Of a stretch of 58,998 nucleotides of DNA, positions 1 through 58,998 are shown in pieces; the stretch's first letter is position 1, and the number at the start of each line of letters is the position of its first letter. Below the pieces are notes generated by a model. That model was given only the letters and a program-made list of their open reading frames with translations, did not search any database and was not told where the DNA came from. This DNA comes from an uncultured Oscillospiraceae bacterium. GTDB lineage: Bacteria > Bacillota > Clostridia > Oscillospirales > Oscillospiraceae. The position numbers and the translations under genes are program-made. The stretch spans positions 1 through 58,998 of the forward strand of contig CAMVMU010000006.1 in the NCBI GenBank assembly GCA_947168655.1. Reading direction: 5' to 3'.

Positions 1-3000
1 CCAGCGTCTTCTCCGGCTGGACCTTCTCCACCAAGAACGACGTGGGCATCTACCTCTTCAACTTCTATGAGGTGGTGGACGGCACGGAGATCCGTGACGG
101 CGTGGTGCAGGATCCCACCGTCATCTTCGACTGCGAGGACTCCCGCTACGTGGAGCAGGACTATGTATGTTCCTTCTCCCTGGACGACCTGGCTGAGGAG
201 ATCGCCGACATCACCATCCGCTACACCGCCGGCAACCGCACCGGCACCGTGACAGACTACACCGTCTCCTCCGACGGCAAGGCATACAGCTTCACCATCC
301 CCGCCGCCGACATCGACGGTGAGGAGGCGCCGGAGTCCTTCACCATCACGGTGGACGTGGTCAACAGCTACAAGATCAGCTACTCCGGCGAGAAGGTGGT
401 CACCATCATCGACGAGCCCTTCTTCTCCGACTTGACCCCCGCCCCCAACAGCCAGACCCGTGAGGAGAAGCGCCCCGCCATTTCCGCCAGGATCGGCAAC
501 GTGGGCGAGAACCCCGCCTTCACCATGACCGTCAACGGCGAGACCGTGGAGGCCGTGTTTGAAAACGGCGTCCTGTCCTACACCCCCGCCAATGACCTGG
601 CCGACGGCCGCGTCACCGTCACCGTCGCCGTGGAGCGCGCCGACGGCGTAAAGGCCGAGAAGTCCTGGAACTTCACCGTTGGCATCGCGGAGTACCAGAT
701 GTACTTCGGCCAGCTTCACTCCCACACCACCTACTCCGACGGCTCCGGTACCCTGGACACCGCTCTGGACTACATCGCCTCCCTGCCCAAGGCGGCCAAC
801 GTCCAGTTCGTGGCCTTCACCGACCACTCCAACTACTTCGACACCACCAGCGCCGCCAACCCCGCCGACGCCCTGAACGACAGGTCTCTGATGACCGCCG
901 CCAGCCGCGCCCTGTGGGAGGAGTACAAGAACAAGGCCGCCGCCTTCAACGAGGCCCATGACGACGTCCTGGCCATCGCCGGCTTTGAGATGACCTGGTC
1001 CGGCGGCCCCGGCCACATCAACACCTACGACTCCGACGGACTGGTCTCCCGCAACAACGCCGAGCTGAACAACAAGAGCGGCGACGCGGGCATGAAGCTC
1101 TACTACGAGACCATCAACAAGGGCAACTCCCTGAACCAGTTCAACCACCCCGGCACCACCTTCGGCAACTTCACCGACTTCTCCTACTGGGATGAGGACA
1201 CCGACGCCCATATGTTCCTGGTGGAGGTGGGCAACGGCGAGGGCCAGATCGGCGCCGGCGGCTACTACCCCAGCTACGAGGAGTACGTCCTCGCCCTGGA
1301 CAAGGGCTGGCACGTGGCCCCCACCAATAACCAGGATAACCACAAGGGCCGCTGGGGCAACGCCAACGACGCCCGCGACGTGGTTCTCACCAACGACTTC
1401 AGCGAGCAGGGCATCTATGACGCCATCCGCGCTCTGCGGGTCTACGCCACCGAGGACAAGAACCTGCAGATCAACTACACCGTCAACGATCAGCCCATGG
1501 GCACCATCTTCTCCGACGACGAGAGCCCCGAGAAGCTGGACGTCACCGTCACCCTGTACGATCCCGACGCCGGCGATTCCGTCAGCAAGGTGGAGCTGGT
1601 GGTGAACGGCGGCAAGACCGCCTACACCTGGGACGACGCCACCGACCTGGCCTCCGGCCAGCTGACCGCTGAGCTGGACGCCGAGTACAGCTACTACTTC
1701 GTCCGCGTGACCCAGAAGGACGGCGACCTGGCCGTCACCGCCCCCGTGTGGGTGGGCAAGGCCGCCAAGCTGGGCATCACCGACATCAAGGCCGCCGCCG
1801 ATGAGGTCTATGTCAACGAGGAGGCCACTCTGACCACCACCCTCTTCAACAACGAGGAGCTGCCTGCCACCGTCAAGTCCCTGGTCTACAGCGTCAACGG
1901 CGGTGAGGTCATCGGCACCGACACCAACACCTACACCATCCCCGCCGGCGGCACCGTGGCTGTGGACTTCGCCCACACCTTCACCACCGCCAAACTCACC
2001 ACCGTCACCGTGACGGCCATCGTGGAGCTGGACGGCAAGGACCACGAGTACACCGCCAACGTGGAGCTGGATATCCTGGACCGCGAGACCGAGGGCAAGG
2101 TCACGGACATCGCCGACGTCCGCGCCGCCTCCGATCCCAAAGACACCGGCTACCGCTTCACCATCGAGGGCGTGGTCACCTCCAACGCCTCCGGCTACGA
2201 CAAGGACACCGCCTTCTTCGACTGCATCTACGTGCAGGATGACACCGCCGGCATCTGCTGCTTCCCCGTCTCCGGCGAGTACAAGATCGGCGACAAGGTC
2301 CGCATCGTGGGCCACACCGACTTCTATCAGGGCGAGCCCGAGCTGCAGGTGAAGACCATCGAGGTCATCGGCGAAGGCTCCGTGGAGCCCACCGAGATCA
2401 CCGCCGCGGAGCTGAACGACCGCAGCGCCGAGGGCAAGCTGGTCACCGTCAGCGGCACCGTGGAGAGCTTCGAGCAGGCCAACGGCCTGATCCAGACCAT
2501 CATGGTCAAGGACGCCGAGGGCAACCTGGCCCGGGTGTTCATCGACGGCTACATCACCACCGGCCATGAGGTGGAGAACTGTGTCGTGGGCGCCACTGTC
2601 AGCGCCACGGGCCTGGCCTCCTACGACGACACCTTCAATGCCCCCGAGGGTCCCTTCCCCCGCATCCGTATCCGTGACCGCGCCGACGTGGTCTGCACCG
2701 CGGCGGAAGAGCCTGTCGCCGAGTACGTGATCGTGGAAGGCGCCGACGGCACCTGGACCAAGCGAAGCGACGTGAATTTCCACATCGTCGTCAAGCGCAC
2801 CGTCAACGACGAGGAGTGCTTTGCCAAGTTCGTCTCCGTGGAGATCGACGGCAAGGAACTGGTCAGAGATCACGAGTATGTTGCCATCAGCGGCAGCACC
2901 GTCATTACCATCGCCTCTGTGACGTTGGAAGCCCTGGAGGACGGCGAGCATACTGTGAAGGTGAACTTCGTCGACGGCTCCGTTGAAACGACTCTCACCA

Positions 3001-3200
3001 TTGCCCCCGCCGAGTCCACCGAGCCCACCGAACCCACCGAACCCACCGAGCCCACCGAGCCCACTGAACCCACTGAACCCACCACCCCGTCCACCGGCGA
3101 TCACGCAGATCTGCTGCTATGGACGGCTCTGATGGCCTGTTCCGTGCTGGGCGCTGCCTGTCTCGTGGTGATCCGCCGCAAGTACGGCAAGCGGGGCTGA
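1..3200 (+). CDS. Cell-wall-anchored PHP-domain (CehA/McbA-like) metallohydrolase, 5' partial
   Basis: The reading frame is open from the first bases of the window, so the true start lies upstream; the first in-frame start-like codon here is GTG at 42. Ig-like beta-rich stretches come first. A PHP/CehA-type metal hydrolase core follows, with FGQLHSHTTYSDG and FTDHSNYF (about 705-840 nt) and later NHPGT and NQDNHKG. Two OB-fold-like segments lie near 2150-2600, and an X2-like Ig module near 2750-3000. The C-terminus has seven Glu-Pro-Thr repeats, a PSTGD sortase-like signal, a hydrophobic helix and RRK. It is therefore probably an exported, wall-attached enzyme, perhaps a phosphoesterase. The substrate is unknown. 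The His/Asp motifs support metal binding. Confidence 0.8.
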   Translation, partial: SVFSGWTFSTKNDVGIYLFNFYEVVDGTEIRDGVVQDPTVIFDCEDSRYVEQDYVCSFSLDDLAEEIADITIRYTAGNRTGTVTDYTVSSDGKAYSFTIPAADIDGEEAPESFTITVDVVNSYKISYSGEKVVTIIDEPFFSDLTPAPNSQTREEKRPAISARIGNVGENPAFTMTVNGETVEAVFENGVLSYTPANDLADGRVTVTVAVERADGVKAEKSWNFTVGIAEYQMYFGQLHSHTTYSDGSGTLDTALDYIASLPKAANVQFVAFTDHSNYFDTTSAANPADALNDRSLMTAASRALWEEYKNKAAAFNEAHDDVLAIAGFEMTWSGGPGHINTYDSDGLVSRNNAELNNKSGDAGMKLYYETINKGNSLNQFNHPGTTFGNFTDFSYWDEDTDAHMFLVEVGNGEGQIGAGGYYPSYEEYVLALDKGWHVAPTNNQDNHKGRWGNANDARDVVLTNDFSEQGIYDAIRALRVYATEDKNLQINYTVNDQPMGTIFSDDESPEKLDVTVTLYDPDAGDSVSKVELVVNGGKTAYTWDDATDLASGQLTAELDAEYSYYFVRVTQKDGDLAVTAPVWVGKAAKLGITDIKAAADEVYVNEEATLTTTLFNNEELPATVKSLVYSVNGGEVIGTDTNTYTIPAGGTVAVDFAHTFTTAKLTTVTVTAIVELDGKDHEYTANVELDILDRETEGKVTDIADVRAASDPKDTGYRFTIEGVVTSNASGYDKDTAFFDCIYVQDDTAGICCFPVSGEYKIGDKVRIVGHTDFYQGEPELQVKTIEVIGEGSVEPTEITAAELNDRSAEGKLVTVSGTVESFEQANGLIQTIMVKDAEGNLARVFIDGYITTGHEVENCVVGATVSATGLASYDDTFNAPEGPFPRIRIRDRADVVCTAAEEPVAEYVIVEGADGTWTKRSDVNFHIVVKRTVNDEECFAKFVSVEIDGKELVRDHEYVAISGSTVITIASVTLEALEDGEHTVKVNFVDGSVETTLTIAPAESTEPTEPTEPTEPTEPTEPTEPTTPSTGDHADLLLWTALMACSVLGAACLVVIRRKYGKRG
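3021..3083 (+). repeat. 9-bp tandem repeat coding Glu-Pro-Thr x7
   Basis: Seven consecutive 9-bp units code E-P-T just before the sortase-like signal. Third codon positions vary (gag/gaa, acc/act), so this is an old or selected protein spacer that lifts the enzyme through the cell wall. Confidence 0.9.
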
Positions 3201-3230
3201 TCCCCCTTTCCGGGCTGACAAACGCGAAAA

Positions 3231-3260
3231 AGCACCGCACCTCTTGCGAGGTGCGGTGCT
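3231..3260. terminator. Bidirectional intrinsic terminator
   Basis: A 13-bp perfect stem (AGCACCGCACCTC) with loop TTGC is flanked by A-run and T-run. It sits between two convergent genes and can serve both. Confidence 0.9.
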
Positions 3261-3293
3261 TTTTTTGGTATGTACGGATGGGAAGCCCCGCCA

Positions 3294-4907
3294 TCAGCCC
3301 CACAGGGCGGTGAGCATGGGGATGACCTGTTTTTTCCGGGACATGACACCCGGCAGGAACAGGGTCTGATCCCGGGGCTCCGCGGCAAAGGCGTTGCGGA
3401 TCACGTCGGCGCTGCCTACAAACAGGAGCTGGGTGCCCTCCAGCAGCACGTCGGTGAACATGACAATCACCATATCGTAGCCTCGTTCCCGCTGCAGCTT
3501 CTCCATCTCCGCCAGGAATTCGTCCCGGCGCTCCAGCATACGGGCAGAGTCCATACAGGTGATCTGCGCCACGCCCAGATTGTGCTCGGCGATGTGGAAC
3601 TGCTTGAAGTCGCTCATCAGCAGGTCCCTGGCGCTCTTGCTGTCGGTATCGGCGGCGGAAAACAGATCACGCCCCAGGTCCTCCAGGGACACGTTGGCCA
3701 TGCGGGCCAGCCGCTCGGCCATGGCGATATCCCGCCTGGTACAGGTGGGGGATTTGAACATGACCGTGTCGGACAAAATGGCCGCCGCCATCAGGCCCGC
3801 CAGCTTGGGGGACGGCAGCACGCCGTGCTCCTGGAACATGGTGGCGATGATGGTGTTGGTGCTGCCCACCGGCTCGTTGCGCACGTGGACGGGCTGGGTG
3901 GTCTGGATGTCGGCCAGGCGGTGGTGGTCGATGATGGCCAGCACCTCCGCCTGCTCCAGGCCGGGCACGGTCTGGGCCAGCTCGTTGTGGTCCACCAGCA
4001 CCACCCGCTTGCGACGGGGTTTGAGCAGATGGAAGCGGGACAGGGTGCCCACCACGCGCTCGTTCTCGTCCAGCACCGGGTAGGCCCGGTAGCGGCTCTT
4101 CAGCACCACTTCACGCACGTCGTCGATATAGTCGGTCAGGTGGAAGGTGGTCAGATCCTCCGTGTGGCAGGCGCGGGAGATGGGGATCGCCTGGTAGACG
4201 AGCCGGGCCACCCGGCTGGCCTCAAAGGGGGTGGAGATCACGCAGGTGTCCCCGGCGTTCTCCAGCCACGCGGGATCCACGTCGGTCTGGCAGAGGATCA
4301 GGCAGCACACGCCGATCTCCAGCGCCCGGCGGATCATGTCCGGCTGATTGCCGCACAGCACGATGGTATCCCTGGTGTTGAACAGCAGATTCTCGCAGCT
4401 CTGGGGCAGGGCGATGGTCACCTGTCCGCTGACGGTGTCGGCCATGGCGCCGCTCTCGTTGAGGAGGCGGCCCTCCAGCACGCTCAAAAGGTTGAAGAGG
4501 GGCAGCCGGTCCACCGCGGGATTGCTGATGGTCTCCATGTTGTACGTGGCGATGTCCCCGGCGGAGAGCATGCCATACAGGGTGCCGTCCTCGTTGCCCA
4601 CGGGGATCACGGGCAGATGCCCTTCCCGCATGGCGTGCCAGGCCCGGTCCATGGTCACCGATTTGTCCATCACCGGCGGACGGTCGAAGTCCAGATCCAC
4701 CACCTGGGTGCGCATGGACTGGACCAGCCGGGGCGGCTCCATGCCGAACCGGTCCAGGATGCGGCGGGTCTCATCGTTGACCTCTCCCAGCCGGGCGGCC
4801 ACGTACTCCTGCTCGCCCAGAGCGTGGCGCAAAGCGGTGTAGGACATGGCGGCCACGACGGAGTCGGTGTCGGGGTTCCGGTGTCCGGTGACAAAAATCT
4901 CATTCAT
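3294..4907 (-). CDS. CBS-domain manganese-dependent inorganic pyrophosphatase (family II)
   Basis: 537 aa. It hydrolyses pyrophosphate in the cytoplasm to drive biosynthesis. The N-terminal DHH-type fold starts with GHRNPDTDS (residues 8-16). An inserted CBS - DRTGG - CBS regulatory module follows. The fold then resumes with VLVDHNE and IIDHHRLAD (DHH metal ligands) and ends with a DHHA2 domain. This is the layout of nucleotide-regulated CBS-PPases, which bind AMP/ADP or diadenosine polyphosphates through the CBS pair. The ATG at 4907 has AGGAGG upstream and a good promoter at 4943-4970. It is transcribed alone. Confidence in the family is high; the nucleotide response is inferred. Confidence 0.93.
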   Translation of the reverse strand: MNEIFVTGHRNPDTDSVVAAMSYTALRHALGEQEYVAARLGEVNDETRRILDRFGMEPPRLVQSMRTQVVDLDFDRPPVMDKSVTMDRAWHAMREGHLPVIPVGNEDGTLYGMLSAGDIATYNMETISNPAVDRLPLFNLLSVLEGRLLNESGAMADTVSGQVTIALPQSCENLLFNTRDTIVLCGNQPDMIRRALEIGVCCLILCQTDVDPAWLENAGDTCVISTPFEASRVARLVYQAIPISRACHTEDLTTFHLTDYIDDVREVVLKSRYRAYPVLDENERVVGTLSRFHLLKPRRKRVVLVDHNELAQTVPGLEQAEVLAIIDHHRLADIQTTQPVHVRNEPVGSTNTIIATMFQEHGVLPSPKLAGLMAAAILSDTVMFKSPTCTRRDIAMAERLARMANVSLEDLGRDLFSAADTDSKSARDLLMSDFKQFHIAEHNLGVAQITCMDSARMLERRDEFLAEMEKLQRERGYDMVIVMFTDVLLEGTQLLFVGSADVIRNAFAAEPRDQTLFLPGVMSRKKQVIPMLTALWG

Positions 4908-4942
4908 GGCGAGGCGACCTCCTCCTGCTTCTCGTTACCCCT

Positions 4943-4970
4943 ATTATAAATCCATCACCGGTTTTGTCAA
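4943..4970 (-). promoter_or_regulatory. SigA-type promoter of the pyrophosphatase gene
   Basis: TTGACA (4965-4970) - 16 bp - TATAAT (4943-4948), reading leftward, about 36 bp before the start codon. Confidence 0.8.
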
Positions 4971-4983
4971 CGGCGGATCGCCC

Positions 4984-5012
4984 TTGATTTGCGCGGCGCC
5001 GTGTGATAAGAT
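4984..5012 (+). promoter_or_regulatory. SigA-type promoter of the MATE gene
   Basis: TTGATT - 17 bp - TAAGAT, followed at 34 bp by the GTG start at 5047. It is divergent from the pyrophosphatase promoter. Confidence 0.65.
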
Positions 5013-5046
5013 AACCCCGTTGTGTCGATGGAAGGAGGGAAACCCC

Positions 5047-6417
5047 GTGAACGAACAGCAGCACGACAATTTCATCCGCATGACCACGGCGCCGGTGGGG
5101 CGCCTCATCTGCCGCCTGGCGGTTCCCACCATCATCTCCATGATGATCACCGCCGCCTACAACATGGTGGACACCTTCTTTGTGGGCCAGCTCCACAGCA
5201 ACAGCGCCACTGGCGCCGTGGGCGTAGCCTTCTCCCTGATGGCCATCTTTCAGGCCACCGGCTTCTTCTTCGGCCACGGCAGCGGCAACTACATCTCCAT
5301 GGAGCTGGGGCGGCAGAACACGGAAAACGCCGCCAAGATGGCCGCCACCGGCGTGGCGTACGCCCTGCTGGCAGGCAGCGTGATCCTGGTTCTGGGCGAG
5401 ATCTTCCTCACGCCTCTGGCCCGGCTGCTGGGCTCCACCGAGACGATTCTGCCCTACGCCAAGGATTATCTGCGCATCATCCTCATCGGCGCGCCGTATA
5501 TCACCGCGTCCTTCGTATTGAACAACCAGCTCCGCTTCCAGGGCAGCGCCGCCTACGGCATGGTGGGCATCGTGGCCGGCGCGGTGCTGAACGTGGGGCT
5601 GGATCCCCTGTTTATGTTCGTGTTCGGCATGGGCATCTCCGGCGCGGCGCTGGCCACCATTATCAGCCAGTTCGCGTCCTTCTGCCTGCTGCTGGTGATG
5701 TGCACCCGGGGCGGCAACCTATCCATCCGTCTGCGGAACGTGCAGTTCCACTGGCGCTGGTTTATTCAGATCTGCAAGGGCGGTCTGCCCTCCCTGTGCC
5801 GCCAGAGCCTTATGTCCGTGGCCACCATCTGCCTGAACAACGCCGCCGGGGTCTACGGCGACGCCGCCATCGCCGCCATGAGCGTGGTGCAGCGGGCCAT
5901 GATGATGGCCAACTCCGCCCTCATCGGCTTCGGCCAGGGCTTCCAGCCGGTGTGCGGCTTCAACCACGGCGCCAAACGCTTTGACCGGGTCATCAGGGGC
6001 TACTGGTTCTGCGTCCGCTGGGCCACGGTGTTCCTGCTGATCGCCTCCGCCGCCATCTTCGCCTTTGCCCCGCGGATCATCGCCGTTTTCCGGGACGATC
6101 CGGCTGTGATCGAATTCGGCACGGTGGCCATGCGCGCCCAGTGCTGCACCTTTTTTCTGTGCGGCTTCAACATGGTGTCCAGCATGATGACCCAGACCAT
6201 CAACAAGGTCGCTCAGGCGTCCGTCCTGGCGGTGGCGCGGCAGGGGCTGTTCTTCATCCCCGTGGTGCTGATCCTGCCTCAGATCCTGGGCCCTCTGGGC
6301 ATCCAGCTGGCGCAGTCCATCAGCGACGTATGCGCCTTTTTGCTGACAATCCCCCTCACCGCCGGTGTGCTGAAGGAATTGAAATGCCTGCAAAAAGAGG
6401 CGGAAAACGGGCAATAG
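5047..6417 (+). CDS. MATE family multidrug/metabolite exporter
   Basis: 456 aa, the usual MATE length, with about 12 hydrophobic helices. The fold is typical of the DinF/NorM superfamily: RLAVPTIISMMITAAYNMVDTFFVG near the N-terminus, and a second homologous half starting near LPSLCRQSLMSVATICLNN. It is expected to export cationic compounds in exchange for Na+ or H+; the substrate is unknown. The frame is open further upstream, but GTG at 5047 has GGAAGGAGGG at the right distance and a promoter just before it, so I start it there. Confidence 0.9.
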   Translation: MNEQQHDNFIRMTTAPVGRLICRLAVPTIISMMITAAYNMVDTFFVGQLHSNSATGAVGVAFSLMAIFQATGFFFGHGSGNYISMELGRQNTENAAKMAATGVAYALLAGSVILVLGEIFLTPLARLLGSTETILPYAKDYLRIILIGAPYITASFVLNNQLRFQGSAAYGMVGIVAGAVLNVGLDPLFMFVFGMGISGAALATIISQFASFCLLLVMCTRGGNLSIRLRNVQFHWRWFIQICKGGLPSLCRQSLMSVATICLNNAAGVYGDAAIAAMSVVQRAMMMANSALIGFGQGFQPVCGFNHGAKRFDRVIRGYWFCVRWATVFLLIASAAIFAFAPRIIAVFRDDPAVIEFGTVAMRAQCCTFFLCGFNMVSSMMTQTINKVAQASVLAVARQGLFFIPVVLILPQILGPLGIQLAQSISDVCAFLLTIPLTAGVLKELKCLQKEAENGQ

Positions 6418-6420
6418 TCC

Positions 6421-6449
6421 TTTACAGACCGTACATTTTCGGATATAAT
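6421..6449 (+). promoter_or_regulatory. SigA-type promoter of prfB
   Basis: TTTACA - 17 bp - TATAAT, about 40 bp before the prfB start. Confidence 0.85.
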
Positions 6450-6489
6450 ATTTTAGATAACGAACTTTAGAAGATAGGAGACCACCATT

Positions 6490-7614
6490 ATGGCAGTCAT
6501 TGAATACGATGAATACAAGCAGAAGCTCCTGGCTCTGGAAGAGACGCTGGGCGAGCTGGAACGCGCCCTTGGCATCCCCAAGGCGCGGGAAGAGCTGTCC
6601 GCCCTTCAGAAGGAGACGGAGCAGGACGGCTTCTGGAACGATCTGGAGCGGAGCCAGAAGGTATCCCAGCAGATCAAGCGGCTGGAAAACAAGATCAAAA
6701 AGCACGATCGCCTGGTGGGCGACTGGGAGGATTGCCTGACCATGTGTGAGATGGGCCAGGAGGAGGACGACCCCTCCCTGCTCGCCGACGTGACCGAGGG
6801 CTACAACACCCTGGAAAAGGAGATCAGCGAGCGGCGCCTGGCAGCCCTTCTCAGCGGAGAGTATGACGGCAACAACGCCATCCTCACCTTCCACGCCGGC
6901 GCCGGCGGCACTGAGGCCCAGGACTGGACCGAGATGCTCTACCGCATGTATACACGCTGGGCCGAGCGCCACGGCTACACCTATCAGCTGATGGACTATG
7001 AGGACGGCGACGAAGCGGGCATCAAGTCCGCCACCATCCTCATCGAGGGTGAGAACGCCTACGGCTACCTCAAGAGCGAGAACGGCGTCCACCGTCTGGT
7101 CCGCGTCAGCCCCTTTGACGCCAATGCCCGGCGCCAGACCTCCTTTGCCGCGCTGGAGGTCATGCCCGAGCTGCCCGATGACAGCGATATCGAGATCCGC
7201 CCCGAGGACATTGAAATGCAGGCCTGCCGCTCCTCCGGCGCAGGCGGCCAGCATATCAACAAGACCAGCTCCGCCGTCCGCCTGACCCACCTGCCCACCG
7301 GCATCGTGGTATTCTGCCAGACGGAGCGCAGCCAGTTCCAGAACCGGGACAATGCCATGAAGATGCTCCGCGCCCGGCTGGCGGAGCTGAAGCTGCAGCA
7401 GCACGCCGAAAAGATCAGCGACCTGAAGGGCGTGCAGATGAAGATCGAGTGGGGCAGCCAGATCCGCTCCTACGTGTTCATGCCCTACCAGTTGGTCAAG
7501 GACACCCGCACCGGCTATGAGAACGGCAACATCAACAGCGTCATGGATGGCGATCTCGACGGCTTCATCAACGCCTATCTGACCGCCGCCGCCAACGGTG
7601 AGCTGAAGAAGTAA
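6490..7614 (+). CDS. prfB: Peptide chain release factor 2
   Basis: 374 aa. It recognises UGA/UAA stop codons and triggers peptide release. The stop-codon-reading SPF tripeptide is at residues 207-209, and the catalytic GGQ at 252-254 within SSGAGGQHINKT. The N-terminal half is coiled-coil rich. The frame is continuous: the usual autoregulatory +1 frameshift site (CTT-TGA-C near codon 25) is absent, and the equivalent position reads GCC CTT GGC. Production is therefore not controlled by the classical UGA feedback. The RBS is ATAGGAG. Confidence 0.97.
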   Translation: MAVIEYDEYKQKLLALEETLGELERALGIPKAREELSALQKETEQDGFWNDLERSQKVSQQIKRLENKIKKHDRLVGDWEDCLTMCEMGQEEDDPSLLADVTEGYNTLEKEISERRLAALLSGEYDGNNAILTFHAGAGGTEAQDWTEMLYRMYTRWAERHGYTYQLMDYEDGDEAGIKSATILIEGENAYGYLKSENGVHRLVRVSPFDANARRQTSFAALEVMPELPDDSDIEIRPEDIEMQACRSSGAGGQHINKTSSAVRLTHLPTGIVVFCQTERSQFQNRDNAMKMLRARLAELKLQQHAEKISDLKGVQMKIEWGSQIRSYVFMPYQLVKDTRTGYENGNINSVMDGDLDGFINAYLTAAANGELKK

Positions 7615-7650
7615 TCCACCCAACCGAGAAAGAGAGAAGGAGTGACGATC

Positions 7651-8085
7651 ATGAACTGTCCCTATTGCGGCGCACCCGTCTCCGGGCAGCCCCAGTACTG
7701 CCCCAGCTGCGGCGGAAAGCTGCCCGACGTCCCTCAGGAACCTCCCCGCCCCACCCAGCCGCTGCTGGGCATGATCCTGGGCATCATCAGCTTTGTGATG
7801 GCCCTTATCGCCTATCTTGCCGTGATCATCACCTCCGCCAGCGGCCGAGGCGTCGGCGCCGTCATATTGCTGCTGGTCATTCCCGCCCTGGGACTGGCGG
7901 TGGAATCGCTGATCCTCTCCATCACCGGCATGAAGCGCTCCATCCGCACCGGCGGGAGGAAGTACGTGAAGGGGATTGTCTTCTCCGCTGTCGGCATCAC
8001 CTTCGCCGCCACCGCCCTGGTCTTCGTGACCTTGACCGTCTTTTTGGGCATCCTGTTCGCCTCGCTGACCGCGCGATATTTCTGA
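7651..8085 (+). CDS. Small zinc-ribbon membrane protein
   Basis: 144 aa. The N-terminus is a zinc ribbon (CPYCG ... CPSCGGKLP). A Pro-rich linker leads to three or four hydrophobic helices, with residues near 40-60, 70-90 and 115-140 clearly membrane-spanning. This is a common DUF4190-like layout of unknown function. I chose ATG at 7651 rather than GTG at 7642, because AAGGAG at 7637-7642 overlaps the GTG but is correctly spaced for the ATG. It follows prfB by 36 bp and may be read from the same transcript. Confidence 0.75.
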   Translation: MNCPYCGAPVSGQPQYCPSCGGKLPDVPQEPPRPTQPLLGMILGIISFVMALIAYLAVIITSASGRGVGAVILLLVIPALGLAVESLILSITGMKRSIRTGGRKYVKGIVFSAVGITFAATALVFVTLTVFLGILFASLTARYF

Positions 8086-8104
8086 TGGAGACCCATTGAC
8101 AATC

Positions 8105-8136
8105 AAAAACCGCCGCCCGGCCGGGCGGCGGTTTTT
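8105..8136. terminator. Intrinsic terminator, perfect 32-bp palindrome
   Basis: A-run, CCGCCGCCCGG and its exact complement, then T-run. It ends the prfB/zinc-ribbon unit and also faces the spoIIID 3' fragment on the other strand. Confidence 0.88.
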
Positions 8137-8157
8137 CCATTGTTCTCCTCTTTTGCG

Positions 8158-8298
8158 CTACTCCCCCCGGTACTTGCGCCGGGTGGCCATGCCGCCCCGG
8201 ATGTGGCGCTGGGCCTTGTTCTCCTCCAATATCTCCTTGACCTGGCACCACAGCGGCCGGTTATAAAGCGGCAGCCGCTCGGACAGGTCCTTGTGTAC
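8158..8298 (-). pseudogene. spoIIID: spoIIID 3' exon, separated from its 5' exon by a 9.4-kb element
   Basis: Reading leftward from the core this codes VHKDLSERLPLYN ... HIRGGMATRRKYRGE and a TAG stop at 8158-8160. This is the second half of SpoIIID: recognition-helix end, the RLP segment and the basic IRGG-MAT-KY tail known from Bacillus and Clostridia. It has no start codon or RBS of its own. Its first codons continue exactly the reading frame of the fragment ending at 17739. The recombinase gene overlaps it in another frame (8261-8298). I call it interrupted rather than dead, because joining at the shared core restores a full-length protein. Confidence 0.9.
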
Positions 8299-9826
8299 GG
8301 TCGTCTGTTAGCAGAACGGTATCGTCCAGGCCCAGATCGCCCAGAATACAGAGGTAGATATCCACGTTCCCGTCGTGGTCCACCTCGATCCGGCGGACAA
8401 TTCTGCGGAGCTGGGCATTGGTCATCTGCCGGACATCGGCGATGCTCTCGATGCTGCGGAAGGTGTCGGACAGGATGGCCGAGAGCTGATCCCCCTTGGT
8501 GAGGTTCTGCGTGACGATTTGCAGCTCCCGCTCCAGCCGCTCCTTGTCCGCCTTGAGGTCGCTCAGCTTTTCGTTCAGCTCCGTGCGGGTGATCAGATCG
8601 TCGGTGTACATCTCCATGTACTTCTGACGGCTCTTCTGCACCTTGGCAAGCTGGGCGCGCAGCTCCTTTTCCGTGGCGGCGTTCTCATCCTGGGCACGGT
8701 ACTTTTTTTCAAAGGCTTGCACCAAATGCCGGGTCACCTGCTTCTTGTGGGACAGCACCTCCTGGAAGTAGCTCTGGATCACGTCGATCAGCTCGTCCTC
8801 GTCCACCGTCACGGCGTTGGGACAGCTGTCCGCGCCCTTGCCGTTGTGGCTGGAGCAGCACCAGCGGACGTAGGTGTTCTTGTAGGTCCGCACCGTCCGG
8901 CGGAAGGACCAGCCGCAGTCCTTGCACTTGATGAGCGTGGAGAACAGATACTGGTTGCTGTGTCGCTCCCTGTTCAGCTTGAAGTCGTCCCATCGGCTTC
9001 TCAGAATCTCCTGGGCGCGGTCGAACTCCCGCTGAGGGATGATCCGCAGATCGGGCCTGTCCACCACGAGCCACTCCTCCGCGTCCCTGTCGGTTCGCTG
9101 ACCGGTGAGGAAGTCCGACACCTCCTGCTTCCCGTTGATGACCTTGCCGGTGTAAAGCTCATTGGTCAGAATGCGGCCCACGGCGTTCTGGCTCCACCTG
9201 CAGTCCCGCTTGGTGTGGATGCCTCGCTGGTTGAGCATGTTGGCGATCTTGGTTTCACCGTATCCCTCGTCATTGTACCAGCGGTAGATCTGGCGGATGA
9301 CCTCCGCCTCCTGCCGGTTGACGGTCAGGTGGAAGAAGTCTCCTGCGGTTTTGTCATAGCCATAGACGATATTGGGCACCCGCCCCTTCTCGGCGTTCAG
9401 CTTCTTGCCGAACTTGACGCGCTTCGACATGTTGGCGCTCTCCTCCTGGGCGATGGCGGCCAGCATGGTCAGCACAAATTCGCTGTTGCCCATGCTGGTC
9501 ATGTTGGCCGTCAGGAACTGCACCTCGATACCCAGCGCCTTCAGCTTGCGCACGCTCTCCAGCAGATCCACCGTGTTGCGGGCGAAGCGGGACACGTCCT
9601 TCACCGCCACCATGTCAAAGAGGCCTCGCTGGGCGTCGGCCATCATCCGCTGGAACTCCTTGCGTTTTTTGATCTTGGTGCCGGAGATGCCCTCGTCGGC
9701 ATAGAGCCGCACCAGGTGATGACCGGCGCGGCCGGCGTATTCCTGAAAGAAGCTCTTCTGGGCTTCCAGACTGTTGAGCTGATCGGCCTTGTCCGTGGAC
9801 ACCCGACAGTATGCAGCGATGTTCAT
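8261..9826 (-). CDS. Large serine recombinase (SpoIVCA-like), likely excisionase of the spoIIID element
   Basis: 521 aa as read here. It has an N-terminal resolvase domain (IAAYCRVSTDKADQ with catalytic Ser, then DEGISGT, KDVSRFARN), a Recombinase domain, a zinc ribbon (KCKDCGWSF ... WCCSSH ... SCPNAV) and a coiled coil near residues 385-450. This is the architecture of SpoIVCA and phage integrases. The start is ATG at 9826, with GGAGGTGATC upstream; a longer reading frame lacks a better RBS. The last ten codons lie outside the element, in the spoIIID 3' exon. In the predicted excised circle the tail would instead read CGSNSLERFIWWVA and stop at 17694. Confidence 0.93.
   Translation of the reverse strand: MNIAAYCRVSTDKADQLNSLEAQKSFFQEYAGRAGHHLVRLYADEGISGTKIKKRKEFQRMMADAQRGLFDMVAVKDVSRFARNTVDLLESVRKLKALGIEVQFLTANMTSMGNSEFVLTMLAAIAQEESANMSKRVKFGKKLNAEKGRVPNIVYGYDKTAGDFFHLTVNRQEAEVIRQIYRWYNDEGYGETKIANMLNQRGIHTKRDCRWSQNAVGRILTNELYTGKVINGKQEVSDFLTGQRTDRDAEEWLVVDRPDLRIIPQREFDRAQEILRSRWDDFKLNRERHSNQYLFSTLIKCKDCGWSFRRTVRTYKNTYVRWCCSSHNGKGADSCPNAVTVDEDELIDVIQSYFQEVLSHKKQVTRHLVQAFEKKYRAQDENAATEKELRAQLAKVQKSRQKYMEMYTDDLITRTELNEKLSDLKADKERLERELQIVTQNLTKGDQLSAILSDTFRSIESIADVRQMTNAQLRRIVRRIEVDHDGNVDIYLCILGDLGLDDTVLLTDDRTQGPVRAAAAL
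8294..8298. other. attachment-site core, left end of the spoIIID element
   Basis: The core TGTAC is shared with 17739-17743, and similarity extends to TGTAC(G/C)GT. To its right, inside the element, is GGTCGTCTGT-TAGCAG. The inverted counterpart CTGTTA lies at a similar distance inside the other end. Such imperfect inverted arms are expected of a serine-recombinase attP. Confidence 0.75.
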
Positions 9827-9898
9827 CTGATCACCTCCGTTTGTATTTGCAGCACACACAATACCCGATCTCTTCCGGAATAGCCAGAGAAATATGTG

Positions 9899-9927
9899 CG
9901 GCTCCCTGCAGAAAAAGCAGGGAGCCG
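9899..9927. terminator. Hairpin between the small gene and the recombinase
   Basis: An 11-bp perfect stem (CGGCTCCCTGC) with a 7-nt loop lies 5 bp after the end of the 65-aa gene. The T-run is weak on both strands, so it may only partly terminate, or may set the ratio of recombinase mRNA. Confidence 0.5.
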
Positions 9928-9932
9928 TTTGG

Positions 9933-10130
9933 CTATGTAGCGCATGTTCTTATCCCTTCTTCTGACGGTCTGTCCTGTTTGTGTCCGTCGGACCGGCCCT
10001 GTATGGCGCGTCGGATCGCATCCTCCGCCCTGGGCTCATTTACTTCTGCGAAGAGCGTCAGAAGAAAATCGGCGGTCTCCTCTGCCGTGTTGGGATTGAA
10101 GAACCGGTAAGAAAGTTTCTTCTCTTTCAC
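9933..10130 (-). CDS. Small conserved protein encoded before the recombinase
   Basis: 65 aa, acidic and helical: YRFFNPNTAEETADFLL ... FAEVNEPRAEDAIRRAIQG. I recall similar short proteins next to recombinases in clostridial mobile elements, but no function is known to me. It starts with GTG at 10130 behind a weak GGGCGG-like site. It lies 106 bp before the recombinase and on the same strand, so it may be co-transcribed. A recombination directionality factor is one possible role; nothing in the sequence proves it. Confidence 0.55.
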   Translation of the reverse strand: MKEKKLSYRFFNPNTAEETADFLLTLFAEVNEPRAEDAIRRAIQGRSDGHKQDRPSEEGIRTCAT

Positions 10131-10363
10131 GATGGAGTCACCGCCCTTTCTGTTTTCAGCATATGAAGTTTGGCTGGCATATCATGCCACCGACTTTATT
10201 GCGTTTTTCGTCACTCCTCCTTTGTGTTACAGATACAGGCCTCGCAGGCCATGCCGGTTTTTCCGGCAGCTTCTATTGACTGTTCTCATTGTTTTCCTTT
10301 CCGCCTTGCGGCAATTCCTTTTTTACTTGTTCTGTTTCTTCTCATAGGAACCACTGCGGCCAC

Positions 10364-10383
10364 AAAGCACGACGTCGTGCTTT
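10364..10383. repeat. Perfect 20-bp palindrome
   Basis: AAAGCACGAC and its exact complement, followed by a T. It could be a protein-binding site or a loop-free hairpin. Confidence 0.6.
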
Positions 10384-10566
10384 TCCCTGCAATCACGCCG
10401 TTTTTGCCTGATGGCTTCCACCTACCTTCCCGAGCCTTCAAAACAGGGTGCAACCTTCCAAAATCGACGATCGAATCCCCGAAACCCTTGTGCGGTCGGC
10501 GTTGCCGGCCGCTGTGAATCGGAATGGGGTGCGACAGCAACCCCTTTCCTTTCTCCTGCTTGCTAA

Positions 10567-10580
10567 AACAACGCGTTGTT
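10567..10580. repeat. Perfect 14-bp palindrome
   Basis: AACAACGCGTTGTT, in the same gap as the 20-bp palindrome and 184 bp from it. Confidence 0.5.
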
Positions 10581-10780
10581 CTCAGCTGCTCCCGCTGCTT
10601 TTCGCTAGAATGCTCGGCTTGGAACAATCGTCTTTTCCGCCCCACGATCGCTCCAAGCCCTCTCCGGGGACGTGTTCCCGCCCCTCGTTTGGAAAAGCCC
10701 ACACGAGCCGTTCCGTGGCCAAACACGGGGCAATAACCGTCCCTCGCGGTGACGGTTAAACCGATCCCGATTCCGAACCG

Positions 10781-11836
10781 TCATAGCGCAACACAAGTGT
10801 TTGCAACGGTTTCCGCGTTTTGTGACGATTCGCGCTCCCCGCACCGTGAAACCGTCATATCGTCATAGTAGCTGTAATACCGCAGAAGAATCGTGCGCTG
10901 CTTCCCGGTGCGGGACGGCGTGAAGGACACGCCCATTCGCTGCAGTTCCTGCCGGTAGCGTCCGATCTTCCGGGTGAGAATGTTGGGCTGCATATCCAGA
11001 TCCAGTAGGTGAACCAGCTCAGAGGCCGTCCCTTCAAAGCTCCGATGCTCCCGCACATACGCCGCCACGTCACGGAGGGCTGTCTCGCTCTCCAGCGGAT
11101 CTGTCAGCGGTGTGTCGCATTTCATCAGCGTCCATTCCCCCAGCTCCTCGTCCCGTTCCAGCGTGAACGTCTTCTCCTCCATGTCCCTGCCGCGGACGTG
11201 GAGCTGCACGTCCACGTCGTTGGGATGCTCCTTGCAGAGGACGTAGCTGCTGTCCGCCGCGCCGATCAAGCCCGTGGTGCCGGAGATCATCATGTGGGGA
11301 TCGCCGGCTTCACGCTTTCGGAGATGGTGGACAAGGATCACTGCGATCTGATGCTCGTCCGCAATGCGCTTGAGCATACCCATGTCTTGATAGTCGTTGG
11401 CGTAGAGATTTCCGTCGCCGGTCCCGCCGCGCACCTTCTGCAGCGTGTCGATGATGATCAGGTTCGTGTCCCCGTGTTGGGTGAGGAAATCCTCCAGCTG
11501 TTCGCACAGACCGTCCGACAGAGACTGGGAGAAGGTGGCAAGATGCAGCTCCTCCGGCGGCTCGTCCGTCAGCTCGGAGATCCGCTGCTGCAGCCGGGCA
11601 TAGTTGTCCTCCAGGCAGAGGGAGAGGACCGTGCCCTGCTCCGTGCGCAAGCCCCAGAGCGGTGTGCCGGAGGCGACGGCCAGCGCCAGCTGCAGCAGCA
11701 GCCAGCTCTTGCCCACCTTCGGTGCTCCCGCAAAGACGTGCAGTCCTCTCGGCAGAAGTCCGTCCACCACAAATCGTGTTGGGGGAAGCCTCATGTTGTA
11801 GAGGTCCTTCGCGGTGATGGTTTCGATTTTTTCCAT
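10781..11836 (-). CDS. RepA-like AAA/RecA-fold ATPase
   Basis: 351 aa. Walker A GAPKVGKS is near residue 38. A Walker B-like LIIIDTLQ follows, then VHHLRK. The C-terminal part, beginning near SETALRDVAAYVREH, looks like a winged helix. This is the AAA_25/RepA layout of hexameric helicase-like ATPases in phages, plasmids and integrative elements. It probably acts on DNA during replication or maintenance of the excised element. The start at 11836 has AGGAGGAAACACAA before it. Its last about 25 residues (after YYDDMT) look unconserved and may be a read-through extension. Confidence 0.8.
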   Translation of the reverse strand: MEKIETITAKDLYNMRLPPTRFVVDGLLPRGLHVFAGAPKVGKSWLLLQLALAVASGTPLWGLRTEQGTVLSLCLEDNYARLQQRISELTDEPPEELHLATFSQSLSDGLCEQLEDFLTQHGDTNLIIIDTLQKVRGGTGDGNLYANDYQDMGMLKRIADEHQIAVILVHHLRKREAGDPHMMISGTTGLIGAADSSYVLCKEHPNDVDVQLHVRGRDMEEKTFTLERDEELGEWTLMKCDTPLTDPLESETALRDVAAYVREHRSFEGTASELVHLLDLDMQPNILTRKIGRYRQELQRMGVSFTPSRTGKQRTILLRYYSYYDDMTVSRCGERESSQNAETVANTCVAL

Positions 11837-11887
11837 TTGTGTTTCCTCCTCAAATTAGATTTGCTCTCAAAGGGTGGGAGCAGTATT

Positions 11888-12118
11888 CTATGTTGCAAAA
11901 AGCCATAATTCCGTTTTTTTCTCTCGGCCCCGACGGAACCGACAGGCGGAAAGAACCGTCTGTCGGATTAGGGTGGATGCGGAGGTCCCGACAGGATCTA
12001 TGCTGAGACTCTTTTCCCAGCAACCGGGATCATAGAAGCCATAGTGGGTATCCATTCCAACCCGCAACATACTTCTCACGCCCTTCCGGCGTGCTGCATT
12101 GCCTTGCAGAAGTATCAT
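11888..12118 (-). CDS. Uncharacterised small protein of the element
   Basis: 76 aa, not recognised. The start codon is well supported: ATG at 12118 is preceded by AGGAGAGGTGAACA. The product is basic with no membrane helix, and contains DTHYGFYDPGCWEKS and a basic FRRGREKK stretch. It lies 51 bp upstream of the RepA-like gene on the same strand. It could be a small regulator or a leader peptide. Confidence 0.4.
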   Translation of the reverse strand: MILLQGNAARRKGVRSMLRVGMDTHYGFYDPGCWEKSLSIDPVGTSASTLIRQTVLSACRFRRGREKKTELWLFAT

Positions 12119-12305
12119 TGTTCACCTCTCCTCTTGTCATGGCCAATCGACCCATACTGTTCACGGGTCGACCCGGCGTGTGATGTATCGCTCGTCCGCG
12201 TTTTGCGGAGTCCTGGCGCTCACATCCGGCAGCTTGTCCTTTCGGACAGAGGAGGGAGTTCCCTCGGCATCCAGACTATTCGATTGTCAAGGATCTGTGA
12301 GTGGT

Positions 12306-12460
12306 AAAAGATCCCCTCACTTGGTAGAGCACGGGAAAGGCCAAAAATACACCCTTTTGCATAAATTCATTTGTAAAATTTTTGTGCCCGGCCCTATTCG
12401 GGGGTCATCGGAAAAGATCCCCTCATGTGGTAGAGGTCGAAAAGGCAAAAAATACAAACA
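12306..12460. repeat. Two diverged about 50-bp direct repeats, 106-bp period
   Basis: Both copies begin AAAAGATCCCCTCA, continue with GGTAGAG, and end in a purine-rich AAGGC-AAAAATACA tract. Copy starts are 12306 and 12412. Their position upstream of a RepA-like gene suggests iterons or operators. Confidence 0.6.
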
Positions 12461-12554
12461 AATGCATCAAAAAAATGAACTTATTCGGATTTTTTCAATA
12501 AAGGCCTACTTCTGAGGCTGCGCCCGCCATTTGAGTGCGACCTCAGAACGCAAA

Positions 12555-12622
12555 AAAGCCGGTCCATACAGCTCTTGCGGCAGAGAAATAATCTCTTGCC
12601 TGAAGCTGTGTGGATCGGCTTT
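12555..12622 (-). terminator. Long intrinsic terminator of the DUF6809-type gene
   Basis: A 19-bp stem (AAAGCCGGTCCATACAGCT against its complement, 2 mismatches) encloses a 30-nt loop that can itself pair. On the minus strand it ends CGGCTTTTTT. Confidence 0.8.
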
Positions 12623-12651
12623 GGTTTCAAATTGATCCGGGTAAATCCCCA

Positions 12652-12939
12652 TTAATCATCAATGGAGGGGACATCCGTCCCCTCCATTGTCTCGTATGCA
12701 ATTCTTGCGCCCAGCCGGAAGCCGCGGCAAAACGCCTCGCATTCTTCGAGGTTGTGCAGTTCCCGCTGGTTGTCCCGAATCTTTTCGTAGATCGCTTTTG
12801 CTTCCTCTGACAGCAGCGGAATGAGTTTCTCCTCGTGCCGGAGGATATAGCCACCCAGCTTGCGGGCCTTGTCGTCTTGCCCGACGGGACGCACGTTAGG
12901 TGTCACGCTGCCATACCACAACTCTTCCAGTATCTTCAT
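12652..12939 (-). CDS. DUF6809-like small protein
   Basis: 95 aa. MKILEELWYGSVTPN at the start and ECEAFCRGFRLGARIAYE near the end match a family of small helical proteins common in clostridial chromosomes and mobile elements. Its function is unknown to me. ATG at 12939 has AAGGAGG at the right distance; the frame extends upstream but without an RBS. It stands alone, ending in a strong terminator. Confidence 0.7.
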   Translation of the reverse strand: MKILEELWYGSVTPNVRPVGQDDKARKLGGYILRHEEKLIPLLSEEAKAIYEKIRDNQRELHNLEECEAFCRGFRLGARIAYETMEGTDVPSIDD

Positions 12940-13034
12940 GGTATCGCCTCCTTCTTCAAGCACAGGACAATACCATGAACCAACCGGGAAGTCCAGCGGA
13001 AATCCGCAGAAAATTTTATAGACCATCGTGGTGA

Positions 13035-13559
13035 TCAGCGCAAAACGGCGTCCCGCAGCACCAGATACACCACCGTGCCGTTGTCCACCTGCTGCTGATA
13101 GGAGTCAAAGGTGCCCGAAACCGTGATCTCCTCGTCTAATGCCGGAAAGTCCTCCGGGTAGGACAAGTCGTCCGCCGGCTCAAACTCCAGGCCCTGGGCG
13201 CAGCACGCCGTGGCATCCTGTACGACACAGGCGTAATAGAGCTTGTCCCCATCCTCAAAGACGGTAAAGAAGCCCTTGATCCTGACGGTTTTGCCCATGT
13301 AAGAGTCGGGGCTGCAGATCATGTCGTAGATTTGGGCGTAGACCATGGTGCTGCTGAGCTGCGTCAGATCCAGGTCTACCCCCTCATCCTCATCGGAGGA
13401 GGTGTCCTCTGACGAGGGAATCTGCACGGCGGGTGCCCCGTCATCTGCCACGGACGTTTGCCCGGCGGACGTATCCTCCCCCGCTGAGGACGCTTTCGCA
13501 CCACAGGCGGTGAGGGTCAGCACCAGCAGGACGAGAAAAAGCGAAATCGTCTTTTTCAT
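13035..13559 (-). CDS. Predicted lipoprotein with OB-like domain, zinc-importer neighbour (1)
   Basis: 174 aa. A lipoprotein signal peptide ends in LTAC-GAK (lipobox). An acidic Ser/Asp/Glu-rich linker spans residues 25-60, and a small beta-rich domain follows (MGKTVRIKGFFTVFEDG ... VSGTFDSY). It shares the D-A-T-x-C-C-x4-E segment (DATACCAQGLEFEP) with the neighbouring lipoprotein, so the two are paralogues. It is the last gene of the zinc-type ABC operon, 13 bp after the previous gene. An extracellular metal-handling or chaperone role is inferred from the CC motif and the position only. Confidence 0.7.
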   Translation of the reverse strand: MKKTISLFLVLLVLTLTACGAKASSAGEDTSAGQTSVADDGAPAVQIPSSEDTSSDEDEGVDLDLTQLSSTMVYAQIYDMICSPDSYMGKTVRIKGFFTVFEDGDKLYYACVVQDATACCAQGLEFEPADDLSYPEDFPALDEEITVSGTFDSYQQQVDNGTVVYLVLRDAVLR

Positions 13560-13572
13560 AGCGTTGCCCCCG

Positions 13573-14283
13573 TTATCCCGCCGCCGTCACGGAGCAGCCG
13601 GTGAGCGTGCCTCCGGCCACCGTGCCCCGCAGGACGACCTGTGTCCCGATGGCGGGAGAGACATCATCGGAGGAGAACTCGATTTGCCAGGAGCCGTCAT
13701 AATACGGGTTTTCCAATGTACCGGGCCCGGCGATCCGCCCATAGGCGGCAAAGTCTTTGCCCTCAAAATATTCCGACCGATACAGAATGTTCAGCATCTG
13801 GACCCGCTCCAGCGTGCAGCTCATGGCACACATATCCAGCTCCGCGGTGGGGCCGGTGTAGATGGACTCCGTCTCCACGGCGGCGCTTTCGATCCAGTAG
13901 CCGTCCAGCGCGTCGTCACTGGCGGCAAAGGTGCCCCGGACGTTCACAAGGGACCCCACCGGCGGCAGAGTGGCCGGGTCCATCGGCACCAGCTCCCACT
14001 GCCAGTCGCAGCAGCGGGTGGCGTCCATATAGCCCCAGACATAGTAGCGTGTACGCGCGTTGAAGGCATCCTGCACGGCGGCGAGAACACCCCGCTTGAC
14101 CACGTCTTTCCCGGTCAGTTGCTGGCCGTAGTCGCCGTGGAACACGTTTTGATAGAGCACATATTCGTCCTGATTCATAATCTCCGGGACCGTATCGGTG
14201 GCGCCGTCCTGCCGGGAAGGCTGTCCGCCGCACCCGGCGCAGAGGATGACCAGCAGCAAGACCAGCGGCATGAGTTTTTTCAT
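13573..14283 (-). CDS. Predicted lipoprotein with OB-like domains, zinc-importer neighbour (2)
   Basis: 236 aa, with lipobox LCAGC at residues 14-18. The mature part appears to hold two related beta domains. The first contains DATRCCDWQWELVP and VNVRGTF; the second ends with TQVVLRGTVAGG. The CC segment matches that of the following lipoprotein. It begins 4 bp after the importer permease gene, so it is very likely co-translated with it. Function unknown; it may deliver or sense metal at the outer face of the membrane. Confidence 0.7.
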   Translation of the reverse strand: MKKLMPLVLLLVILCAGCGGQPSRQDGATDTVPEIMNQDEYVLYQNVFHGDYGQQLTGKDVVKRGVLAAVQDAFNARTRYYVWGYMDATRCCDWQWELVPMDPATLPPVGSLVNVRGTFAASDDALDGYWIESAAVETESIYTGPTAELDMCAMSCTLERVQMLNILYRSEYFEGKDFAAYGRIAGPGTLENPYYDGSWQIEFSSDDVSPAIGTQVVLRGTVAGGTLTGCSVTAAG

Positions 14284-14287
14284 GTGA

Positions 14288-15145
14288 TTACCCCCTTCCG
14301 CCCAAGGTGCGCAGCCGGGCGATGACAGTGAAAATGAGGAACGCGGCGATATCCACCGCCACGATGGTGGAGCCCACCGGGGTGCTGGCCAGAATAGAGA
14401 TCAAGATCCCCAGCAGGGCCGCGCACACCGACACGACGGCGGAGCAGACCGTGACGCTGCGGAAGCTGCGGAACAGGCGCATGGCGCACATAGCCGGGAA
14501 AATGATAAGGGCTGAGATCAGCAGCGAGCCCACCAGATTCATAGCCAGCACGATGATCACCGCGATCACTACGGCGATCAGCAGGTTGTAAGTTCCGGCG
14601 CAGGTGCCGGTGGCCCGGGCAAAATCCTCGTCGAAGGTGACGGCGAAGATCTTGTTGTAGAAGAAGAGGAAGATGGCCACCACAGCCACGGACAGTGCCA
14701 CACACAGCCAGACCTCCGTCTTCGTCAGCGTCAAGATGGAGGTGGAGCCGAACAGCGTGGAGCACACGTCGCCGGAGAGGTTGGCGGAGGTGGAAAACAG
14801 GTTCAGCAGCAGGTATCCGACAGCAAGGGCACCAACGGAGATCATGGCAATGGCGGCATCTCCCTTGATCTTCGTGTGCTGTCCCGTGCGCAGCAGCAGC
14901 ACGGCGCAGATCACCGTGACAGGCAGCACCAGCAGCATGTCATCCGTCAGATGCAGCACACCGGCGATGGCCATAGCGCCGAAGGCAACGTGGGACAGGC
15001 CGTCACCGATGAAGGAGAAGCGCTTGAGCACCAGGGTCACACCCAGCAGCGACGAGCACAGGGCGATGAGGACGCCCACGATCAGCGCGTAGCGCACGAA
15101 GGGGTACTGGAGATAGATCGTCAGTTTTTCCCAGATTGCGGTCAT
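14288..15145 (-). CDS. znuB: Zinc/manganese-type ABC importer permease
   Basis: 285 aa, about 8 hydrophobic helices, ABC-3 family. The conserved LKRFSFIGDGLSHVAFGAMAIAG sits near residues 40-62, and a second coupling-type segment holds SLLISALIIFPAMCAM. It imports a divalent metal with the ATPase and binding protein encoded just upstream. Its ATG overlaps the end of the ATPase gene by 4 bp (translational coupling). Zinc is the most likely metal because of the ZnuA-like partner; Mn cannot be excluded. Confidence 0.9.
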   Translation of the reverse strand: MTAIWEKLTIYLQYPFVRYALIVGVLIALCSSLLGVTLVLKRFSFIGDGLSHVAFGAMAIAGVLHLTDDMLLVLPVTVICAVLLLRTGQHTKIKGDAAIAMISVGALAVGYLLLNLFSTSANLSGDVCSTLFGSTSILTLTKTEVWLCVALSVAVVAIFLFFYNKIFAVTFDEDFARATGTCAGTYNLLIAVVIAVIIVLAMNLVGSLLISALIIFPAMCAMRLFRSFRSVTVCSAVVSVCAALLGILISILASTPVGSTIVAVDIAAFLIFTVIARLRTLGGRG

Positions 15146-15849
15146 TCCGCCTCACCCCCCTCTGTAAAACGCCTGGCCAACCCGCTGCGCAGATAGGCCT
15201 CCTTCGTCCCGAAGAATGTGGTCTCGCCGATGTGCAGAATATGGCTGGCGTAATGCAGGGCGGCGCCGACGTCGTGGGAGATCATGATGACGGTGATGCC
15301 CTGCTCGTGATTCAGCCTGCGGATCAGAGCATAAAGCTCTGCGGTGACCTTGGGGTCCAGGCCGGACACCGGCTCATCCAGAAACAAAAGACTGGATGTG
15401 GCACAAAGGGCACGGGCCAGCAGCACCCGCTGCTGCTGGCCGCCGGACAGATCCCGGTAGCAGCGGCGCAGCAGGGGCGCAAGCCCCAGGCTTTGTATGT
15501 TGTCCAGCGCCCGTTGCTTTTCCGCTTTCGTGTAGCAGGGCCGCATGCCGCAGCTGCCTTGACAGCCGGACAGCACCACCTCCCACACGGAGGCGGGGAA
15601 GTCCTTCTGGATCGCCGTCTGCTGAGGCAAGTAGCCGATCCCCTTGGCGTGGAGCCCGTCATCCATCCGGATCTCCCCGGAAACAGGCGGCTGAAGGCCC
15701 AGGACGGTGCGCATCAAGGTGCTTTTCCCCGATCCGTTTTCCCCCAGGATGCAGAGGTAGTCGCCCGCATGCACGGCGAAGGAGAGTCCGCTGAGGATCC
15801 TGCGCCCCTCGTAACCCAGAGCGAGGTCCTGACAGGTGATGAGTGCCAT
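15142..15849 (-). CDS. znuC: Zinc/manganese-type ABC importer ATPase
   Basis: 235 aa. Walker A GENGSGKST near residues 37-45, Q-loop LPQQ, signature LSGGQQQR, Walker B LLFLDEP and switch ISHD are all present, so it should be active. It energises the permease encoded next. It starts 14 bp after the binding-protein gene. The CxxxCGMRPC stretch in the helical subdomain is unusual but not diagnostic. Confidence 0.92.
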   Translation of the reverse strand: MALITCQDLALGYEGRRILSGLSFAVHAGDYLCILGENGSGKSTLMRTVLGLQPPVSGEIRMDDGLHAKGIGYLPQQTAIQKDFPASVWEVVLSGCQGSCGMRPCYTKAEKQRALDNIQSLGLAPLLRRCYRDLSGGQQQRVLLARALCATSSLLFLDEPVSGLDPKVTAELYALIRRLNHEQGITVIMISHDVGAALHYASHILHIGETTFFGTKEAYLRSGLARRFTEGGEAE

Positions 15850-15862
15850 GCCGATTGCCTCC

Positions 15863-16834
15863 TTACCGCAGCGCGTCCGTCAGGACGGCCAGATTGTCCT
15901 CCATGATGGTGAGATATGTGACGCCGCCGGCCACATCCTTGGCCGTGACAGACTGCATGGAGTCCAGCGTCAGAAGCGCCTGGTCGCCGCTTCGGGTATT
16001 CTCCCGGATGGTACGGGCGATGGAGCCGTCAGCGCTCTCGATCTGCAAAATGGCCTTGAGCCCCAGTTCATCCACCTTGTTCGCCAGAAAGACGATGGTC
16101 TCAAAGCTGGCCTCCGTCTCGGCGGAGCAGCCCACAAAGGCAGCATAATAGGTGAGTCCGTAGTCGTCAGTCAGATAGCGGAAGGGGAAACGGTCCCCGA
16201 ACAGGACGGTCTTGACCGCCGCGGCGTCCACAGCGGACTGATAGTCTGCGTCCAGCTTACTCAGCTTCTCGGCGTAGGCGGCGGCGTTGGCGGTGTAATC
16301 GGCGGCGTTGGCAGGATCTGCCCGCCCCAGCGCCTCAGCGATCCGGCTGCAGAGGACGGCGGCGCAGCGCAGGCTCAGCCACACGTGCTCGTCGTACTCC
16401 TCTTCCTCCTCGCCCTCTTCGCCGTGGTCGGCCTCCATGCCCTCTACCACTTCCTCCTCCTTGGCGGCGTCACCCAGGGCCTCCAGCAGGTTCACCACCA
16501 CCATGTCCTGATTGGTGGCCTCCTGCAGCGCATCCTCCACCCACTCGTCGGACTCGCCTCCCACGTAGATGAACACGTCGCAGGAGGCGATCTTCACCAT
16601 GTCGTCGGCCGTGGGCTGATAGCTGTGCAGATCCACGCCGCTGTCCAGCAGCATGGTGACCTCCGCGCTGTCAGCCCGTTCGCCCAGAATGTTCATGACC
16701 CAGTCGTATGCCGGGAAAATGGTGGTGACGATCTTCAGTTTCCCGCCGTCAGAGGCGGAGCCGGACCGTCCGCACGCGGCCAGCAGGCTCAGGAGCAGGC
16801 AGACGGCAAGGATAACAGGTACATATTTCTTCAT
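15863..16834 (-). CDS. znuA: Zinc-binding lipoprotein of the ABC importer
   Basis: 323 aa. The lipobox is LLAAC-G, and the cluster A-I fold begins with KIVTTIFPAYDWV. Probable metal ligands are the His of DLHSYQP and the His of EHVWLS. A loop rich in Glu/Asp/His precedes the second one (ADHGEEGEEEEEYDEH), typical of zinc rather than manganese binders. The third-ligand region reads FGDRFPFRYL, as in AdcA-like proteins. ATG at 16834 has TTGGAGG before it. It is the first gene of the five-gene importer unit and is preceded by a structured leader. Confidence 0.92.
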   Translation of the reverse strand: MKKYVPVILAVCLLLSLLAACGRSGSASDGGKLKIVTTIFPAYDWVMNILGERADSAEVTMLLDSGVDLHSYQPTADDMVKIASCDVFIYVGGESDEWVEDALQEATNQDMVVVNLLEALGDAAKEEEVVEGMEADHGEEGEEEEEYDEHVWLSLRCAAVLCSRIAEALGRADPANAADYTANAAAYAEKLSKLDADYQSAVDAAAVKTVLFGDRFPFRYLTDDYGLTYYAAFVGCSAETEASFETIVFLANKVDELGLKAILQIESADGSIARTIRENTRSGDQALLTLDSMQSVTAKDVAGGVTYLTIMEDNLAVLTDALR

Positions 16835-16881
16835 AATAATAGCCTCCAAACTTCATTGCGTCGAAAAATGGGTATAAAAAG

Positions 16882-16935
16882 ACAAGGGGCGGCATGGCCG
16901 AAAGAGCCTATCCGAATGGATAGACTACCCCTTGT
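16882..16935 (-). promoter_or_regulatory. Structured RNA / terminator-like element upstream of znuA
   Basis: On the minus strand an 8-bp closing stem ACAAGGGG/CCCCTTGT encloses two smaller hairpins (CTATCC-ATTC-GGATAG and CGGC-CAT-GCCG), then CTTTTTAT. It sits between the small Cys/His gene and znuA. It could be a plain terminator, or an attenuator controlling entry into the importer genes. Confidence 0.55.
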
Positions 16936-16946
16936 TATCGACGAAT

Positions 16947-17234
16947 TCAGTTTGAAAGCTTGACCTTCAGTGTGACAGGAGTAGACAGAAAGGACTCGTC
17001 TTCCCGGCGCTTCTCTCCGGTCAGAGCCAAGCTGCAGGCAAACAGGGTAAGAGCCAGCGCAGCCAGACAGGCTCCCGGCTGACGGAGCAGATCCTCGCAG
17101 GCGCTGATCTGTGCGCAAATGGAGCAGTTCTCGCCGCCACAGTCGTGATCGGCCTCCAGGACGACGTAGAGGGCGGAGAAGAACACGACGGCAGCCAACA
17201 GCGCAGCCAAACAGGCAAGCAGGCGCTTTTTCAT
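16947..17234 (-). CDS. Small membrane protein with HDCGGENCSIC motif, first gene of the zinc locus
   Basis: 95 aa. Two hydrophobic helices (residues 4-22 and about 52-70) are separated by an external segment EADHDCGGENCSICAQI, a likely metal-binding His/Cys cluster. I recall this pattern in small proteins near zinc transport genes of Firmicutes, without known function. The start is ATG at 17234 with AAAGGAG before it; the longer open frame upstream lacks an RBS and overlaps the promoter. It has the only clear promoter of the locus (17304-17332). A zinc sensor or carrier is a guess. Confidence 0.7.
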   Translation of the reverse strand: MKKRLLACLAALLAAVVFFSALYVVLEADHDCGGENCSICAQISACEDLLRQPGACLAALALTLFACSLALTGEKRREDESFLSTPVTLKVKLSN

Positions 17235-17303
17235 GCTCTCAGCTCCTTTCCTTATCCATGACGGCAGTCGGTCCCTTCGAGAAATGCGGATCGTTCGCAA
17301 ATT

Positions 17304-17332
17304 AAGATATACCGCCCGGGGGCATTTGTCAA
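17304..17332 (-). promoter_or_regulatory. Promoter of the zinc locus
   Basis: TTGACA (17327-17332) - 17 bp - TATCTT (17304-17309). Just downstream an imperfect dyad TTTGCG-N7-CGCATT could be a metal-regulator site (Zur-like), but it does not match a known box well. Confidence 0.7.
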
Positions 17333-17433
17333 GGCAGTGCCGGAATAAAGCGGTAAAGCGATCATCAGGGGACCTGAACAAATCCTCTATAAATGCGCCT
17401 AAGCGATCGGCAGCATCATAGAGCAGTATACAA

Positions 17434-17645
17434 GGGCAGAAGCCGCGGCTTCTGCCCTCAAGCTGTCGACAAAGTGTCGGCAGCTTGAGGGAGAATTCAG
17501 GAACATTCAAAATTGTTCCTGAATTCGCTTTGATTTAACGTGAAGAGGGGACTCCCATCCCCTCTTCACAATCTCCCCATGCGTGTCGGAACCTCTCCCG
17601 ATGGGTTTGTCAACGCTTTAAGGGCAGGAGCCGCGGCTCCTGCCC
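17434..17645. repeat. Cluster of five strong hairpins
   Basis: Perfect 24-bp palindromes lie at 17434-17457 and 17622-17645. They have the same layout, GGGCAG(A/G)AGCC-GGCT(T/C)CTGCCC (centre CG), and differ by a compensated base pair. Between them are stems at 17457-17489 (CTCAAGCTGTCGACA), 17493-17526 (GAATTCAGGAACA) and 17541-17566 (GAAGAGGGGA). The compensated change suggests selection for folding. Confidence 0.75.
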
Positions 17646-17738
17646 TTGAAAACTGCCCATACTTCCAAACCACAACATCTTGCGTTACACAGCTCACGCC
17701 ACCCACCAGATGAACCGTTCCAAACTGTTACTACCGCA

Positions 17739-17743
17739 TGTAC
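17739..17743. other. attachment-site core, right end of the spoIIID element
   Basis: TGTAC, the partner of 8294-8298. Immediately outside (plus strand CGTGGATTTGCTGACG) is SpoIIID coding sequence for GVSKST. Confidence 0.75.
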
Positions 17744-17851
17744 CGTGGATTTGCTGACGCCGAACTTCTTGGCGGCGGCCCGCACGGTCGTGCGGTTTTC
17801 TATCAGGTAAAGGGCCAGCTGCTCGGCCCGCTGCTCCAGATTCTCTTTGAT
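17739..17851 (-). pseudogene. spoIIID: spoIIID 5' exon with an ATC in place of the start codon
   Basis: Leftward translation gives (I)KENLEQRAEQLALYLIEN then RTTVRAAAKKFGVSKSTVH, the N-terminal half and helix-turn-helix of SpoIIID. At the crossover the frame leaves the gene. The codon where family members have ATG-AAA-GAG is ATC-AAA-GAG (17851-17849). GGGGAG precedes it by 9 bp, and an in-frame TAG lies two codons upstream. So either initiation occurs at AUC (rare, weak), or at a CTG a few codons later, or the gene is damaged. Together with 8158-8298 it makes 82 residues, close to the usual 80-95. Confidence 0.88.
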
Positions 17852-17915
17852 AGCCTACCACTCCCCACATGTGCTTTGACGGTACATGTATATGCGGGGA
17901 GCAAGGCCGATAGAA

Positions 17916-17951
17916 GCCGCGAATCGCCGCCCGCAGGCGGCGATTCGCGGC
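17916..17951 (-). terminator. 16-bp perfect hairpin after the GNAT gene
   Basis: GCCGCGAATCGCCGCC pairs exactly across a 4-nt loop. Only a short pyrimidine tail (CTTCTAT) follows on the minus strand. It separates the acetyltransferase genes from spoIIID. Confidence 0.6.
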
Positions 17952-17982
17952 TGTGAAAATGTTGTTTTCTCCGTCTCCTTGC

Positions 17983-18846
17983 TTACGTTTTCCAGTAAAA
18001 GGTGTACTGCCGCGCCGTTTCAAAGCCCAGTTTCTCATAAAAGGCCAGGTCGGAGATCACATAGGCTTCTTTCGCGCCGAGGGACTTCGCCCGATGCAGC
18101 GCTTCCGACAGGAGCGCAGAGGCAATCCCCCTGCCCCGGTACGCAGGAACGGTGCACACCGGCTCCACATAGGCGTAATCGGTGTGCGGGTGGACCCACA
18201 CGCAGCAATAGGCGGCCTTTTCTCCGCCCGCCGCCGTGGCGGTCAGGCTGAGGTGCTTGTTGAAATGCCGGCGGACCTGCGGAACGACGGGGTCCTCCCT
18301 CTCAAACGCCGCCCGGTCCGTGCCGTGGTCAAAGCCCTGCCACAGCAGCCATTGAAAGTCATACGCCTCCTGCGCCGCGTCCAGCTCCGCCAGGGAAAAG
18401 CCCTCCGGCAGCCTCGCCGGTGGAAGCCGGTCCAGAGCCAGGCGCATCACCGTCTCCCTCTGCTCCGCCGGAGCAAAGCTCAGCGCCTCTGCCGCCCGGA
18501 TTTCTCCGGCATTGTCGCGGCAGATGGCGATGCCGAGCCCGGCATCGTCTTTCAGTTCCCGGTATGCGTACGCCAGGATCTCCGGATACAGGGCCGCGTA
18601 CTCCGGCAGCGCCGCGCAGAAGGCCTCCCCAAAGTACATGTCGTAGATGGCCGCGCCCACGACTCTGCCGCCATCCCACCAGAGCCCGATGGCGGACTTG
18701 GCGGACTTGTCAAATTCCGGATGCTCCCACATCCACTCCAGCCGCGCCCAGTTCCAGTTGATGTGCGTTCTGTCTGCGCCGTTCAGCGCGATCAGAAAAT
18801 CGCAGACCGCCTGGTAATCCGATTCCCGGCAGCGTTTGCATTCCAT
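17983..18846 (-). CDS. GNAT-family N-acetyltransferase (two-domain)
   Basis: 287 aa, twice a single GNAT domain. The acetyl-CoA site is in the C-terminal half: VEPVCTVPAYRGRGIASALLSEAL (V-x-P-x-x-R-G-x-G). The N-terminal half looks like a degenerate GNAT repeat (MECKRCRESDYQAVCDFL). The substrate cannot be predicted. The RBS is GGGGAGGG before ATG 18846. It follows another GNAT gene by 41 bp. Confidence 0.82.
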   Translation of the reverse strand: MECKRCRESDYQAVCDFLIALNGADRTHINWNWARLEWMWEHPEFDKSAKSAIGLWWDGGRVVGAAIYDMYFGEAFCAALPEYAALYPEILAYAYRELKDDAGLGIAICRDNAGEIRAAEALSFAPAEQRETVMRLALDRLPPARLPEGFSLAELDAAQEAYDFQWLLWQGFDHGTDRAAFEREDPVVPQVRRHFNKHLSLTATAAGGEKAAYCCVWVHPHTDYAYVEPVCTVPAYRGRGIASALLSEALHRAKSLGAKEAYVISDLAFYEKLGFETARQYTFYWKT

Positions 18847-18887
18847 CGCTCAGCCCTCCCCTTTCTCCGGGATCAAAGCAGGTTCGC

Positions 18888-19514
18888 TCAGAAGATCTGT
18901 CCCGGCAGCCTCAGCTTCTCCTTCGGCGGAAACGCCTTGTCAAATTCCTCCACGTCCGCGTCGTCCACGTAGTAGCCCCGGGGCGTCTGATACACGCCGG
19001 TGATGCCGTCCAGGTACCCCGGGATCAGCTCCCTGCCGAGGAAGAAGGAGTCGTCGGCCCCCTCCGGCAGGTCGTGGTAGCGGATGCCGAACTCTCTGGC
19101 ATAGGTAAAGCCGCAGTGGCCGTAAAAGCGGATGTTGCCCTCGAACAGCACCGCGCCGAAGCCCATGGCGGCGGCCTTCTCCAGGCAGTAGTCCAGCAAC
19201 TTTTTGCCGTAGCCCCTGCGCTTCAGCTCCGGCGTAATGCCGATGGGGCCCATGGTGAGAACGGGGATATCCCGGCCGTCGTCACCGTTGATGACCGTCC
19301 GCATGAACATGTTCTGCCCGATGATCCGGCCTTCTTGCTCCATGACGAAGTCCAGCTCCTTCACAAAGGCCGGATCGTCCCGCAGCACGTGGATCACATA
19401 GTGCTCGCTGCAGCCCGGGCGGTACACGTTCCAGAAGGACTCCCGGACCAGGTACTCCACCTCTCTGTAGTCCTCCTGCTTCTCCGGACGAATGATAAAA
19501 TCATTTGGATTCAT
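18888..19514 (-). CDS. GNAT-family N-acetyltransferase
   Basis: 208 aa. The acetyl-CoA loop is MGPIGITPELKRRGYGKKLLDY (motif A, R-R-G-Y-G), with a later FYGHCGFTYA typical of motif B. It is a single-domain enzyme of unknown substrate. I use ATG at 19514 because GGGGAGGA precedes it; the open frame continues 14 codons upstream without an RBS. Confidence 0.82.
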   Translation of the reverse strand: MNPNDFIIRPEKQEDYREVEYLVRESFWNVYRPGCSEHYVIHVLRDDPAFVKELDFVMEQEGRIIGQNMFMRTVINGDDGRDIPVLTMGPIGITPELKRRGYGKKLLDYCLEKAAAMGFGAVLFEGNIRFYGHCGFTYAREFGIRYHDLPEGADDSFFLGRELIPGYLDGITGVYQTPRGYYVDDADVEEFDKAFPPKEKLRLPGQIF

Positions 19515-19560
19515 GGTTTTTCCTCCCCCTAAGACGTGTTGTTTTGACGCGGTCATGCAA

Positions 19561-19598
19561 AAAGGGATGATGCCCGCATTGGGCTGTCAGATCCCTTT
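19561..19598 (-). terminator. Branched intrinsic terminator of proC
   Basis: An AAAGGGAT/ATCCCTTT outer stem encloses a GCCC/GGGC hairpin. On the minus strand it finishes in CCCTTTTT. Confidence 0.7.
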
Positions 19599-19627
19599 CC
19601 AGCCACCGGTTTCAGGATTCCGTGCAA

Positions 19628-20440
19628 TCACTCTTTCCGGCCCAGCTCCCGGTTCTTTTCAAACGCCGCGATCACCGCCTCCATGACCGTGCCGCGGAAC
19701 GCGCCGCGCTCCAGGGCGCGGACACCCTGGATGGTGCTGCCCGCCGGGGAGCACACCGCGTCTTTCAGCGTGCCGGGATGGGCGCCGGAAAGCCGTGCCA
19801 TTCGCGCCGCGCCCTCCACCATCGCCGCGGCGTAGGCCATGGCCTTGGCCCGGGGCAGACCGCAGGCCACGCCGCCGTCAGCCAGCGCCTCCAGAAAGAG
19901 ATCCACATAGGCCGGTCCGCAGCCGGAAACGGCGGAGGCAGCGTCAATCAGGTGCTCCGGCAGGGGATCCACCGTGCCCGCGCCGGACAGCAGCGCGGCA
20001 AAATCCCCCAGTTCCTCCTCCGTGACGCCGAGGCCGCAGTACTGCACCGCGCCGGCGCCCACGGTGATGGGGGTGTTGGGCATCATGCGGATCACGGGGT
20101 ACTCTCCGCCGGCCATGGACCGGATGGTCTCCATGGTGAGTCCCGCCGCCATGGTCACCAGCACGAAGCGGTCCCGCCGCCCGGCCAACACCGGGGCGAT
20201 CTCCGAGAGCACGCCGGGCATCATCTGGGGCTTGACAGCCAGGAAGATCAGGCCGCACTCTTCGGCGATCCCGGCGTTGGTGCTGACGCGGGCGCCGCTC
20301 AGGTGCGACGCCAGAGCCGCCGCCTTGGCCGCCGTGCGGTTGGACAGGTACAGCGCCGCGTCCGGCGCGGCTTCCGACACAATCTGCGCCACCGCGCCGC
20401 CCATGGCGCCGGTGCCGATAAAACCGATTCTCCCGAACAT
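19628..20440 (-). CDS. proC: Pyrroline-5-carboxylate reductase
   Basis: 270 aa, standard length. It makes proline from pyrroline-5-carboxylate with NAD(P)H. The Rossmann motif IGFIGTGAMGGA is at residues 4-15. Conserved family segments include AVKPQMM, MPNTPITVGAGA, SGCGPAYVDLFLEAL and the C-terminal CSPAGSTIQGVRALE. Its start has AAAGGAG upstream and its own promoter, divergent from the next gene. No other proline genes are nearby. Confidence 0.96.
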   Translation of the reverse strand: MFGRIGFIGTGAMGGAVAQIVSEAAPDAALYLSNRTAAKAAALASHLSGARVSTNAGIAEECGLIFLAVKPQMMPGVLSEIAPVLAGRRDRFVLVTMAAGLTMETIRSMAGGEYPVIRMMPNTPITVGAGAVQYCGLGVTEEELGDFAALLSGAGTVDPLPEHLIDAASAVSGCGPAYVDLFLEALADGGVACGLPRAKAMAYAAAMVEGAARMARLSGAHPGTLKDAVCSPAGSTIQGVRALERGAFRGTVMEAVIAAFEKNRELGRKE

Positions 20441-20468
20441 AGTGATCCGCTCCTTTCTCTTTGACGTG

Positions 20469-20497
20469 ATCATACCACATCCGGACGATTCCCGCAA
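20469..20497 (-). promoter_or_regulatory. proC promoter
   Basis: TTGCGG - 17 bp - TATGAT with an extended TG, reading leftward. Confidence 0.65.
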
Positions 20498-20514
20498 CCG
20501 TGGGGCGTTTTTCT

Positions 20515-20543
20515 TTGCCATCGGGCCGGGAATGTGGTAAAAT
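20515..20543 (+). promoter_or_regulatory. Promoter of the GTPase-nuclease fusion gene
   Basis: TTGCCA - 17 bp - TAAAAT. The start site would be near 20550, giving a leader of only about 27 nt to the ATG at 20577. Confidence 0.75.
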
Positions 20544-20576
20544 AGCCTCAAAAAGATGGAAAAGGACATGCCGATT

Positions 20577-23144
20577 ATGCAGAATGTGACCGTCGGGATC
20601 CTGGCCCACGTGGACGCGGGAAAGACCACGCTGGCCGAGGCAATTTTATATCGCGCCGGACTGCTGCGCCGCACCGGGCGGGTGGACAGCGGCGACACCG
20701 CCATGGACACCCACGAGCTGGAGCGACAGCGGGGCATCACCATCTTCGCCAGCCAGGCCCAGCTGACCCTGGGGGACTGGAACGTGACTCTGCTGGATAC
20801 CCCCGGCCACGTGGACTTCTCCGGCGAGACGGAGCGGGTGCTGCAGGTGCTGGACTACGCCATTCTGGTCATCAGCGGCATCGACGGCGTCCAGGCCCAC
20901 ACACGCACCCTCTGGCGGCTGCTGGAGAGCTATGCCGTGCCCACGGTGATTTTTGTCACCAAAATGGATTTTGCCCGCCACGACCGGGCGGAGCTGCTGG
21001 AGAACCTGCGCCGGGAGCTGGGGATCGACTGCGCCGATGCCGGGAGTCCCGACTTTATGGAGCAGGCCGCCATGTGCCGGGAGGATCTGATGGAGACCTA
21101 TCTGGCAAACGGCACACTGACCCCGGAGGAGATCGGGCAGGTCATTGCCGCCCGGCAGATCTTCCCCTGCTGGTTCGGCTCCGGCCTGAAGCTCAGCGGC
21201 GTGGACACCTTTCTGGACGACCTGGCGCGGTACATGCTGCCCCGGGCTTATCCGCCGGAGTTCGGCGCGCGGGTGTTCAAGATCGCCCACGACAGCCAGG
21301 GCAACCGGCTGACGTATCTGAAGATCACCGGCGGAGCGCTGCGGGTGAAGGATACGGTGAGCTATGGGGACAAGAGCGAGAAGGTCAACCAGCTGCGGCT
21401 CTACACCGGCGCCAGATTTACCACAGTGGAGGAGGTCCGCGCCGGCGGCGTCTGCGCCGTCACCGGGCTCACCGCCACCCAAAACGGCCAGGGGCTGGGC
21501 GCGGAGAGCGCTGGAAAGCCGCCCCGGCTGGAGCCGGTGATGACCTACCGCGTGGCGCTCCCCGACGGGGTCGACACGCTGACCATGCTGCCAAAGCTGG
21601 GGACACTGGAGGAGGAGGATCCCCTGCTGCGCATCTCATATGACCAGCGGCTCAGGGAGATCCACGTGAGCCTCATGGGACAGATCCAAGCGGAGATCCT
21701 CAAGAGCCTCATCGCCCGGCGCTTCGGCGTGGACGTGGAGATCGACAGCGGCCGGGTCCTCTACAAGGAGACCATTGAGGACACGGTGGAGGGCGTGGGC
21801 CACTACGAACCCCTGCGCCACTACGCAGAGGTCCACCTGCTGCTCTCGCCCCTGCCCCCCGGCAGCGGCCTGCAGTTCGTCTCCGCCTGCAGCGAGGACG
21901 CGCTGGACCGGAACTGGCAGCGGCTAATCCTGACCCATCTGGCGGAGAAGACCCATCTGGGCGTGCTGACCGGCTCGCCCGTCACCGACATGAAGATCAC
22001 CCTGGCCGCCGGGCGGGCCCACATCAAGCACACGGAGGGCGGGGACTTCCGCCAGGCCACCTACCGGGCGGTGCGCCAGGGGCTGATGCAGGCAAAGTCA
22101 AAACTGCTGGAGCCCTGGTACGCCTTCCGGCTGGAGGTGCCGGCAGCCCAGTTGGGCCGGGCCATCAACGACATCCGCGCCCGCCACGGCACACTGGATC
22201 CGCCGGAGACGGCGGGGGAGCTGAGCCTGCTGCGGGGCCGGGCCCCCGTCACCGCCATGAACGATTATGCCAACCAGGTGGCATCCTACACCGGCGGACG
22301 GGGCCGGCTGCTGCTGGAGCCGGACGGCTACGACGATTGCCACGATCCGGAAGCGGTGATCGCCGCTCTGGATTACGACCCGGAAAGCGATCTGGACAAC
22401 ACGCCGGACTCCGTGTTCTGCGCCCACGGCGGCGGCTTCACCGTCAAGTGGGACAAGGTGGGCGAGTACATGCACCTGGAGAGCTGCCTTAAAAAAGAGC
22501 CGCCCTACACGCCGGCCGTCCGGGGACGGAACCTGTATCTGGATGAGAAGGAGCTGGAGGCCATCATGCTCCGGGAGTTCGGGCCCATTAAGCGGCCCGC
22601 CTACCGCGCGCCTTCCGCCACCTTCTCCGGTGACGCCGACGCCGTCACAGAGATCAAAAAACGGTGGTTCATCGTGGACGGCTACAACGTGATCTTCGCC
22701 TGGGACGACCTGAAGGCCCTGGCTCAGGCGGAGCTTGCCGCCGCCCGGGACAAGCTGATGGAGCTCTTGACCGGCTTTGCCGCCTTTACCCGCTGCGAGG
22801 TGGTGCTGGTGTTCGACGGCTACCGGGTGCCCCAGAGCCGGGGCGAGAAATTCGACTTCAACGGGCTGCGGGTGGTGTACACTAAGGAGCACGAGACGGC
22901 GGACACGTATATCGAAAAGCTGGTGCAGGAGATCGGCAAGAACCAGCAGGTGCGGGTGGTGACCTCCGACGCGCTGATCCAGCTCTCCGCCGTGCGCTCC
23001 GGCGTGCTGCGGATGTCGGCCCGGGAGTTCGGCGAGGAAGTGAACGCCGTCAGCGACGAGATCGGCAAGCTGCTGGAAAAGCAGTCCGGCACCACCCAGA
23101 ACGTGGGCCGGAGCGCCATCATCCGGCGGAATGATCCGGAATAA
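20577..23144 (+). CDS. Tet(M)/EF-G-like ribosomal GTPase fused to a Rae1/YacP-type NYN endoribonuclease
   Basis: 855 aa. Residues 1-about 640 follow ribosomal-protection proteins: G1 AHVDAGKTT (10-18), G3 DTPGH from residue 74, VTKMD, later EF-G-like domains and LEPWYAFRLEVP. From about residue 695 a NYN/PIN domain begins: FIVDGYNVIF (Asp 701), AARDKL, VLVFDGY, TKEHETADTYIEKL, TSD, RMSAREF. These match Rae1 (YacP), which cuts mRNA in the ribosomal A site of Bacillus. One protein thus joins ribosome entry to A-site cleavage. A Cys/His-containing linker lies at 615-690. ATG 20577 is preferred to 20556 because AAGGA is correctly spaced and the promoter leader is short. Confidence 0.88.
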   Translation: MQNVTVGILAHVDAGKTTLAEAILYRAGLLRRTGRVDSGDTAMDTHELERQRGITIFASQAQLTLGDWNVTLLDTPGHVDFSGETERVLQVLDYAILVISGIDGVQAHTRTLWRLLESYAVPTVIFVTKMDFARHDRAELLENLRRELGIDCADAGSPDFMEQAAMCREDLMETYLANGTLTPEEIGQVIAARQIFPCWFGSGLKLSGVDTFLDDLARYMLPRAYPPEFGARVFKIAHDSQGNRLTYLKITGGALRVKDTVSYGDKSEKVNQLRLYTGARFTTVEEVRAGGVCAVTGLTATQNGQGLGAESAGKPPRLEPVMTYRVALPDGVDTLTMLPKLGTLEEEDPLLRISYDQRLREIHVSLMGQIQAEILKSLIARRFGVDVEIDSGRVLYKETIEDTVEGVGHYEPLRHYAEVHLLLSPLPPGSGLQFVSACSEDALDRNWQRLILTHLAEKTHLGVLTGSPVTDMKITLAAGRAHIKHTEGGDFRQATYRAVRQGLMQAKSKLLEPWYAFRLEVPAAQLGRAINDIRARHGTLDPPETAGELSLLRGRAPVTAMNDYANQVASYTGGRGRLLLEPDGYDDCHDPEAVIAALDYDPESDLDNTPDSVFCAHGGGFTVKWDKVGEYMHLESCLKKEPPYTPAVRGRNLYLDEKELEAIMLREFGPIKRPAYRAPSATFSGDADAVTEIKKRWFIVDGYNVIFAWDDLKALAQAELAAARDKLMELLTGFAAFTRCEVVLVFDGYRVPQSRGEKFDFNGLRVVYTKEHETADTYIEKLVQEIGKNQQVRVVTSDALIQLSAVRSGVLRMSAREFGEEVNAVSDEIGKLLEKQSGTTQNVGRSAIIRRNDPE

Positions 23145-23564
23145 TGCTGCGGCCTTTCCACCTCATCAGTCTGCCCTTTGGGCAGCCAGCTTCCCCTCAA
23201 GGGGAAGCCTGTTGCGCTGCTCCCCAAAAAGCCTTCCCCTTGGGGGGATTTCGCCGTAGCGCCGCCTCGTCGACACAAACTGCGTATCTCTCGCCGCGGC
23301 GCAAGCGCCACGTCTCGCTCACTTCGTTGTGCCTCCTCTTCCCACGACAAACGCTTCGCTGGTTTGCCGTGGGAACCCTATGTTTTACAGCGAGGCGGAA
23401 TCGAGGAAGTGTCCCGGTTTTCACGACCGACGGGAGCGAAAAGCGGCTGACACGACGGTGTATAGGTGGCGCGTAGCGCCGGATGAGGGGCAAGCTGTCG
23501 CCAATTACACAAAAAACGAGATCTGCCATACGGCAGATCTCGTTTCGCGTTATTCGGCAAGCGC
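23145..23564. other. 420-bp gap with clostridial-type intergenic repeat
   Basis: No gene. It begins CACCTCATCAGTCTGCC, has a hairpin GCTTCCCC-TCAA-GGGGAAGC near 23190-23210, and ends GCGCGTAGCGCCGGATGAGG before the Rnf terminator. I recall this kind of sequence as a dispersed intergenic repeat in gut clostridia. Frames in it are shadows. Confidence 0.45.
23514..23545 (-). terminator. Terminator of the rnf operon
   Basis: A 14-bp perfect stem AAACGAGATCTGCC with loop ATAC (plus strand), followed on the minus strand by TTTTTTGTG. Confidence 0.9.
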
Positions 23565-24467
23565 TTACTGACCGGCCTTCTCGGCGGCGGCCTTTTCGGC
23601 AGCAGCCTTGGCGGCGGCAGCCTTGCGCTCGGCGGCGGCCTTCTGCGCGGCTTTGAACTTCTCCTTCTCCTCGGCGGTGGGGATGGGCTCAATGGCATTG
23701 CGCGGGCAGGCCTTGGCGCACATGGTGCAGTTGCGGCACTTGTCGTAGTCGATGACGGCCACGTTGTTCACCACGTGGATGGCGTCGAACTTGCAGGTGC
23801 GCTCGCACATGCCGCAGGCGATGCAGGAGTTGGCGCAGACCTTGGTGACGGCGGGGCCGCGGTCCTTGTTGGAGCAGTTGACAAACACCTTCTGCTTGTA
23901 GGGGACCTCCACGATCAGCTTGCGGGGACAGGCCTCGCGGCAGGCGCCGCAGTTGGTGCACTTCTCCTTGTCGACGACGGCAACGCCGTTCTCGCCGATG
24001 TGGATGGCGTCGAACTTGCAGACGGCCACGCAGGAGCCGAAGCCCAGGCAGCCGTAGCGGCAGGCGGACGCGTCGCCGCCGCAGACCTTGGTGGCGGCCA
24101 GGCAGTCGCTGACGCCGCGGTACTCAAAGTTCTTCACGGCGTTGGTGCCGCCGTTGCACAGCACGTGGGCCACCTTCTTCTCGCCGGCGGGGGCCTCCAT
24201 GCCCATGATGGCGGCGATCTTGGCGGCGCCCTCGGCGCCGGCGGGAGCGCAGGCGCTGACGGGAGCCTTGCCGTTCAGAATGGCCTCGGCGCAGCCGGCG
24301 CAGCCGGGATAGCCGCAGCCGCCGCAGTTGGCGCCGGCCAGAGCGGCCTGGATCTGGGGCAGGCGGGGATCCACCTCCACCTCAAAAACCTTGGCGGCGA
24401 TGGCCAGGATCAATCCGAAGATCACGGCCATGGCGCCCAGTACGATCACAGCATAGACAATATTCAT
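23565..24467 (-). CDS. rnfB: Rnf complex iron-sulfur subunit RnfB
   Basis: 300 aa, last gene of the operon. It takes electrons from reduced ferredoxin and passes them into the membrane complex. An N-terminal helix is followed by the NCGGCGYPGCAGC cluster-binding segment (near residue 47). Then come several 4Fe-4S motifs (CTNCGACREACP, CIACGMCERTC, CRNCTMCAKACP). The C-terminus is a long Ala/Lys/Glu helix-like tail (about residues 270-300), which is not part of the core fold. It lies 15 bp after rnfA. Confidence 0.96.
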   Translation of the reverse strand: MNIVYAVIVLGAMAVIFGLILAIAAKVFEVEVDPRLPQIQAALAGANCGGCGYPGCAGCAEAILNGKAPVSACAPAGAEGAAKIAAIMGMEAPAGEKKVAHVLCNGGTNAVKNFEYRGVSDCLAATKVCGGDASACRYGCLGFGSCVAVCKFDAIHIGENGVAVVDKEKCTNCGACREACPRKLIVEVPYKQKVFVNCSNKDRGPAVTKVCANSCIACGMCERTCKFDAIHVVNNVAVIDYDKCRNCTMCAKACPRNAIEPIPTAEEKEKFKAAQKAAAERKAAAAKAAAEKAAAEKAGQ

Positions 24468-24482
24468 CGTTCCGTTCCCTCC

Positions 24483-25073
24483 TTACATAGGCCAGACCTG
24501 CAGGCCGCTGAAGCCCATGAAGGCCAGGGCGATGAGGCCGGCAGTGATCAGGGCGATGGGGAAACCGTCGAAGCACTTGGGGTTGTCGGCAAACTCCAGC
24601 TGCTCGCGGACAGCCGCGAACAGGAAGATGGCCAGCAGGAAGCCAAGGCCGCCGGTGATGCCGTACACCACGGACTGGATGAAGTTATAGTCGTTCTGCA
24701 CGTTCAGCAGGGCCACGCCCAGCACGGCGCAGTTGGTGGTGATCAGGGGCAGATACACGCCCAGGGCGGTGTACAGGGTGGGGACGTTCTTCTTCAGGAA
24801 CATCTCCACAAACTGCACCAGCGCGGCGATGACCAGGATGAAGGCCACGGTCTGCATGTACTCCAGGCCGGCGGCCACCAGCAGGCGGTTGATGCCGTAG
24901 CACACGGCGGAGGCCAGACCCATGACGAAGGTCACGGCGGCGCCCATGCCCACGGCGGTGTCGATCTTCTTGGAGACGCCCAGGAAGGGGCAGATGCCCA
25001 GGAACTGGGCGAAGATGAAGTTGTTGGTGAGAATAGCGCCAAGGGAGATGGCGAGCAGACTGGTGATACTCAT
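24483..25073 (-). CDS. rnfA: Rnf complex membrane subunit RnfA
   Basis: 196 aa, six hydrophobic helices. Typical family sequence: NNFIFAQFLGICPFLGVSKK and ITTNCAVLGVALLN. With RnfE it holds the membrane-embedded [2Fe-2S] centre, using the Cys residues in these two inverted halves. It lies 3 bp after rnfE. Confidence 0.96.
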   Translation of the reverse strand: MSITSLLAISLGAILTNNFIFAQFLGICPFLGVSKKIDTAVGMGAAVTFVMGLASAVCYGINRLLVAAGLEYMQTVAFILVIAALVQFVEMFLKKNVPTLYTALGVYLPLITTNCAVLGVALLNVQNDYNFIQSVVYGITGGLGFLLAIFLFAAVREQLEFADNPKCFDGFPIALITAGLIALAFMGFSGLQVWPM

Positions 25074-25076
25074 GAC

Positions 25077-25703
25077 TTACTCCGCCTCCTTTTCCTTGTT
25101 CTCTTTCTTCTTCGCGGACTTGGCCAGGGCCCACTGCATCACGGCGATCAGCGTGCCCAGGCAGAGGAAGCCGCCCACGGGCAGCGTCAGCACGCCGATA
25201 TTGGTGTAGCCCTCCGGCATGATCTGGATACCCAGCAGCTTGCCGGCGCCAAACAGCTCACGGAAGAAGCACATGATCAGCAGCACCACCGTGTAGCCCA
25301 GGCCCTGGAAGATGCCGTCCAGGAAGGAGGCGCCCACAGAGTTCTTGGAGGCAAAGGCCTCGGCGCGGCCCAGGATAATGCAGTTGACCACGATCAGCGG
25401 GATAAATACGCCCAAGCTCTTGTCGATATCCGGCAGGAAGGCCTTGAGCAGCAGCTGCACGCAGGTGACGAAGCCGGCGATGACCACGATGAAGCAGGCG
25501 ATGCGGACCTCGTTGGGAATGATCTTGCGCAGCAGCGAAATGATGACGTTGGAGAGGGTCAGGATGATGATGACGCTGACGCCCATGCCCAGTCCGTTCA
25601 TGATGGACGTGGTGATGGCCATGGTGGAGCACATGCCCAGCAGCTGGACCAGCACCGGGTTCTGGGTCAGCAGACCCTCCTTGAATTGCTTTTTCACGTT
25701 CAC
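25077..25703 (-). CDS. rnfE: Rnf complex membrane subunit RnfE
   Basis: 208 aa, six helices, homologous to RnfA. NPVLVQLLGMCSTMAIT and LIVVNCIILGRAEAFA carry the two conserved Cys. The C-terminus is a Lys/Glu-rich cytoplasmic tail. It is read between rnfG and rnfA. Confidence 0.96.
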   Translation of the reverse strand: MNVKKQFKEGLLTQNPVLVQLLGMCSTMAITTSIMNGLGMGVSVIIILTLSNVIISLLRKIIPNEVRIACFIVVIAGFVTCVQLLLKAFLPDIDKSLGVFIPLIVVNCIILGRAEAFASKNSVGASFLDGIFQGLGYTVVLLIMCFFRELFGAGKLLGIQIMPEGYTNIGVLTLPVGGFLCLGTLIAVMQWALAKSAKKKENKEKEAE

Positions 25704-25723
25704 GATTCAGTCCTCCCCCTTTC

Positions 25724-26311
25724 TCAGCCCATGGCCTTCACAGCGGCCAGAGCGGCGTTGACGCCGGCGGTAATGCCCTTGGTGGACACGGTGGCGCCGG
25801 AGACGGGCGTCACGGTCTTGCCCACCTTCAGTGTGCCGTCTCCGGACAGGCCCTTGAACTGATCCAGCACGCCCATGCCGATGGAGTCGATGGTCTCGTT
25901 CTCCATGACGCGGGAGCCGATGCCGGCGGTCTCGGCGTTCTCCACCACGGACACGCCGGTGACCTTGCCCTCGGCGTCCACGCCCACGATCATCTGGATC
26001 ATGCCCTGGGAGCCGGAGGCGGACACCTTGCAGGCGTAGCCGCCGGTGGACACTTTGTACATCTCCAGCAGCTTGCCGCGGTAGGCGTTGGCGGCCTCGC
26101 GGACCGCATCGGTGATCTCCACCTGCTCAAAGGTGGCACTGGGATCGGTGGCCACTGCCTGCAGGGCCTTCTCGGTGGCCTCCCTCTGGAGGTCCTGGAT
26201 GGGCTGCCAGGTGACGGAGTTGACCAGACCCAGCAGGGCGGCCACCACCAGGGCGATGGCAGTCAGGGTGCCGGCCACTTTCAGCACGAATTTGGCGCTC
26301 ATGTTCTTCAT
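25724..26311 (-). CDS. rnfG: Rnf complex FMN-binding subunit RnfG
   Basis: 195 aa. One N-terminal membrane helix anchors an external FMN-binding domain. The covalent flavinylation motif is VSGATVST near residue 170; FMN is attached to the second Thr by ApbE. It overlaps the end of rnfD by 4 bp. Confidence 0.96.
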   Translation of the reverse strand: MKNMSAKFVLKVAGTLTAIALVVAALLGLVNSVTWQPIQDLQREATEKALQAVATDPSATFEQVEITDAVREAANAYRGKLLEMYKVSTGGYACKVSASGSQGMIQMIVGVDAEGKVTGVSVVENAETAGIGSRVMENETIDSIGMGVLDQFKGLSGDGTLKVGKTVTPVSGATVSTKGITAGVNAALAAVKAMG

Positions 26312-27360
26312 TTCGCAGCCGCCTCCTTCTTTTCCTTCTTGGGTGCTCCGTAGATCACGGGGCGGATGTACTTATCCAGCAGCCAGGTGGTGCAGTTCAT
26401 GATGAGGATGGAGTAGCACACGCCCTCGGGATAGGAGCCGAAGCGCCGGATGAAGCAGGTGATGAGGCCGCAGCCGATACCGAAGATCAGCTGGCCCAGC
26501 TTGGTGACGGGGGAGGTGGCGTAGTCGGTGGCCATGAAGATGGCGCCCAGGAACAAGCCGCCGCCCAGCACGCTGTAGAGCATGTAGTCCACGCTGCTGA
26601 CGCCGGCGGGGGCGGAGATCAGGCTGATGATGGCCACGGTGCCGATAAAGGCCACGGGGATCTGCCAGGAGATGACCTTGCGGATCAGCAGATAGATGCC
26701 GCCCAGCAGCAGCATCAGGGCGGAGGTCTCGCCCAGGGAGCCGCCGATCTTGCCCAGGAACATGTCGGCCACGGAGTACTTGCCCGTCAGCTCGGCAAAG
26801 GTCTGCGGGATATTTTCGCTGCCCAGCGCATCGCCGATCATCTTCAGGGGGGTGGCGGCGGTGACCACGTCAGCCGTGGATGAGAACACGGGGATCACCG
26901 CGTCGGCGGCGGCCCAGGTGGTCATGGCGCCGGCAAAGCTGGCCACCAGAATGGCGCGGCCGGCCAGAGCGGGGTTCAGGAAGTTGCAGCCGATGCCGCC
27001 GTAGAGCTGCTTGACCACCACGATGGAGAAGAAGGCGCCCAGCACGATCATCCAGTAGGGGATGGTGACGGGGCACACAAAGGCCAGCAGCATGCCGGTG
27101 ACCACGGCGCTCAGATCGCCGATCATCTGGGGCTTCTTCAGCAGCTTGCGGTACAGCCACTCCCAGAACACGCAGCTGATGACGCTGACCACCGTCATGG
27201 TCAGGGCCCGGAAGTTCCAGTGGCCGAAGTTCCACACGCTCATGGCCAGAGCGGGCAGCAGGGCGATGATCACGTCCAGCATGATGGACCGGGTGTTCAC
27301 ATCGGAGCGGATGTGGGGGGAGGAGGACGCGATCAGCTTCAGATTTTTGTAATCAGTCAT
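26308..27360 (-). CDS. rnfD: Rnf complex membrane subunit RnfD
   Basis: 350 aa, about ten helices. It carries covalent FMN in the TAATPLKM segment (near residue 165) and is part of the ion path. HIRSDVNTRSIMLDVIIALLP at the start and GHLIF-like QLIFGIGCGLITCFIRRFGSYPEGVCYSILIMN near the end are typical of the family. It follows rnfC by 3 bp. The coupling ion (Na+ or H+) cannot be read from sequence. Confidence 0.95.
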   Translation of the reverse strand: MTDYKNLKLIASSSPHIRSDVNTRSIMLDVIIALLPALAMSVWNFGHWNFRALTMTVVSVISCVFWEWLYRKLLKKPQMIGDLSAVVTGMLLAFVCPVTIPYWMIVLGAFFSIVVVKQLYGGIGCNFLNPALAGRAILVASFAGAMTTWAAADAVIPVFSSTADVVTAATPLKMIGDALGSENIPQTFAELTGKYSVADMFLGKIGGSLGETSALMLLLGGIYLLIRKVISWQIPVAFIGTVAIISLISAPAGVSSVDYMLYSVLGGGLFLGAIFMATDYATSPVTKLGQLIFGIGCGLITCFIRRFGSYPEGVCYSILIMNCTTWLLDKYIRPVIYGAPKKEKKEAAAK

Positions 27361-27363
27361 GGT

Positions 27364-28734
27364 TTACGCCTCCTTCTTGGCGGCCGCGGCCTTTTCGGCG
27401 TCGGCCTTGGCCTTGGCGGCCATTCTCGCGTTGTTGACCTGCTGCTTGCCCATGCGGAAGGCGTGGGTCAGGGGCAGCCGGGCCGGGCAGGTGTAGGTGC
27501 AGGCGCCGCACTCGATGCAGTCCATGCCGTGGAGCTGATCGCGGAACGCCTCCCAGTTGCCCTTCATCAGGTACTTGTACATGAACACGGGCTCCAGGCG
27601 GATGGGGCACACGCCCACGCACTTGCCGCAGCGGATGCACTGGGGATTCTCGACGTACTTCTCCTCCTTGCCGGCGAAAGCCAGCATGCAGCCCGTGCCC
27701 TTGCCCACGGACACGTCGGTGGTGTACTGGGCCATACCCATCATGGGGCCGCCCATGATCAGCTTGTAGGTGTCGTCCTTCAGGCCGCCGCAGGCGTCAA
27801 ACAGCTTGCTGATGGGGGTGCCGATGGGGCACTCCAGGTTCTTGGGCTCGATGACGCCGGAGCCGGACACGGTGACGATCTTGTTCACCACGGGCATGCC
27901 GGTGTACACGGCGCGGTAGATGGCGCAGGTGGTGTTCAGGTTGAAAATGCAGCAGCCTGCGTCGGCGGGCAGCTTGCCGGAGGGCACCTGCCGGCCGGAG
28001 ATAGCCTGGCAGAGCTGCTTCTCAGCGCCCTGGGGGTACCGGGTGTGGAGGACCTCCACCACCACGGGGGCCTTCAGCTCGGCGATCTTGGCGTTGAGCA
28101 CCTCCGCCGCGTTGCGCTTGTTGGCCTCCACGCCGATGTAGACCTTGTCCACGCCGAAGCACTTTGCCAGCAGCGTGGCGCCCTTGATGACCTGCTCGGG
28201 CCGCTCCAGCATGGTGCGGTGGTCGCCGGTGATGTAGGGCTCGCACTCGGCGGCGTTGATGATCACATAGTCCACCTTGCCCAGGCCGGAGCTGATCTTC
28301 ACGTGGGTGGGGAAGGTCGCGCCGCCCTGGCCCACGATGCCCGCGTTCTTGACGATCTCCGTCAGCTGCTCGGGTGTCAGGCTGTCGGGATCGGCAACGG
28401 GCTTGACCTCCTCGGACACGGTGTTCTGGAAATCGTTTTCGATCACCACGCTCATCACCGTACCGCCCATGGAGGAGGGGCGGGGCTCCACAGCCTTCAC
28501 CGTGCCGGACACGGAGGCGTGGATGGGGGCGGAAACGAAACCGCCGGGCTCACCGATCCTCTGTCCGATCTTGACGTGATCGCCAACTGCGACGATGGGC
28601 TTGCAAGGCGCACCGATGTGCATGGACATGGGAATGACCACTTCCGCCGGCGCTGCCAGCTGTTCGATGGCCTTCTCATTGGTTGCGGCCTTCATGTCGT
28701 TGGGATGAACGCCGCCAAAGAAAGCTTGTGCCAT
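27364..28734 (-). CDS. rnfC: Rnf complex NADH-binding subunit RnfC
   Basis: 456 aa, first gene of the operon. The N-terminal barrel-sandwich part includes FFGGVHPNDMK. An NADH/FMN Rossmann region with GQGGATFPTHVK follows. Two 4Fe-4S motifs (CIRCGKCVGVCP and CIECGACTYTCP) lie near residues 365 and 405, and a basic Ala-rich tail ends it. ATG at 28734 is 8 bp after GAGGTGAAG; a GTG three codons earlier is less likely. The complex couples ferredoxin oxidation to NAD+ reduction and ion export. Confidence 0.96.
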   Translation of the reverse strand: MAQAFFGGVHPNDMKAATNEKAIEQLAAPAEVVIPMSMHIGAPCKPIVAVGDHVKIGQRIGEPGGFVSAPIHASVSGTVKAVEPRPSSMGGTVMSVVIENDFQNTVSEEVKPVADPDSLTPEQLTEIVKNAGIVGQGGATFPTHVKISSGLGKVDYVIINAAECEPYITGDHRTMLERPEQVIKGATLLAKCFGVDKVYIGVEANKRNAAEVLNAKIAELKAPVVVEVLHTRYPQGAEKQLCQAISGRQVPSGKLPADAGCCIFNLNTTCAIYRAVYTGMPVVNKIVTVSGSGVIEPKNLECPIGTPISKLFDACGGLKDDTYKLIMGGPMMGMAQYTTDVSVGKGTGCMLAFAGKEEKYVENPQCIRCGKCVGVCPIRLEPVFMYKYLMKGNWEAFRDQLHGMDCIECGACTYTCPARLPLTHAFRMGKQQVNNARMAAKAKADAEKAAAAKKEA

Positions 28735-28758
28735 TGTCTTCACCTCATCTTACTACTC

Positions 28759-28777
28759 TGGTGGCGCTACGCCACCA
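28759..28777 (-). other. Hairpin in the rnf leader
   Basis: TGGTGGCG/CGCCACCA 8-bp stem with a 3-nt loop, lying between promoter and rnfC start. It may stabilise the mRNA end. Confidence 0.5.
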
Positions 28778-28790
28778 CATACTGCGCTAT

Positions 28791-28819
28791 AGTTTACTAC
28801 AATTTTTGAGCATTGTCCA
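28791..28819 (-). promoter_or_regulatory. Candidate rnf promoter
   Basis: TGGACA (28814-28819) - 17 bp - TAAACT (28791-28796), about 57 bp before rnfC. Confidence 0.5.
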
Positions 28820-28908
28820 GTACTTCCCGCCCACTTTCGCCGTGTTTTCGATGGAATTCGTTGCCATACGACGCCTGCGGCGGACCGCGGCGGGACAGGC
28901 CGGGACTC

Positions 28909-28937
28909 TTGTATTTTATGCCGGGCGGTGCTATACT
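28909..28937 (+). promoter_or_regulatory. Promoter of the DUF975 gene
   Basis: TTGTAT - 17 bp - TATACT, 50 bp before the ATG. Confidence 0.75.
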
Positions 28938-28986
28938 GATCACCGAAAAAACCGTCTCATTGGCGGGCGGAAAGGATGTGACAGGC

Positions 28987-29718
28987 ATGCTGGACCGGGT
29001 ACAGCTGAAACAGGAGGCAAAGGCGATCCTCCGGGGCGCCGCCGTGTCGCCCTGGCTGTTTGCCCTGCTCTATCTGCTCATCACCAAAGGCATGGACTAT
29101 CTGGACACCTTCACCTCCGGCACCATGGCGGAGTATCTGCGGGTGTACTACCCCCAGCTCCCCGTTCCGGACCTCCTGGCCCGCTCCGCGGACATCCCGC
29201 CCGCCGTATCCACGTTTATCAGCGTGGCAGTCATGCTTCTGGGCGTGGTGCTGCACGCCGGTTTCGCGCTGTACCATCTGGGCATCCGCCGGGGCCGTCC
29301 CATGCCGTACTCCACCCTGTTTTCCGGCGTGGCCGTCGCCGGGCGGGTGATCTGGCTGGCTGTTGTGGAGGCGTCGCTGATCCTGCTGTGGTCGCTGCTG
29401 TTCATCGTCCCCGGCATCGTGGCGGCCTACCGCTACCGCTTCGCCCTCTATAACCTGCTGGAGGATCCGTCCCTGCGCGTGTGGGACGCCATCGCCCTGA
29501 GCAAGGAGCAGACCTACGGGTTTAAGACGGACCTGTTTCTTCTGGATCTCAGCTTCCTGGGCTGGGCAGTCCTGTCCGTCTTCACCTTCGGCGTCCTCTC
29601 CGTCTGGCTGACCCCCTACATGGAGCAGACCGGCGTGGGATACTATCTGGCGGTCAGGCGCATCAAGGGCATGGAGCGCGTCCCGGAGCAGACCGACCCG
29701 CCCGCCGGATTCCGGTGA
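28987..29718 (+). CDS. DUF975 family membrane protein
   Basis: 243 aa, about five to six hydrophobic helices, with KQEAKAILRG at the start, IVPGIVAAYRYRFALYNLLEDPSL in the middle and a last helix before VWLTPYMEQTGVGYY. This matches the DUF975 family, which is widespread in Firmicutes and of unknown function. The ATG at 28987 has AAAGGA before it. The open frame continues upstream but covers the promoter. Confidence 0.8.
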   Translation: MLDRVQLKQEAKAILRGAAVSPWLFALLYLLITKGMDYLDTFTSGTMAEYLRVYYPQLPVPDLLARSADIPPAVSTFISVAVMLLGVVLHAGFALYHLGIRRGRPMPYSTLFSGVAVAGRVIWLAVVEASLILLWSLLFIVPGIVAAYRYRFALYNLLEDPSLRVWDAIALSKEQTYGFKTDLFLLDLSFLGWAVLSVFTFGVLSVWLTPYMEQTGVGYYLAVRRIKGMERVPEQTDPPAGFR

Positions 29719-29864
29719 CGGCGACCCGGCCCCTACGCTCCCCCCTGCCCGGAACCGGGTCAAAAAATCTCTCGTAATATATACCAGTTTTCCCCCGATT
29801 TCCTCTTTTTTCGACGAACTATTTCAAGTAATTTTTCACCCGTTTTTCATGGGGCGGGTGTGAA

Positions 29865-29887
29865 GCGCGCCGCCGTCTGCGGCGCGC
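29865..29887 (+). terminator. Terminator downstream of the DUF975 gene
   Basis: GCGCGCCGC/GCGGCGCGC 9-bp stem, loop CGTCT, then CTTTTCTC. Confidence 0.7.
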
Positions 29888-29972
29888 CTTTTCTCTTTTT
29901 CGTCTTCTCTTTCTCTTTTACTTGTCATTGTCTTTTTCTTTTTCTTTGTCTTTTTCTTTTTCTTTGTCTTTG
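29888..29972. repeat. Polypyrimidine tract
   Basis: Nearly pure C/T on the plus strand, with repeating CTTTTT and CTTTGT units. It merges into the decamer array. Such tracts can form triplexes or arise by slippage. Confidence 0.7.
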
Positions 29973-30000
29973 GAGGTTTGCTTAGCTTTTGTTTGATAAC

Positions 30001-30080
30001 CTCCGCTAACCTCCGCTAACCTCCGCTAACCTCCGCTAACCTCTGCTAACCTCTGCTAACCTCTCCTAACCTCTGGTAAC
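30001..30080. repeat. 10-bp tandem repeat array, 8 units
   Basis: CTCCGCTAAC x4, CTCTGCTAAC x2, CTCTCCTAAC and CTCTGGTAAC are perfectly in phase. The units decay on the right into CTCTGCTTTC and CTTTGCTTTT. The period is close to one DNA turn, so all units face the same side of the helix. It lies 180 bp before the promoter of the transporter gene. Confidence 0.92.
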
Positions 30081-30260
30081 CTCTGCTTTCCTTTGCTTTT
30101 CCTTTGCTTGGGTTTGTCTGAAGGTGCGTTGATAACAAATCGGCAACTCTAAATATAAAAGGTGTAAAAGCGCCGATTCGGTGATAATACCCGGCACGAT
30201 TTGTCTATTCTGCACAGAAGGGCCGTTCACGTTTTGTTAATCTTTTCTCATCGCGTCATC

Positions 30261-30288
30261 TTGCTTTTTTGGAAGATTGTTATAAAAT
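30261..30288 (+). promoter_or_regulatory. Promoter of the short-chain fatty acid transporter
   Basis: TTGCTT - 16 bp - TAAAAT, overlapping TATAAA. The leader is about 85 nt. Confidence 0.65.
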
Positions 30289-30381
30289 GAACATGTCTGT
30301 TTATCTTTTCACGAGGGGGCCGGCAGTCCCTCCGGAAGAGAGCCAAAACCGATAGAAAATAATAGGAGAGTGAGAACGAGT

Positions 30382-31776
30382 ATGTTCAAAAAGTTCACCA
30401 ACGCCTGCGTTCGCGTGGTCAACCGCTGGCTGCCTGATGCGTTCCTGTTCGCCATCATCCTGACCATCGTGGTCTTCATCGGCGCGCTGATCGCCACCAA
30501 GCTGCCCGTCATTTCCTTCGACGGTTCCACCAGCATTCTGGACGCCTGGGGCAATGGCAAGGGCTTCTGGAGCCTGCTGGGCTTCGCCATGCAGATGGCT
30601 CTGGTCGTGGTGTTCGGCTCCGCCGCCGCCTCCTCCGGCCCCATGAAGAAGGTGCTGCGCGCCATCGCCAGCATCTGCCACAACAACATGCAGGCCATCG
30701 TGGTCACCACCGTGGTGTCCACCATCTGCTGCTGGCTGAACTGGGGCTTCGGCCTGGTCGTCGGCGCCCTGCTGGCCAAGGAAGTCGTCAAGCGCGTGCC
30801 CACCGTTGACTACCCCCTGCTGATCGCCTCCGCCTACTCCGGCTTCGTGATCTGGCACGTCGGTCTGTCCGGCTCCATCCCCCTGAAGCTGACCGGCGCC
30901 GGCACCACCTTCGGTGAAGTGGCCTACACCGCTGAGATCTCCCAGACCATCCTGCACCCCGTGAACCTGATCATGTGCGCCGTCATCCTGGTGCTTATGC
31001 CTCTGGTCAACTACGCCATGCACCCCACCAAGGAGAAGACCGTGACCATCGATCCCGCCCTGCTGCAGGATGAGCCTGAGAAGGTCTATCCCGACCGCAA
31101 GGACCGCACTCCCGCCGAGAAGCTGGAGTTCTCCAAGATCCTGTGGGCCATCACCTGGATCATGGGCTTTGCTTACATCGTGATCTACTTCATCCAGCAG
31201 GGCAAGAAGGGCGTCAGCGTCGGCAACTCCCTGAACCTGGACATCGTCAACATGATCTTCCTGTTCCTGGGCATCCTGCTCCACGGCAGCCTGCGCCGCT
31301 ATGTGGACGCCATTGCTGACGCCGCCTCCGGCGCCGCCGGCATCCTGCTGCAGTTCCCCTTCTACGCCGGTATCATGGGCATGATGGTGGCTCAGAACGC
31401 CGATGGCGTGTCCCTGGCCAGCGTCATCTCCAACTTCTTCGTCAGCATCTCCAACAACATCACCTTCCCCATGCTGACCTTCCTGGCTGCCGGTGTCGTG
31501 AACTTCTTCGTTCCCTCCGGCGGCGGCCAGTGGGCCGTCCAGGGTCCCATTATGATGCCTGCCGGCGCCAGGCTGGGCATCGATGCCGGCCGCACCGCCA
31601 TGGCTATCGCCTGGGGCGACCAGTGGACCAACATGATCCAGCCGTTCTGGGCTCTGCCGGCTCTGGCCATCGCCAAGCTGTCCGCCCGTGACGTCATGGG
31701 TTATCTGGTCATCGTGCTGATCTTCACCGGCGTCGTGGCCTGCCTGGGCTTCCTGGCCTGGGGCCTGTGGTTCTAA
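30382..31776 (+). CDS. atoE: Short-chain fatty acid transporter, AtoE family
   Basis: 464 aa, about 11-12 hydrophobic helices. Family features are FGLVVGALLAKEV, a VPSGGGQWAVQGPIMMPA segment near residue 380 and AWGDQWTNMIQPFWALPAL near 410. It should move butyrate, acetoacetate or similar acids across the membrane; direction is not readable. AGGAG lies 13 bp before ATG 30382, while a GTG at 30370 is too close to it. The codon usage is strongly biased to C-ending codons, as in highly expressed genes. It stands alone between promoter and terminator. Confidence 0.88.
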   Translation: MFKKFTNACVRVVNRWLPDAFLFAIILTIVVFIGALIATKLPVISFDGSTSILDAWGNGKGFWSLLGFAMQMALVVVFGSAAASSGPMKKVLRAIASICHNNMQAIVVTTVVSTICCWLNWGFGLVVGALLAKEVVKRVPTVDYPLLIASAYSGFVIWHVGLSGSIPLKLTGAGTTFGEVAYTAEISQTILHPVNLIMCAVILVLMPLVNYAMHPTKEKTVTIDPALLQDEPEKVYPDRKDRTPAEKLEFSKILWAITWIMGFAYIVIYFIQQGKKGVSVGNSLNLDIVNMIFLFLGILLHGSLRRYVDAIADAASGAAGILLQFPFYAGIMGMMVAQNADGVSLASVISNFFVSISNNITFPMLTFLAAGVVNFFVPSGGGQWAVQGPIMMPAGARLGIDAGRTAMAIAWGDQWTNMIQPFWALPALAIAKLSARDVMGYLVIVLIFTGVVACLGFLAWGLWF

Positions 31777-31791
31777 GAACTCCATACTGCC

Positions 31792-31823
31792 AAAGAACGA
31801 GCGGCTTTTGCCGCTCGTTCTTT
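31792..31823 (+). terminator. Terminator of the atoE-type gene
   Basis: AAAGAACGAGCGGC pairs perfectly over a TTTT loop, then TTTTTAT. Confidence 0.92.
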
Positions 31824-31843
31824 TTATGCGCCCTGTCTCTCCT

Positions 31844-31879
31844 GTCATTGCGGGAGCGAAGCGACGCGGCGATCCGTTT
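31844..31879. repeat. One-armed copy of an intergenic repeat
   Basis: GTCATTGCGGGAGC ... GGCGATCCGTT resembles the outer and inner arms of the complete copy at 37607-37704. Confidence 0.5.
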
Positions 31880-32037
31880 CTCTTCCGTCCTCACAGCGCA
31901 TGACGCGCCCCGGTTTTCCGGGGCACGTTTCTCTGTCTCTCATGCGCCGGAGGACGGTTTGATATTATCATGCACCGACCCACGGCGCAACGCGTAAAAT
32001 CCGGCAATTCCACCGGGTAATTCCGGCGAAAAATGGC

Positions 32038-32066
32038 TTTACGCACCTATTCCTTTGTGCTATAAT
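32038..32066 (+). promoter_or_regulatory. recJ promoter
   Basis: TTTACG - 17 bp - TATAAT, 57 bp before the recJ start. Confidence 0.7.
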
Positions 32067-32123
32067 AATCTATTATTGATAAACTCCGGTAATTTTTACC
32101 TAAGGAAAGGAGGCTTGCGCACC

Positions 32124-34226
32124 ATGAAATTTCAGCAGTGGAATCTCACTCCGGTATCGGAAGAGGCCGTAACGCGGCTGGTGGGCGCAGGCTTCCCCTA
32201 TCTGGTGTCCTGCGTGCTGGCCTCCCGGGGCATTGACGACCCTGCCGCCGCCGCGGAGTTCCTGCTGTGCGACCACCGGCTGAGCCATTCCCCCCTGCTG
32301 ATGGCGGATATGGACAAGGCGGTGGAGCGCATCTCCCGCGCCATTTCGGACGGCGAGAAGATCGCCGTGTACGGCGACTACGACGTGGACGGCATCACCG
32401 CCACCGTGATCCTGGTGGACTATCTCAAGAGCCGGGGCGCCGACGTGCTCCACTACATCCCCCGCCGCATCGAGGACGGCTACGGCCTCAATCCCGACGC
32501 CATCGACAGCCTGTATCAGCAGGGCGTGAGGTTGATGATCACCGTGGACTGCGGCATCACCGGGGTGGACGAGGTAGCATACGCCGCCTCTCTGGGCATG
32601 GACACCGTTGTCACCGACCACCATGAATGCAAGGACCAGCTGCCCGAGGCCGTGGCGGTTGTGGATCCCCACCGGGCGGACTGCCCCTACCCCTTCAAGC
32701 ATCTGGCGGGCTGCGGCGTGGCGCTGAAGCTGGCGCTGGCGCTGGCCGGGCCGGACCGGGAGGAGGCTCTGTTCTCCCGCTACTGCACGCTGGCCGCCAT
32801 CGGAACCGTGGCGGACGTCATGCAGATGTCCGATGAGAACCGCGCCATCGTGTCCCGCGGCCTTGCCACCATTCATCACTCCGACTTCATCGGCCTCCAC
32901 GCCCTGCTGGATGAGGCGGGGCTGGCGGACAGGGTCATCACATCCGTGCAGATCGGCTTCGTGCTGGCCCCCCGGATCAATGCCGCCGGGCGCATGGGCG
33001 CGGCGGATATGGCAGCCGATCTGCTGCTGTGCGAGGATCCCGACCGGGCCCGTGAGCTGGCCCGGGAACTGTGCGAGCTGAACCGGGAGCGCCAGAGCGT
33101 GGAACAGGGCATCTACTCCCAGGCTCTGGAGATGATCGACGCTCTGCCCGAGGATCAGCGCAGCGCTCTGGTCCTGGCCGACGACACCTGGCACCAGGGC
33201 GTGGTGGGCATCGTGGCCTCACGCCTCAGTGAAAAATACTCCTGTCCCAGCTTTATGATCCATCTCAACGGCAACGTGGGCAAGGGCTCCTGCCGCAGCT
33301 GGGGCGGCTTCAATCTCTTCGCCGCGCTGGAGGAGTGCTCGGACCTTCTGCTGGGCTTCGGCGGACACGAGCTGGCCGCCGGCTTCACCATCGAGGCGGA
33401 CAATATCCCCGCCTTCCGCAGACGGATCAATCAAATCGCCCGGGAATACCGGGGCGGCCAGGTACCCATATCCTGTCTGGACGTGGACGTGGCCATCACC
33501 CAGCCGGGCCGCATCACCCTGGAGGAGGCGGAGGCGCTGGATGAGCTGGAGCCCTATGGCGCCGGCAATCTGCGTCCGGTGTTCTGCCTGTGCGGCGCCA
33601 CGCTGGAGCGCGTCCAGAACGTGGGGCAGAACCGCCATCTGAAGCTGCGGCTCACCAAGGGCAGCGCCCAGTTCGACGGCATCTTCTTCTCCGCCACCGC
33701 CGAGAGCTGCGGCTGCCCGCCCGGCAGCCGGGTGGACGCCGCCTTTTATCTGCAGGTCAACGAATTTCGGGGCAGCCGCACCATCCAGCTGCAGATGGTG
33801 GATCTGCGTCCGTCCCTGACCCCCAGCGGACGGGAGGAGGAATCGCTGGCGCTGCTGGACCGGTGCCTGAAGGGCGGGACGGTACTGCCCAGAGAGGCCA
33901 TGCGCCTGATCCCCAGCCGGGATCAGTTCGTGCGGCTCTGGCGCAACCTGCAAAAAACCGCCTCCGCCGGCCGCCTGACCGCGCCCTATCTGCCGCTGCT
34001 GCGCTCGCTTTCCGCCTCCGTAAGCGGCAACGACGCCTTTGCGCGCACTGCCTTCAGTCTGGCCGTCTTTGCCGAACGGGGGCTTCTTTCCTACAGCAGG
34101 GACGGCGACGAGATCACCGTCCGGCTCACCGATCAGGGCAAAAAGGTGGACCTGGAGCAGTCGCCTTATCTGCATCGGCTCCGTGATATTCTGGATCAAC
34201 CGCATCGGGGAGGTGGGGCGCAATGA
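32124..34226 (+). CDS. recJ: Single-stranded-DNA-specific exonuclease RecJ
   Basis: 700 aa. It degrades single-stranded DNA 5' to 3' in repair. DHH-family motifs are present: VYGDYDVDGITAT (motif I) and TDHHECKD with DHH at residues 165-167. A DHHA1-type GGH segment (LGFGGHELAAGF) and an OB region near RHLKLRLTKG follow. About 130 residues at the C-terminus extend beyond the E. coli protein, as in other Firmicutes. ATG 32124 has AAAGGAGG before it. It overlaps relA by 4 bp. Confidence 0.95.
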   Translation: MKFQQWNLTPVSEEAVTRLVGAGFPYLVSCVLASRGIDDPAAAAEFLLCDHRLSHSPLLMADMDKAVERISRAISDGEKIAVYGDYDVDGITATVILVDYLKSRGADVLHYIPRRIEDGYGLNPDAIDSLYQQGVRLMITVDCGITGVDEVAYAASLGMDTVVTDHHECKDQLPEAVAVVDPHRADCPYPFKHLAGCGVALKLALALAGPDREEALFSRYCTLAAIGTVADVMQMSDENRAIVSRGLATIHHSDFIGLHALLDEAGLADRVITSVQIGFVLAPRINAAGRMGAADMAADLLLCEDPDRARELARELCELNRERQSVEQGIYSQALEMIDALPEDQRSALVLADDTWHQGVVGIVASRLSEKYSCPSFMIHLNGNVGKGSCRSWGGFNLFAALEECSDLLLGFGGHELAAGFTIEADNIPAFRRRINQIAREYRGGQVPISCLDVDVAITQPGRITLEEAEALDELEPYGAGNLRPVFCLCGATLERVQNVGQNRHLKLRLTKGSAQFDGIFFSATAESCGCPPGSRVDAAFYLQVNEFRGSRTIQLQMVDLRPSLTPSGREEESLALLDRCLKGGTVLPREAMRLIPSRDQFVRLWRNLQKTASAGRLTAPYLPLLRSLSASVSGNDAFARTAFSLAVFAERGLLSYSRDGDEITVRLTDQGKKVDLEQSPYLHRLRDILDQPHRGGGAQ

Positions 34227-36418
34227 CCTTGGAAGAGAGATATCAGCAGCTGGAAGACGCCATCCGGGGCTACAACCCGGGCGCAAACTTTCAGCAGATC
34301 CGCGCCGCCTATGAATTCGCGGTGAAATCCCACGACGGACAGCTGCGCAAGGACGGCTCGCCCTTCGTGACCCATCCTCTGGCCGTGGCGCAGATCGTGG
34401 CGGAGGAGCTGCATCTGGACAGCGAGTCCATCATCGCCGCCCTGCTTCACGACACCATCGAGGATACCGCCGCCACCCATGCCGACATCGCCCGGCTCTT
34501 CTCCCCCACCGTGGCGGATCTGGTGGAGGGGGTCAGCAAGCTGACCCGCGTCCACTACACCTCCAAGGAGCAAGAGCAGATGGAAAATCTGCGCAAGATG
34601 CTCATGGCCATGGCCAAGGACATCCGGGTGATCCTCGTCAAGATTGCCGACCGGCTCCACAACATGCGCACCATGGAGTATCAGACCCCCGCCAAGCAGA
34701 AGCAGAAGTCCTATGAGACCATGGAGATCTACGCTCCCATCGCCCACCGGCTGGGCATGCAGAAGATGAAGTGGGAGCTGGAGGACCTGAGCCTGAAGTA
34801 TCTGGATCCGGTGGGCTTCAAGGAAATCACCGACGCGCTGGACGCCAAGGCCGCCGAGTATGAGGGCTTTATGGACGCCACCCGCCGCCAGATCGAGGAG
34901 CGGCTGGCGCAAAGCCGCATTGACGGCATCGTGTACGGTCGGCTCAAGCACCCATACAGCATCTACCGCAAGATGTATTCCCAGAACAAGGGTCTTAACG
35001 ACGTGTTCGATCTGATCGCCTTCCGCGTCATCGTGGACACGGTGGCGGACTGCTACAACGTGCTGGGCATCATTCACGACCTGTACCACCCCATTCTGGG
35101 CCGGTTCAAGGACTATATCGGCACCCCAAAGCCCAACATGTACCAGAGCCTCCACACCACGGTGGTGGGCCAGTCCGGCATCCCCTTTGAGGTGCAGATC
35201 CGCACCCGGGAGATGCACGAGGTGGCGGAGTACGGCGTGGCCGCCCACTGGAAGTACAAGCAGAACGGCCAGGGCGCCGGGGACGAGAAAAACTATGAGT
35301 GGGTCCGCCGCCTGCTGGAGAATCAGGAGGGGGCCGACGCCGAGGAGTTCATCCACTCCCTGAAGGTGGATATGTTCGCCGATGAGGTGTTTGTGTTCAC
35401 CCCCGCCGGCGACGTGATCAATCTGCCCGCCGGCGCCACGCCCATCGACTTCGCCTACACCATCCACTCCCAGGTGGGCAACCACATGGTGGCCGCCAAG
35501 GTCAACGGCCGCATCGTCCAGTTCGACCACAAGCTGAACAACGGCGACGTGGTGGAGGTGGAGACCTCCCCCTCCGCCCACGGCCCCAGCCGGGACTGGA
35601 TCAAGATCGCCAAATCCAGCAACGCCCGCAGCAAGATCCGCCAGTGGTTCAAGAAGGAGCGCCGGGACGAGAACATCGTGGCCGGCAAGGCCTCCTTTGA
35701 ATCGGAGATCAAGCGCACGGGCATCACCCTCAAGGAGCTGACCAACGAGGAGAACCTCCCCGTTGTGCTGAATAAGCTGAATTACAACTCCCTGGACGAC
35801 ATGTACGCCGCCATCGGCTACGGCGGCGTCACGGCGCTGAAGCTGGTGGGCCGGCTGCGGGAGGAGATCAACCATATCCTCCGCGCCCACCAGAACACAG
35901 CCGCCGGGGAGCCGGAGGCTGAGGAGCCCGAAAGGACCGGCCCCGAGCGCCACGTGCCCGGCAGCCACGGCATCGTGGTGGAGGGCATCGACAACTGCCT
36001 GGTGAAGCTGGCCAAGTGCTGCACCCCCGTGCCGGGGGATGACGTGGTGGGCTTCATCACCCGCGGCAGCGGTGTGTCCGTCCACCGTGCCGACTGTCCC
36101 AACGCCGCGCCGGAGCGCCGGAAAAGCGACGAGGACGGCCGGTGGATCAAGGTCAGCTGGGCGGATAAAACCGGCGCCCAGTATCAGGCCACCCTGGAGG
36201 TGGTGTCCAGAGACCGGCCGGATCTGATGGTGGATATCTCCACCGTCATCTCCTCCACCAGAACCCAGTTCCGGGGGCTCAGCGCACAGATCATTGCCGA
36301 CGGCTCCGTTCTGGTGACCATGGACGTGATCGTGTCCAACGCTGAGCAGCTGCACACCGTCATGCGCCGGTTGGAGCAGCTCTCCGGCGTCGTGCAGGTC
36401 GCCCGCCCGGCGAAGTGA
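34223..36418 (+). CDS. relA: Bifunctional (p)ppGpp synthetase/hydrolase
   Basis: 731 aa. It makes and breaks the alarmone (p)ppGpp. The HD hydrolase domain has H76-D77 in LLHDTIEDT, so it should be active. The synthetase domain includes YGRLKHPYSIYRKM, and RFKD at 294-297, the motif of bifunctional enzymes. TGS (VFTPAGDVINLPAGATPIDFAY), a helical/zinc-finger region (LAKCCTPVPGD) and a C-terminal ACT domain follow. It is translationally coupled to recJ. Confidence 0.96.
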   Translation: MTLEERYQQLEDAIRGYNPGANFQQIRAAYEFAVKSHDGQLRKDGSPFVTHPLAVAQIVAEELHLDSESIIAALLHDTIEDTAATHADIARLFSPTVADLVEGVSKLTRVHYTSKEQEQMENLRKMLMAMAKDIRVILVKIADRLHNMRTMEYQTPAKQKQKSYETMEIYAPIAHRLGMQKMKWELEDLSLKYLDPVGFKEITDALDAKAAEYEGFMDATRRQIEERLAQSRIDGIVYGRLKHPYSIYRKMYSQNKGLNDVFDLIAFRVIVDTVADCYNVLGIIHDLYHPILGRFKDYIGTPKPNMYQSLHTTVVGQSGIPFEVQIRTREMHEVAEYGVAAHWKYKQNGQGAGDEKNYEWVRRLLENQEGADAEEFIHSLKVDMFADEVFVFTPAGDVINLPAGATPIDFAYTIHSQVGNHMVAAKVNGRIVQFDHKLNNGDVVEVETSPSAHGPSRDWIKIAKSSNARSKIRQWFKKERRDENIVAGKASFESEIKRTGITLKELTNEENLPVVLNKLNYNSLDDMYAAIGYGGVTALKLVGRLREEINHILRAHQNTAAGEPEAEEPERTGPERHVPGSHGIVVEGIDNCLVKLAKCCTPVPGDDVVGFITRGSGVSVHRADCPNAAPERRKSDEDGRWIKVSWADKTGAQYQATLEVVSRDRPDLMVDISTVISSTRTQFRGLSAQIIADGSVLVTMDVIVSNAEQLHTVMRRLEQLSGVVQVARPAK

Positions 36419-36491
36419 TTTCGCGTCTACGGACGCGAAATCTGCGATGCTTTTCCTTTTTTCCCATTTCCATTTTCAAAGGAGTATATCT

Positions 36492-36938
36492 ATGCGAGCA
36501 GTATTGACCCGGGTCAGCCGCGCCTCCGTCACCATCGACGGACGGGTGGCCGGGCAGATCGGCAAGGGCTTTCTCATTCTGCTGGGCGTGGGCCAGAACG
36601 ACACCGAGGCCCAGTGCGTCAAGCTGGCGGACAAGCTCACCGGGCTGCGGATCTTTGACGACGACAACGACAAGATGAACTGGAGCCTCACCGACGTGGG
36701 AGGCCAGATCCTGGTGATCTCCCAGTTCACTCTGTACGGCAACTGCAAAAAGGGCCGCCGCCCGGAATATCTGGCCGCCGCCCGGCCGGAGCTGGCCATC
36801 CCCCTGTACGAGAAGTTCGTGCAGCTGTGCCGGGACAAGGGCTTCCATGTTGAAACCGGTGAATTCGGCGCCGACATGCAGGTGGAGTCGGTGAACGACG
36901 GCCCCGTCACCCTTGTGGTGGACACCGATTCTTTGTAA
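36492..36938 (+). CDS. dtd: D-aminoacyl-tRNA deacylase
   Basis: 148 aa. It removes D-amino acids (and glycine from tRNA-Ala) from mischarged tRNAs. The signature SQFTLYG lies near residue 78, and the second site NDGPVTLVVDT is at the C-terminus. ATG 36492 is 7 bp after AAAGGAG; the frame extends 15 codons upstream without an RBS. Confidence 0.96.
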   Translation: MRAVLTRVSRASVTIDGRVAGQIGKGFLILLGVGQNDTEAQCVKLADKLTGLRIFDDDNDKMNWSLTDVGGQILVISQFTLYGNCKKGRRPEYLAAARPELAIPLYEKFVQLCRDKGFHVETGEFGADMQVESVNDGPVTLVVDTDSL

Positions 36939-36949
36939 GGAGAACGCCT

Positions 36950-37570
36950 ATGAAGATCTACACCATGCAGGTGGGCCCCATCATGACCAACTGCTACCTC
37001 CTGTGCGACGAGGAGGCAAAGGTCTGCGCCCTCATCGACCCCGGCGACGAGCCGGACCGTCTGGAGCAGATGGTGGCCCAGTCCGGCTGCGTCCTGCAGT
37101 GCATCCTGCTGACCCACGGCCACTTCGACCACTGCACCGCCGTGCGGGGGCTGCTGGCCCGTCACCCGGACGTGCCCGTCTATATCCACCGGGGCGACAC
37201 CCTGGACCCGGAGGTCCACAACGACCTGAAGTTCCCCCGGCTCCCGGACCGCAACCAGCGCTACTACGCCGAGGGCGATACGGTGACGGTGGGCGGCCTC
37301 ACCTTCGCCGTATGGGAGACGCCGGGTCACTCCCGCGGCTCCGTGTGCCTGCTCACGGACGGCGTTATCTTCTCCGGCGACACGCTGTTCCGGGGCTCCT
37401 GCGGCCGCACCGACTTCCCCGACGGCAGCTATGAGGACATTCTCCGCTCCCTGGGCCGTCTGGGACGGCTGGAGGGCAGTTATCACGTCCTCCCCGGCCA
37501 TGATGAGCCCACCGATCTGGACTTTGAGCGCCGGTTCAACCCCTATCTCAAGCAGGGGCTTTCCATGTAA
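36950..37570 (+). CDS. Metallo-beta-lactamase-fold hydrolase (glyoxalase II-like)
   Basis: 206 aa. Zinc ligands are THGHFDH (about residues 61-67), the His of ETPGHSRGS, the Asp of FSGDTLF and PGHDEPT near the end. It resembles the small GloB-like YcbL/YqgX group, and acts perhaps on thioesters. It is 11 bp after dtd, in the usual recJ-relA-dtd order. Confidence 0.88.
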   Translation: MKIYTMQVGPIMTNCYLLCDEEAKVCALIDPGDEPDRLEQMVAQSGCVLQCILLTHGHFDHCTAVRGLLARHPDVPVYIHRGDTLDPEVHNDLKFPRLPDRNQRYYAEGDTVTVGGLTFAVWETPGHSRGSVCLLTDGVIFSGDTLFRGSCGRTDFPDGSYEDILRSLGRLGRLEGSYHVLPGHDEPTDLDFERRFNPYLKQGLSM

Positions 37571-37606
37571 ACAAACGAAAGGGCGTGTTGTGAAAGGCAA
37601 GTATCT

Positions 37607-37704
37607 GTCATTCCGAGCCGGTGACCGACGTCACCGGCGTGGGGATCCGTTCCTTTTAGTGGGGAAAACGGATTGCCGCGGCCCCACAGGGGCCTCGCAA
37701 TGAC
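37607..37704. repeat. 98-bp palindromic intergenic repeat (MITE/REP-like)
   Basis: The ends GTCATTCCGAG and CTCGCAATGAC are 11-bp inverted repeats with one mismatch. Inside are GATCCGTT/AACGGATT and GGTGAC-CGAC-GTCACC. It sits between the MBL gene and hemZ with no coding content. Confidence 0.75.
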
Positions 37705-37754
37705 GGTAGTGCACGTTTCACGCACGCCCCGCTTTTTGACGAGGATCATACGCT

Positions 37755-39233
37755 ATGAAACTGATATTCCACGGCCACGACGAGCGCTACGCGGTGGAGC
37801 AGAGCCTGCTGGCCTTCTTCCCGGAGGAGCGCCCGGTATACGACGCCGATGCCGATGAGAATCACTGCGCCGTAGTGCGCCTGTCCGCAGGAGGGGTCTA
37901 CACCACCGCCACCACCGAGATCACCTGGCAGGGGAAGACCGCCCGGGGCCTCTCCCGAGTGGCCATTGATGCCCAACTGGACCCCTACGAGGCGGAGCGG
38001 CGGCGGCAGAAGGCGGTGAAGCTCAGCTTCTTCAAGGCCGCCCGGGCCGTCACCGGCGTGACGCCCACCTGGGGCGCTCTCACGGGTATCCGCCCCGGCA
38101 AGCTGGCGGAGCGTTTTCTGCTGGAGGGCAAGTCCCCCCGGCAGGTGGACCGGATCCTGGACAAAACCTATTTTGTCTCCCCGGAGCGGCGGCGCCTGGC
38201 CATCGAGACGGCCCAGGCGGGCCTCGCCGCCAAGGCGGACCTGCTTCCCAACGACATCTCCCTCTATGTGGGCATCCCCTTCTGCCCCACCCGCTGCGCC
38301 TACTGCAGCTTCGTCTCCCAATCGGTGGAGAAGTCCCTGCCCATGATCGAGCCCTATCTGGACGTGCTGTGCCGGGAGATCACCGATGCGGCGCGTATGG
38401 TGCAGGAGACGGGTCTGCGCATCAAGTCCTTCTACATGGGCGGCGGCACCCCCACCACCCTGACGGCGGCCCAGATGGACCGTCTGCTGACCCATCTGAA
38501 CCGCTCCTTTGACCTGGGCGGCTGTGTGGAGTACTGCATCGAGGCGGGCCGGCCCGACACCATCACCCGGGACAAGCTCCAGGTGCTGCTGGACCACGGG
38601 GCCGACCGCATCAGCGTCAACCCCCAGTCCCTGGAGGACAAGGTGCTCGCCGCCATCGGCCGCCGCCACACCGCCAAGGACATTGAGGACGCCATGGCCC
38701 TTGCCACCTCCATGGGCTTCCCCCACGTGAACATGGACCTCATTGCCGGACTCCCGGAGGACACGCCCGAGGGTTTCCGCGCCACGCTGGACAAGTGCCT
38801 CTCCTACGGCGCCGACAATATCACCGTTCACACCCTGGCGCTGAAAAAGGGCAGCCGCATCCTGCTGGAGGGGCTGCGCATCCCCGCCCCCGAAGCCGTG
38901 GGCGAGATGCTGGACTACGCCAACCCGACTCTGCGCGGTCACGGCTATACCCCCTACTACCTCTACCGCCAGAAGTACATGTCTGGCAGCTTTGAGAACG
39001 TGGGCTGGTGCATACCCGGCGCCGAGGGCCTATATAATATCTACATCATGGAGGAGCTCCACAGCATCCTGTCCCTGGGTGCCGGCGGCTCCACCAAGAT
39101 GGTGGACCCCCAGGGCAACCGCATCAGCCGGGTGTTCCACGCCAAGTACCCCAACGAGTACATCACCCGGCCGGAAAAGCTCCGGGAGAATCTGGAGGCC
39201 TTCCGGCAGTTTCACCAGGAGCTTTTGAAGTAA
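37755..39233 (+). CDS. hemZ: Coproporphyrinogen dehydrogenase-like radical SAM protein HemZ
   Basis: 492 aa. The radical SAM cluster CPTRCAYC (Cys 177, 181, 184) is preceded by LYVGIPF, as in HemN-family enzymes. FYMGGGTPTTL and SVNPQSLEDKVLAAIGRRHT follow. An N-terminal about 160-residue extension is typical of HemZ. It is named for oxygen-independent coproporphyrinogen III oxidation, but many HemN relatives do other chemistry, so the reaction is not certain. No other haem genes are nearby. Confidence 0.88.
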   Translation: MKLIFHGHDERYAVEQSLLAFFPEERPVYDADADENHCAVVRLSAGGVYTTATTEITWQGKTARGLSRVAIDAQLDPYEAERRRQKAVKLSFFKAARAVTGVTPTWGALTGIRPGKLAERFLLEGKSPRQVDRILDKTYFVSPERRRLAIETAQAGLAAKADLLPNDISLYVGIPFCPTRCAYCSFVSQSVEKSLPMIEPYLDVLCREITDAARMVQETGLRIKSFYMGGGTPTTLTAAQMDRLLTHLNRSFDLGGCVEYCIEAGRPDTITRDKLQVLLDHGADRISVNPQSLEDKVLAAIGRRHTAKDIEDAMALATSMGFPHVNMDLIAGLPEDTPEGFRATLDKCLSYGADNITVHTLALKKGSRILLEGLRIPAPEAVGEMLDYANPTLRGHGYTPYYLYRQKYMSGSFENVGWCIPGAEGLYNIYIMEELHSILSLGAGGSTKMVDPQGNRISRVFHAKYPNEYITRPEKLRENLEAFRQFHQELLK

Positions 39234-39243
39234 GGAGGCATAC

Positions 39244-40830
39244 ATGGGCAACCCACGTCGGCAGAGCTTTTTGAGCGGTGCCATGATCCTGACGGTCACC
39301 ATCGCCGTCACCAAGTTCATCGGCGCCCTGTATAAGATCCCCCTGGGGAACCTGCTGGACAGCGAGGGCATGGCCCATTTTTACGCCGCCTACAACGTCT
39401 ACCGCCTGCTGCTGACCCTCTCCACCGCCGGCCTGCCACTGGCCATGAGCCGCATGGTGTCCGAGGCGGAGGCGCTGGGGCAGGAGAACCAGAAGCACCG
39501 GATCTTCCACGTGGCGCTGGGGCTGTTCTTTACCCTGGGCGCGGTATCCACCGCCGCCATGCTGGCCCTGTCCGGCCCCCTCAGCGCCCTGCTCCACGAC
39601 ACCCTGGCCCAGAGCGCCGTCCAGGCCCTGGCTCCGGCGGTGCTGCTGGTGTGCCTCATGGCCCCCATCCGGGGCTTTACCCAGGGGCAGGGCAACATGA
39701 AGCCCACCGCCGCCAGCGAGATCATCGAGTCTCTCAGCAAGGCCGTCATCGGCTATTTTCTGGCCTGGTATCTGCTGCGGCAGGGCTTTCCCCGCCACAT
39801 AGCCGCGGCCGGCGCCATCGGCGGCGTCACTGTCGCCACGGCTCTGGCCCTGCTGGCCCTGGCGTTCTATCTGCTGACCCACCGCTACCGCCGCCCCTCC
39901 GCCGACGTGCCCCAGGGCCGCCGGGTCATCCTGCGCCGGCTGCTGCGCATCGGCGTGCCCATCACCGCCGGCGCCTGCGGCATGAGCCTCATCACCCTGC
40001 TGGACACCTCCCTGGTGCTGGGCACCCTGCAGGGCACCGGCTGGTCCCAGGCTGAGGCCACCGCCCTCTATGGCCAGTACACCTACGCCCTCAATCTCTT
40101 CACCCTGCCGGCGGCCTTTATCGCCCCCATGACCATCAGCCTGATCCCCGCCATCAGCGCCGCACGGGCCCGGCGGGATACGGCCTCCGCCCGCCGCCAC
40201 ACGGAGGCGGCCTTCCGCTTCACCGCTCTGCTGGGCCTGCCTCTGGGCGTGGGGCTCAGCGTGCTGGCCCGGCCTCTGCTGGACCTTCTCTACCCCGACA
40301 TCCCCCAGACCGCCGCTGCCGCCGCGGGCCATCTCACCGTGCTGGGCATCGCCAGCATCTTCGTGTGCATCATGGCCCTGACGGGCGGCCTGCTCCAGGC
40401 CTACGGCAAGGAGGACGTCCCCCTGTGGACGCTGCTGCTGGGCGGCTTGACCAAGATTATCTCCAACTACCTGCTGGTGGGCAATCCCGCCATCGGGATC
40501 CGCGGCGCTGCATACAGCACCCTGCTGTGCTACGGCCTTATCGCGGTACTGAACCTCATCGCCGTGGCCCGCACCGTACCGGAGCGGCCCGGTTATCTGT
40601 CCGCCTTTCTCCGTCCCGCAGCTGCCACCGCCGTTATGGCCATCGCCGCCCGCGCGCTCTTCGGCCTGCTGAGCCGCGCGGTGTCCCCCCGGGGCGCCGC
40701 CGCGCTGACCGTGCTGCTGGCAGCCGCCGTGTACGCTGTGCTGGTGCTGGCCTTGGGCGCCGTCCGGCGGGAGGATATTGTTTCCCTGCCCAACGGCGAG
40801 AGGATTGCCGATTTTCTGCACATCCGATGA
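39244..40830 (+). CDS. YabM/SpoVB-like flippase of the MOP superfamily
   Basis: 528 aa, about 14 hydrophobic helices. The start FLSGAMILTVTIAVTKFIGALYKIPLGNLL and TAGLPLAMSRMVSEA are typical of SpoVB/MurJ-type lipid-linked sugar flippases. Position directly before mazG matches Bacillus yabM, so a role in cell-wall or spore-cortex precursor export is likely. The start is 10 bp after hemZ with AAGGAGG. Confidence 0.87.
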   Translation: MGNPRRQSFLSGAMILTVTIAVTKFIGALYKIPLGNLLDSEGMAHFYAAYNVYRLLLTLSTAGLPLAMSRMVSEAEALGQENQKHRIFHVALGLFFTLGAVSTAAMLALSGPLSALLHDTLAQSAVQALAPAVLLVCLMAPIRGFTQGQGNMKPTAASEIIESLSKAVIGYFLAWYLLRQGFPRHIAAAGAIGGVTVATALALLALAFYLLTHRYRRPSADVPQGRRVILRRLLRIGVPITAGACGMSLITLLDTSLVLGTLQGTGWSQAEATALYGQYTYALNLFTLPAAFIAPMTISLIPAISAARARRDTASARRHTEAAFRFTALLGLPLGVGLSVLARPLLDLLYPDIPQTAAAAAGHLTVLGIASIFVCIMALTGGLLQAYGKEDVPLWTLLLGGLTKIISNYLLVGNPAIGIRGAAYSTLLCYGLIAVLNLIAVARTVPERPGYLSAFLRPAAATAVMAIAARALFGLLSRAVSPRGAAALTVLLAAAVYAVLVLALGAVRREDIVSLPNGERIADFLHIR

Positions 40831-40879
40831 ACATTTCCTGATTTCAACCGGGAAAAGCTCTTGCAATGGAGGCATAAGT

Positions 40880-41668
40880 ATGTTAAATTTTGAGAGGAAA
40901 CCGCGTTACGGTTACGTGGATTTGCTGGAGATTATCCGGCTGCTCCGTTCCGAGGACGGCTGCCCCTGGGACAAGGTCCAGACCCACAAATCCATCCGCC
41001 GGGGGATGCTGGAGGAGGCATATGAGGCCGCCGAGGCCATCGACCGGGACGATACGGCCATGCTCCGGGAGGAGCTGGGCGACGTGCTGATGCAGGTGGT
41101 CTTCCACGCGGATCTTGCCGCCGAGGAGGGCCGCTTCTCCATGGAGGACGTGTGCGACGAGGTGGTCAAAAAGCTGCTCTACCGCCATCCCCACGTGTTT
41201 GGCGACGCCCATGAGGACAGTCCCGAGAGTGTGCTGGTCAGCTGGGACAAGCTCAAGCGGGCGGAGAAGGGCCAGTCCACCACCGCCGATGCGCTGGACG
41301 CTGTGGCCCGCAGTCTGCCCGGTCTGTGGCGGGCGGAAAAGCTGCAGAAGAAAGCCGCCGGCGCCGGATTTGACTGGCCGGATATCCATGGCGCGCTGGA
41401 CAAGCTGGACGAGGAGACCGCCGAGCTGCGCCGCGCCGTGGACAGCGGCGAGGGCGTGGCCGACGAGCTGGGCGACGTGCTGTTTGCCGCCGTCAAGGTG
41501 GGCCGCTTCGCCGGAGTGGATCCGGAGGAGGCCATGGCCGCCACCTGCGAGAAATTCATCCGCCGCTTCCGGGCAATGGAGGAGGGCGCCAGCCGCCGGG
41601 GCTGCAGCCTGAAGGAGCTCTCCCTGGACGAGATGACCGCTCTTTGGAACGAGGCCAAATCGACTTAA
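40880..41668 (+). CDS. mazG: Nucleoside triphosphate pyrophosphohydrolase MazG
   Basis: 262 aa, two MazG domains. CPWDKVQTHKSIR and EEAYEAAEAI with the ExxE-x12-ExxD metal motif (EELGDVLMQVVFH) are in the first half; DELGDVLFAAVKV repeats it in the second. It cleans up non-canonical NTPs and may lower (p)ppGpp. ATG 40880 follows ATGGAGG. It is the equivalent of the MazG half of Bacillus YabN; the methylase domain present there is absent. Confidence 0.94.
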   Translation: MLNFERKPRYGYVDLLEIIRLLRSEDGCPWDKVQTHKSIRRGMLEEAYEAAEAIDRDDTAMLREELGDVLMQVVFHADLAAEEGRFSMEDVCDEVVKKLLYRHPHVFGDAHEDSPESVLVSWDKLKRAEKGQSTTADALDAVARSLPGLWRAEKLQKKAAGAGFDWPDIHGALDKLDEETAELRRAVDSGEGVADELGDVLFAAVKVGRFAGVDPEEAMAATCEKFIRRFRAMEEGASRRGCSLKELSLDEMTALWNEAKST

Positions 41669-41744
41669 CGCGGCATGCCGCTTAAGGAATCTGCCCGCCG
41701 GGCAGGATACAGAAGAATATTCAATTCATTTAGGAGGAACAACC

Positions 41745-42020
41745 ATGAACAAGACCGAACTGATCGCCGCAGTGGCCGAGAAGGCCGGCATGTCCAAGAA
41801 GGACACCGAGGCCGTCATTACCGCCGCCATCAATGCCGTCACCGCCGCTCTGGCCGATGAGGAGAAAGTCCAGCTGGTGGGCTTTGGCTCCTTTGAGGTG
41901 AAGAAGAGAGCCGAGCGCACCGGTTTGAATCCCCGTACCAAGGAGCCCGTGAAGATCGCCGCCACCAAGGTGCCCGTCTTCAAGGCCGGCAAGGCCCTCA
42001 AGGACGCCATTGCCAAGTAA
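41745..42020 (+). CDS. hup: HU-family DNA-binding protein
   Basis: 91 aa, full-length HU: MNKTELIAAVAEKAGMSKKD, GFGSFEVKKRAERTGLNPRT and KVPVFKAGKALKD. It compacts and bends DNA. TAGGAGGAACAACC precedes it. It is inserted between mazG and the S4 gene and has its own terminator. Confidence 0.97.
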   Translation: MNKTELIAAVAEKAGMSKKDTEAVITAAINAVTAALADEEKVQLVGFGSFEVKKRAERTGLNPRTKEPVKIAATKVPVFKAGKALKDAIAK

Positions 42021-42035
42021 GGGAATATAGATTCC

Positions 42036-42061
42036 GGCGCCGGTGTATTCACACCGGCGCC
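42036..42061 (+). terminator. hup terminator
   Basis: GGCGCCGGTG/CACCGGCGCC stem, 6-nt loop, then TTTTT. The next RBS begins right after it. Confidence 0.85.
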
Positions 42062-42081
42062 TTTTTAAGGAGGAACACCCT

Positions 42082-42339
42082 ATGCGTCTGGATAAATATT
42101 TGAAGGTCTCCCGCCTGATCAAACGGCGGACCGTGGCCAACGAGGCCTGCGACAACGAGCGGGTATCCGTCAACGGCCGGGTGCAGCGTGCCTCCTACGA
42201 GGTGAAGGTGGGTGACCGGATCGCCATCCGCTTCGGCGCACGGACGCTGACGGTGGAGGTGGTCAGCGTGCAGGAGAACGCCGGCAAGGCGGACGCCGCC
42301 GCCATGTACCGGGAAGTGGCAAATCAAGACGCGGGATGA
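42082..42339 (+). CDS. rqcP: S4-domain RNA-binding protein RqcP (YabO)
   Basis: 85 aa. An S4 domain (MRLDKYLKVSRLIKRRTVANEACD ... VNGRV) is nearly the whole protein. RqcP works with RqcH on stalled 50S subunits to add alanine tails. The position between mazG and yabP matches Bacillus yabO. ATG 42082 follows AAGGAGG. The last codons lie inside the terminator stem at 42321-42365. Confidence 0.92.
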   Translation: MRLDKYLKVSRLIKRRTVANEACDNERVSVNGRVQRASYEVKVGDRIAIRFGARTLTVEVVSVQENAGKADAAAMYREVANQDAG

Positions 42340-42365
42340 ACACATTTCATCCCGCGTCTTGATTT
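42321..42365 (+). terminator. Terminator overlapping the rqcP 3' end
   Basis: AAATCAAGACGCGGGATGA pairs perfectly (19 bp) over a 7-nt loop; the tail is short (GATTTGCCC). It includes the stop codon of rqcP. Confidence 0.7.
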
Positions 42366-42493
42366 GCCCGCACCTTCGGTGCGGTTGGATCCAAATATTC
42401 CGGGAGGGGATACCAATCCCCTCCCGGGCCCACCCCACGCGCCTCGCAAAGGAATACTTCTCTCCGCATTCCCCATCATAATCGGGACACGCT

Positions 42494-42525
42494 TCTCATA
42501 TAGTTGACACAGACAAACTGTATGG
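42494..42525 (+). promoter_or_regulatory. Possible SigE-type promoter of yabP
   Basis: TCTCATATA at 42494-42502 and CAAACTGT at 42514-42521 weakly resemble -35/-10 boxes of sporulation sigma-E. CATATA lies 43 bp before ATG 42540. The spoIIID 5' exon has CATATA at the same distance from its initiation codon. Confidence 0.3.
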
Positions 42526-42539
42526 GAGGCGTTTTCTTT

Positions 42540-42824
42540 ATGGCATATGAGGTCAGCAGTTCGGTTCCGATGGAGCACCGCATGCAGCTGGAGGGCCGGG
42601 AGCGGCTGACGGTTTCCGGCGTGGAGGACGTGGTGCGTTTTGACGAGAGCTGCATCGTCATGACAACCTGCGTGGGCACCATGGTGGTGATGGGCAGCGA
42701 TCTGCATATCGGGAAGCTGATGCTGGACGGCGGTGAGCTCCACGTGGACGGGCGCATCGACGCCATCCAGTACGAGGAGAACCGCGCCGAGCGGGGCTCT
42801 CTCTTCTCCCGCCTGTTTGGATAA
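42540..42824 (+). CDS. yabP: Sporulation protein YabP
   Basis: 94 aa. The family pattern MEHRMQLEGRERLTVSGVEDVVRFDES ... GSDLHIGKLMLDGGELHVDGRIDAIQY is clear. It belongs to the YabP/YqfC family of mother-cell proteins needed for sporulation. GGGAGG lies before ATG 42540. It is followed 3 bp later by yabQ. Confidence 0.93.
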   Translation: MAYEVSSSVPMEHRMQLEGRERLTVSGVEDVVRFDESCIVMTTCVGTMVVMGSDLHIGKLMLDGGELHVDGRIDAIQYEENRAERGSLFSRLFG

Positions 42825-42827
42825 GCG

Positions 42828-43406
42828 ATGGAAAACCACGTGCTGCCCCAGCTGCAGCTGCTGTTGCTGTCCGTGCTGCTGGGCGCCGCGGGGGCTTTCG
42901 TATATGACATGCTCCGCTCCATCCGCCTGCGCTCCAGCCATGCCAGGCTGATGACCCAGCTGCTGGACGGTCTCTTCGTGGTTCTGGCGGCGCTGGCCCT
43001 GGGCGCCTTCGGCTTCCGGCAGGGAGGCGGCGAGGTGCGCCCCTATATCCTGCTCTACACCCTGCTGGGTGCGGCTCTGTATTATCTGCTGGCCGCGCCG
43101 CTGCTGCGCCCTCTCTGGTCATTCTGGGCCGACACAGCCGCCCAACTGCTGCGCCTGATGTGGCTTCCGGCGAAAACAATGGGCCGTTTTTCAAAAAAAT
43201 TATGTAAATTAGCAAAAAAAGACTTCCATTTTCTCCGCCGTTACGCTACAATAAAACGGTATAAGTGGGATTTTCTTCTGGTACACAGAGGAGCGAACGG
43301 CAAAGGAGGTCGCGTACACCGTGAAAAAGGCAAAAAAGACAAGGCGCGGTCCCGGTTTCATCACCACGCTGGTGCTGATCGTTCTGATGGCGGTGATCGG
43401 CATTGA
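42828..43406 (+). CDS. yabQ: Sporulation protein YabQ, overlapping divIC
   Basis: 192 aa as read. Four hydrophobic helices lie in the first 110 residues (LLLLSVLLGAAGAFVYDMLRS ...). They are followed by a basic KKLCKLAKKDFHFLRRYATIKRYK segment, typical of YabQ. The last about 28 residues (after GGRVHREK) come from a different frame of divIC and look like read-through; an ancestral stop may be lost. YabQ is a membrane protein required for cortex formation. Confidence 0.85.
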   Translation: MENHVLPQLQLLLLSVLLGAAGAFVYDMLRSIRLRSSHARLMTQLLDGLFVVLAALALGAFGFRQGGGEVRPYILLYTLLGAALYYLLAAPLLRPLWSFWADTAAQLLRLMWLPAKTMGRFSKKLCKLAKKDFHFLRRYATIKRYKWDFLLVHRGANGKGGRVHREKGKKDKARSRFHHHAGADRSDGGDRH

Positions 43407-43620
43407 GCTGGTCCAGATGTCCGGAGAATTGAAGCGCAAGAAGGCGGAGGAAGCCATTGTTTCCGCCCAGGTCCAGCAGGTCACCTGGGAAAACGAGGCT
43501 CTGAAAAGCGCGCTGGAAAAAGCCGGCGATGAGGAATTCATCAAGGATCTGGCCCGCGAGCAGGGCTACATCGAGTCCAACGGACGGCTTTTTATCGACG
43601 TCCACGGCATTGGGGACTGA
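43321..43620 (+). CDS. divIC: Cell-division protein DivIC/FtsB-like
   Basis: 99 aa. A single membrane helix (about residues 14-32) is followed by a coiled coil (ELKRKKAEEAIVSAQVQQVTWENEALKSALEK) and the conserved FIKDLAREQGYI. It is a septum formation initiator. The start is GTG at 43321, 11 bp after AAAGGAGG; it begins 86 bp inside the yabQ frame. A -10-like TACAAT at 43247-43252 may give it a separate promoter. Confidence 0.88.
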   Translation: MKKAKKTRRGPGFITTLVLIVLMAVIGIELVQMSGELKRKKAEEAIVSAQVQQVTWENEALKSALEKAGDEEFIKDLAREQGYIESNGRLFIDVHGIGD

Positions 43621-43662
43621 TCCGCTTCCCGCAGCAAATCATAAGGGAGAATAGCAGGCAGA

Positions 43663-44094
43663 ATGGAATTGGAAGTTGGCTCTATCGTTGCCGGTCGAGT
43701 GACCGGTATCACCAAGTTCGGCGCTTTTGTGGCATTGGAGGGCGGCAAGTCCGGCCTGGTCCACATCTCTGAGATCTCAAGCAGCTACGTCAACGATATA
43801 CACGATTTTCTCACCGACGGCCAGGAGGTGCAGGTCAAGATCCTGTCCGTGTCGCCGGAGGGGAAGATCAATCTGTCCATCAAGCAGACCCAGGCGCCGC
43901 CGGCCCACCGGCCCCGTCCGGCTCGACCTGTCTCCGGCGCCGCTTATTCGGCTGCGCCCGTCATGCCCGCCGTCGCCCCGGCGGAGCCGTCCTTTGAGGA
44001 CAAGCTGAAGCAGTTCATGTCGGTGTCGGACAGCAAACAGTCCGAGTTCAACCGCCATATGGCCGGCAAGCGCGGCGGCCGGCGCAGGAAATAA
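43663..44094 (+). CDS. S1-domain RNA-binding protein (YabR-like)
   Basis: 143 aa. An S1 domain spans residues 1-73 (VGSIVAGRVTGITKFGAFVAL ... GLVHISEIS ... QVKILSVSPEGKINLSIK). A Pro/Ala-rich linker and a basic C-terminus (GKRGGRRRK) follow. This is the equivalent of Bacillus yabR at the end of the cluster. It binds RNA, possibly ribosome-linked. RBS AAGGGAG. Confidence 0.9.
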   Translation: MELEVGSIVAGRVTGITKFGAFVALEGGKSGLVHISEISSSYVNDIHDFLTDGQEVQVKILSVSPEGKINLSIKQTQAPPAHRPRPARPVSGAAYSAAPVMPAVAPAEPSFEDKLKQFMSVSDSKQSEFNRHMAGKRGGRRRK

Positions 44095-44124
44095 CCTCTT
44101 GCATCTTTTTTGATATGCCATTAC

Positions 44125-44157
44125 AATAGCAGGTGATCAATCTGATCACCTGCTATT
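44125..44157 (+). terminator. Terminator of the yab-divIC cluster
   Basis: A 15-bp perfect stem AATAGCAGGTGATCA with a 3-nt loop, then TTTTTTGA. Confidence 0.92.
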
Positions 44158-44182
44158 TTTTGATCATCGGGAGGTTTGCTCC

Positions 44183-44917
44183 ATGGAAAAGATCGCTCTT
44201 GTCACCGGCTCGTCCCGGGGCATCGGCCGCGCCGTGGCCGCGCGGCTGGCCCGCAGCGGCTGGGCCGTCTGCATCAACTACCGGGTGCGGCAGGACTGTG
44301 CCGAGGAGCTGGCCGCGGCCCTTGCTGCTGAGGGCTGCCGCTGCATGGTCTGCCAGGCCGACGTATCCGACCGGGCGCAGGTCAACGCCATGGTGCGCCG
44401 GATCGAGGAGGCCTTCGGCCCCGTCTCCCTGCTGGTGAACAACGCCGGCGTGGCGGGACAGGCTCTGTTTCAGGACATCACCGACGAGCTGTGGCACCGC
44501 TACTTTTCCGTCAATGTGGACGGCGCCTTCCACACCATTCAGGCGGTGCTGCCACATATGCTCCACGAGCACGAGGGCTGCATCGTCAACGTCTCTTCCA
44601 TCTGGGGCCAGCGGGGCGCCAGCTGCGAGGTGACCTATTCCGCCACCAAGGCCGCCCTCATCGGCCTGACCCGCTCTCTGGCTGCGGAGCTTGCCCCCAC
44701 CCACATCCGGGTCAACTGCGTGGCCCCCGGCGTCATTCGGACGGACATGCTGGACGCCCTGCCCCCCGAAGTGCTGCCCCAACTGGCCCAGGAGACGCCC
44801 TGGGGCCGTCTGGGGACGCCGGAGGACGTCGCCCGTGCCGTGGCCTTTCTGGCCGGGGACGAGGCGGATTTCATCACCGGCCAGGTCCTCACTGTGGATG
44901 GCGGGTTTATTCTGTAA
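44183..44917 (+). CDS. Short-chain dehydrogenase/reductase (FabG-like)
   Basis: 244 aa, classical SDR. Cofactor motif TGSSRGIG at residues 8-15, NNAG near 86, catalytic Ser in VNVSSIWG and Tyr-x-x-x-Lys in TYSATKAA, and the C-terminal GQVLTVDGG. It is an NAD(P)H-dependent reductase. It resembles 3-oxoacyl-ACP reductase, but no fatty-acid genes surround it, so the substrate is open. Confidence 0.9.
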   Translation: MEKIALVTGSSRGIGRAVAARLARSGWAVCINYRVRQDCAEELAAALAAEGCRCMVCQADVSDRAQVNAMVRRIEEAFGPVSLLVNNAGVAGQALFQDITDELWHRYFSVNVDGAFHTIQAVLPHMLHEHEGCIVNVSSIWGQRGASCEVTYSATKAALIGLTRSLAAELAPTHIRVNCVAPGVIRTDMLDALPPEVLPQLAQETPWGRLGTPEDVARAVAFLAGDEADFITGQVLTVDGGFIL

Positions 44918-44930
44918 AATTGCGCAGGAA

Positions 44931-44960
44931 GAGAGCGCCGGACGGCTGTCCGGCGCTCTC
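44931..44960. terminator. Bidirectional terminator
   Basis: GAGAGCGCCGGAC pairs perfectly (13 bp) over a GGCT loop between two convergent genes; T-rich on the plus side, modest on the minus side. Confidence 0.8.
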
Positions 44961-44971
44961 TTTATTTGGCT

Positions 44972-45802
44972 TTACAGTCCCCTCGCCTTCAAGTCAGCCG
45001 CGATGTCCACGTACACGTCGCAGATGTCCGAGACGCCGTCTCCTCTCTTTTTCGTAAAGGGCATACGCCGCAGGTCGATGGCGTCCAGGTGGGAGATGCC
45101 CCGGAACACGCCGGATCGCAGCACGTGGCGCTCCGTGCCCCACAGGGCGGACTCCACGGACACGAGACCGTCGTTGGGTCCCTCGATCCGCCCCACGATC
45201 CAGTTGGCGGTGGACAGGTTGATATCCGAAAAGGGGTGGCGCATGACGCAGGCGTAGCTCTGATAGAGGATGCCGGGCACGTCCGGGTTCTCCTCGTTGA
45301 ACCGGTCCATGGCTCCGGTGGTAAAGCCCTGGCAGAGCTTGAGGAAGTCCGGTTTCCTGTCGCCCACCAGCCGGATCCAGTTGTCCACGGCAAAGGCCGC
45401 GATATTCCAGAGAGGACGGGGCGCCCGGAACAGGCGGTCAATGACCTTGGAGCCGCGGTGGGGCGTGGCGACGGTGGTGATGCTGGCGATTTTCCCGCCG
45501 CTGCCCAGTGAGGACGCCGCCATACGCACGTCCAGCCCGCCCTTGGAGTGGGCAATGACGTTCACCTTGTCGCAGCCGGTCTCCGCCAGGATCTCATCGA
45601 TCCGCTCAGCGATAGCTGCCGCGTTGGTCTCCACGCTGCCCCAGCAGTCCTGGAGCCCGTAATAGACCGCCGCGCCGCGCTTTTCCAGCTCATCAGGGAT
45701 GCGGCCCCAGTAGACGGGCCACTTTAGATCCCGGAATCCCGCACCGTGGACCAACACGATGGGGGATCTGGTTTTGCACTTCTCGTCCACGAAGGCGTTC
45801 AC
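44972..45802 (-). CDS. Lipase/esterase-like alpha/beta hydrolase, third gene of the radical SAM operon
   Basis: 276 aa. Oxyanion segment IVLVHGAGF, nucleophile elbow IAHSKGG (Ser near residue 97) and TVATPHRGS are typical of bacterial triacylglycerol-lipase/PGAP1-like folds. The catalytic His is probably in GISHLDAI near residue 245, preceded by NDGLVSV. No signal peptide is seen, so it should be cytoplasmic. Its ATG overlaps the end of the Cys-tail gene by 4 bp, tying it to that system. The target ester is unknown. Confidence 0.85.
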   Translation of the reverse strand: MNAFVDEKCKTRSPIVLVHGAGFRDLKWPVYWGRIPDELEKRGAAVYYGLQDCWGSVETNAAAIAERIDEILAETGCDKVNVIAHSKGGLDVRMAASSLGSGGKIASITTVATPHRGSKVIDRLFRAPRPLWNIAAFAVDNWIRLVGDRKPDFLKLCQGFTTGAMDRFNEENPDVPGILYQSYACVMRHPFSDINLSTANWIVGRIEGPNDGLVSVESALWGTERHVLRSGVFRGISHLDAIDLRRMPFTKKRGDGVSDICDVYVDIAADLKARGL

Positions 45803-46932
45803 CGGCGCCCTTCCCCCAGCTTGCGGCTCATCTCCTCATCCAGCTTCACGGCGCCGTAGAGGTTCTTGGCGCTGCAGCCGGCCCGGCCGCCGCCGGCACA
45901 GGCGCAGGCACAGGCGCAGGCACAGCTGCTGGCGCAGGCGCAGTGGCTGCCGCCACCGCCGAAGCCGCCGCCGCCAAATCCGCCGCCGCGGCTGCTGCCG
46001 CCGAAGCCGCCGGAGCTGTGGTGTGTCACAGGCGGCTTGGGCTTGTGGGCCGTACCGGTGCTGCCCGGCTTTGGCTTGCCGTCCGGCCCGGCGGGATACC
46101 ACAGGTTGTTGACGAACACGTAGTGGGTGCCGAAACCGCCGGAGTAGCCGTCATGACGGGCGGCGGCCACGATACAGTAGATCAGGGCGGCCACAATAAT
46201 GATGACCGTCAGCCGGAGCATCATCCTTCGAAAAACATAGCCGAAGTCATCCTCGTAGTCGTCATCCCCGCCGCCCCAGCTGCCGCCGGGCTCGTTGTCC
46301 CGGCTCATGCCCGGATCCAGTTCCGTAGGCCAGCTGGGATAGGAGGCGGTCAGCTGAAGTTTGGCGCCGTGGGGCAGGTCGGCGGCGCTTGCGGTGTTGC
46401 CGGACAGGGTCCAGCTGACGCCGTGATCCCCCTGGTAGTCCAGGCTCCCGTCCACGCCCTGGGGATGCTGCCAGGTGACGGTCATGTGGTCCACCCTGGC
46501 CTCGTCAAACCAGCCGGGGGTGTAATCGTAGATGACGGAGCCGTCCTCCCCCAGAGTGTACATATACTCCTGGATCCAGGAATAGGCGAAGTGGAAGGTC
46601 TCTCCGGCGTCAAAAGACTGATCCAGATAGACGTACATATAGCTGTTGTCAAAGCTCAGCCGCTCAATATTGTCGGTCAGGGCGGTCTCCTCCCGGATGG
46701 ATCCGTTGGGGATGCCGATCTTCAGCTTCTCGCCGTAGGGCAGCTCCTCCAGGGCCTTCCAGTCCAGGCTCACCGTGAAGAACAGGCTGCCGTCCTCTGC
46801 GTTGGGCTGCACGGTGACGTCGTAGTTCACGATCTCGTCGTAGTCCTTGGCCCATGCGGTGAACACCGTTATGGGCAGGATCAGCAGCGCCAGCAGCAGG
46901 GCGCTGAGCAAAACGGAAACTCTCCTCTTCAT
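45799..46932 (-). CDS. Membrane protein with Gly-rich linker and eight-cysteine Cys-Ala tail
   Basis: 377 aa. A signal peptide (1-28) is followed by an external beta-rich domain resembling DUF2207-type proteins (30-235), a membrane helix (240-257) and a cytoplasmic tail. The tail has a GGFGG-type linker (307-328), then cysteines at 331, 333, 337, 339, 341, 343, 345 and 353, mostly alternating with Ala, then GGGRAGCS and NLYGAVKLDEE. Outside the tail the only other Cys is in the membrane helix. It starts 1 bp after the radical SAM gene, with no gap for a promoter. The tail topology puts it on the same side as the enzyme. It is probably its substrate. Function unknown. Confidence 0.85.
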   Translation of the reverse strand: MKRRVSVLLSALLLALLILPITVFTAWAKDYDEIVNYDVTVQPNAEDGSLFFTVSLDWKALEELPYGEKLKIGIPNGSIREETALTDNIERLSFDNSYMYVYLDQSFDAGETFHFAYSWIQEYMYTLGEDGSVIYDYTPGWFDEARVDHMTVTWQHPQGVDGSLDYQGDHGVSWTLSGNTASAADLPHGAKLQLTASYPSWPTELDPGMSRDNEPGGSWGGGDDDYEDDFGYVFRRMMLRLTVIIIVAALIYCIVAAARHDGYSGGFGTHYVFVNNLWYPAGPDGKPKPGSTGTAHKPKPPVTHHSSGGFGGSSRGGGFGGGGFGGGGSHCACASSCACACACACAGGGRAGCSAKNLYGAVKLDEEMSRKLGEGRR

Positions 46933-46933
46933 G

Positions 46934-48319
46934 TCAGCAGCCCCCTTCCCGGTTTCCCTGCCGCAGCTGGCAGATATGGTCCATCTTGGCGCTCTCGGCG
47001 CGGATCTCCCGGCACTTCTCGCTGTTCCAGACCGTCTCCCAGGGATCCGTGAGGATGTTGCCCAGGGTGACGCCGCCCAGCCAGCTCTGGCAGGGCACCA
47101 CCGCGCCGTCCGGCGCGACGGCCATGTTGGAAAGGCACGCCCCGCAGCTGGGGATCAGCGTCAGGTCCATGCTCCGAAGCGTCTCCTCGTCCAGCCAGCC
47201 GGGGGAGGTGAAGTCCAGCTCCATGCCCAGCTCAAAGGCGGTGGAGGACGCCTTGCGCAGCACGGCCGCCAACTCATCGGACGTCAGCGCGGTGGCCCGG
47301 CTGGCCTCCCCCTCGGCGGCGCCGGAGGGGATCAGCCCCGAGCAGGTGGCGTAGCGCACGCCCAGAGAGCTGGCAAGCTCCAGCGTGGCGGCGTAGTCGG
47401 TGTTCAGAGAGCACAGCGGCGTGTTGACGGATACCATCAGGCCCGCCGCCACGGCGTTGCGGATGCCCTGGATGGTGCGGTCAAAGCCGTCCACGCCCAC
47501 CAAGGCGTTGTGTGTGGCGGCGTCGGCGGCGTACAGCGTCACCTGCACGCTGTCCAGACTGGCGCGGTAGAGATCCCGGCACAGCTCCGGCGTCAGCAGA
47601 AGGCCGTTGGTGTTGAGCCGGGTAACGAACCACTGGGCCTCCTCCACCAGCTCCACCAGATCGGGGCGCAGGGTGGGCTCGCCGCCGGTGAAAGTCACCT
47701 GGGGCACACGGGCCTGCCGCAGCTTCGCCAGCACCGTCTTCCACTGCTCCGTGGTGAGCTCCTCGCTCTCGCCCATGGGCTGGCCGGCGGCATAGCAGTG
47801 GAGGCACTTCTGGTTGCAGTGCCAGCCGCCGTTTTTCGTCATGGCGCTGACCATCAGATCCATCCGGTGAGGCGCCGTCATCTTGTCGGCGTACTCGCCC
47901 AGGCTCAGCGAGGCGATCTCCACCGCCGGCTCGCCGCCCCGGGCAACGGACACCAGGCTGTCCAGCATCAGCTCCAGATCCTCCGCCAGCACCGCCTTTT
48001 TGGTGCCGGGGTAGGTGCGCTTTGTGGCGGACACCGCCTTTTTCTCCATGATCTCCCAGTCCTCCGGGCCGATCTCCCTGCCGGAGTAGGGCTCCAGCTG
48101 GTCCATAAAGTTGGCCAGCAGCACAGCCCAGCTCAGGTTCAGCGGCACCAGCTTTGCACCGTTGATCAGCAGCAGAAAGGGATCGTCCGCAGCCTCGGAG
48201 CCCGGCGGGATCATATGCAGCCGCACCACGCCGGGACCTCTGGGATCCAGGGTGATATGGCGCACGCAATCCAGGTGAGCGCGCCGGTAGCGGCGCTCCA
48301 GCAACGTCATCTTTTTCAT
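46934..48319 (-). CDS. Radical SAM/SPASM enzyme with PqqD-like N-terminus
   Basis: 461 aa. The N-terminal about 130 residues (INGAKLVPLNLSWAVLLANF) resemble a PqqD/RRE-like peptide-recognition domain. The SAM-binding 4Fe-4S motif CNQKCLHC uses Cys 168, 172 and 175, with TFTGGEPTLRPD following. A SPASM-type region binds further clusters through Cys 392, 395, 410, 436 and 450, and the chain ends in GGC (461). This is the plan of enzymes that make thioether or C-C crosslinks in peptides (sactisynthase/ranthipeptide type). It is first in a three-gene unit. The start ATG 48319 has AAGGAGGG. Confidence 0.88.
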   Translation of the reverse strand: MKKMTLLERRYRRAHLDCVRHITLDPRGPGVVRLHMIPPGSEAADDPFLLLINGAKLVPLNLSWAVLLANFMDQLEPYSGREIGPEDWEIMEKKAVSATKRTYPGTKKAVLAEDLELMLDSLVSVARGGEPAVEIASLSLGEYADKMTAPHRMDLMVSAMTKNGGWHCNQKCLHCYAAGQPMGESEELTTEQWKTVLAKLRQARVPQVTFTGGEPTLRPDLVELVEEAQWFVTRLNTNGLLLTPELCRDLYRASLDSVQVTLYAADAATHNALVGVDGFDRTIQGIRNAVAAGLMVSVNTPLCSLNTDYAATLELASSLGVRYATCSGLIPSGAAEGEASRATALTSDELAAVLRKASSTAFELGMELDFTSPGWLDEETLRSMDLTLIPSCGACLSNMAVAPDGAVVPCQSWLGGVTLGNILTDPWETVWNSEKCREIRAESAKMDHICQLRQGNREGGC

Positions 48320-48676
48320 GGCGCCCTCCTTGTTTCTTGTCTCGTTACAGGTAGTATATCACATCTGTCCAAATTCGCAAGATGAACCGGCATAAAAAGG
48401 AGCCGCCCTGCATGCAGAGCGGCCCAAGCGGGTGGGATATTGGAAAGCTTCCGATTCAAAGGATACTCCCTGTCCCACCACTTGTAAATAGGAGGTTTTG
48501 CCGAATGGCGTCGCAGTTTGTGGTTTCCTGTCGGTGTTTTACAAATTTGTTAATTTTGCACAAATATGGTTTCCCTCTCTTTTCAACAGCACAACATTGT
48601 GCTATACTCCTTGTAAGGATAAGGGGATATGCCTCCCCGACCCTTGCCAGACCCATCGACGAAAGGAGCCAACACC
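48320..48676. other. 357-bp divergent intergenic region
   Basis: It separates the radical SAM operon from the hibernation-factor gene. It holds an imperfect hairpin near 48400-48425 (GCCGCCCTGCA) and the promoter at 48580-48608. A plus-strand open frame here has an implausible product and no RBS. I find no clear promoter for the radical SAM operon. Confidence 0.5.
48580..48608 (+). promoter_or_regulatory. Promoter of hpf with overlapping inverted repeat
   Basis: TTTTCA - 17 bp - TATACT. The dyad AGCACAAC/ATTGTGCT (48588-48603) fills the right part of the spacer and touches the -10 box, so it may be a repressor site. Confidence 0.65.
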
Positions 48677-49216
48677 ATGAAGTTCACATTTACCTGCAAG
48701 AAAGTCCCCCTGAATGATTCCATCAAGGAATACGCGGAGAAGAAGATCAGCAAGCTGGATCGCTTCTTCGCGGAGGAGGCGGAAGCATTTGTGACCTTCG
48801 CCGTAGAAAAAAAGAACCGCTGCACCGTTGAGTTGACGATCCGGGCGGCCAACGGAACGCTGTTCCGCGCCCAGGAGCAGGACACCGACGGCGATATGCG
48901 CGGTGCCATCGACGCGGCCGTCGCCTTCATCGACCGCCGCATCCGCAAGAACAAGACCCGCCTGGCCAAGAACCTGCGCACCGAGGCCCTTACCCCCGAG
49001 GTCCCTGCTGAGTTCGATGTAGCCGAGGACGTGGAGTTCAACGTGGTGCGCACCAAGCGCTTCGCCCTGGAGCCCATGACTATCGACGAGGCCATCCTGC
49101 AGATGAACCTGCTGGACCACCCCTTCTACATGTTCCGCAACGTGGACACGGAGGAGATCTGCGTGGTATATCAGCGCAAGGACGGCGGCTACGGCCTGAT
49201 TGTCGCGGAGAAATAA
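48677..49216 (+). CDS. hpf: Long-form ribosome hibernation promoting factor
   Basis: 179 aa. The N-terminal HPF/RaiA fold (MKFTFTCKKVPLNDSIKEYAEKKISKLDRFF) is joined to a C-terminal dimerisation domain (VVRTKRFALEPMTIDEAILQMNLLDHPFYMFRN). This is the Firmicutes long form, which pairs 70S ribosomes into 100S dimers in stationary phase. ATG 48677 follows AAAGGAG; earlier in-frame starts lack an RBS. Confidence 0.97.
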   Translation: MKFTFTCKKVPLNDSIKEYAEKKISKLDRFFAEEAEAFVTFAVEKKNRCTVELTIRAANGTLFRAQEQDTDGDMRGAIDAAVAFIDRRIRKNKTRLAKNLRTEALTPEVPAEFDVAEDVEFNVVRTKRFALEPMTIDEAILQMNLLDHPFYMFRNVDTEEICVVYQRKDGGYGLIVAEK

Positions 49217-49236
49217 CCCCCCTACTATATAACCCG

Positions 49237-49260
49237 AGCGCCGGACTTTTGTCCGGCGCT
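49237..49260 (+). terminator. hpf terminator
   Basis: AGCGCCGGAC/GTCCGGCGCT stem, TTTT loop, T7 tail. Confidence 0.92.
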
Positions 49261-49435
49261 TTTTTTGTTTTGCCCTCGGCGCAATCCCGTCCGCCCTATG
49301 GGGATAGTCTTTTGTCCGGAATTGCGTTTTTTATGGAAACAGCCGTTTTTTTGGAAGAAAAACGACGGTTTGCAGTTGACATAACAGATGTGGAAAACTC
49401 TGTGGAAATTGTGAAAAACCCAGTGGTAACAAGGT

Positions 49436-49464
49436 TTGTAACCAGTTGCAATCTTTGTTATAAT
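49436..49464 (+). promoter_or_regulatory. Upstream promoter
   Basis: TTGTAA - 17 bp - TATAAT. The -35 lies in an imperfect dyad TGGTAACAA ... TTTGTAACCA (49424-49445). Confidence 0.65.
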
Positions 49465-49556
49465 TTCTGTTAACCGGGAACGTTTTCGCCTCTTGCGGTA
49501 CTTTTTGTCAATCTCCGGCAGACGAAAAAAGGTCTTCTATCCTGTCGGAATGGCGC

Positions 49557-49585
49557 TTGCCAGCCGGTGTTTCCCGTGCTACAAT
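49557..49585 (+). promoter_or_regulatory. Proximal promoter of the acyltransferase gene
   Basis: TTGCCA - 17 bp - TACAAT, 31 bp before ATG 49617. Confidence 0.7.
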
Positions 49586-49616
49586 ACGGTGGATGTCACT
49601 GAAAAGGAGACTCGTT

Positions 49617-50414
49617 ATGCCCCGTTTTTCCACCGCGGACAACGACAAGAAAACCACCCGGCTCTACCGGATCTTATACCGGCTGGTCTGGCAGCTCTCT
49701 CCCAAATACCGGATCGAGGGGGCGGACCGCCTGCCGGACGGGGCCTGCGTCATCGTAGGCAACCACTGCCATATGTACGGCCCCATTGCCGGGGAGATGT
49801 ACACCCCCGGCAAGCACAGCGTCTGGTGCGCCGGGGAGATGATGAACCGGCAGGAGGTGGCCGACTATGCCTACCGGGATTTCTGGTCCGGCAAGCCCCG
49901 GGCCATCCGCTGGTTTTTCAGGCTGCTGAGCCATCTCATCGTGCCGCTGGCGGTACTGATTTTCAACAGCGCCCACACCATTCCCGTGTACCACGACAGC
50001 CGGCTGCTGACTACCTTCCGGGAATCCACCGTCCGGCTCCAGGCCGGGGAACGGATCGTCATATTCCCGGAGTGTTACGACGTGCACAACAACATCGTCC
50101 ACGATTTCCAGAACCGGTTTGTGGACCTGGGGCGGCTCTATTACAAAAAGACGGGACAGCCCCTGCCCTTCGTGCCCATGTATCTGGCGCCCCGGCTGAA
50201 GACGATCTATTACGGCGAGCCCGTCCTCTTCCGCCCCGATGAGGCGCCGGAGGCGGAGCGTGGGCGGATCTGCGGCGCGCTGATGGACGCCATCACCGCT
50301 ATGGCGGTGTCCCTGCCGGAGCACACCGTCATCCCCTATCCCAACATTCCCAAGAAACAGTATCCGAAAAACGTCCCACTTGAGGTTTACGGCCATGAAA
50401 AAACAACTCTATGA
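49617..50414 (+). CDS. Atypical lysophospholipid acyltransferase-family protein
   Basis: 265 aa. The PlsC-like fold is suggested by YRIEGADRLPDGACVIVGNHCHMYGP and VIFPECYDVHNN. The catalytic HX4D box is altered: after NH the Asp position is Gly (H-C-H-M-Y-G). The EGT-type box reads PECYD. This may be a subfamily with another acyl acceptor rather than a dead enzyme. ATG 49617 follows AAAGGAG. It overlaps the PAP2 gene by 20 bp, so the two probably act on the same lipid. Confidence 0.75.
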   Translation: MPRFSTADNDKKTTRLYRILYRLVWQLSPKYRIEGADRLPDGACVIVGNHCHMYGPIAGEMYTPGKHSVWCAGEMMNRQEVADYAYRDFWSGKPRAIRWFFRLLSHLIVPLAVLIFNSAHTIPVYHDSRLLTTFRESTVRLQAGERIVIFPECYDVHNNIVHDFQNRFVDLGRLYYKKTGQPLPFVPMYLAPRLKTIYYGEPVLFRPDEAPEAERGRICGALMDAITAMAVSLPEHTVIPYPNIPKKQYPKNVPLEVYGHEKTTL

Positions 50415-51090
50415 TTACAGCGGCTTTTCCCTCCGGCGGCTGCGGGAGCCCCGCTTTTCCCACCTGCTGCTGCTCCTGGGATGGGTGGGTTATTTCGCCC
50501 TGTACTTTCTCACGGAGAACCTGATCCCGCCGGAGCGCTGCCACCCCATCCATTGCTGGCTGGACGACGTGATCCCGTTCAACGAATTTTTTCTGATCTT
50601 TTACTGCGGCTGGTTCGCTCTGGTGGCCGGTTCCCTGGCCTATACGCTGTTCTACGATGTGCCCCGGTTCAAAAAGCTCCAGACCTTTCTCATGATCACC
50701 CAGGCGGTGGCCATGACCTGCTATATCCTCTACCCCAGCCGCCAGGATCTGCGGCCGGAGGTCTTCCCCCGGGAGAACATCCTCACGGCGCTGATGGGCT
50801 TTATCTACCGGTTTGACACCAGCACCGGCGTCTGCCCCTCCCTCCACGTGGCCTATTCCCTGGGCATCCTGTCAGTGGGGCTGAAGGACAGGGCCCTGGC
50901 CCCCGGCTGGAAGGCGGCGCTCACCTTTGTGGTGGTCATGATCTGCGCGGCGGTGTGCTTCGTCAAGCAGCACTCCGCGGTGGACGTTCTGGCCGCCCTG
51001 CCGGTGTGCCTGCTGGCAGAGGCCATCGTGTACGGAAAGGACTACTGGCTCCCCAAGTGGAGGCAAGACAAAACAACGATAAATGAATGA
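50395..51090 (+). CDS. PAP2-family membrane phosphatase
   Basis: 231 aa, about six helices. Phosphatase motifs are CPSLHVAYS (P-S-x-H) near residue 149 and KQHSAVDVLAA (H-x3-D) near residue 193. The first motif (K-x6-R-P) is poorly preserved. It likely dephosphorylates a lipid phosphate, perhaps the product or substrate of the coupled acyltransferase. The start overlaps the previous gene, with GAGG as RBS. Confidence 0.85.
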   Translation: MKKQLYDYSGFSLRRLREPRFSHLLLLLGWVGYFALYFLTENLIPPERCHPIHCWLDDVIPFNEFFLIFYCGWFALVAGSLAYTLFYDVPRFKKLQTFLMITQAVAMTCYILYPSRQDLRPEVFPRENILTALMGFIYRFDTSTGVCPSLHVAYSLGILSVGLKDRALAPGWKAALTFVVVMICAAVCFVKQHSAVDVLAALPVCLLAEAIVYGKDYWLPKWRQDKTTINE

Positions 51091-51126
51091 GAAAAGGGAT
51101 CCGCCCCGTGGGGCGGATCCCTTTTC
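51091..51126. terminator. Bidirectional terminator
   Basis: GAAAAGGGATCCGCCCC pairs perfectly (17 bp) across a 2-nt centre, between convergent genes. Confidence 0.88.
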
Positions 51127-51145
51127 TTGCTGAATGTTTATGGTG

Positions 51146-51823
51146 TCACGCCTGTTCCCGGTACACCCGGGCGCACAGGTCGGCGAAGTAGCGGTAGAAG
51201 GGGATCAGTTCCTTCAGCCCGGCGATGATCTCGTCGGCCAGAGCCGGGGAGTAAATCTTCTCGTCCAGCGGCACCGTGTGCTCCAGATTGACGGACTTCA
51301 TCTGATACCAGGGCTGCAGCAGCGGCCCCACGTCGCCCTTGGGCTTGGCGTAGGACTCCCCCTCCAGGGTGAAAACCGTCTGGCGGTTGAATTTGCGCAC
51401 CAGCTTCGCCAGCTTCTCCGGATCGTTCTCGATACCCCGGCGGTAGCGGTCCATCAGTTCCTTCTCCGCCGCCCAGAACCCCATGCCGTAGCTGTAGCAG
51501 TCCGGAGCGATCTCAAAGTAGAAAGTGGGGTGACCGGTCCAGTCCTTGTCACCGGTGCGGATGGCGAACCACAGGTGATCCTTATAGGGCCCCCGTCCGA
51601 AGAGCCTTCTGGCATCCCGATAGATGCGGGAGACCTTCAGGGTCAGCGGCTCATCCTTCAGCTCCGCCGCCAGGGCGTCGTAGACCTGCTCGCCCAGCTC
51701 CCGGGTGGGCTGCAGCAGGTGCCGCTGGTAGATCTCCTTCCGGGGCGCGAACCACTCCCGGTCGTTGTTGAAGCGGATGCCCCACAGGAAATCCACCGTC
51801 TCCTGGGTGTAGCCTTGAAACAT
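51146..51823 (-). CDS. DUF2461 family protein
   Basis: 225 aa. FLWGIRFNNDREWFAPRKEIYQRHLLQP, KVSRIYRDARRLFGRGPYKDHLWFAI and FYFEIAPDCYSYGMGFW are hallmarks of DUF2461 (TIGR02453-like), a conserved cytoplasmic family of unknown function. Of the ATGs at 51829 and 51823, the second has the better distance to AAGGAG. Confidence 0.88.
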   Translation of the reverse strand: MFQGYTQETVDFLWGIRFNNDREWFAPRKEIYQRHLLQPTRELGEQVYDALAAELKDEPLTLKVSRIYRDARRLFGRGPYKDHLWFAIRTGDKDWTGHPTFYFEIAPDCYSYGMGFWAAEKELMDRYRRGIENDPEKLAKLVRKFNRQTVFTLEGESYAKPKGDVGPLLQPWYQMKSVNLEHTVPLDEKIYSPALADEIIAGLKELIPFYRYFADLCARVYREQA

Positions 51824-51852
51824 GGTCATTCTCCTTGTCACGTTGATAAGAG

Positions 51853-51880
51853 GCGGGGACGGCCTTTCGGCCGTCCCCGC
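51853..51880 (-). terminator. Hairpin after the aminotransferase gene
   Basis: GCGGGGACGGCC pairs perfectly over a 4-nt loop. The T tail is weak (CTCTTATC), so termination may be partial. Confidence 0.6.
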
Positions 51881-51898
51881 AGGATATGTATGGGATAA

Positions 51899-53092
51899 TT
51901 ACTTGCGGTTGTTGTAGGCCTCGATACCCTTGGCCAGCAGCTCCATGGCGCGCTCCAGATCCGCCTGCTTGAGCACGTAGGCGATACGGATCTCGTTGCG
52001 GCCCTTGCCGGGGGTGGCGTAGAAGGGCTCACCGGGGGCGAACATGACGGTATCGCCGTTGTCCTCGAACTCCTCCAGCAGCCAGCGCTGGAACTTGTCA
52101 GCGTCGTCCACAGGCAGGGCGGCCATGACATAGAAGGCGCCGTGGGGGCACTTGCACACCACGCCGGGGATCTTCTGCAGGGCGTTCACCACGGTGTCGC
52201 GGCGGAGCTTGTACTCCTTGCGCACGGCATCGAAGTACTCGGGCCCCACGTTGTAGAGGGCGGCGGAGGCCACCTGGTCCAGGGTCGCCACGGACAGGCG
52301 GGCCTGGCAGTACTTCATGGCGTGGCCCAGGAACTCGTGGTTCCGGGAGATGAGGCAGCCGATGCGGGCGCCGCAGGCGGAGAACCGCTTGGACACGGTG
52401 TCGGCCAGGATCACGTTGTCGGGAGCGTCGTCAAACTCGCCCATGGACTGCAGGGGCTCGCCGGCGTAGACAAACTCGCGGTAGGCCTCGTCGCCGATGA
52501 CGAACAGGTTGTGCTCCTTGGCAACGTCCACGATCATGCGCATCTCGTCGTGGGTCAGCACGGCGCCGGTGGGGTTGCCGGGGTTGGTGACCACGATGGC
52601 GCGGGTGTGCTCGTTGATCTCACGCTCGATCTTCTCGCGGTCGGCGTAGTGGTAGCCCTCCTCGGGGCTGGTGGGGATGGGATGAATGTGGGCGCCGCAG
52701 GTGGCGACCATGGTGTTGTAGTTGGGATAGAAGGGCTCGGGGATCAGCACCTCGTCGCCGTCGTCCAGGATGCACTGGAAGGTGATGGACAGGGCCTCGG
52801 AGCCGCCGGTGGTGATGAGGATCTCATCGGAGGCAAAGTGCATATTCAGCTTGGCGTAGTAGCTGCGGATGGCCTCGATCAGCGCGGGGATGCCGGGGGA
52901 CGGCGCATAGGCCAGGACGTCCTGGTTGAAGTTGCGCACGGCCTCAAAGTACTCGGGGGGCGTAGCGATGTCGGGCTGACCGATGTTCAGGTGATAGATC
53001 TTTCTGCCCTTCTGCTCGGCGGCCACCGCAAAGGGGTGGAACTTCCGCATGGGGGAAAGGCCGCAGCGCTGCACCTTGCTGGAAAAAATCAT
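51899..53092 (-). CDS. PLP-dependent class I/II aminotransferase
   Basis: 397 aa, the usual length. LNIGQPDIATPPEYF near the N-terminus, the cofactor-contacting NPGNPTGAV (about 175-183), DEAYREFVY, and the Schiff-base Lys in DTVSKRFSACGARIG (near 239). The final Arg is in RNEIRIAYV. It probably handles aspartate or aromatic amino acids; specificity cannot be fixed by eye. Confidence 0.93.
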   Translation of the reverse strand: MIFSSKVQRCGLSPMRKFHPFAVAAEQKGRKIYHLNIGQPDIATPPEYFEAVRNFNQDVLAYAPSPGIPALIEAIRSYYAKLNMHFASDEILITTGGSEALSITFQCILDDGDEVLIPEPFYPNYNTMVATCGAHIHPIPTSPEEGYHYADREKIEREINEHTRAIVVTNPGNPTGAVLTHDEMRMIVDVAKEHNLFVIGDEAYREFVYAGEPLQSMGEFDDAPDNVILADTVSKRFSACGARIGCLISRNHEFLGHAMKYCQARLSVATLDQVASAALYNVGPEYFDAVRKEYKLRRDTVVNALQKIPGVVCKCPHGAFYVMAALPVDDADKFQRWLLEEFEDNGDTVMFAPGEPFYATPGKGRNEIRIAYVLKQADLERAMELLAKGIEAYNNRK

Positions 53093-53150
53093 GGTAATCT
53101 CCTCCTGTTTGTTCTCTATTCAGGCGCGCAGGCGCGCCGATATTACTGCT

Positions 53151-54182
<1,032 letters not shown>

Positions 54183-54255
54183 AGTAAAATCCTGCCTTTT
54201 TGAGATTTATGGGAATGAACACCGCCAAAGGCGCGGTGATTCTGTCAGACACTTT

Positions 54256-54284
54256 ATTATACCGGGCGCGTTTCCCTTTTGCAA
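54256..54284 (-). promoter_or_regulatory. mreB promoter
   Basis: TTGCAA - 17 bp - TATAAT reading leftward, about 75 bp before the start codon. Confidence 0.8.
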
Positions 54285-54336
54285 TAGAATTTTCCCGCTT
54301 TTTTCCTCTGTCATTCCGGGATATGCCAAAATGTTT

Positions 54337-55005
54337 TCAGCGCCGGGGTGTAGCCGCCAGGGTCAGGCATACCACGTCCGCCGCGCCGGCGTCCTTCAGC
54401 ACCCGGACGCACTCGCCCAGCGTGGCGCCGGTGGTGATCACATCGTCCACCAGCAGCCAGCGTTTTCCGGCGATATCCGGCGGGCAGACGGCCTCATAGG
54501 CGCCCAGCACGTTGGCCCGGCGCTGCGCCTCGTCCTCCGTGCCGGACTGGGGCGGGTTGTCCACGATCTTGCGCAGCGTCTCCACCGGGGCCACGTGCCA
54601 GTCCACGCACAGGCTGGCCGCCAGGTAGCGGCTCTGGTCAAAGTGGCGCTTGCGCAGCCGCTTTTTGCTGATGGGCACCCAGGTCACGGCGTCGAAATCC
54701 CCGTTCAGCTCCTCGGCGGTGCACTGGGCCATCAGCTGTCCGAAGCACTCCATGGCGCCCAGCTTCCCCTTGAATTTAAAGTCCAGAATGGCCTTGCGGA
54801 CATCTCCCTCATACCACAGGGGCGAGGCGCAGCGGCCAAAGGTGCCTCTCTGCAGGGCGTGGCCGCCGGTGAAGGGCAGCGTGTCCCGGCACTTCTGGCA
54901 CATCAGCTCCCCGTGGGTAATGCCGCCGCAGAAGGGGCAGCGCCGGGGAAAGAAAAAGTCCGTGATGCGCTGGCTCAAATCAGCCTGTCGTCTCTTCTCA
55001 CTCAT
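54337..55005 (-). CDS. comFC: ComF-family phosphoribosyltransferase-like protein
   Basis: 222 aa. An N-terminal zinc finger (CPFCGG ... CQKCRD) is followed by a PRTase fold with the PRPP-binding motif LLVDDVITTGATL. It takes part in DNA uptake in competent bacteria. It overlaps recD2 by 4 bp (ATGA), so the two DNA-processing genes are coupled. Confidence 0.93.
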   Translation of the reverse strand: MSEKRRQADLSQRITDFFFPRRCPFCGGITHGELMCQKCRDTLPFTGGHALQRGTFGRCASPLWYEGDVRKAILDFKFKGKLGAMECFGQLMAQCTAEELNGDFDAVTWVPISKKRLRKRHFDQSRYLAASLCVDWHVAPVETLRKIVDNPPQSGTEDEAQRRANVLGAYEAVCPPDIAGKRWLLVDDVITTGATLGECVRVLKDAGAADVVCLTLAATPRR

Positions 55006-57209
55006 TGGGCACCTCCCTGCCGCAGTCTGCGGCGCAATCCGCTGTATCTCCTCTGGCGGCGGTCATCGGCCGCCATTTTGCCGGGCACCACGTCGTCGCC
55101 CACCAGCACCAGCAGTTCCCTGGCCCGGGTAATGGCGGTGTACAGCACGCCCCGGACCATCAGGCCCGGCGCAGCGGGGGCGGAAACCAGCACCACCGCC
55201 CGGTATTCGCTGCCCTGGGATTTGTGGACGGTGATGGCATAGGCCATGTCCAATTGCCCCAGCATGTCCGGGGTATAGGCGGCGGTGCGGTCGTCGAACC
55301 GGATGGTGATGAGCTCCCCGGAGGGATCGATCTCCTCGATGACGCCCACGTCCCCGTTGAAAATGCCGGCGCCCACGTCGCCGCTGTCCTTCTCCCAGAT
55401 CACGTCGTAGTTGTTGCGGTTCTGCATGACCCGATCGCCCTCCCGGAAGGTCACGTCACCCCATGTTTTCTGGCGCTTGCCGGGGGCGGCGGGATTCAGC
55501 GCCGCCTGAAGCGCCCGGTTGAGGTTCCCCGTGCCGCACTCGCCCCGGCGGGTGGGGGAGATCACCTGGATATCGGCGGTGGCGATGCCCATGTTTTTGG
55601 GCAGTCGCTCCCGGCAAAGTTCCACCACCGTCTGCACCAGCCGGTCCGGCGCGCGGCGGCACAGGAAAAAGAAATCGCTCTGTTTGTTGTTCAGGTCCGG
55701 CGCCCTGCCCTCGTTGACGGCGTGGGCGTTTCGGATGATGGCGGACTGCTCCGCCTGGCGGAACACGGTGTGAAGGGCGGCCACGGGCACCGTATCGCTG
55801 CGGATCAGATCGCCGAACACGTTGCCCGGTCCCACCGAGGGCAGCTGATCCGGATCGCCCACCATCACCAGGCGGCAGCCGGGGCGCAGAGCGCGCAGCA
55901 GGGCCTGCATCAGCTCCAGATCCACCATGCTCATCTCGTCCACGATGACGGCGCCCGCCTCCAGCGGCTCCTTTTCGTTTTTTTTGAACGTCACCTCGCC
56001 GGTGAGCTCGTTGTAGCTCATGCCCAGGCACCGGTGGATGGTCTGGGCGTCCATATCGCAGACCTCCCCCAGCCGCTTGGCCGCCCTGCCGGTTGGGGCC
56101 AGCAGCAGCACGTCCAGTCCCATGCGGCCGAACAGGGTCACGATGGCCCGCACGGTGGTGGTCTTGCCGGTGCCGGGTCCGCCGGTCAGCAGCAGCACGC
56201 CCTCCCGGGCGGCCAGCTCCACCGCCTGGCGCTGGGCCGGGGCGTATGTAAGATCTCTCGTGACCTGAATCTCATCGATGACCCGGTCCACGTTTACCCG
56301 GCTGTCAAAGGGCATGGTCTCAAGGATCCGGAGTTTGCGGGCCACGTAGACCTCCGCCTCGTGCATCCGCCGGAGATAGCAGGCGTCCACGCCCGCCACC
56401 CGCTCCTGCACCAGGGTGCCGCGCTGGAGCAGCTTGTCCAGCGCGATCTCCAGCGTCTCCGGCTCCACGCCGATAAGGGCCTCCGTGGCGGCAAGCAGCT
56501 TGTCCCGGGGCAAAAACACGTGGCCGTTGCCCAGGTTGTGCTCCAGCTCGTAGGTCAGCGCCGCGGCCGTGCGGCAGGCGTCGTCCCCCTCGAAGCCCAT
56601 GGCCAGAGCGATCTCATCCACGGCGGCAAAGGGCACACCGTATGCGCTCTGAGTCAACAGATAGGGGTCGTCCTTCAGCCGGGGCAGGGCCTCGGGGCCG
56701 AAGGCGCGGTAGAGCTGCATGGCCAGATTCACCGGCAGCTCGTACCGGGCCAGGAACTCCGTCACCCGCCGAAGCCCGGTCAGGGACCGGAACGCCTCGG
56801 AGATCTCCACCGCCCGCTTGGCGGTGATGCCCTTGATGGTCCGGAGCCGCTCCGGCTCCTCCTCCATTACCCGCAGCGTGTCGTCCCCGAACCGCTCCAC
56901 CAGACGCGCGGCGGTAGCAGGGCCGATGCCCTTGATGACGCCGGAGCCCAGATACGCGATGATCTCATCGGCGGTCTCCGGCATCCGGCGGTCCACCGAC
57001 TCGGCGTTCAGCTGGCGGCCGTAGGACGGGTGATCCACCCACACGCCGGTGACGGTCATCCCCTCCCCTGCGGCGGCGAAGGGGATGCACCCCACCACGG
57101 TGACGACCTCGCCGTCGTCCGTGGTCAGATTCAGTATGGTATAGCCGTTCTCCTCGTTGTGAAAAACGACGTGTTCTACGGTTCCCTCCACCGTCTGGCG
57201 TTCATCCAT
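55002..57209 (-). CDS. recD2: RecD2-type ATP-dependent 5'-3' DNA helicase
   Basis: 735 aa. An N-terminal OB-like domain (VEGTVEHVVFHNEENGYTIL) and helix-hairpin-helix segments (IKGIGPATAARLVERFG, RTIKGITAKRAVEI) come first. Helicase domain 1 has Walker A TGGPGTGKTTT (Lys 349) and DEMSMVD. A C-terminal UvrD-like part ends with AITVHKSQGSEYRAVVLV. This is the RecD2 layout seen in bacteria without RecBC. Confidence 0.95.
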   Translation of the reverse strand: MDERQTVEGTVEHVVFHNEENGYTILNLTTDDGEVVTVVGCIPFAAAGEGMTVTGVWVDHPSYGRQLNAESVDRRMPETADEIIAYLGSGVIKGIGPATAARLVERFGDDTLRVMEEEPERLRTIKGITAKRAVEISEAFRSLTGLRRVTEFLARYELPVNLAMQLYRAFGPEALPRLKDDPYLLTQSAYGVPFAAVDEIALAMGFEGDDACRTAAALTYELEHNLGNGHVFLPRDKLLAATEALIGVEPETLEIALDKLLQRGTLVQERVAGVDACYLRRMHEAEVYVARKLRILETMPFDSRVNVDRVIDEIQVTRDLTYAPAQRQAVELAAREGVLLLTGGPGTGKTTTVRAIVTLFGRMGLDVLLLAPTGRAAKRLGEVCDMDAQTIHRCLGMSYNELTGEVTFKKNEKEPLEAGAVIVDEMSMVDLELMQALLRALRPGCRLVMVGDPDQLPSVGPGNVFGDLIRSDTVPVAALHTVFRQAEQSAIIRNAHAVNEGRAPDLNNKQSDFFFLCRRAPDRLVQTVVELCRERLPKNMGIATADIQVISPTRRGECGTGNLNRALQAALNPAAPGKRQKTWGDVTFREGDRVMQNRNNYDVIWEKDSGDVGAGIFNGDVGVIEEIDPSGELITIRFDDRTAAYTPDMLGQLDMAYAITVHKSQGSEYRAVVLVSAPAAPGLMVRGVLYTAITRARELLVLVGDDVVPGKMAADDRRQRRYSGLRRRLRQGGAQ

Positions 57210-57219
57210 GGTCGTTTCC

Positions 57220-57546
57220 TCATTCCCAGAATTTTGACACCTCCGCCGCGCTCATCAGCAGCACGTCCGGATGGTCGCCCATCAGCAGCCGCGCCCGACG
57301 CAGGGCGTCCAGCTCCAGTCCCGCGTCCACCAGCACGATGGGCGCGCGGCTGCCGGTCCGGCTGCGGCGCAGCTCCAGCGTGCGGACTATGTACTCCATC
57401 TGCTCGGCCTTGCCCCGCAGGGGCACCATCAGCACCACCGGCAGGTCCTCCGTCCGGTGCAGCAGCGCCGTGGCCGCCAGCCACAGCAGCGTCACCGCGC
57501 CAACGGCGGCCAGCAGGGCCAGGATCCCGTCTTGCAGCAGTGTCAT
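57220..57546 (-). CDS. Small membrane-anchored protein of unknown function
   Basis: 108 aa. One N-terminal helix (about residues 7-27) anchors a short alpha/beta domain: LPVVLMVPLRGKAEQMEYIVRTLEL, PIVLVDAGLELDALRRARLL, HPDVLLMSAAEV. It looks like a truncated nucleotide-binding or glycosyltransferase-like fold, but no motif is diagnostic. It lies 10 bp before recD2 and is likely co-transcribed. RBS GAGGTGATGG. Confidence 0.6.
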   Translation of the reverse strand: MTLLQDGILALLAAVGAVTLLWLAATALLHRTEDLPVVLMVPLRGKAEQMEYIVRTLELRRSRTGSRAPIVLVDAGLELDALRRARLLMGDHPDVLLMSAAEVSKFWE

Positions 57547-57591
57547 TGTACCATCACCTCGTAACATTGTATGCCGAGGAGAGTGGATCGG

Positions 57592-58998
57592 TTATTGCAG
57601 CATTCTTTTTAGATATTGCCCCGTGTAGGAGCTCTCCACCCGGGCTACCTCCTCCGGCGTGCCGGTGGCCACCACCGTGCCGCCGCCGCTGCCGCCCTCG
57701 GGTCCCAGATCGATGAGATAGTCGGCGCATTTGATCACGTCCAGATTGTGCTCAATGACCAGCACCGTGTTGCCCTCGTCCACCAGGCGCTGCAGCACCT
57801 CCAGCAGCTTCTTCACGTCGTCGGTGTGGAGGCCGGTGGTGGGCTCGTCCAGAATATAAATGGTGCGGCCGGTGGACCGCTTGCTCAGCTCCGTAGCCAG
57901 CTTGACCCGCTGGGCCTCGCCGCCGGACAGGGTGGTGCTGGACTGGCCCAGCTTCACGTAGCCCAGGCCCACCTCGCACAGGGTCCGCAGCCGGTCGGCG
58001 ATCTTGGGCAGGGGCGCGAAGAACACAGCGGCCTCCTCGGCGGTCATCTCCAGCACGTCGGCGATGGACTTGCCCTTGTATTTGACCTCCAGAGTCTCCC
58101 GGTTATACCGCTTGCCGTGGCACACCTCGCAGGGGACGTACACGTCCGCCAGGAAGTGCATCTCGATCTTCAGCACGCCGTCGCCGGAGCAGGCCTCGCA
58201 CCGGCCGCCCCGGGTGTTGAAGGAAAACCGCCCCGGGCCGTAGCCACGGGCCTTGGCCTCCGGTGTGGAGGCAAACAGATCCCGGATGTCGTTGAACAGG
58301 TTGGTATAGGTGGCGGGATTGGAGCGGGGCGTGCGGCCGATGGGGCTCTGGTCGATGTTGATGACCTTGTCCAGATGCTCCAACCCCTCGATGGCGTCGT
58401 GTTTGCCGGGGTGGGCCTTCATGCGGTTGAGCTCCACGCCCAGCTTTTTATACAGGATCTCGTTGACCAGCGACGATTTGCCGCTGCCGCTGACGCCGGT
58501 GACGCAGGTAAACGTACCCAGAGGCACGCTGACGTCGATATTCTTCAAATTGTTTTCCCGGGCGCCGCGGACGGTAAGAAGCTTTCCGTTCCCCTTTCGC
58601 CGTGCGGAAGGCACCTCGATGCGCTTCCTGCCGCTGAGATACTGCCCCGTCAGGCTGTCGGGGTTGGCCATGACCTCCTCCGGCGTGCCCGCCGCCACGA
58701 TCTGACCGCCGTGGCTGCCGGCGCCGGGCCCGATGTCGATGAGATAGTCCGCCGCGCGCATGGTGTCCTCATCGTGTTCCACCACGATGAGGGTGTTGCC
58801 CAGATCCCGCAGGTGCTTCAGTGTGCCCAGCAGCTTGTCGTTGTCCCGCTGGTGGAGGCCGATGGAGGGCTCGTCCAGGATATACAGCACCCCCATGAGG
58901 CTGGAGCCGATCTGGGTGGCCAGCCGGATGCGCTGGCTTTCGCCGCCGGAGAGGGTCCCCGACGACCGGGACAGGGTCAGATAGCCCAGTCCCACGCT
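57592..58998 (-). CDS. uvrA: Excinuclease ABC subunit A, C-terminal part (runs off the window)
   Basis: At least 469 aa, open at the right edge; about 940 residues are usual. The first ABC signature [19 protein letters not shown] and [15 protein letters not shown] are followed by the second ATPase: [18 protein letters not shown], the zinc finger CEACSGDG ... [31 protein letters not shown] and [11 protein letters not shown]. It recognises DNA damage with UvrB. It ends in KRMLQ 46 bp before the small membrane gene. Confidence 0.97.

Follow-up and report, generated by a model that had tools for sequence, protein, structure and literature searches.

The window (the whole 58,998-nucleotide stretch of DNA that was analysed) contains the mother-cell sporulation gene spoIIID in two pieces, separated by an inserted element of 9445 bp (8294..17738, minus strand). 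The 5' half of the gene (17739..17851, minus strand; PF12116 positions 1-41, E 2.5e-12) ends at a core common to both ends of the element, and the 3' half (8158..8295, minus strand; PF12116 positions 33-80, E 3.7e-18) runs from the common CA to the stop codon. The core, GTACA on the minus strand, has a left copy at 17739..17743, with the crossover CA at 17740-17739, and a right copy at 8294..8298, with the crossover CA at 8295-8294. Joining the halves at this CA, which is part of a His codon, gives an open SpoIIID of 82 codons (IKENLEQ...STVHKDLSERL...RKYRGE). The sequence-only reading had proposed that a 9.4-kb skin-like element splits spoIIID at a shared 5-bp core, and that precise excision would rebuild the gene in frame; these points held up, the core coordinates included. 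The two halves are the only PF12116 matches in the whole MAG, which is 76% complete and could still hold a second spoIIID.

Intact spoIIID genes in relatives also agree with that proposal, the gene being uninterrupted in 9/9 same-genus genomes examined. The N-half in the window has no ATG, GTG or TTG start, and ATC (17851-17849) stands in the start place; since ATC stands there in 7 of the 9 intact same-genus genes as well (ATT in one and ATG in one), the insertion is ruled out as the cause of the missing start codon. In 5/9 of these genes, as in the window, ATG, GTG and TTG are all absent from that part of the gene. G309 (locus L288), the nearest relative encountered, has an uninterrupted spoIIID; its alignment with the window breaks at the core into an N-side part of 91.7% identity and a C-side part of 89.4%, which overlap there by 8 nt.

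Adjoining the spoIIID C-half is a large serine recombinase (LSR) gene (8261..9826, minus strand), recognised by alignment and by its Resolvase, Recombinase and Zn_ribbon_recom domains. A serine recombinase had indeed been placed at one end of the element, under the label ‘SpoIVCA type’, which is a loose one for what is by its domains a large serine recombinase. These domains, together with attP inverted repeats around a central dinucleotide, place the predicted protein in the LSR class. The left attP arm (GGAACGGTT; 17713..17721, minus strand) is the inverted partner of the right arm (ACCGTTCTG; 8312..8320, minus strand), which lies within the recombinase gene. The symmetry of the reconstructed window attP about CA is modest (14/26 positions, binomial P 0.0015), and in 33 elements whose attP was rebuilt from both ends 12-24 of 26 positions are inverted-symmetric about CA, against a chance expectation of 6.5; the consensus attP took in 29 of these 33 elements, leaving out G015, G254, L171 and L179. 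A degenerate attP search for excised circles gave 0 both in viral contigs and in 51 genomes and is uninformative: the pattern required AT, and many attP have TT. The remainder of the element, all on the minus strand, encodes as cargo a RepA/DnaB-like AAA ATPase (AAA_25; 10781..11836), a DUF6809 protein (12652..13026), two secreted or lipoprotein-like ORFs of 174 and 236 aa (13035..14283) and a zinc/manganese-type ABC transporter comprising permease, ATPase and ZnuA-like binding protein (14288..16849); there is also a 187-aa ORF with no convincing family (16947..17510). Cargo and size vary across elements, from 2.6 to 52 kb.

The element also encodes a conserved small protein of 65 aa (9933..10130, minus strand), a candidate recombination directionality factor, with a homologue in all 26 distinct complete elements (10 were profile seeds and 16 were not), on the opposite strand in G033. 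It is predicted to form a two-helix hairpin (mean pLDDT 77), and searches of Pfam, NCBIfam and PHROG assigned it to no family. Complete elements share, as read from their sequences, a constant core made up of the LSR, imperfectly palindromic att sites and this undescribed small protein. Family-wide, the small-protein gene has a candidate sigma-E-type promoter resembling that of spoIIID: CATA occurs 41-50 nt ahead of the start in 36 of the 45 upstream regions in a non-redundant set, where other 10-nt intervals have a median of 2, and the mean sigma-E score upstream is 11.3, compared with 10.2 for shuffles, 10.6 for LSRs, 10.1 for other genes and 11.8 for intact spoIIID. The window copy fits poorly, its weak promoter candidate (GCATGAT-N15-CATATGCT; 10158..10187, minus strand) scoring 11/15, about the shuffle level, and having its CATA at -35 instead of between -50 and -41. 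For spoIIID itself, a promoter candidate read by eye (TTCTATC-N14-CATATACA; 17885..17915, minus strand) precedes the N-half, and the same promoter type is found upstream of intact spoIIID genes of the family. Orphan copies consisting of the promoter plus N-half were seen in G015, G058, G262 and G278.

The split gene recurs in many genomes. In a sample of 400 genomes of the same GTDB family, both spoIIID halves with readable junctions were found in 22 of the 326 spoIIID-bearing genomes (~7%). When rejoining was computed at CA in all 22, the frame was restored in 22/22 at the same His codon, CA being all that every core pair has in common; the break point always lies in the SpoIIID helix-turn-helix, at STV-H-KD. 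A chance 5-bp match, which is possible for one genome, is ruled out by this repeated break at one codon. The element family also occurs in several other families, and its carriers include cultured gut commensals such as Extibacter muris DSM 28560 and Agathobaculum butyriciproducens DSM 100391. In named genomes, the spoIIID C-half lies directly downstream of 76 of the 80 nearest recombinases (75 by profile, and L150 by eye), or 69/73 when the 7 contigs already in the query are removed. Among LSRs above 740 bits in the 400-genome sample, 24/25 are at a split spoIIID, although the query itself accounts for 21 of these 25, which leaves 3/4 as the independent part. Clade LSRs located elsewhere are L105, L111, L129 and G110, and G254 has its LSR at the opposite end of the element; among viral contigs, 80 loci with LSR relatives have a spoIIID half at none. 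The MAG that supplied the window is incomplete, and an assembly or binning artefact could in principle produce such a junction, but the same junction appears in isolates and in MAGs from numerous projects, where a single contig often carries the N-half, the LSR and the C-half; this contradicts an artefact and leaves it a negligible probability. The structural reading, of a skin-like element with an LSR at its end, spoIIID as target and in-frame rebuilding, is strongly supported by these sequence comparisons.

The recombinase might instead use a conserved gene as attB and inactivate it permanently, leaving carriers that sporulate poorly or not at all. The family sample includes 74/400 genomes without a spoIIID match, incomplete MAGs among them, and loss of spoIIID may therefore be tolerated; in G611 and G671, of another family, the sole N-terminal match carries three TAA stops, which looks like decay there. 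Against this, the 22 in-frame pairs consist of open halves of normal length, and the mother-cell-type promoter candidate stands at the small protein family-wide. C-halves have 45-59 codons after the core compared with 44-57 in intact genes, a comparison biased by the way C-halves were picked out, through a profile match that extends almost to the end (their count of 112 repeats some sites seen in several loci and is not a genome count). The dN/dS values of the halves, 0.31 (C) and 0.29 (N) compared with 0.28 and 0.21 in intact genes, include pre-insertion divergence and are not decisive. The sporulation gene spoIVA is kept by 21/22 split genomes, compared with 15/16 with intact spoIIID and 2/5 without any spoIIID. 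On balance, permanent loss of spoIIID in the carriers seems rather unlikely.

An ordinary mobile element might also leave rarely in growing cells, with the excised fraction maintaining spoIIID function. Recent movement fits such behaviour: three Blautia species have nearly identical LSRs and Extibacter a close one, a similarity that shows recent transfer to judge from these genes. So do the mixed alleles of MAG G211, which speak for excision of either kind: one contig has the empty site, another has the element, and the two agree without a mismatch over the 97 nt that lead to the core, although these could be two strains instead of excision. However, a sigma-E-type promoter at the small protein would be unexpected for an element of this kind, and the target has stayed unchanged while LSRs at the same site diverged down to 31-34% identity to the window LSR; growth-phase excision without developmental control is accordingly judged improbable.

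The locus is thus probably best explained as a skin-like element of a widespread family, with spoIIID as its attachment site and excision timed by sigma-E through the small protein. In the sporulating mother cell, sigma-E would transcribe the small protein, which would act as a recombination directionality factor and switch the LSR towards excision by attL x attR recombination. Excision would rebuild spoIIID, whose own promoter appears to be sigma-E-type, and the rebuilt SpoIIID would then act on later mother-cell genes, sigK among them; the insertion would thus postpone the appearance of SpoIIID at the level of DNA. As the mother cell is the one that dies, the forespore would retain the element together with its cargo (in the window, the metal-ion transporter), and the insertion need therefore not cost the host spores. 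The sequence-only reading had gone as far as a regulated excision that switches on SpoIIID. Its structural part stands in many genomes; support for developmental timing is indirect, comprising the candidate directionality factor, the intact halves and spoIVA retention, together with a promoter signal that holds family-wide and is poor in the window copy.

Several intervening elements of sporulation genes have been described, and the targets named in these sources are sigK, spsM, spoVFB, spoVR, gerE and yabG (PMC5025042, PMC4191935, PMC5595907, PMC10747680); a literature search found no report of spoIIID as the target of such an element. The skin of Clostridioides difficile, whose CD1231 and CD1234 were compared here at the level of gene arrangement, is similar in that the 3' part of a mother-cell transcription-factor gene directly follows its LSR gene and in that it encodes a small protein, but its target is sigK (PMC5025042). 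Unlike in that element, control by SpoIIID is unavailable to the present one, because it interrupts spoIIID. The gin element in gerE of Bacillus cereus ATCC10987, for which excision in sporulation was shown, is likewise not a phage and likewise interrupts a regulator gene of very small size; it has an LSR (GirC) and an accessory protein (GirX, compared by description), and its att inverted repeats flank a central dinucleotide (PMC5595907). As described there, gin, found in strains of the B. cereus group, is a single type of element and has three recombinase genes, whereas the spoIIID elements span many genera and the complete ones are built on one LSR plus the small protein. The SPbeta prophage in spsM, with SprA and SprB, has its accessory directionality gene under a mother-cell sigma promoter, for which the present elements have a candidate counterpart, but it is a large active phage in a structural gene; spoVFB and spoVR are named there too, as the targets of vfbin and vrin (PMC4191935). 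The small-protein profile also differs from SPbeta in matching none of its directionality-factor chains: SprB/YotN was absent among 14 solved-structure matches from a library that includes YokA-YotN chains. The prophage-like yin, temporally excised from yabG in Clostridium botulinum, is also an intervening element in a clostridial sporulation gene, but in a different gene and described for one strain (PMC10747680).

The programmed excisions in these sources are few, from Bacillus, Geobacillus, C. difficile and C. botulinum. The present case is a single element family recurring in about 7% of the sampled spoIIID-bearing genomes and in several further families, whose target is a regulator standing upstream of sigK. 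It puts many natural LSR/small-protein pairs on offer, and lets a DNA rearrangement that may act as a developmental switch be tested directly in commensals. A split spoIIID is also a reason why genome-based spore-gene annotation and sporulation prediction could miss this gene.

The 3' end of the LSR gene contains attP, and tail analysis indicated that its final codons in the window come from spoIIID in another frame; integration therefore usually stops the LSR at the core, and the circle adds a tail, which supplies an ERxxW motif in 14 of 19 elements examined. A tail bearing ERxxW only in the circle form would be a latch that could bias the direction of recombination. In at least 4/22 carriers (G150, G254, G029 and G368), sigK is also split by a skin-type element. 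Somewhat speculatively, gut Clostridia may possess a cascade of programmed mother-cell excisions, spoIIID and then sigK, along with an LSR that senses its own state: sigma-E would induce the small protein, spoIIID would be freed, and SpoIIID would help to free sigK. The sigK-splitting LSRs in these four genomes are of another type and start differently (IYSRKSKFTGKGES).

In the window, spoIIID lies on the minus strand in two parts, the first 37 codons at 17851-17739 and the remainder at 8295-8158, on either side of a 9,445-bp skin-like element (minus strand, 8294-17738). As the sequence-only reading had held, the gene is split: both halves match PF12116, and no third match occurs among the 78 contigs of this 1.7-Mb MAG (76% complete). 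The 5-bp core reported for both ends of the element is found as GTACA at 17743-17739 and 8298-8294 (minus strand), and the expected in-frame rebuilding is borne out, since joining at the letters CA, within a His codon of SpoIIID, gives an 82-codon SpoIIID without a stop. Comparison with relatives agrees, with one full-length PF12116 match in each of the nine same-genus genomes of our sample, a part of those that exist for the genus; aligned with the window, each of the nine loses its match at the core. Against G309, the closest relative found, which has an intact spoIIID, the window differs by 16 synonymous and 5 amino-acid changes over 83 codons compared. At 17851-17849, where other genera have the spoIIID start codon, the window has ATC; this position is ATC in seven of the nine intact same-genus genes (L281-L289), ATT in one and ATG in one, and five of the nine, like the window, have no ATG, GTG or TTG anywhere in that stretch of spoIIID.

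The distribution of split spoIIID was followed in 400 genomes of the same GTDB family, the window's own among them, sampled at one per species and including many MAGs. PF12116 is present in 326 of these, and 48 genomes with partial or double matches were chosen and the pieces located in each. Both junctions were read in 22 of the 48, including the window's; all 22 have the identical break codon and rejoin in frame, and the letters common to every junction pair are CA. Fourteen family elements read end to end measure 2.6 to 29 kb, the elements of G182 (35 kb) and G368 (52 kb) each lie on one contig, and the right end alone is readable in three more genomes (G165, G276 and G285). A class-wide sample of 393 genomes of at least 90% completeness (the window's MAG being shown besides) has PF12116 in 285, and among 18 genomes followed up, 12 from outside the family contain both spoIIID halves. 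Element ends were read in 8 of these 12, all consistent with the same CA, the likeness in G772 continuing beyond CA so that the crossover point is not pinned there; three of the large serine recombinases (LSRs) of these eight carriers are just 31-34% identical to that of the window. Judged by their sequences, the elements that split spoIIID are a family, not an accident. In G611 and G671, the C-half is open and the sole N-terminal match contains three in-frame TAA codons, possibly through decay after insertion in that lineage. Besides the copy at the main locus, extra copies of the N-half lie elsewhere in G015 (L080), G058 (L069), G262 (L083) and G278 (L086); those in G015, G262 and G278 have the same upstream region as the main copy, and those of G058 and G278 continue just past the core into different sequence (GGTGTCATAATAAGAATA), perhaps a second element type.

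The LSR of the window's element (8261-9826, minus strand) adjoins the C-half, and the start AYCRVST is common to all 21 such LSRs in our alignment. Among the best 80 relatives of this alignment in named genomes, the spoIIID C-half lies downstream of the LSR in 75 and is visible, cut by the contig end, in a 76th (L150); the other four comprise L166, which ends at a contig edge, and L105, L111 and L129, which are at other sites. Seven loci (L103, L104, L107, L115, L118, L131 and L175) are contigs already in the alignment, giving an independent count of 69 of 73, and in 13 of the 80 loci the flanking sequence retrieved also contains the N-half. Cultured carriers include Blautia glucerasea, B. schinkii, B. 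massiliensis, Extibacter muris, Pseudoflavonifractor phocaeensis, Flavonifractor sp. An82, Agathobaculum butyriciproducens and Angelakisella massiliensis. Hosts are intermixed in an LSR tree of 100 rows, built by a quick method that leaves long branches uncertain, and one branch holds three Blautia species with near-identical LSRs, Extibacter, and also Oscillospiraceae and Agathobaculum. The LSR profile matches 33 of the 400 family genomes at E 1e-150 or better. Above 740 bits there are 25 matches, 24 of them at a split spoIIID and one, in G110, elsewhere; 21 of the 25 are the query's own rows, which makes the independent test 3 of 4. The other nine matches, at 510-605 bits, include none at spoIIID.

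These nine sister LSRs (L290-L298, in G366, G087, G393, G029, G284, G307, G020, G066 and G202) precede, in at least seven cases, the C-terminal portion of a conserved protein rich in Cys (~290 aa), not apparent for G284. Four parts of this protein were searched without a Pfam or NCBIfam match, and longer open copies are found in relatives and in the window's genome (G000:C1:14038-14385). Its gene is likely another interrupted gene. The LSR of L111, from Christensenella sp. Marseille-P2438, is almost identical in sequence to the one in Angelakisella massiliensis and lies at a site without a spoIIID half, which suggests a secondary site used in another host. The LSR frames of G038 (L065:2683) and G254 (L077) apparently start with ATA, most others with ATG.

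When the two element ends are joined, the resulting attP has arms close to AACCGTTCT and AGAACGGTT, symmetric around CA. Inverted symmetry extends over 12 to 24 of 26 positions across 33 elements, and over 14 of 26 in the window (binomial P 0.0015). The attP is located within the 3' end of the LSR gene, and tails were compared in 19 pairs with an LSR frame extending to the core; in other elements the frame ends before it, 31-33 nt short in G038, G044 and G058. When integrated, 15 of these 19 LSRs stop exactly at the core, at a TAA in the LSR frame from the spoIIID codons CAT-AA, and four, including the window's, read past it. Read as a circle, 14 of the 19 extend into a tail with ERxxW; the tail predicted for the window is DDRTCGSNSLERFIWWVA for the circle and DDRTQGPVRAAAAL for the integrated form. 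Conservation of this tail may be partly due to the attP arm, not the protein.

Between the LSR gene and the cargo, 9933-10130 (minus strand) encodes a 65-aa protein, one of a group of ~52-77 residues with the consensus KLNYRFHNPNxxExTADYLLKxLIEANxxKVERAI. A homologue is present in all 26 distinct elements read end to end (14 from the family and 12 others, L118 having been dropped as the same as G337); 10 of the 14 family elements seeded the profile, leaving 16 of the 26 independent. The two weakest matches are in G044 (E 5.3e-5) and G033 (E 1.8e-7), the latter being encoded close to the element's left end on the opposite strand. The small protein is on the LSR's strand in 66 of 80 named loci, and in 56 of 60 where more than 2.5 kb precedes the LSR. 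It has no match in Pfam, NCBIfam or PHROG and none that convinces among solved structures, a library that includes SPbeta integrase-RDF chains; it is modelled as a hairpin of two helices (mean pLDDT 77). Its position and near-universality make it a candidate recombination directionality factor (RDF), comparable to CD1234 of the Clostridioides difficile skin (PMC5025042).

Removing redundancy left 45 of the 67 regions upstream of the small-protein gene. CATA starts 41-50 nt ahead of the start codon in 36 of the 45 (median of 2 for other 10-nt intervals), usually 14 nt past boxes like TACTATT, GACTATT, GGATATT or TAATATT. Scored out of 15 against the B. subtilis sigma-E consensus, the 45 regions average 11.3, and shuffles 10.2, with an sd of 0.11 for the mean. 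At least 12 is reached by 17 of the 45, compared with 31 of 400 regions upstream of other genes and 7 of 60 upstream of LSRs; the positive control, 42 regions upstream of intact spoIIID, scored 11.8, with 26 at 12 or more. The window is among the nine exceptions in CATA position, with CATA at -35 and a best site scoring 11, and its promoter case therefore rests on the family.

The best reading, which we hold to be fairly probable, is that of a skin-like element in which a sigma-E-driven small protein turns the LSR to excision, rebuilding spoIIID: sigma-E would lead to the small protein, the small protein to excision of the element, and excision to SpoIIID. As in characterised gene-intervening elements, the LSR adjoins the 3' part of the interrupted gene, which encodes a mother-cell regulator; the small protein, a putative accessory factor whose gene has a mother-cell-type promoter candidate across the family, would fit the same plan. 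In contrast to the C. difficile skin, the spoIIID element cannot rely on SpoIIID for its own excision. Interrupted genes listed in PMC10747680, PMC4191935 and PMC5595907 are sigK, spsM, spoVFB, spoVR, gerE and yabG; spoIIID is named as a target in no title or abstract opening found, within a scope without most subscription journals and preprints.

The sporulation gene spoIVA is present in 21 of the 22 split-spoIIID genomes, including the window's (G353 is without it). Of 21 other genomes, it is present in 15 of the 16 whose spoIIID is intact and in 2 of the 5 that have no spoIIID. From the core to their end the C-halves measure 45-59 codons, compared with 44-57 in intact genes, although the profile would have missed strongly shortened C-halves, and dN/dS of the halves is about that of intact genes, a measure that does not separate evolution before and after insertion. 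The MAG G211 contains an intact-gene contig, starting at about codon 8, and an element contig, which are identical over 97 nt and diverge at the core; on the evidence of these contigs, integrated and empty alleles coexist there, through excision or strain mixture.

A sigK-like gene is split near residue 110-119 in at least four split-spoIIID carriers (G150, G254, G029 and G368; L300-L307), its 3' part adjoined by an LSR of another type, and two excisions would therefore need to occur in succession. In G337, where spoIIID is also split, spoIVA is in two same-strand parts ~252 kb apart (L277 and L278; C20:236830-489769), with holin-like and lysozyme-like ORFs (named by eye) after the first part; the second is immediately preceded by a different LSR, of 644 aa. 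A very large prophage-like element apparently interrupts spoIVA there. The cargo of the window's element at 14288-16849 includes a three-part zinc/manganese-type ABC transporter, possibly useful to the host.
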